Part shown: positions 1 through 18,046 of the stretch, piece after piece | How the letters are laid out: every line of letters starts with the position of its first letter | Numbering within the stretch: position 1 is the stretch's first letter | Source: Methylocapsa sp. | Lineage (GTDB): Bacteria; Pseudomonadota; Alphaproteobacteria; Rhizobiales; Beijerinckiaceae | Direction: 5' to 3' | Assembly (NCBI GenBank): GCA_003162995.1 | Contig: PLUZ01000359.1 | Coordinates: 164 to 18,209, forward strand | DNA: 18,046 nt | Made by a program: the position numbers and the translations under genes | Notes under the pieces: model-generated | Database searches by the model: none | What the model was told of the DNA's origin: nothing | The model's input: the letters and a program-made list of their open reading frames with translations, nothing else

Positions 1-7
1 GGCGGGC

Positions 8-646
8 GTGCGGTCCCTTATCGACCTTTATCCCCTCAGCTCCTATGTGGATTGGGCAGCAAAGCGCAACTGCGACCCCATTCTGGATGTGTTCAAGCAG
101 CTTTTTCCGCCGTCCGGCGACGCCCTCGAACTCGCGAGCGGCAGCGGCGCGCATATCAACTATTTCGCGCCGCATTTCCCGCACATCCGGTTTCAACCCT
201 CCGATTACGACAAAGACCTGTTCGAGGCGATCCGGAAAATGCAAGCCGAGAGCGCCAACGCCAATGTCTGGGACCCCGTCCATATCGACCTCGCCAAGCC
301 GGAGACCTGGCCGGACGCCACGTCGCATCGCTACGATGTCATCTTCGCCATCAATCTGTTTCAAGTCGCGCCCCTCGCGATCGCGGAGAGCGTGACGCAA
401 ATCGCCGCGCGGGTCCTGAAGGAAACCGGCTTCCTGGCGATTTACGGGCCGTTCAAGATAGACGGAAAATACGCGGCGCCATCCGACGAGGCTTTCGACC
501 AAGAGCTACGCGCGGCGAATGCTCCGGAATGGGGACTGAAGGATGTCAGGGATGTCGAAAAAGCCGCCAACACACATGGCATCATCCTGACGCAGCAGTT
601 GGCGTTGCCGGCCAATAATTTTATGCTTGTTTTCGGCAGGCTGTAA
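8..646 (+). CDS. DUF938 family SAM-dependent methyltransferase-like protein
   Basis: The protein resembles the DUF938 family, small class I SAM-dependent methyltransferase-like proteins of unknown substrate. The family pattern is visible: an RNCDPIL block near residue 20, then ELASGSGAHINYFAPHFP as the glycine-rich SAM-binding loop, then a QPSDYD segment where the acidic residue after strand 2 should bind the SAM ribose. Residues from about 110 (DVIFAINLFQ) fit the motif after strand 4, and YGPFKIDGKY is a typical late block. At 212 residues it is about the usual length. The start is uncertain: the frame is open to the window edge, the GTG at 8 has no visible Shine-Dalgarno site, and a GTG at 46 would give a start closer to typical family members. 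It converges on olsB and has no evident tie to the lipid genes. The true substrate is unknown. Confidence 0.75.
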   Translation: MRSLIDLYPLSSYVDWAAKRNCDPILDVFKQLFPPSGDALELASGSGAHINYFAPHFPHIRFQPSDYDKDLFEAIRKMQAESANANVWDPVHIDLAKPETWPDATSHRYDVIFAINLFQVAPLAIAESVTQIAARVLKETGFLAIYGPFKIDGKYAAPSDEAFDQELRAANAPEWGLKDVRDVEKAANTHGIILTQQLALPANNFMLVFGRL

Positions 647-668
647 GCCTCGCTCGCGAATGCAACGG

Positions 669-702
669 ATGTGGCGCCGATTTTCGGCTGTTCACGCCAC
701 AT
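669..702. terminator. Bidirectional hairpin between DUF938 gene and olsB
   Basis: An 8-bp perfect inverted repeat, ATGTGGCG (669-676) and CGCCACAT (695-702), encloses a smaller stem GCCGA/TCGGC (676-680 and 684-688). It sits between two converging genes and overlaps the last codons of olsB, whose stop lies in the loop. There is no clear T-tract, so a shared terminator role is inferred from position only. Confidence 0.4.
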
Positions 703-1609
703 AACTCTCCGGCAATTCCATCGGGCCGCCGTAATAGCTTACGTAGCGCTCTTCCAAATCGGCAAGCGGCATGATTGTGAAGACGTCGGTTGTTCGAAAC
801 TGCAAGTCGATCACCGCACCATCGCCGAATTTCGCCCCGGCGCGCAGATAAGCCTTGAGCAGGGGAGGCAGCGCACCCACGCCCTTGCGCGCATCGATCG
901 CGTTGCCGTCCAGGATCGCCATATTAACGCTCCTCCCGGCAAGAGGGCGGACGCTCCATTCCTCGCTCGCCAGCGCGTGGTGATGCAGGAAGCTCAAGGG
1001 CAGAGAGAGCGCTAGCGGATTCACTCCGGGCAGGCTCGCGCAGCCGATGAGCACGTCGATATGATGATATTTCGCGTAAGACCAGAGGCCGCGCCATAAA
1101 AGCTCGATGACGCGCTTTGATCGATAGTCCGGATGGACGCAAGAGCGGCCAAGCTCCAAGAAGCGCTTGCGAGGATGGCGGGCGAGCAAGGGCGCGATAT
1201 CGAATTCGGTTTCGCTGTAAAAGCCCTGGTGTCTTGCCGCAATATCCCCGCGAAGAAGGCGATAGACTCCAACGACTTTCGGTTTCCTGCGGCCTAAGCG
1301 ATTGAGCTGATCTCTATCGATGACAAGGAGATGATCGCAGAATTTATCGAAAGGACAGATATCCCGCCTCGTCAACGCGGCGCTTTGGTGAGGAATGGCC
1401 TGGCCTTCATCGTAAAAGACCTTGAACCGCAGCCGCTGCGCCTTGCGGATCTCCCGGCTCGTCGTCGCGAGCCGGACTTCAAACGGGCCAAACCGCCCAA
1501 GCACCACCGGCAGGCCGGACAAATCGCGTGCGATGCGGTTTGGTCTTATGAAGGAAGCCGTGTGCCGGACAACCGCGCCGAAACCGAAAGGCGTAGCGAT
1601 GTTCCACAT
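692..1609 (-). CDS. olsB: L-ornithine N-alpha-acyltransferase OlsB
   Basis: OlsB transfers a 3-hydroxyacyl chain from acyl-ACP to the alpha-amino group of ornithine, giving lyso-ornithine lipid, the first step of phosphorus-free ornithine lipid synthesis. The sequence has the GNAT-like (Acetyltransf_5, 'hemolysin-like') layout of rhizobial OlsB: EVRLATTSREIRKAQRLRF near residue 45, DICPFDKFCDHLLV, a VYRLLR strand, then the hallmark FLELGRSCVHPDYRSKRVIELLW and IGCASLPG, SFLHHHALA, and near the C terminus GDGAVIDLQFRTTDVF and RYVSYYGG. The length, 305 residues, fits the family. The ATG at 1609 is the only ATG ahead of the domain; no strong Shine-Dalgarno site is seen. It is divergent from olsA, which completes the pathway. 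Assignment rests on remembered family motifs; exact acyl-chain preference cannot be read. Confidence 0.87.
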   Translation of the reverse strand: MWNIATPFGFGAVVRHTASFIRPNRIARDLSGLPVVLGRFGPFEVRLATTSREIRKAQRLRFKVFYDEGQAIPHQSAALTRRDICPFDKFCDHLLVIDRDQLNRLGRRKPKVVGVYRLLRGDIAARHQGFYSETEFDIAPLLARHPRKRFLELGRSCVHPDYRSKRVIELLWRGLWSYAKYHHIDVLIGCASLPGVNPLALSLPLSFLHHHALASEEWSVRPLAGRSVNMAILDGNAIDARKGVGALPPLLKAYLRAGAKFGDGAVIDLQFRTTDVFTIMPLADLEERYVSYYGGPMELPESYVA

Positions 1610-1792
1610 GAACCGGCGAATCTCTTCTCAAAGTGCGGGAATCAAATCTAGAAGCCGGATACGAAGGTTTGATGACGAAAAGGCTGGCTTCGCGCGAAGG
1701 ACACATGGCGGCGTTGTCAACAAGCGTTGTCATCAAACTGCAGGCTAGCGATTGTAAAGGGGGCCAATCACACTGCCAACCTGCGGCGAATC

Positions 1793-2605
1793 ATGGCTTA
1801 TCTTCGCGCCACGGCACTCATTCTTGCCTCGCTCTTGTTTTTGTGTCTCGCTCCCCTGCAATGGGTCGCGCTGCGGCGGCGCTGGCCGCTGCGCCTTTTG
1901 CTGCCCGTCGCGTTCAGCCGGACGCTCGCCGCATTGCTCCGTCTGGACGTCGTCACGGAGAGCGCAAAACTGCCAGAGGGGCCTCGTCTGATTGTCGCAA
2001 ATCATTTGTCTTGGCTAGACATCGTCGCGGTTTGCTGCATCGAGCCGGTCTGTTTTCTCGCCAAGCGGGAGATCGGGTCTTGGCCGGTCTGTTCCACTTT
2101 CGCGCGCCTGCAGGAAACCGTTTTCGTGGATCGCCAACGGCGCCGCTCGATCCCCGGCGCCAATGCGGCGATGGCCCAAAGAATGCTCGCGGGCCGTCCC
2201 ATGCTGCTTTTCCCAGAAGCCACGACCGGTGACGGCTCGGCACTCCGCAAATTTCATAGCTCGCATTTGGCCGCCGCGCGCGATCTCCTTGCCAAGGCTG
2301 ACTGGGTCGACACAGTCTGGGTGCAACCTGTTGCGATCCGCTATTCAACACCCACGGCGGCATGGTTCGGCGACGCGACCTTACTTCCGCATCTTTGGGC
2401 CGTTCTCAAGGGCGAGCCGATCCGCTGCGATCTCGTGTTTGGCAAGCCGCTCGCCTATGCGCGGGGAGACAATCGCAAGGTGATCACCGGTCACGCCGCA
2501 TCCGCCGTCGCCGGCATGCTCGCGTCCATGACGCGAACGATCGAGCCGGACCTCGCCGCGCGGGCCGAGACGCCGGCCTTCGATCCCCTCGCGGCGAACT
2601 CCTAG
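1793..2605 (+). CDS. olsA: Lyso-ornithine lipid O-acyltransferase OlsA (PlsC family)
   Basis: OlsA adds the second, ester-linked acyl chain to lyso-ornithine lipid. It is a PlsC-type acyltransferase: the catalytic HX4D box is NHLSWLD (His71 and Asp76 from the ATG at 1793), the second block is TVFVDRQRR near residue 110, and the third is FPEATTGDG near 140, an FPEGTT variant. An N-terminal hydrophobic stretch (residues 6-25) should anchor it to the inner membrane. The ATG at 1793 was chosen because the protein then starts directly at this anchor, as in relatives; a TTG at 1727 would add 22 unlike residues. No clear Shine-Dalgarno site precedes either. It diverges from olsB with 183 bp between, room for promoters of both. 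A general 1-acylglycerol-phosphate acyltransferase is possible, but the olsB neighbour favours OlsA. Its stop codon falls in an intergenic repeat. Confidence 0.82.
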   Translation: MAYLRATALILASLLFLCLAPLQWVALRRRWPLRLLLPVAFSRTLAALLRLDVVTESAKLPEGPRLIVANHLSWLDIVAVCCIEPVCFLAKREIGSWPVCSTFARLQETVFVDRQRRRSIPGANAAMAQRMLAGRPMLLFPEATTGDGSALRKFHSSHLAAARDLLAKADWVDTVWVQPVAIRYSTPTAAWFGDATLLPHLWAVLKGEPIRCDLVFGKPLAYARGDNRKVITGHAASAVAGMLASMTRTIEPDLAARAETPAFDPLAANS

Positions 2606-2702
2606 AACATGATCCAAAAAAGTTGCAGCCTTTTTGGATAAGATCATGCGGCAAAAACAATGAGATAGAGACCATGAGCGATTCATCTTGAAGCGATCAT
2701 GG
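2602..2702 (+). repeat. Dispersed hairpin repeat, copy 1
   Basis: This 101-bp stretch begins CTAGAACATGATCC, so the TAG stop of olsA lies inside it. Its first half is a hairpin: CATGATCC then A-tract at 2608-2620 against T-tract, GG and GATCATG at 2631-2648, with a five-base bulge. The second half is a conserved tail (AAAACAATGAGATAGAGAC, then ATGAGCG, then CTTGAAGCGATCATGG). The same order of blocks returns at 15532-15629 on this strand and at 11884-11958 on the other. The hairpin could end olsA transcription. Confidence 0.8.
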
Positions 2703-2759
2703 GCTAGATCTGGCCCGCCCCATCAACCAATCAGACCGGCCATGAGTGCGACTCATAGG

Positions 2760-2790
2760 GCCGCGAATCCCTCATCCCCTGATTCGCGGC
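2760..2790. terminator. Perfect 10-bp-stem hairpin
   Basis: GCCGCGAATC at 2760-2769 is the exact reverse complement of GATTCGCGGC at 2781-2790, with an 11-base loop. It is a strong GC-rich stem but no T-run follows on either strand. It may be a terminator or an insulator between olsA and the oxoamine synthase gene. The structure is directly visible; its role is inferred. Confidence 0.55.
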
Positions 2791-2850
2791 GTGCAATGGG
2801 CTGTGCACAATCTCCTTGTGCGGGCCTTGCCAGGCCTCTAGACCGGCTTT

Positions 2851-2865
2851 GTTACGTTTTGTAAC
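2851..2865. promoter_or_regulatory. Candidate operator GTTAC-N5-GTAAC
   Basis: A perfect inverted repeat, GTTAC and GTAAC separated by five bases, ends five bases before the -35 box of the promoter at 2871. That spacing suits an upstream activator or a repressor. No regulator gene is in the window, so the partner is unknown. Confidence 0.4.
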
Positions 2866-2870
2866 CGGAA

Positions 2871-2899
2871 TTGACAATATCTTATAAGTCTCTGATAAA
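2871..2899 (+). promoter_or_regulatory. Sigma70-type promoter for the oxoamine synthase gene
   Basis: A perfect TTGACA at 2871-2876 is followed after 17 bases by GATAAA at 2894-2899 (4 of 6 to TATAAT) within AT-rich sequence that stands out from the GC-rich surroundings. Transcription would begin near 2906, leaving a leader of about 75 bases to the ATG at 2983, or about 170 to 200 bases to the GTG starts at 3079 or 3109. Confidence 0.55.
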
Positions 2900-2982
2900 A
2901 AATAAATTTCCTTGTTTTTGCGAGGCTTGCGGCAAGGGTTTCCAAGGCAACCGCGACGATCCCCTTTTGCTCCTTCCCGCGC

Positions 2983-4335
2983 ATGATGCTATGCCACGAT
3001 ATACTCATATTGATCCAATGCGGCCGAGAAGCGGCAAGCAAGAGCCAACCGCCCGATGCCAGACCTGCCAATCGCCTCGTGAACTCATCTGGACCGCCGA
3101 AGACGCACGTGCAAAAGACCCACAGCCTCGCCGACTATGCAACGAAGCGCTTCCGGCTTGCGGGGAAGGCGTACCTCGACCTCGGAGACCCTTTTTTCGC
3201 GCCGATCGACACGTTGCGGCGTGAAGCCGAGTTAAATGGCCGGCGTTTCGTCAGTTTCGCCAACTACGATTATCTGGGGCTGGCGTCCCACCCCGTGGTT
3301 AAAGCGGCGGCGGCCGTGGCGCTGGAGAAGTTTGGAATCGGTGCGCTTGGTTCCCGCCTCGTCGGAGGCCAGCGCTCCTCGCATCGCAGTTTGGAGACCG
3401 GCCTCGCCAAATTCCTCGGAGTCGAGGACGCTTTGACCCTGGTCAGCGGCTATCTCACCAATGTGACGACGATTTCGCATATCCTTGGATCGCACGATGC
3501 GCTTTTCATCGATGAATTGTCGCATAACAGCATTGTCAGCGGAGCCAAGGGCACCTCGGCAGAAACCATCATTTTCCGCCACAACGATCTCGACCATCTC
3601 GATTTCCTTTTGCGCGAAAAGCGCGCCAATTACCGGAATGCTCTCGTCGTCGCCGAGGGCCTCTACAGCATGGATGGCGACGTCGCCGATCTTGCCGGAC
3701 TTGTCGAACTCAAGGAGCGTCACAAGGCGTGGCTCTTGATCGACGAGGCCCATTCGCTCGGAGTGCTCGGAAGCGAGGGACGCGGCCTGTGGGAACATGC
3801 CGGTGTCGATCCGCAACAAATCGATCTCATTATCGGGACTTTGTCGAAGACTCTGTGCTCTTGCGGCGGTTTCGTCGCCGGCAAGGAAGCGGTGATCTCT
3901 TGGTTGCGCTATACGCTCCCCGGATTTGTGTATAGCGTCGGCCTCTCGCCCGTTATATCGGCTGCGGCGGAGACGGCTTTGCAATTGATGCAGCAAGAGA
4001 CTTGGCGGATTGAGCGGTTGCGCCAAAACGCCGAACTCTTCGTGGATCTCGCGCATGATGTGGGGCTTGATACGGGACCTGCCATCGGGCGTGGCGTCGT
4101 GCCGATCCTATTCTCCGACAGCCATGAGACTCTGGCTGCGTCCAGTCATTTGATGGAACACGGCTATTATGTGCCGCCGATCATTCAAATCGGGGTGCCG
4201 AAAGACCAACCGCGTCTGCGTTTTTTCATCTCGGCTCTGCACACCGAGGCGGAGATTAGGGGTGTGACGGAACTCTTGGCGAAGCGGACGACCCAGCGTG
4301 AAGCACCCGCTCGTTCGCTGACCGAGGCTGGCTGA
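2983..4335 (+). CDS. spt: Alpha-oxoamine synthase, probable serine palmitoyltransferase
   Basis: This is a fold-type I PLP enzyme of the alpha-oxoamine synthase family, which condenses an amino acid with an acyl thioester and releases CO2. Core residues are visible: FANYDYLGL (92-100), GIGALGSRLVGGQ, His181 in FIDELSHNSI, which stacks on PLP in relatives, the DEAHS box (Asp254, His257) and the PLP lysine Lys289 in GTLSKTL. The C-terminal lid domain ends with a conserved RLRFFISALHT. Family members include serine palmitoyltransferase, BioF, KBL and ALAS. Serine palmitoyltransferase is preferred because of the nearby acyltransferase, DES1-like desaturase and ACP; amino-acid specificity cannot be read from sequence. 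The first roughly 45 residues look non-homologous, so the real start may be GTG at 3079 or 3109, giving about 410 residues. A sigma70-like promoter lies upstream. It is followed after 117 bp by the GNAT acyltransferase gene. Confidence 0.75.
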   Translation: MMLCHDILILIQCGREAASKSQPPDARPANRLVNSSGPPKTHVQKTHSLADYATKRFRLAGKAYLDLGDPFFAPIDTLRREAELNGRRFVSFANYDYLGLASHPVVKAAAAVALEKFGIGALGSRLVGGQRSSHRSLETGLAKFLGVEDALTLVSGYLTNVTTISHILGSHDALFIDELSHNSIVSGAKGTSAETIIFRHNDLDHLDFLLREKRANYRNALVVAEGLYSMDGDVADLAGLVELKERHKAWLLIDEAHSLGVLGSEGRGLWEHAGVDPQQIDLIIGTLSKTLCSCGGFVAGKEAVISWLRYTLPGFVYSVGLSPVISAAAETALQLMQQETWRIERLRQNAELFVDLAHDVGLDTGPAIGRGVVPILFSDSHETLAASSHLMEHGYYVPPIIQIGVPKDQPRLRFFISALHTEAEIRGVTELLAKRTTQREAPARSLTEAG

Positions 4336-4341
4336 CGGCGG

Positions 4342-4361
4342 CGCCAATTTTCGATTTGGCG
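4342..4361. terminator. Weak hairpin after spt
   Basis: CGCCAA (4342-4347) and TTGGCG (4356-4361) form a 6-bp stem eight bases after the spt stop, followed by AATTTTC. It might attenuate read-through into the next gene. The weak stem makes this tentative. Confidence 0.25.
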
Positions 4362-4452
4362 AATTTTCGCCTGCCACCCATGATATGTCTCTCATACATG
4401 CGGCCGGTCACCACGGCGCAACGCCCGGGCTCGACAAAACAAAGATAGGCCG

Positions 4453-5607
4453 ATGAGCGAGAACAAAGATAAGATCGAGATCATTCCGGCGAACGGGCTG
4501 CGAAACTTTCTCGCTTTTTGCCAGGTCCCCCGGCTCCTTTATAAGGGCCAACCCGGCTTCGCGCCTCCCCTCGATGCCGAGCGCTGGACCATGTTCGCGC
4601 ACAAGCTCAATCCGCATTTCAAGCTCGTCCGATCGCAAACCTGGCTAGCCCGCAAGAATGGCAAGCTCGCCGGGCGGATTTCCGCCCAGATCTACAACGA
4701 AGAGTACACACCGCTTGGTGCGTCGCGGGCGCAATTTGGGTGTCTCGATGCAATTGACGACGACGCAGTTGTCGCGGCCCTGACGCGAGCCGCCGAAGAT
4801 TGGCTCCGCCAACAGGGCGCCACGCTCATGCATGGGCCTTTCTCGCCGTCCATCAACGCCGAGATGGGGCTGCTCGTCCAGGGCTTCGAAGCCACGCCCA
4901 TGGTGTTCATGCCCTGGAATCCACCCTATTTGGTCGAGTCCTTGGAGCGCCTAGGCTACACCAAAGCGCGCGACGTTATTTCCTACCGTTACGATGTCGG
5001 CGAAAAAGACCGGCAGGCCAGCCCAAGCATTATGGAGCGGCCAGAATGGCGCAAGAGGCTCAATATCCGGACCCTCGATCTTAAGAACATGGCCAAGGAA
5101 GCGCAGATCATCGTCGATATATTCAACGATGCCTGGAGCGAAAATTGGGGCTTTGTTCCGTTCACGCTCGCCGAATTCATGTCGAGCGCCGACGGGCTCA
5201 AATTGGTGATGCCGCCGGAAGGCGGCTTCATGGTCGAACTCGACGGCGAGCCGCAGGCCTTCGGCGTTATTCTGCCGAACCTGCATGAGATAACCGCCGA
5301 TCTCGGCGGCCGACTGTTGCCTTTCGGCCTGCCGCGCGTCATCTCGCGGATTAGGAACCATACCTTTGTGTCCGGGCGGCTCGCGCTCTTTGGTATTCGC
5401 CGCGCCTTGCACCGCAAGGCCGCGGGCGGCGCGGTCATTCTGGCTTTTATCGAGGAAATGCGCCAACGCAGCAAATCGAGTTCATTCGAACACGTCGAAT
5501 TCGGCTGGGTTTTGGAGGATAATTTCGGCATGCGCCGGCCGATCGAGCTCTCCGGTGCGAAAATCGATAAGGTCCACCGAGTCTATGAGAAAAGTCTCGC
5601 GGCTTGA
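4453..5607 (+). CDS. GNAT-fold N-acyltransferase, candidate bacterial ceramide synthase
   Basis: The 384-residue protein belongs to a group of long GNAT-fold proteins often labelled hypothetical. The group pattern is visible: an N-terminal block with PRLLYKGQPGFAPPLDAER and LNPHFK (residues about 28 to 56), ARKNGKLAGRISAQI, FGCLDA, then GPFSPSINAEMGLLVQGFE, a late helix AFIEEMRQRS and the closing HVEFGWVLEDNFGMRRPIEL with VHRVYEKSL. A GNAT-family protein in the Caulobacter sphingolipid locus has been reported as the bacterial ceramide synthase, which acylates the amine of the long-chain base. Position between an spt-like gene and a sphingolipid-type desaturase suggests the same job here; I have not aligned the two. 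It is soluble or peripheral, with no membrane segment. The ATG at 4453 begins a natural N terminus. It lies in the same direction as spt and the desaturase gene. Confidence 0.6.
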   Translation: MSENKDKIEIIPANGLRNFLAFCQVPRLLYKGQPGFAPPLDAERWTMFAHKLNPHFKLVRSQTWLARKNGKLAGRISAQIYNEEYTPLGASRAQFGCLDAIDDDAVVAALTRAAEDWLRQQGATLMHGPFSPSINAEMGLLVQGFEATPMVFMPWNPPYLVESLERLGYTKARDVISYRYDVGEKDRQASPSIMERPEWRKRLNIRTLDLKNMAKEAQIIVDIFNDAWSENWGFVPFTLAEFMSSADGLKLVMPPEGGFMVELDGEPQAFGVILPNLHEITADLGGRLLPFGLPRVISRIRNHTFVSGRLALFGIRRALHRKAAGGAVILAFIEEMRQRSKSSSFEHVEFGWVLEDNFGMRRPIELSGAKIDKVHRVYEKSLAA

Positions 5608-5730
5608 CCCGTCAACGGAAAATGGAGGCCAGTCCACGCGGGAGCGAAGCGAACCCAAATGGAGCGTTCTGGTGAAGGCAGCAAGGACTCAATCGTCCGG
5701 CAATGCGACGCACCGGCACTCTTTCTATGA

Positions 5731-5735
5731 AAGGA
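5731..5735 (+). promoter_or_regulatory. Ribosome binding site of the desaturase gene
   Basis: AAGGA lies ten bases before the ATG at 5746 and supports that start. The 138-bp gap ahead of it has no clear terminator, so co-transcription with the acyltransferase gene is plausible. Confidence 0.5.
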
Positions 5736-5745
5736 CGATCACCTC

Positions 5746-6756
5746 ATGAGCTTTCAAGCTTTTGATCGCAGTAACATCGAATCGCGTGCACCTCAGACTT
5801 CTTTCATTCCCACCACCTTGCCGCGCCCGCATCCTTTGCGCCGGCGCGCGATCTTGGCAGCGCATCCGGAAGTCGCAAGTTTGATCGGGCAGGACCCGGT
5901 AACGGCTGCCATCACCCTCGCGACCGTGATTGGACAGACCCTGATCGCGGCAGGTCTCGGCTCTCTCGGCCTTGAATATTGGTGGGTGGCCTTGCTTGCC
6001 GCCTTTTGCATCGGCGCCTTCGCCAATCATGCGATGTTCGTCGTCATCCACGACGCGACCCACAATTGCATCTTCAAAGCCAATGCCCTGAACAAATGGG
6101 CCGCAATTCTCGCTGATTTGCCGAACACTTTTCCATCCGCGATGGGATTTCGCTGCTACCACATGAAGCACCATTCGCATCTCGGAGATTATGATTTCGA
6201 TGCCGATTTGCCGAGCCGTTGGGAAGCGCGCCTATTTGGCAACAGCGCGCTTGGCAAGGCGGCTTGGATGTTCCTGTTCCCTGTGCTGCAGCTCACCCGT
6301 CTTGGCCGGCTGAAAGGCACGGTGCCGATGTGGAGCCGCTGGACACTCATCAATGGTGTCTGCGTTTTCCTCTACGATCTCGCCATTTTCCTGTGCTTCG
6401 GTCCGAATGCGCTTCTCTATCTCTTCGCGTCATTCTGGTTTTCGGTCGGCGGCTTGCATCCGCTCGCCGCACGCTGGATCCAGGAGCATTTTACACAAGA
6501 TCCGGCGCAGGAGACGTTCGATTATTACGGACCCTTGAATCTCATCGCGCTCAACATCGGCTATCACAACGAGCATCATGATTTTCCGGACGTGCCCTGG
6601 TCACGGCTGCCGCAGCTAAAGCAGATGGCACCGGAGTTTTACGCCGGTCTGAAAACACATAAATCGTGGGGCGGACTGTTGCTCAAATTCATCCTCGAAC
6701 CGCAATTCACTTTGTACACGCGGGTCGATCGCAGCGCCGGCCGGAAGTCTGGTTAA
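5746..6756 (+). CDS. Sphingolipid delta-4 desaturase-like protein (DES1 family)
   Basis: This membrane di-iron desaturase is strikingly like eukaryotic DES1, which puts the 4,5-trans double bond into dihydroceramide. The N terminus carries the DES1-type block PHPLRRRAILAAHPEVASLI (residues 28-47), comparable to the human 'ADRRREILAKYPEIKSLM' segment. All three histidine boxes are present: HDATH (102-106), HMKHH (139-143) and HNEHH (274-278) within NIGYHNEHHDFPDVPWSRLP. GGLHPLAARWIQEHF (235-249) and DYYGPLNLIALN (259-270) also match DES1 positions. Hydrophobic stretches at about 53-76, 78-101, 173-185 and 201-236 fit the membrane fold. The length, 336 residues, compares with 323 in human DES1. 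The gene follows the spt-like and acyltransferase genes, supporting a sphingolipid substrate. Delta-4 regiochemistry is inferred; a C4-hydroxylase activity, known for DES2 relatives, is an alternative. Confidence 0.85.
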   Translation: MSFQAFDRSNIESRAPQTSFIPTTLPRPHPLRRRAILAAHPEVASLIGQDPVTAAITLATVIGQTLIAAGLGSLGLEYWWVALLAAFCIGAFANHAMFVVIHDATHNCIFKANALNKWAAILADLPNTFPSAMGFRCYHMKHHSHLGDYDFDADLPSRWEARLFGNSALGKAAWMFLFPVLQLTRLGRLKGTVPMWSRWTLINGVCVFLYDLAIFLCFGPNALLYLFASFWFSVGGLHPLAARWIQEHFTQDPAQETFDYYGPLNLIALNIGYHNEHHDFPDVPWSRLPQLKQMAPEFYAGLKTHKSWGGLLLKFILEPQFTLYTRVDRSAGRKSG

Positions 6757-8078
6757 CCGGCCTCGTTAAGCTGATCCGTCGCCGGCAAACCCTCCAGAAA
6801 AGGCGTCGTTTTGGGTGTGCGCTTCCAGGTTTCGGAAGCCCCAAAAACCGTCTTCAGAATGGAGGGTGCATTTGAGAGGCTGACATAGATCATCAAGGGG
6901 ATCAGCGAAGCGAGGGTCGCGAGATAGCGCCAAAACGAGCCTCGCCGCAAGATTACATAAGGAACGAGCGTCATGCCAACCCCGATGATCAGGACCAAGG
7001 CCGTGATCGTCCCGATGCCCACCAGATAGGGGGCGAGATCGCCGCCCCGGATGACCGCGCAGAGAGCCAAGGAAAGGCAGGCGAGCGCAACGCACGGATA
7101 AAACGTCTGGATGAGGATCAGGAAACTCGCCGACAGCTTTCGCCAAATCGGCCATTTGGCCGTCCAAACCTCGCTGAGGAGCTTGCGGGCCACCTGCACA
7201 AAGCCGTTCGACCAGCGTCTTTGTTGCACCTGCCAATGCGAAACTTTTTCGGGAACGAGACCGGGCACGGCCGGCTCCATCGCAAAAATTCCGTGCCATC
7301 CGGCGATTTCGGCGCGAATGGTAAGATCGAGATCCTCGCAGAGCGAATAGCCCGCCCAGCCGCCAGCCGCCTCGATGGCCGCGCGGCGCCAGACCCCGCC
7401 GGTGCCGTTGAATTGAAATAGCCAGCCGGCACGAAAGCGCGTTGCCTGCTCAATGACGAAATGCGCATCGAACATCAGGCCCTGAGCGCGGGTCAGCCAA
7501 TTGGTCCGGTAGTTTGCGAATTCGCAACGCGATTGCACGAAACTCGCGCTTGGATCGGCGATCAAAGCGGGAACGACCGCCCGAAGCCAATTCGCTGGCG
7601 GCCGGAAATCGGCGTCGAGAACCGCGACAAAAGGGGCATCCGACTGAGCGAGACCGGCGGCCAAGGCGCCCGCTTTGTAGCCACGGCGATCCATCCGGTG
7701 CAGGTGTGAAATAAGATAGCCTTGCGCATGCAATTCACGGACGACAGCGTTGGCAATCACGGTCGTTTCGTCCGTGCTGTCATCGAGAAGCTGAATATGC
7801 AGCCTGTCTCGCGGCCAATCCAGCGCGGCGGCCGATCTCAAGCAATCCGCAACCATCGCAGGTTCGTTGAAAACCGGGATTTGCACCAGAATAAGCGGGA
7901 GACTGGCTTCGCTCAGAACCGCTGTGGAAAGGGGCTTGCCAAGCAACCTGCCGGTGCTTTGCTCAAAAATATTGATCCCGATCAGAATCAGAAAGCCGCC
8001 ACCGACAAACAGAAGCCCGCAGAAGGCGGCGAGCAAGCCGATCTCGCATCCGATTCTGAAGAGTTCCAGAAAACTCAA
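6753..8078 (-). CDS. Membrane GT2 glycosyltransferase, CslA/ceramide glucosyltransferase-like
   Basis: This inverting GT2 transferase has an N-terminal membrane helix (about 11-36), a cytosolic catalytic domain and a C-terminal group of helices (about 316-345, 350-376 and 386-403). Catalytic motifs are clear: Asp99-Asp100 in QLLDDSTDET, the metal-binding DAD (155-157), the acceptor-side ED (248-249) and QQRRW (285-289). The sequence is close in feel to plant CslA mannan synthases (LVQIPVFNE, GYKAGAL, FQFNGTGGVWR) and to processive enzymes of family GT21 type. Such enzymes glycosylate ceramide or diacylglycerol or build beta-glycans. Near the desaturase and ACP operon, a glycosphingolipid role is inferred. 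The start codon is TTG at 8078, with GGGGG about nine bases upstream. It probably has its own promoter, since a hairpin separates it from the upstream reductase gene. Confidence 0.75.
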   Translation of the reverse strand: MSFLELFRIGCEIGLLAAFCGLLFVGGGFLILIGINIFEQSTGRLLGKPLSTAVLSEASLPLILVQIPVFNEPAMVADCLRSAAALDWPRDRLHIQLLDDSTDETTVIANAVVRELHAQGYLISHLHRMDRRGYKAGALAAGLAQSDAPFVAVLDADFRPPANWLRAVVPALIADPSASFVQSRCEFANYRTNWLTRAQGLMFDAHFVIEQATRFRAGWLFQFNGTGGVWRRAAIEAAGGWAGYSLCEDLDLTIRAEIAGWHGIFAMEPAVPGLVPEKVSHWQVQQRRWSNGFVQVARKLLSEVWTAKWPIWRKLSASFLILIQTFYPCVALACLSLALCAVIRGGDLAPYLVGIGTITALVLIIGVGMTLVPYVILRRGSFWRYLATLASLIPLMIYVSLSNAPSILKTVFGASETWKRTPKTTPFLEGLPATDQLNEAG

Positions 8079-8423
8079 GCGCCAACCCCCGTAACACAGT
8101 CACTTCCGGTCTGCTGCCCTGCCCATCGCATGGGCTTGAGACTAAAAAGCGTCTTTCAACTTACGAAAGCGCCTTTAATCCTCCTGAGCCCGGCATTCGG
8201 CCCGGACTGTCTCTCGCGACGGTCAGGCGGCTGGCTGGTGCAAGCAACGGAACCCCTCATACGAGCCACAAGAATGGACTCTACTTTAACGTTGAACCCC
8301 AAAAGCACGGTTTCAACAACAAACAAATTGCAACAAATTGTTTCAGGAATTGAGTGATTGGGGTGATTAACTTTAAGAATGAGTGAAGGATCTTCCGCGG
8401 GAACGGAAGGTCATAAGGAATCG
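8079..8423. other. Gap between GT2 and reductase genes
   Basis: The 345-bp gap contains no convincing gene. It holds a terminator-like hairpin after the reductase gene (8389-8412), an inverted repeat GTTGAACC (8291-8298) and GG-T-TTCAAC (8309-8317) with one bulged base, and directly beside that a short direct repeat AACAAATTG/CAACAAATTG (8322-8340). These AT-rich elements may be the promoter or operator zone of the GT2 gene, but no convincing -35/-10 pair was found. Confidence 0.45.
8389..8412 (-). terminator. Hairpin terminator after the reductase gene
   Basis: GATCTTCCG (8389-8397) pairs with CGGAAGGTC (8404-8412) over nine positions, one of them a G-U pair in RNA, around a six-base loop. 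It lies 11 bases beyond the reductase stop. It lacks a long U-tract but suits the end of the five-gene operon. Confidence 0.5.
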
Positions 8424-9212
8424 TTAACGAATACGCTCTTCTGTTTGCGGAATGTTAACCCTGAAACGCGCCATAACTTTATCCACAAGCCGAATTGGCA
8501 GGATGCGGGAGACGCGCGCCAGCAAATACAGAGATCTCGGAAAAGCGATGACCGCCCTGCCCCGTTCGAGACCTCGTTGAATGAGGAGCGCTGCCTCACT
8601 GCCGGTCATTTCGAGCGGTTTTATGGCATCAATGCTATCGTTCAGCGGGGTCTTCACAAAGCCGGGGATAATCAGACTGACTCGCACGCCGCTGGCCTCG
8701 ATGCGGCCGCGCAAGGATTCGCTATAGGCGTGGACCGCCGCCTTCGTTGCGCAATAAGACGGCGCATAGGGCAACCCGCGCAAACCCGCGATCGAGCCAA
8801 TGAAGGCAATTTGGCCAGCTCCGCGCCCGCACATCGGTGCGATCAAGGGTTCAACCGTGTTTAAGACACCGATAAGGTTAACGCCAATAATGGCGCGGAC
8901 CGCCTGCGGGTCCTCGGCGATGTCTCCGGGGGCGAGGCCCGTTGTGATGCCCGCATTGGCAATGACGAGATCGAAGGGACGCCGTGCGTCGGCGGCCTTG
9001 ATCCATTCCGACATAGCATCTTGATCGCGCACATCCAATTGGCCGAGGCTGACGTCGGCGCCTTGCGCGCGGGCGGCGGCGGCAACATCCTCCAGCCGTT
9101 CACGGTCGCGCCCGATCAAAGACAGGGACACCCCTTGGCGCGCGTAAACCAGCGCGAGCGCACGGCCAATACCGCTCGATGCGCCGGTGATAAGGATGGA
9201 GCGTGGCTGCAT
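8424..9212 (-). CDS. Short-chain dehydrogenase/reductase, possible keto-sphinganine or ketoacyl-ACP reductase
   Basis: This is a classical SDR NAD(P)H oxidoreductase of 262 residues. The cofactor loop is TGASSGIG (9-16), followed by NAG (86-88), Asn112, the catalytic Ser140, and Tyr153 and Lys157 in SYCATK. GRDRER at 34-39 puts an arginine after strand 2, favouring NADPH. The C-terminal FPRSLYLLARVSRILP and LVDKVMARF resemble SDRs acting on lipid substrates and could form a membrane-facing helix. As the last gene of the ACP-synthase-dehydratase operon it may be the ketoacyl-ACP reductase of a dedicated elongation cycle, or the reductase that turns a 3-keto long-chain base or 3-keto ceramide into the alcohol. 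Sequence alone cannot decide. The start at 9212 is one base after the previous stop, so it is translationally coupled. Confidence 0.8.
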   Translation of the reverse strand: MQPRSILITGASSGIGRALALVYARQGVSLSLIGRDRERLEDVAAAARAQGADVSLGQLDVRDQDAMSEWIKAADARRPFDLVIANAGITTGLAPGDIAEDPQAVRAIIGVNLIGVLNTVEPLIAPMCGRGAGQIAFIGSIAGLRGLPYAPSYCATKAAVHAYSESLRGRIEASGVRVSLIIPGFVKTPLNDSIDAIKPLEMTGSEAALLIQRGLERGRAVIAFPRSLYLLARVSRILPIRLVDKVMARFRVNIPQTEERIR

Positions 9213-9213
9213 T

Positions 9214-9663
9214 TCAGCTGATTAGGTTTGCGTTTTTGTGCTGAACGGCCGCTTCCGCCAAAATCACAAGGTCATCGCTCCGGCCGCGCGCGGTCAACCG
9301 GAGAATGAGTTCTGGTTTTGGGACCCAAGCGCTGCGCAGGACACGGCCCATTACGCGAATGCCATCGCCTGCCAGCACCGGCCGCAGAAACTTAGCCGAA
9401 AGCCGCGAGATGAACAGATCCCGCCGCCACCCCATGATCAAGGGTTCGAAACAGGAGAGCATCAGCATGCCATGCACAGGCGGCCCGGCGAGACCTGCCG
9501 CCTTTGCTGCTTCCGGGTCGAGATGCAGGGGATTGTCGTCGCCGGAAACGGCCGCATAACGCGCGAGCGCTTCCTGCGCGAAAGGCCCGAAGTTTTGGGC
9601 GCCGATCTCATCGCCGGCCCTTGGCCAGTCCGGCGGCGGCGCCCCTGGCGCGGCGTCGATCAT
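9214..9663 (-). CDS. MaoC-like hot-dog hydratase/dehydratase
   Basis: This 149-residue protein carries the (R)-specific hydratase signature of the MaoC family: YAAVSGDDNPLHLDPEAAK with the catalytic Asp and His, followed by GPPVHGMLML. Such proteins dehydrate or hydrate 3-hydroxyacyl thioesters. The ATG at 9663 was chosen because it overlaps the stop of the preceding gene in an ATGA junction; a start at 9720 would add 19 residues inside the upstream gene. The following reductase gene begins one base after its stop. Next to the FAS1-like protein encoded just upstream, it may form a two-subunit dehydratase like mycobacterial HadAB, where one subunit holds the catalytic residues and the other shapes the acyl tunnel. 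That pairing is inferred. Confidence 0.8.
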   Translation of the reverse strand: MIDAAPGAPPPDWPRAGDEIGAQNFGPFAQEALARYAAVSGDDNPLHLDPEAAKAAGLAGPPVHGMLMLSCFEPLIMGWRRDLFISRLSAKFLRPVLAGDGIRVMGRVLRSAWVPKPELILRLTARGRSDDLVILAEAAVQHKNANLIS

Positions 9664-10112
9664 ATGTCCGTTTCCGCGACAAGCCGCACAATCCGCAAGA
9701 CGGTTTCGAGACGGGCGCAAATCTCCCCACCTGCGGTGGAAACCACCATTTTCAAAATCAGGCGCGGCGGCTTTTCACTGGCCTCGATCTCGACGTCGAG
9801 GACATAATCGGTGTTAATGTGCAGGCTTCTTTCATAGGCAAAGCTCTGCGACTCGTGAACCGGCAGAAAGCCTTCGCCGCCGGTCAATTGCAAGATCAAG
9901 CCGCGAATCGCTGGAAGCGCAAGCCAGCGGAAAGGGAAGGTGAGAGGGACGAAATCGCCGGTCCCGATGCCTCCCGTCTCGCGCAAAAACCCAGCGACCT
10001 CGCCAGGTTCAGTCCTAACCTCGATCGCGGGGAGGCGAACCGGTGCATTCTCGCCTGGCTCCGGCGCCAAGCCGGAGGCGGCCGCCGCTTGCGCAGGATC
10101 GCACGCGGTCAT
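9660..10112 (-). CDS. FAS1-like dehydratase (MaoC N-terminal hot-dog) protein
   Basis: This 150-residue protein looks like a single hot-dog domain of the FAS1-like dehydratase or MaoC N-terminal type (PF13452-like). Visible features are DFVPLTFPFRW near 53-63, VHESQSFAYERSLHINTDYVLDVEIE near 85-110 and the terminal strand ICARLETVLRIV. It lacks the hydratase signature SGDDNPLH seen in its neighbour, so on its own it may be non-catalytic. Both ends are ATGA overlaps, with the ketoacyl synthase upstream and the MaoC gene downstream, which implies coordinated translation. The best guess is the substrate-binding half of a heteromeric 3-hydroxyacyl-ACP dehydratase. A thioesterase-like hot-dog role is the main alternative; similarity is modest by eye. 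Confidence 0.6.
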   Translation of the reverse strand: MTACDPAQAAAASGLAPEPGENAPVRLPAIEVRTEPGEVAGFLRETGGIGTGDFVPLTFPFRWLALPAIRGLILQLTGGEGFLPVHESQSFAYERSLHINTDYVLDVEIEASEKPPRLILKMVVSTAGGEICARLETVLRIVRLVAETDI

Positions 10113-11332
10113 GCCGCGACGGCGCGCCGGACGATGAGGCTTGCATTAATCCCTCCAAAGGCGAAGGAATTGGTTAGGGCCGTCCTTATCGGCATGGGAC
10201 GCGCCTCGTTTGGCACCGCATCGACGGGGCATTTGGCGTCGGCCTCGCGCCAGTTGATGGTTGGCGGCGCGATATTCTCGCGAACGGCACCAATCGTCAC
10301 GACAAGCTCGAGCGCTCCGGCAGCTCCCAGCGCATGCCCATGAATGGGTTTGGTCGAGGACACCGGGAGCTTTGCCAACCGATCGCCGAAGACGATCCCT
10401 AAAGCTTCCGATTCTGTGGCGTCGTTCGCCGTCGTCCCAGTCCCATGCGCATTGACGTAATCGATTTCCCCCGCTTCAACATTGGCGTCGGTGAGGGCGT
10501 TGCGCATGCATGCGGCGGCTCCCTGCGCATCGGGCCGCACGGGATCCTTGGCGTCGGCCGAGGTTCCATAGCCGGCGATTTCAACAAGCGCTTCAGCACC
10601 CCGGGCGCGGGCGTGTTCCACTTCTTCGAGGACAAAGACCGCGGAGCCCGCGCCGAGGATCATGCCGTTGCGGCCTTTGGAAAAAGGCCGGCAGGCGTCC
10701 GGCGTGAGCACCCGCAGCGCTTCCCAGGCCAGCATCGCGCTATTGGTAACGCAGTCCTCCGTTCCGCCGACAATGGCACGGTCGACGAGCCCGGAGCGGA
10801 TGAGATGCACACCGAGTCCGATTGCCTGAGTAGCCGAGGAGCAGGCGCTCGAAACCGCGAAGCACGGCCCGGTCGATCCATAGCGGATGCTCAGCATCGA
10901 GGGGCAGGCGCTGGGAATGAGACGCGGGACCGTCAAGGGATCCGGACGCCCTTGCTCGACCAGCGTCAGATAAAGCCCGTTTTCCAAAGTATGCATGCCG
11001 CCAACCCCGGTCCCGATGATGGTGGCGGTGCGCGGACCCAACGGTTTGGCGGAGGTGAGCCCAGCCTGGGCGATCGCTTCGTCGGCGGCCACAAGCAAAT
11101 ATTGGGTAACCGGATCGCAAAAGGGCAATACGTTAGATGTAAGATACGCAGCCGGATCGAAATCCTGGACTTGAGCGGAAATCCTTATGCGGCCCCGGTA
11201 GGGCCTCGCGAAGCGCGTCTCACCGACACAGGAACGGCCATCGCGCGCGGCTTCCCAAAGGGCCGGTGCGCCGATTCCTGCAGCGGAAACAGCGCCCATA
11301 CCGGTGACGACAATACGCCGCGCGCCCGCCAT
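10109..11332 (-). CDS. Beta-ketoacyl-ACP synthase (FabF/KAS II type)
   Basis: A 407-residue condensing enzyme that extends acyl chains on ACP by two carbons from malonyl-ACP. The catalytic set is complete: Cys164 in VSSACSSATQA, His296 in VNAHGTGTTANDATES, Lys328 in SSTK and His333 in IHGHALGAAGALE. The N-terminal VVTGMGAVSAAGIG and C-terminal NSFAFGGINASLI are standard for the family. As catalytic Cys, His and His are all kept, this is an active elongating synthase rather than a chain-length factor. The ATG at 11332 abuts the ACP stop directly (TGA then ATG), and its own stop overlaps the next gene. Dedicated pairing with the preceding ACP suggests a specialised acyl chain rather than housekeeping fatty-acid synthesis. 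Substrate chain length cannot be read. Confidence 0.88.
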   Translation of the reverse strand: MAGARRIVVTGMGAVSAAGIGAPALWEAARDGRSCVGETRFARPYRGRIRISAQVQDFDPAAYLTSNVLPFCDPVTQYLLVAADEAIAQAGLTSAKPLGPRTATIIGTGVGGMHTLENGLYLTLVEQGRPDPLTVPRLIPSACPSMLSIRYGSTGPCFAVSSACSSATQAIGLGVHLIRSGLVDRAIVGGTEDCVTNSAMLAWEALRVLTPDACRPFSKGRNGMILGAGSAVFVLEEVEHARARGAEALVEIAGYGTSADAKDPVRPDAQGAAACMRNALTDANVEAGEIDYVNAHGTGTTANDATESEALGIVFGDRLAKLPVSSTKPIHGHALGAAGALELVVTIGAVRENIAPPTINWREADAKCPVDAVPNEARPMPIRTALTNSFAFGGINASLIVRRAVAA

Positions 11333-11602
11333 TCAGTTTTTTTCTTTGATGATGTAGGCGGCGATGGCGTCAATTAAATCGCGAATGTTCTTTGCCTCAT
11401 GGAAAGGGCCATCCATCGGAATATAGACGTCGAATTTTTCCTCGATGGCCGTCAAAATCATCACGATGTCGATCGATTTCAAATCCAGGCTTTCAATCGT
11501 CGCATCCAAAGTTGCTTTCTCGCGGTCAACCATTCCTTCCTTGACGATCACGTCGATGATCTGATTGGCAAGCTCGGTATGATCGAGGGCCTTCGTTTCC
11601 AC
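11333..11602 (-). CDS. Specialised acyl carrier protein
   Basis: An 89-residue acidic carrier protein. The 4'-phosphopantetheine serine is most likely Ser43 in DLKSIDIVMIL, which aligns with the DSLD block of E. coli ACP; the following TAIEEKFDVYIP matches ALEEEFDTEIP. The usual aspartate before the serine is replaced by lysine, which is unusual for a holo-ACP-synthase site and hints at a specialised carrier. It is the first gene of the coupled operon with the ketoacyl synthase, dehydratase pieces and reductase. The GTG start at 11602 is supported by an AAGGAG site six bases upstream. It may feed acyl-ACP to the spt-like enzyme, as a dedicated ACP does in the Caulobacter sphingolipid pathway; that link is inferred. 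It is not like the rhizobial lipid A carrier AcpXL as I recall it. Confidence 0.85.
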   Translation of the reverse strand: METKALDHTELANQIIDVIVKEGMVDREKATLDATIESLDLKSIDIVMILTAIEEKFDVYIPMDGPFHEAKNIRDLIDAIAAYIIKEKN

Positions 11603-11608
11603 CGATTA

Positions 11609-11614
11609 CTCCTT
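11609..11614 (-). promoter_or_regulatory. Ribosome binding site of the ACP gene
   Basis: On the minus strand a full AAGGAG sits six bases ahead of the GTG at 11602. It decides the start in favour of this GTG and implies strong translation initiation for the first gene of the operon. Confidence 0.75.
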
Positions 11615-11695
11615 GCAAATGACCAAAAGGCCTGGACGTCGCGCCCCGGCTCTCCGGAGCCTGCCGCGAGACATTGATCAAGCGGCACGCGCGGA

Positions 11696-11724
11696 ATTCT
11701 ACGCCGATCAAACACAACTATCCA
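11696..11724 (-). promoter_or_regulatory. Possible promoter of the ACP operon
   Basis: Read on the minus strand, TGGATA (11719-11724; 4 of 6 to TTGACA) and TAGAAT (11696-11701; 5 of 6 to TATAAT) are 17 bases apart. The -10 box ends about 94 bases before the ACP start codon. Spacing is ideal but the -35 box is weak, so this is tentative. Confidence 0.35.
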
Positions 11725-11883
11725 GCAATGCCGGTCAGCGGCGTGACGCAACACCCCATGCCTGCACTAGCCGGGGGGCCGGCGCGGACAGCCAACAGAG
11801 GCTAGAGAAATTGGTTAGACCAATCCGCGATGGAAATAAAGACCCCGTGCGCGGTACTGCACCGCCGGTCTCCATTGACCCGG

Positions 11884-11958
11884 CCATGATCGGTTCAAGT
11901 GCGGCCGCTCATTGTCTCTATCTCTTTGTTTTCTCGTATGATCTTAAGATCATACGAG
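11884..11958 (-). repeat. Dispersed hairpin repeat, copy 3 (inverted, short hairpin)
   Basis: On the minus strand this 75-bp stretch has the tail of the repeat at 2602-2702: AAAACAAAGAGATAGAGAC, ATGAGCG, then CTTGAACCGATCATGG. The hairpin is reduced to a 26-bp perfect palindrome (11933-11958) of the form CTCGTATGATCTT followed by its exact reverse complement, so the central loop of copy 1 appears deleted. It is the only copy in the opposite orientation. Confidence 0.75.
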
Positions 11959-11996
11959 CTTGCTGGAGGAGCAGCATCGCCTGTCCATAGGCGAAA

Positions 11997-12015
11997 CCGG
12001 ACTTTTCGTGTCCGG
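11997..12015 (-). terminator. Hairpin terminator after the L,D-transpeptidase gene
   Basis: CCGGAC (11997-12002) and GTCCGG (12010-12015) form a GC-rich 6-bp stem with a 7-base loop, 21 bases past the stop on the minus strand, followed by TTTCG. It fits a weak intrinsic terminator. Confidence 0.4.
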
Positions 12016-12036
12016 GCCTAGAGGATTTATGGCCTT

Positions 12037-12585
12037 CTACGGAATCGCGACGACCGGCGTCCCTACCTCGACGCGATGAATGAGGTCGATCACATCTTCA
12101 TTATACATTCTGATGCACCCATAGGAAGCGGCTGTACCAACGGATCTACGCATGCTCGCCGTAGTTCCGTGGATCGCGACTTCGGAAAGGTTCAAGGTGA
12201 TCGCGGCAGCACCCATTGGGTTTCGCGGCGAGCCTCCGGGGATGACCGATGAAAGATGCGGATGATCTCGCCGCACGACGTCGGGAGCTACCCATGCGGG
12301 CGAGAAGTACTTGCCTTGCACAAAGGTTGAACCCTGCCACGCCTTGCCTGCCCGGCCGATGGCGATCGGATAGCGAACCGCTGTCCCGGTCCCCGTGGTG
12401 AAATAGAGCCTCCGCTCGCTTTGCTTTATAACGATCGTGCCGGCGGGATAGCTCTGTGAGAACGCGACAAACTCACGCGCGCTCGCCTCTCCTGCCGTCA
12501 CCCAAGTTGCCAAGCTCACAAAAAGAGCGATGATGAATCGAATTGTGTTGGCCGAGCGGCCAAGCATTATGCGCTGCTTATACAT
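12037..12585 (-). CDS. Periplasmic L,D-transpeptidase (YkuD domain)
   Basis: The enzyme makes 3-3 cross-links in peptidoglycan or attaches proteins to it. The YkuD catalytic pattern is clear: His139 in VAIHGTTA and Cys157 in ASYGCIRMYNEDVIDL, with RNPMGAAAITL before it. An N-terminal hydrophobic segment (residues 16-32) ending in ASA at about 36 is a Sec signal peptide, so the domain is periplasmic. The remaining roughly 146 residues are just one YkuD domain with no LysM or peptidoglycan-binding module. A second ATG at codon 7 is also possible as the start. It appears to be monocistronic, with a hairpin downstream and 161 bp between it and the acs stop. Alphaproteobacteria usually have many such paralogues, so the particular role is not defined. 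Confidence 0.88.
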   Translation of the reverse strand: MYKQRIMLGRSANTIRFIIALFVSLATWVTAGEASAREFVAFSQSYPAGTIVIKQSERRLYFTTGTGTAVRYPIAIGRAGKAWQGSTFVQGKYFSPAWVAPDVVRRDHPHLSSVIPGGSPRNPMGAAAITLNLSEVAIHGTTASMRRSVGTAASYGCIRMYNEDVIDLIHRVEVGTPVVAIP

Positions 12586-12746
12586 GGACGTGCCGATCGA
12601 ATACTAAATGAATCCGTGTAAGCCCAGATAAGCCGAGCCTTAGTTAATAAATATAAGACGCTACGTTCAATCGATGCGACAATCTCTGGCGATGGTTAAG
12701 TTATAGTTTCTAAGTGGCTTACTGATTACACCCCCCTTAACGTGGA

Positions 12747-14684
12747 TCAATCGATTCGGTTGCGTATCAATTCTTCAACAACAGCGGGATCGGCCAAAGT
12801 CGAAATATCACCGAGGGCCTGGAATTCCTTTTCGGCGATCTTGCGCAGGATGCGGCGCATGATCTTGCCGGAACGGGTCTTTGGCAAGCCCGGCGCGAAA
12901 TGAATGATATCGGGGCTGGCGATCGGCCCGATATCCTTGCGCACCCAGGCGACGAGATCGGCGCGGAGCGCCTCGCTTTGTTCGACCCCGATCATCAAGG
13001 TGACATAGGCATAGATGCCCTGGCCCTTGATGTCGTGCGGATAGCCAACGACGGCGGCTTCAGCGACCATCTCATGCGCGACGAGGGAACTCTCCACCTC
13101 CGCCGTGCCGAGCCGGTGACCGGAGACGTTGATGACATCGTCGACCCGGCCGGTGATCCAGTAATAGCCGTCATCATCACGGCGGCAGCCATCGCCGGTG
13201 AAATATTTGCCGGGATAGGCTGAAAAATAGGTCTGGATGAAGCGCTCATGGTCCCCATAGATCGTGCGCATTTGGCCTGGCCAGGAATCGGCCAGAACAA
13301 GATTGCCCGAGCAGGGCCCTTCGAGGAGGTTTCCTTCGAGGTCGACCACTTCCGGCTTGATCCCGAAGAAGGGCCGCGTCGCCGAGCCGGGCTTCAGATC
13401 CGTCGCGCCGGGGAGCGGCGTGATGAGGATGCCGCCGGTCTCGGTTTGCCACCAGGTGTCGAGGATCGGGCAGCGCCCATCACCAACAACATGATAGTAC
13501 CATTCCCAAGCTTCCGGATTGATCGGCTCGCCGACCGAACCGAGCAACCGCAGCGAGGCCCGGCTCGTTGCCTTGACCGGCGCGTCGCCGGCGCGCATCA
13601 GGGCGCGGATGGCGGTCGGCGCCGTGTAAAAAATATTCACATTATGCTTGTCTATGACCTCCCAAAAGCGCGACGCGCTCGGATAGGTCGGAATGCCTTC
13701 GAACATGAGCGTCGTGGCGCCATTGGCGAGCGGACCATAGACGATATAACTGTGCCCGGTCACCCAGCCGACGTCGGCGGTGCACCAATAAATGTCGCCG
13801 TCATGATAATCGAAAACATAGTGATGGGTCATCGCTGCGAAGACGAGATAGCCAGCCGTCGTGTGCACCACGCCCTTCGGAGTTCCAGTCGAGCCTGATG
13901 TATAAAGGATGAAGAGAGGGTCTTCCGCGTTCATCTCGGCGTAAGGGCATTCCGTTGCGGCTTGCGCCGTGGCCTCGTGATACCAGACGTCGCGGCCGTC
14001 CTCCCATGCGACGGCGCCGCCGGTATGCCGGACAACGAGCATGGTCTCGACGATACCGCCGGTTTTCTCGATGGCCTCGTCGGCATGCGCCTTGAGCGGC
14101 GTTGTGCGGCCGCCGCGCCGCCCTTCGTCTGCAGTGATGAGGAGTTTCGAGCGGCAATCCGCGATCCGTCCGGCGAGCGAATCGGGCGAGAAGCCGCCAA
14201 AGACCACCGAATGGACCGCGCCGATTCGCGCACAAGCCAGCATCGCATAGGCTGCTTCGGGAATCATCGGCAGATAGATCGTGACCGTGTCGCCCTTCTT
14301 GACCCCATGCGTCTTGAGGACATTGGCGAGACGGCAGACCTCGTCGTGCAGTTCCTGGTAGGTGATATGTTTCGAGTCCTTCGGATCGTCGCCTTCCCAG
14401 ATGATCGCGGTGTGGTTTTTGAGCCGGAGCAGGTGCCGGTCGATGCAGTTTTGCGCGACATTGGTGGCTCCGTCCTCGAACCATTTGATCGAAACGGAGC
14501 CAGGACCAAAAGACGTGTCCTTTACCCGCGTGAAAGGTTTGATCCAATCGATGCGGCCGGCTTCGCCGGCCCAGAAGGACTCCGGATCGGCGACCGATCG
14601 GGCATAGAGTTCCCGGTATTTCGCGTCATCGATATAGGCGCGTTGCTTCCAGTCAGGCGTGACTGGGTGGATCTTTTCGGACAT
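12747..14684 (-). CDS. acs: Acetyl-CoA synthetase
   Basis: Acs activates acetate to acetyl-CoA through acetyl-AMP in the cytosol. It is full length at 645 residues. The adenylate-forming motifs are clear: [15 protein letters not shown] (the ATP loop), TWWQTETGG, the hinge region [22 protein letters not shown], and the C-terminal [12 protein letters not shown] whose Lys607 corresponds to the catalytic lysine that is regulated by acetylation in Salmonella Acs. The N-terminal [18 protein letters not shown] is typical of true acetyl-CoA synthetases. A strong ribosome site, GGGAGG (14691-14696), lies six bases before the ATG. It stands alone between transpeptidase and IalB-family genes. Supplying acetyl-CoA for lipid synthesis is possible but nothing ties it to the lipid operons. 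Confidence 0.96.
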
Positions 14685-14821
14685 AGGTTTCCTCCCAATG
14701 ACCGCGTGCGGATGCTTTCTATTTTATCTGGCTGGATGGGCTAAAGCGAACACGCGCCTTTCCGGAACAGCACAGTGCGCAGCACGATTTCGTCAATAAA
14801 CTCCAAAACGCGCCGCGCGTC

Positions 14822-15412
14822 TCAAGGGCATTCCTTCTCAACTCTTTCGAGCGCTTGTGACAGACCGGCGAGAGAATAGCTGTCGGTTGTAATGTGCCCT
14901 TTCAGCGACGGCGCCTTGACGATGAGTTTCGAACCCTTTTTCAAAGTATCGACGAATTGCGGCTCCTCGGCCTGGTTCTTGATCCAGGCGTTGGTTCCCT
15001 TGGCAACCAGATCGAAGCCAGAGCTGCCGATCTCAGCACGCGCGGCGCCCCCCTCCTTCACAGGAAACCCCATGATGACGGAAACCTCCTCCCGCACATG
15101 CTCGCCTGGCCGGTTCGCAATGAAGACATAGGCTGGGTCGCGTTTCAATCCGGAGGGAACCCTCTCCTTCGGAGTCGCCAGCGCGTAACAGGTTTTGGAC
15201 TTCTCGCCTTGAGCGAGAAACACCCCCCAGTCGCCGAAACTCGCCACTTGCGATGGCTTTCCAGTCTTCTTCGCATCCGCGTCCGCGGAGTCGGATTGTT
15301 CAGGTTTCGCCGCCTGCTTGGTCTTGGAAGCCGCCTGACCGGTGCAGGCGAGCACGGCCCCGAGGGCGAGTGATAAAACGGCGAGAAAGACACGAAAAAT
15401 TGGGCGTGACAT
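14822..15412 (-). CDS. Invasion-associated locus B (IalB) family secreted protein
   Basis: A 196-residue exported protein resembling the IalB family (PF06776), widespread in Hyphomicrobiales and named for a Bartonella protein, though of unknown biochemical function in free-living species. A signal peptide covers residues 1 to about 28 (hydrophobic core FLAVLSLALGAVLA, likely cut after GQA). A charged low-complexity linker rich in K, A and D follows, then the domain: SFGDWGVFLAQGEKSKTCYALATPKE, YVFIANRPGE, EVSVIMGFPVKEG and WIKNQAEEPQFVDTLKKGSKLIVKA. The ATG at 15412 was picked because it starts the signal peptide and has AGGAG 11 bases upstream; longer upstream reading is not protein-like. 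The cysteine at 22 is not in a standard lipobox, so it is probably not a lipoprotein. Confidence 0.82.
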   Translation of the reverse strand: MSRPIFRVFLAVLSLALGAVLACTGQAASKTKQAAKPEQSDSADADAKKTGKPSQVASFGDWGVFLAQGEKSKTCYALATPKERVPSGLKRDPAYVFIANRPGEHVREEVSVIMGFPVKEGGAARAEIGSSGFDLVAKGTNAWIKNQAEEPQFVDTLKKGSKLIVKAPSLKGHITTDSYSLAGLSQALERVEKECP

Positions 15413-15531
15413 GCGCGTTGATTCTCCTGGCCGCCTTGCGCGAAAAGAGGTTCTGCTGGTTTCCTGTATAGGCCGTGAGCGCGGCTGGTGGAAGCTGGAG
15501 AGGTGGCCCGTCGTGGAGATTTGGAATGAGG

Positions 15532-15629
15532 CTAGAGCATGACCCCTAAAAGTTGGTTTTTTTGAATTAGAGCACGCGGCCAAACAAAGAAATAGTGGCC
15601 AAGTGCGATTTGTCTTGAAGCGATCATGG
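15532..15629 (+). repeat. Dispersed hairpin repeat, copy 2
   Basis: This 98-bp stretch in the gap 15413-15706 starts CTAGAGCATGACCCCTAAAAGTTGG and ends GTGCGATT, CTTGAAGCGATCATGG, the same order of blocks as copy 1. Here the hairpin arms have decayed (CATGACC against GAGCACG), but the tail is well kept. The rest of that gap shows nothing else recognisable. Confidence 0.8.
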
Positions 15630-15706
15630 TTAAGTGGCGTTGGAGGGGTATCAAGGGTCCTGCCTGCAAGCAATGCAAAAATACCCGCTTTTGCCGGCAG
15701 TTTGCC

Positions 15707-16456
15707 TCAAAGTCCTTCGGTTTTCGCCGCGGCAAGAATAGCACCCGGCCGCTCTGGTGTGCCTTTTTGCACCAGCACGACAAAGCCTTCGCCGTCCGGT
15801 GCCGTGCCCGGCATATCGAAAGTTGCGGTCTCGCCGGTCCAATCGCCGAGCTTGTCGATCGCGCGGACGACATTCGTATAGGTGACGACGCGGCCGGCAT
15901 TCTCGCCGCGCTGGATATGAACCGTACTGGCGCGCGCAACCCGGAGCACGAAAACGCCCGCCGGGCCGCCGCCGCCCTCGGCGACCTCGACCGAATAATG
16001 GCCGCCAGCCTCGGATAGACGCATCGGCACGGTCAGCGCGCCATCGAGGCCCTTGGCATCCTTGATCGCCTGCTCGATTTCTTCGCGGTTGCCGCCGGCC
16101 ACGCCGGCCACGCCATTCACGATGACTTGCGGGGTATAAACTTGTCCCTCGCCATGCGCCGCCGCATAGGCCTTTTGGCGCGCCGTGAAAGCCGGGGACG
16201 CGAGCGTATCCCGCCAGCCGATAAAGTCCCAATAATCGACGGGTAAGGAAACCGCGACGACATCTGGCTCACGCGCCATCGCCGCGAGCAATTGGTCGGC
16301 GCGCGGACAAAAGGAGCAACCTTGGCTCGTGAACAGTTCGATGACGTGATTGACCTTGCTGGACGTAACCGGCCCGGCTCCAAGATTGCAGCAAGCAAGG
16401 ACAACGGCCGCGGCACGGGCACAGGCGGTGACTATCGAGCGATTGGAGTGAGCCAT
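15707..16456 (-). CDS. DUF1223 thioredoxin-like exported protein
   Basis: The 249-residue protein matches the DUF1223 family, a thioredoxin-fold group of exported alphaproteobacterial proteins with unknown function. The hallmark is HVIELFTSQGCSFCPRADQLL with Cys47 and Cys50 forming a CxxC pair, then VSLPVDYWDFIGWRDTLASPAFTARQKAY and VYTPQVIVNG, all strongly conserved in the family. The first 27 residues include a hydrophobic stretch with cysteines and look like a signal peptide. Periplasmic thiol redox work is plausible but unproven. The ATG at 16456 gives a complete signal peptide; no clear Shine-Dalgarno site is visible. A 7-bp inverted repeat, CGGGTTT and AAACCCG (16531-16537 and 16552-16558), lies upstream and may be regulatory. 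Confidence 0.87.
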   Translation of the reverse strand: MAHSNRSIVTACARAAAVVLACCNLGAGPVTSSKVNHVIELFTSQGCSFCPRADQLLAAMAREPDVVAVSLPVDYWDFIGWRDTLASPAFTARQKAYAAAHGEGQVYTPQVIVNGVAGVAGGNREEIEQAIKDAKGLDGALTVPMRLSEAGGHYSVEVAEGGGGPAGVFVLRVARASTVHIQRGENAGRVVTYTNVVRAIDKLGDWTGETATFDMPGTAPDGEGFVVLVQKGTPERPGAILAAAKTEGL

Positions 16457-16840
16457 GAGCGGGCGATCGGCTTTCGGTATGAGCTGACTTTGCTGAATTT
16501 AGACAAATGATCGCGCGGCGCTAGTCAATTCGGGTTTACTACGGGCAGTTCAAACCCGCCGTCTGCCGGGCGCAGCTCGACGGTCCGTTCTGACGGTCTT
16601 GAGCAGGGCTGCCCCGGCCAATAGCGCATTCCTGGCCGAATTCATTTTGGATAGTTACGGAAATCGCCAAAGCCGCCATGTTTCCCGAGTCTGGATAACC
16701 GCCCTCGTTCGCGCGACATATGTCATGACACCTTTTCTTCTGGCTGTATTGCAAATCAGTCTTGGTGGCGGCATTGTATTTGCTCCGGGTATTCTCGCCG
16801 GCGCCGCTTGACGCGCCGCGGGGAGCAGCGAATTGGCCGC
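16457..16840. other. Divergent intergenic region between DUF1223 and metallophosphoesterase genes
   Basis: The 384-bp gap holds the inverted repeat CGGGTTT/AAACCCG (16531-16558), a direct repeat GACGGTC at 16579-16585 and 16592-16598, and a doubtful small reading frame at 16725-16811. Promoters for both flanking genes should be here, but no good -35/-10 pair stands out. Confidence 0.45.
16725..16811 (+). CDS. Possible 28-residue membrane peptide
   Basis: A short frame from the ATG at 16725 encodes a very hydrophobic peptide, MTPFLLAVLQISLGGGIVF then APGILAGAA, which would form one membrane helix with a triple-glycine. The frame stays open upstream to a TTG at 16599, and its stop lies 29 bases before the GTG of the phosphoesterase gene. 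No ribosome site is visible. It could be a real small protein or chance; I have no family match. Confidence 0.25.
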   Translation: MTPFLLAVLQISLGGGIVFAPGILAGAA

Positions 16841-17728
16841 GTGAAATTTCTTCTTGCTCATTTGTCCGATACGCACCTCGGACCCTTGCCGAGTCCGCGC
16901 CGGCGCGAGCTCATCGGCAAACGTGTCACCGGCTATTTGAATTGGACACGCTCCCGCTACCGTATCCACGACATGGGGGTGCTCGCCCAAATCGTCGCCG
17001 ATATGAAGGCTCATCATCCAAGCCACGTGGCAATGACCGGGGATATCTCGAACATCGGTCTACCGGCTGAGTTCCAGCTTGCCAGGAATTGGCTGGAAAC
17101 CTTGGGCGCTTCCGAGGATGTCAGCTTCGTGCCCGGCAATCACGATGCCTATGTGCGCGGCTCCTTGCCCGATCTTGCCCGCACCTTCGCACCCTGGACA
17201 ACAGGCGAGACGTGCGATGGCGATCAATTCCCTTATCTGCGGGTCCGCGGCGAGGTTGCCCTGATCGGTTTGTCGTCAGGTGTTCCGACCCCCTTGTTCA
17301 TTGCTTCGGGATTTTTAGGCAAGCGCCAATTGCAAGCTGCCGAAGAACTTCTCACCGAAACCGCCCGGCGCGGTCTTGTCCGCGTCATCATGCTGCACCA
17401 TCCGCCGCAAGCCACCGCCTCGCACCTTGGGCGCGGCCTTGTGGATGCACGCGGTTTCGAGGCTCTGATCCGCCGCGCCGGTGCCGAGCTTATCATCCAC
17501 GGTCATAATCATAAGGTTAGCTTGACGCGAATGGAGGGTTCGCGCGGTCTCGTGCCGGTCGTCGGCGTGCCCTCGGCGTCGGTCATACGCGGCAGACCGC
17601 ATCATCGCGCCGGCTACCATCTTTTCGAGATTTCCGGCAGCGGGACCAATTGCAAGATCGCTGCCCGCGCGAGAGGACTTTTGCCGGGAACCGCCATCGT
17701 CGGCGATCTCGGCCCGCTGGTCCTGTGA
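16841..17728 (+). CDS. Calcineurin-like metallophosphoesterase
   Basis: A 295-residue two-metal phosphoesterase with the complete class III cyclic-nucleotide-phosphodiesterase-like motif set: SDTHLG (DxH), MTGDIS (GD), PGNHDAY (GNHD), LHHPP (His) and HGHNH (GHxH) near residue 215-220. This matches the CpdA-type superfamily, whose members cleave cAMP or other phosphodiesters; the substrate here is unknown. Because lipid genes lie upstream, phospholipid-related hydrolysis is conceivable, but over 8 kb separates them. The GTG at 16841 was preferred, since it begins at KFLLAHLSD like relatives; a TTG at 16808 would add 11 residues. GGGAG at 16820-16824 is somewhat far (16 bases) from the GTG. No signal peptide, so cytosolic. 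Confidence 0.85.
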   Translation: MKFLLAHLSDTHLGPLPSPRRRELIGKRVTGYLNWTRSRYRIHDMGVLAQIVADMKAHHPSHVAMTGDISNIGLPAEFQLARNWLETLGASEDVSFVPGNHDAYVRGSLPDLARTFAPWTTGETCDGDQFPYLRVRGEVALIGLSSGVPTPLFIASGFLGKRQLQAAEELLTETARRGLVRVIMLHHPPQATASHLGRGLVDARGFEALIRRAGAELIIHGHNHKVSLTRMEGSRGLVPVVGVPSASVIRGRPHHRAGYHLFEISGSGTNCKIAARARGLLPGTAIVGDLGPLVL

Positions 17729-17778
17729 GGCCGGCGCGATGGCGCACCGGCAATCCTACGGTTTTGGATGAACGGATT

Positions 17779-18046
17779 CTAATCCGGCAACGTCTCGACC
17801 ATGACTTGCGCTACACCGGCGTGGCGAAAACCGAGGACATCGGCGGCGCCGGTCGAAACATCGACAATTCTTCCCCGAATATAAGGCCCCCGGTCGTTAA
17901 CCACGAGAACCGCCGAGCGGTTGTTGGAGAGGTTGGTCACACGGACGTGGGTTCCAAACGGCAGCGAGCGATGCGCGCAAGTCATGTGGCCGCGTCCGCC
18001 GTAATAGGAGGCCTTGCCTGTCCAGCTTCGAGCCTGTGCGGCGGCG
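17779..18046 (-). CDS. rlpA: RlpA-like double-psi beta-barrel protein (3' part)
   Basis: The frame is open to the window edge, so only the C-terminal part is seen. Reading in from the edge gives SWTGKASYYG, then CAHRSLPFGTHVRVTNL, VVNDRGPYIRGRIVDVS and GVAQVMVETLPD. This is the RlpA double-psi beta-barrel: the AHR-LPFGT, NDRGP and GRIVDVS blocks are the family signature, including the Asp and His positions used by septal lytic transglycosylase RlpA. The beginning, with an expected signal peptide or lipobox, lies outside. No SPOR domain follows the barrel, so this is a short form. It converges with the metallophosphoesterase gene, 50 bp apart. Confidence 0.87.
   Translation of the reverse strand, partial: AAAQARSWTGKASYYGGRGHMTCAHRSLPFGTHVRVTNLSNNRSAVLVVNDRGPYIRGRIVDVSTGAADVLGFRHAGVAQVMVETLPD

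Follow-up and report, generated by a model that had tools for sequence, protein, structure and literature searches.

A DES1-family desaturase gene conserved beside alpha-oxoamine synthase and N-acyltransferase genes in Methylocapsa and relatives: a candidate bacterial route to delta-4-unsaturated ceramides

DES1 is the animal and plant enzyme that converts dihydroceramide to ceramide, and sphingosine-type lipids are usually thought of as eukaryotic. A stretch of 18,046 nucleotides from Methylocapsa sp., analysed as a whole and referred to here as the window, raises the question of whether a bacterium may encode such an enzyme together with the means of making its substrate. A first-pass annotation had read one gene of the window as a DES1-like sphingolipid desaturase lying beside spt-like and N-acyltransferase genes, and had proposed a host that makes delta-4-unsaturated or 4-hydroxy ceramides; as a whole, this interpretation is partly supported by the analysis reported here. 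The host genome (4.36 Mb in 584 contigs, 88.6% complete) belongs to a family some of whose members oxidise methane. Coordinates of the main features are given in Table 1.

Table 1. Position of the three-gene set and of the diagnostic segments of the desaturase within the window.
Feature	Position	Strand	Remarks
Alpha-oxoamine synthase (AOS), SPT-like, divergent	2983..4335	+	First gene of trio; Pfam Aminotran_1_2, 6e-46
GNAT-type N-acyltransferase, bCerS kind	4453..5607	+	Second gene of trio; Pfam Acetyltransf_1 only at cut-off
DES1-type sphingolipid delta-4 desaturase (DES), predicted	5746..6756	+	Third gene of trio; Pfam, alignments, trees, structure model
Lipid_DES (PF08557) N-terminal segment, residues 20-51	5803..5898	+	35.1 bits, cut-off 23
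Third histidine box GYHNEHHDFP, residues 272-281	6559..6588	+	DES1-type N at residue 275

The DES gene opens with an ATG and runs for 336 codons (336 aa) with no internal stop. FA_desaturase (PF00487) was matched at 110.3 bits (Pfam cut-off 29.7), and the DES1-type N-terminal block noticed in the first-pass annotation corresponds to the Pfam Lipid_DES segment, present in 117 of the 120 homologues listed. In an NCBIfam search, all models stayed below cut-off. The three histidine boxes (H102-x3-H106, H139-x2-H142-H143 and H274-x2-H277-H278) and the GYHNEHHDFP context are present as described, together with further histidines at H95, H238 and H248, the last two lying between boxes; in an alignment of 54 bacterial and plant DES sequences every one of them is invariant but for H277, a nearly invariant position. 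The structure model (pLDDT 88.5) has its fold matches among di-iron membrane enzymes, and the protein is accordingly modelled as having a membrane di-iron desaturase/hydroxylase fold; it differs from the membrane di-iron enzymes AlkB and SCD1, with 13-16% identity, and a PDB search by sequence gave no significant match to any chain.

Eukaryotic reference records, found in two bait-sequence searches, include named vertebrate DES1 and DES2 and plant DES1-like proteins. The likeness to human DES1 noted in the first-pass annotation holds against these named records: identity with the window DES is 33-34% for the two DES1 compared, from a monkey (Saimiri, P0122; 34% over 320 aa) and a butterflyfish, and 35-37% for the DES2 of shark, hagfish and lamprey, in alignments that span the whole length. 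With eukaryotic DES1/DEGS1 and plant delta-4 desaturases it has in common this whole-length alignment, the Lipid_DES block, the three histidine boxes and the HP...EH, YYGPxN and GYHNEHHDFP motifs; it stands apart by the 33-37% identity and by a separate bacterial clade (see below). Local alignment scores against two vertebrate (one DES1, one DES2) and two plant DES lay 85-98 SD above those of 200 shuffles, thus excluding a resemblance by chance. The five vertebrate DES scored 184-198 bits, whereas other desaturases fetched from Pseudomonadota scored at most 96 bits, in line with the initial view that this is not an ordinary bacterial acyl desaturase. Many such proteins already bear the automatic JGI name sphingolipid delta-4 desaturase. 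Judged by its sequence, the protein is a DES1-family membrane desaturase, as had been observed.

Trees were built with plants and vertebrates as the eukaryotic DES sample. A first tree of 77 rows, with some outgroup branches of 4-6 changes per site, was rebuilt at 46 rows. In the 46-row tree, eukaryotic DES form one clade (100/96) and bacterial DES another (85/89), with members from Beijerinckiaceae, Methylocystis-type genera, Bacteroidota and Verrucomicrobiota; the window DES groups with the Beijerinckiaceae and Methylocystis-type rows (100/99). Three rows (L104, L105 and L107) float near the base, and in the best tree L105 and L107 break the bacterial-plus-eukaryotic DES clade, which can be forced at a cost of 0.44 lnL and is not rejected (p-AU 0.324). 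A third tree, leaving these three out, recovered eukaryotic DES (98/97) and bacterial DES (76/91), the latter grouping with the former against five other desaturases; the outgroup branch is very long in both of these trees. These trees place the window DES among bacterial DES, in a clade next to that of the sampled eukaryotic DES and separate from it. Phylogeny had been suggested as a check when the gene was annotated: the protein falls in a bacterial DES clade and appears to stand apart from ordinary acyl desaturases, a position within the eukaryotic DES not being recovered.

In a phylum-wide draw of 398 genomes, four, its own included, encode a protein at least 45% identical to the window DES over at least 300 residues, the remaining matches being at most 43% identical, or short. 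The DES-like protein of genome G337 (L104/L181) is 45% identical and has V in box 3, perhaps with another function; AOS and GNAT family members are absent from its 19-kb region. A viral collection gave a single stretch with a pattern match, and no stretch in it encoded a relative.

The three genes lie on one strand, with 117 bases between AOS and GNAT and 138 bases between GNAT and DES. Their conservation was followed in the best 80 of the 573 stretches that a genome scan found to encode a relative, including 20 from Bacteroidota and 3 from Verrucomicrobiota by title. Outside these two phyla, AOS-GNAT-DES were found in the same order and on the same strand in 52 of 57 loci; the exceptions are three loci whose contig ends too soon, L011, in which DES is inverted relative to AOS and GNAT, and L013 (Beijerinckia mobilis), in which DES has neither AOS nor GNAT in its flanks. 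Named hosts in this set are Methylocapsa, Methylocella, Beijerinckia, Methylocystis and Methylosinus, and the closest named relative of the trio is that of the Beijerinckiaceae MAG USCa_AHI (L002; AOS 85%, GNAT 89%, DES 83%). In all three Verrucomicrobiota loci DES is followed by AOS on the same strand, and in two of them an FA2H-type gene follows AOS. The Bacteroidota loci have no window-like AOS near DES; an SPT-type match of at least 478 bits occurs in 16 of the 20 DES-bearing Bacteroidota genomes (one of the 20 over the SPT cut-off of 640), a second group of SPT-type matches in that search reaching at most 357 bits. The four genomes lacking such a match include G652, with a match in two pieces, and G662, with none, and it is also absent from the three Verrucomicrobiota and three other genomes of the same search. 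The sphingolipid-type gene setting of DES is conserved and not accidental.

Other genes of the window were inspected as well. Within 692-2605 lie an OlsB-type ornithine-lipid gene on the minus strand (345 bits, over the cut-off of 320) and an OlsA-type one on the plus strand (206 bits, below the cut-off of 300). A minus-strand block at 6753-11602 holds GT2, SDR and MaoC genes, a 150-aa protein with no Pfam match, a FabF-like KAS and an 89-aa carrier-like protein, and could be a separate acyl-chain module; KAS at more than 55% identity was found in 13 of the 57 loci. The GT2 (6753-8078) looks cellulose-synthase-like and was left out of the pathway, and the SDR (8424-9212), considered as ketoreductase, gave general SDR matches only. 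The carrier-like gene (11333-11602) has a GC content of 0.467, against 0.591 for the window. The product of 16808-17728 (plus strand), which looks phosphoesterase-like by eye, was grouped with family 7, seen in 9 of 20 fetched regions, most of which were chosen for canonical sphingolipid genes.

The AOS keeps the PLP-lysine motif GTLSKT and the DEAH motif. An N-terminal stretch is absent from its relatives, and the true start may be the GTG at 3109. It scored below cut-off with all NCBIfam SPT equivalogs (295 against 500, 287 against 640 and 218 against 670 bits), as well as with bioF (346 bits) and KBL; a true BioF is encoded elsewhere in the host genome (437 bits, cut-off 426). Its best PDB matches are SPT (3a2b/8guh, 1.4e-62), with BioF/KBL-type chains close behind. 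In the AOS tree, in which BioF and KBL have one row each and L002, L004 and L046 are left out, Beijerinckiaceae-type and Methylocystis-type AOS group together (98/99) and then with L216 (98/95). A clade of these AOS with canonical SPT and L167 alone was rejected (p-AU 0.0156), and one that also admits L216 and the Verrucomicrobiota AOS was not (p-AU 0.337). By score and by tree, the AOS is not a canonical SPT. Because it lies below all SPT cut-offs and its grouping with canonical SPT alone is rejected, serine is a substrate that we only infer. L216 (249-1619) is itself an orphan AOS that shares about 40% identity with the window AOS; its genome, G551, also has a canonical SPT and the GNAT. Passages of PMC12134224 describe PfSgaB, an AOS that has SPT activity but is not part of the classical SPT pathway, and so show that sphingoid bases can also come from a non-classical AOS; PfSgaB, set beside the window AOS by description, differs in being PKS-linked.

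GNAT homologues were found in 25 genomes besides its own, that is in 26 of 190 of the class, at 30-41% identity along most of the protein, save for one match that is weak and partial. A high SPT score (at least 430 bits, the next match having 263) was found in 24 of the 190 genomes, and 23 of these 24 have the GNAT. Exceptions to the pairing are the window's own genome, G513 (a different SPT-type AOS beside the GNAT), G643 (a weak match) and G542 (a partial SPT and no GNAT). A ligase-like gene, a CerR-like gene and SPT recur in this order in the fetched regions, the GNAT lying near them or several kilobases away; the ligase-like family owes its name to size and position, and one member of the CerR-like family was domain-tested. 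This matches the order of Caulobacter CC_1165-CC_1162 plus CC_1154, as given in passages of PMC11324152. The GNAT thus appears to be of the bCerS type, its likeness to CC_1154 being suggested by cluster order, and this strengthens the sphingolipid reading. The setting claimed by the first-pass annotation stands in that it is conserved, sphingolipid-type and includes a bCerS-type GNAT; its spt-like gene has become an AOS below every SPT cut-off. In contrast to the eukaryotic systems, the window DES is encoded with this GNAT and not with a eukaryotic-type ceramide synthase.

Compared with the Caulobacter-type pathway (aasR-cerR-acpR-spt and cerS/bCerS, in passages of PMC11324152 and PMC11087976), the window set has the bCerS-type N-acyltransferase in common and the DES gene set a PF04116 hydroxylase; it differs by an AOS outside the canonical SPT clade and by the addition of DES and GT21. 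No aasR- or cerR-type match at 1e-6 was found in loci L001-L100, and the host genome, at 88.6% completeness, showed no clear CerR orthologue (best 72.7 bits, 30%). Passages of the same two papers leave a long-chain-base desaturase unmentioned for this pathway, and the Caulobacter 'desaturase' CC_0202 is said there to hydroxylate the amide-linked acyl chain. Co-occurrence of SPT with ACP and acyl-CoA synthetase genes in alpha-, beta- and gamma-Proteobacteria is stated in the abstract of PMC9386255. A hydroxylase family (family 6) occurs in 10 of 20 fetched regions; its one tested member is PF04116, and it is 24-30% identical to the genes beside DES. Since such a hydroxylase is also present in canonical clusters without DES, it is not peculiar to the DES gene set.

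In Methylocystis-type loci, a PF04116 hydroxylase gene directly follows DES, with yeast Scs7 as its only PDB match (1.9e-24); the Verrucomicrobiota FA2H-type hydroxylase matches Scs7 at 4.1e-33. These genes share PF04116 and the Scs7 match with FA2H/Scs7 ceramide fatty-acid 2-hydroxylases and differ in being short (about 215-265 aa). Methylocapsa acidiphila has a GT21 gene flanked by DES on one side and the FA2H-type hydroxylase on the other, and in the window's genome hydroxylase and GT21 are side by side on contig C568, apart from that of the trio. Genome G011, of the same genus, has a hydroxylase 100% identical to that of M. acidiphila B2. Among 99 related genomes, Lipid_DES was found in 25, across 11 of 83 genera. 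Strong FA2H-type matches (at least 57% identity, the rest at most 37%) occur in 22 of these 25 and in 0 of the 74 other relatives; strong GT21 matches (at least 316 bits, next 234) show the same counts, and 21 genomes have both. The hydroxylase is missing in G004, G077 and G095, the GT21 in G006, G077 and G095. Fisher's test of co-occurrence with DES gave p 4e-19 with relatedness ignored, 14 of the 25 being of one genus, the window's own included. The Methylocapsa GT21 orthologue matches the PDB ceramide glucosyltransferase at 2.7e-38 and does not reach the HpnI equivalog cut-off (157 against 310), and may be ceramide-specific; a second GT21-type fragment of the host, HpnI-like only by lower identity, matches the same PDB enzyme at 7.4e-35, so that ceramide specificity rests on linkage. 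The GT21 frame on C568 (L191:4006-5262) has a short N patch and a near-duplicated stretch, probably an assembly join.

Taken together, the results directly support assignment to the DES1 family (from sequence, trees and fold), conservation of the trio, and co-occurrence of the hydroxylase and GT21. We consider it probable that the DES1-family enzyme modifies the long-chain base of a ceramide that the products of the two genes upstream of it synthesise. The gene set is best read as a bacterial pathway to ceramides that are delta-4-unsaturated and probably also 2-hydroxylated and glycosylated, for which we infer the substrates, regiochemistry, order of steps and final lipid as follows. The AOS would join an amino acid, most likely serine, to an acyl thioester by condensation, and the bCerS-type GNAT would N-acylate the resulting 3-keto long-chain base; a putative reductase would reduce the 3-keto group, and DES, as a membrane di-iron enzyme, would insert a trans-4 double bond, giving a sphingosine-type ceramide. 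This product would then become a 2-hydroxy, glycosylated ceramide through the FA2H/Scs7-type hydroxylase and the GT21 encoded elsewhere in the genome.

A DES2-like enzyme would act on the same long-chain base as a C4-hydroxylase, producing phytoceramide, or would be bifunctional. It would be of the same family, vertebrate DES2 sequences are as close to the window protein as DES1 or slightly closer, and some JGI records are named 'sphingolipid 4-desaturase/C4-monooxygenase'. Against it stands the fourth residue of box 3, GYH[N]EHHD, which is N in the window DES, in 103 of 104 fetched loci (91 distinct sequences) and in 120 of 121 of the records P0001-P0121 (one unmatched). Among 120 vertebrate-search records listed, 22 DES1 and 31 DES2 rows were picked by hand: N is found in all 22 named DES1, and either M (28) or V (3) in the 31 named DES2. 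The 67 rows left out have 42 N, 21 M and 4 T; they include seven further DES1-named rows with N, nine further DES2-named rows with M, and 16 named DES1-like, of which 14 have N, one M (lamprey, grouping with DES2 in the 46-row tree) and one T (lungfish). The plant-search matches listed have 117 N, 2 V and 1 unmatched. As N is shared with vertebrate DES1 and not with DES2, it favours desaturation over C4-hydroxylation, by a single residue and as a correlation found here, neither an established criterion nor proof; we regard C4-hydroxylation as unlikely.

A desaturase of some other lipid, whether an acyl chain, an ornithine lipid or a non-serine AOS product, would agree with the Ols-type genes at 692-2605 and with an AOS outside canonical SPT. 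However, window-like OlsB and OlsA lie beside the trio in L002 and L003 only among L001-L100 (many with short flanks), whereas the trio itself is kept in most loci; the scores of the other desaturases fetched from the phylum are far lower, and hydroxylase and GT21 co-occur with DES. Ornithine-lipid desaturation was set aside on these grounds, the Ols genes being rarely beside a trio that is conserved, and action on another lipid in general appears quite improbable. That the gene is a eukaryotic DES1 acquired recently, or that eukaryotic DNA contaminates the assembly, is suggested by the likeness to animal and plant DES1 but is very hard to credit given a neighbourhood kept in cultured strains with names and also in genomes of a single contig (G001 and G008 among them), a GC content (0.564 for DES, 0.591 for the window) that does not indicate recent import, and a sampled eukaryotic DES clade that excludes all bacterial DES (98/97 in the tree without L104, L105 and L107).

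Several observations count against ceramide desaturation by the trio: the non-canonical AOS, the host without a clear CerR, the loci without aasR- or cerR-type matches, locus L013, the Bacteroidota DES without a nearby window-like AOS, PF04116 in canonical clusters free of DES, and the breaking of the joint clade by L105 and L107. We found no lipid data for trio-bearing hosts and, in titles, abstract openings and passages of the open-licence PMC papers listed, no report of sphingolipids of trio-bearing methanotrophs or of a bacterial delta-4 sphingolipid desaturase. Relative to those papers, the bacterial DES branch and its gene set, a DES1-, FA2H- and GT21-type tailoring of a bacterial ceramide pathway, would be new.

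On the reading of DES as a ceramide desaturase, a wider picture can be proposed tentatively, as a possibility: Beijerinckiaceae and relatives, including cultured methanotrophs, may make sphingosine-based 2-hydroxylated glucosylceramides through a bCerS and a non-canonical AOS that feed DES1-, FA2H- and GT21-type enzymes, and the bacterial DES clade may predate or parallel eukaryotic DES, in which case the origin of the 'eukaryotic' double bond of sphingosine would lie in bacteria. Should the predicted activity be borne out, delta-4-unsaturated ceramides would not be a eukaryotic hallmark and would be made by methanotrophs and some Bacteroidota. This would bear on lipid biomarkers and on the origin of eukaryotic sphingolipids, and would provide a compact bacterial source of a ceramide desaturase, hydroxylase and glycosyltransferase.
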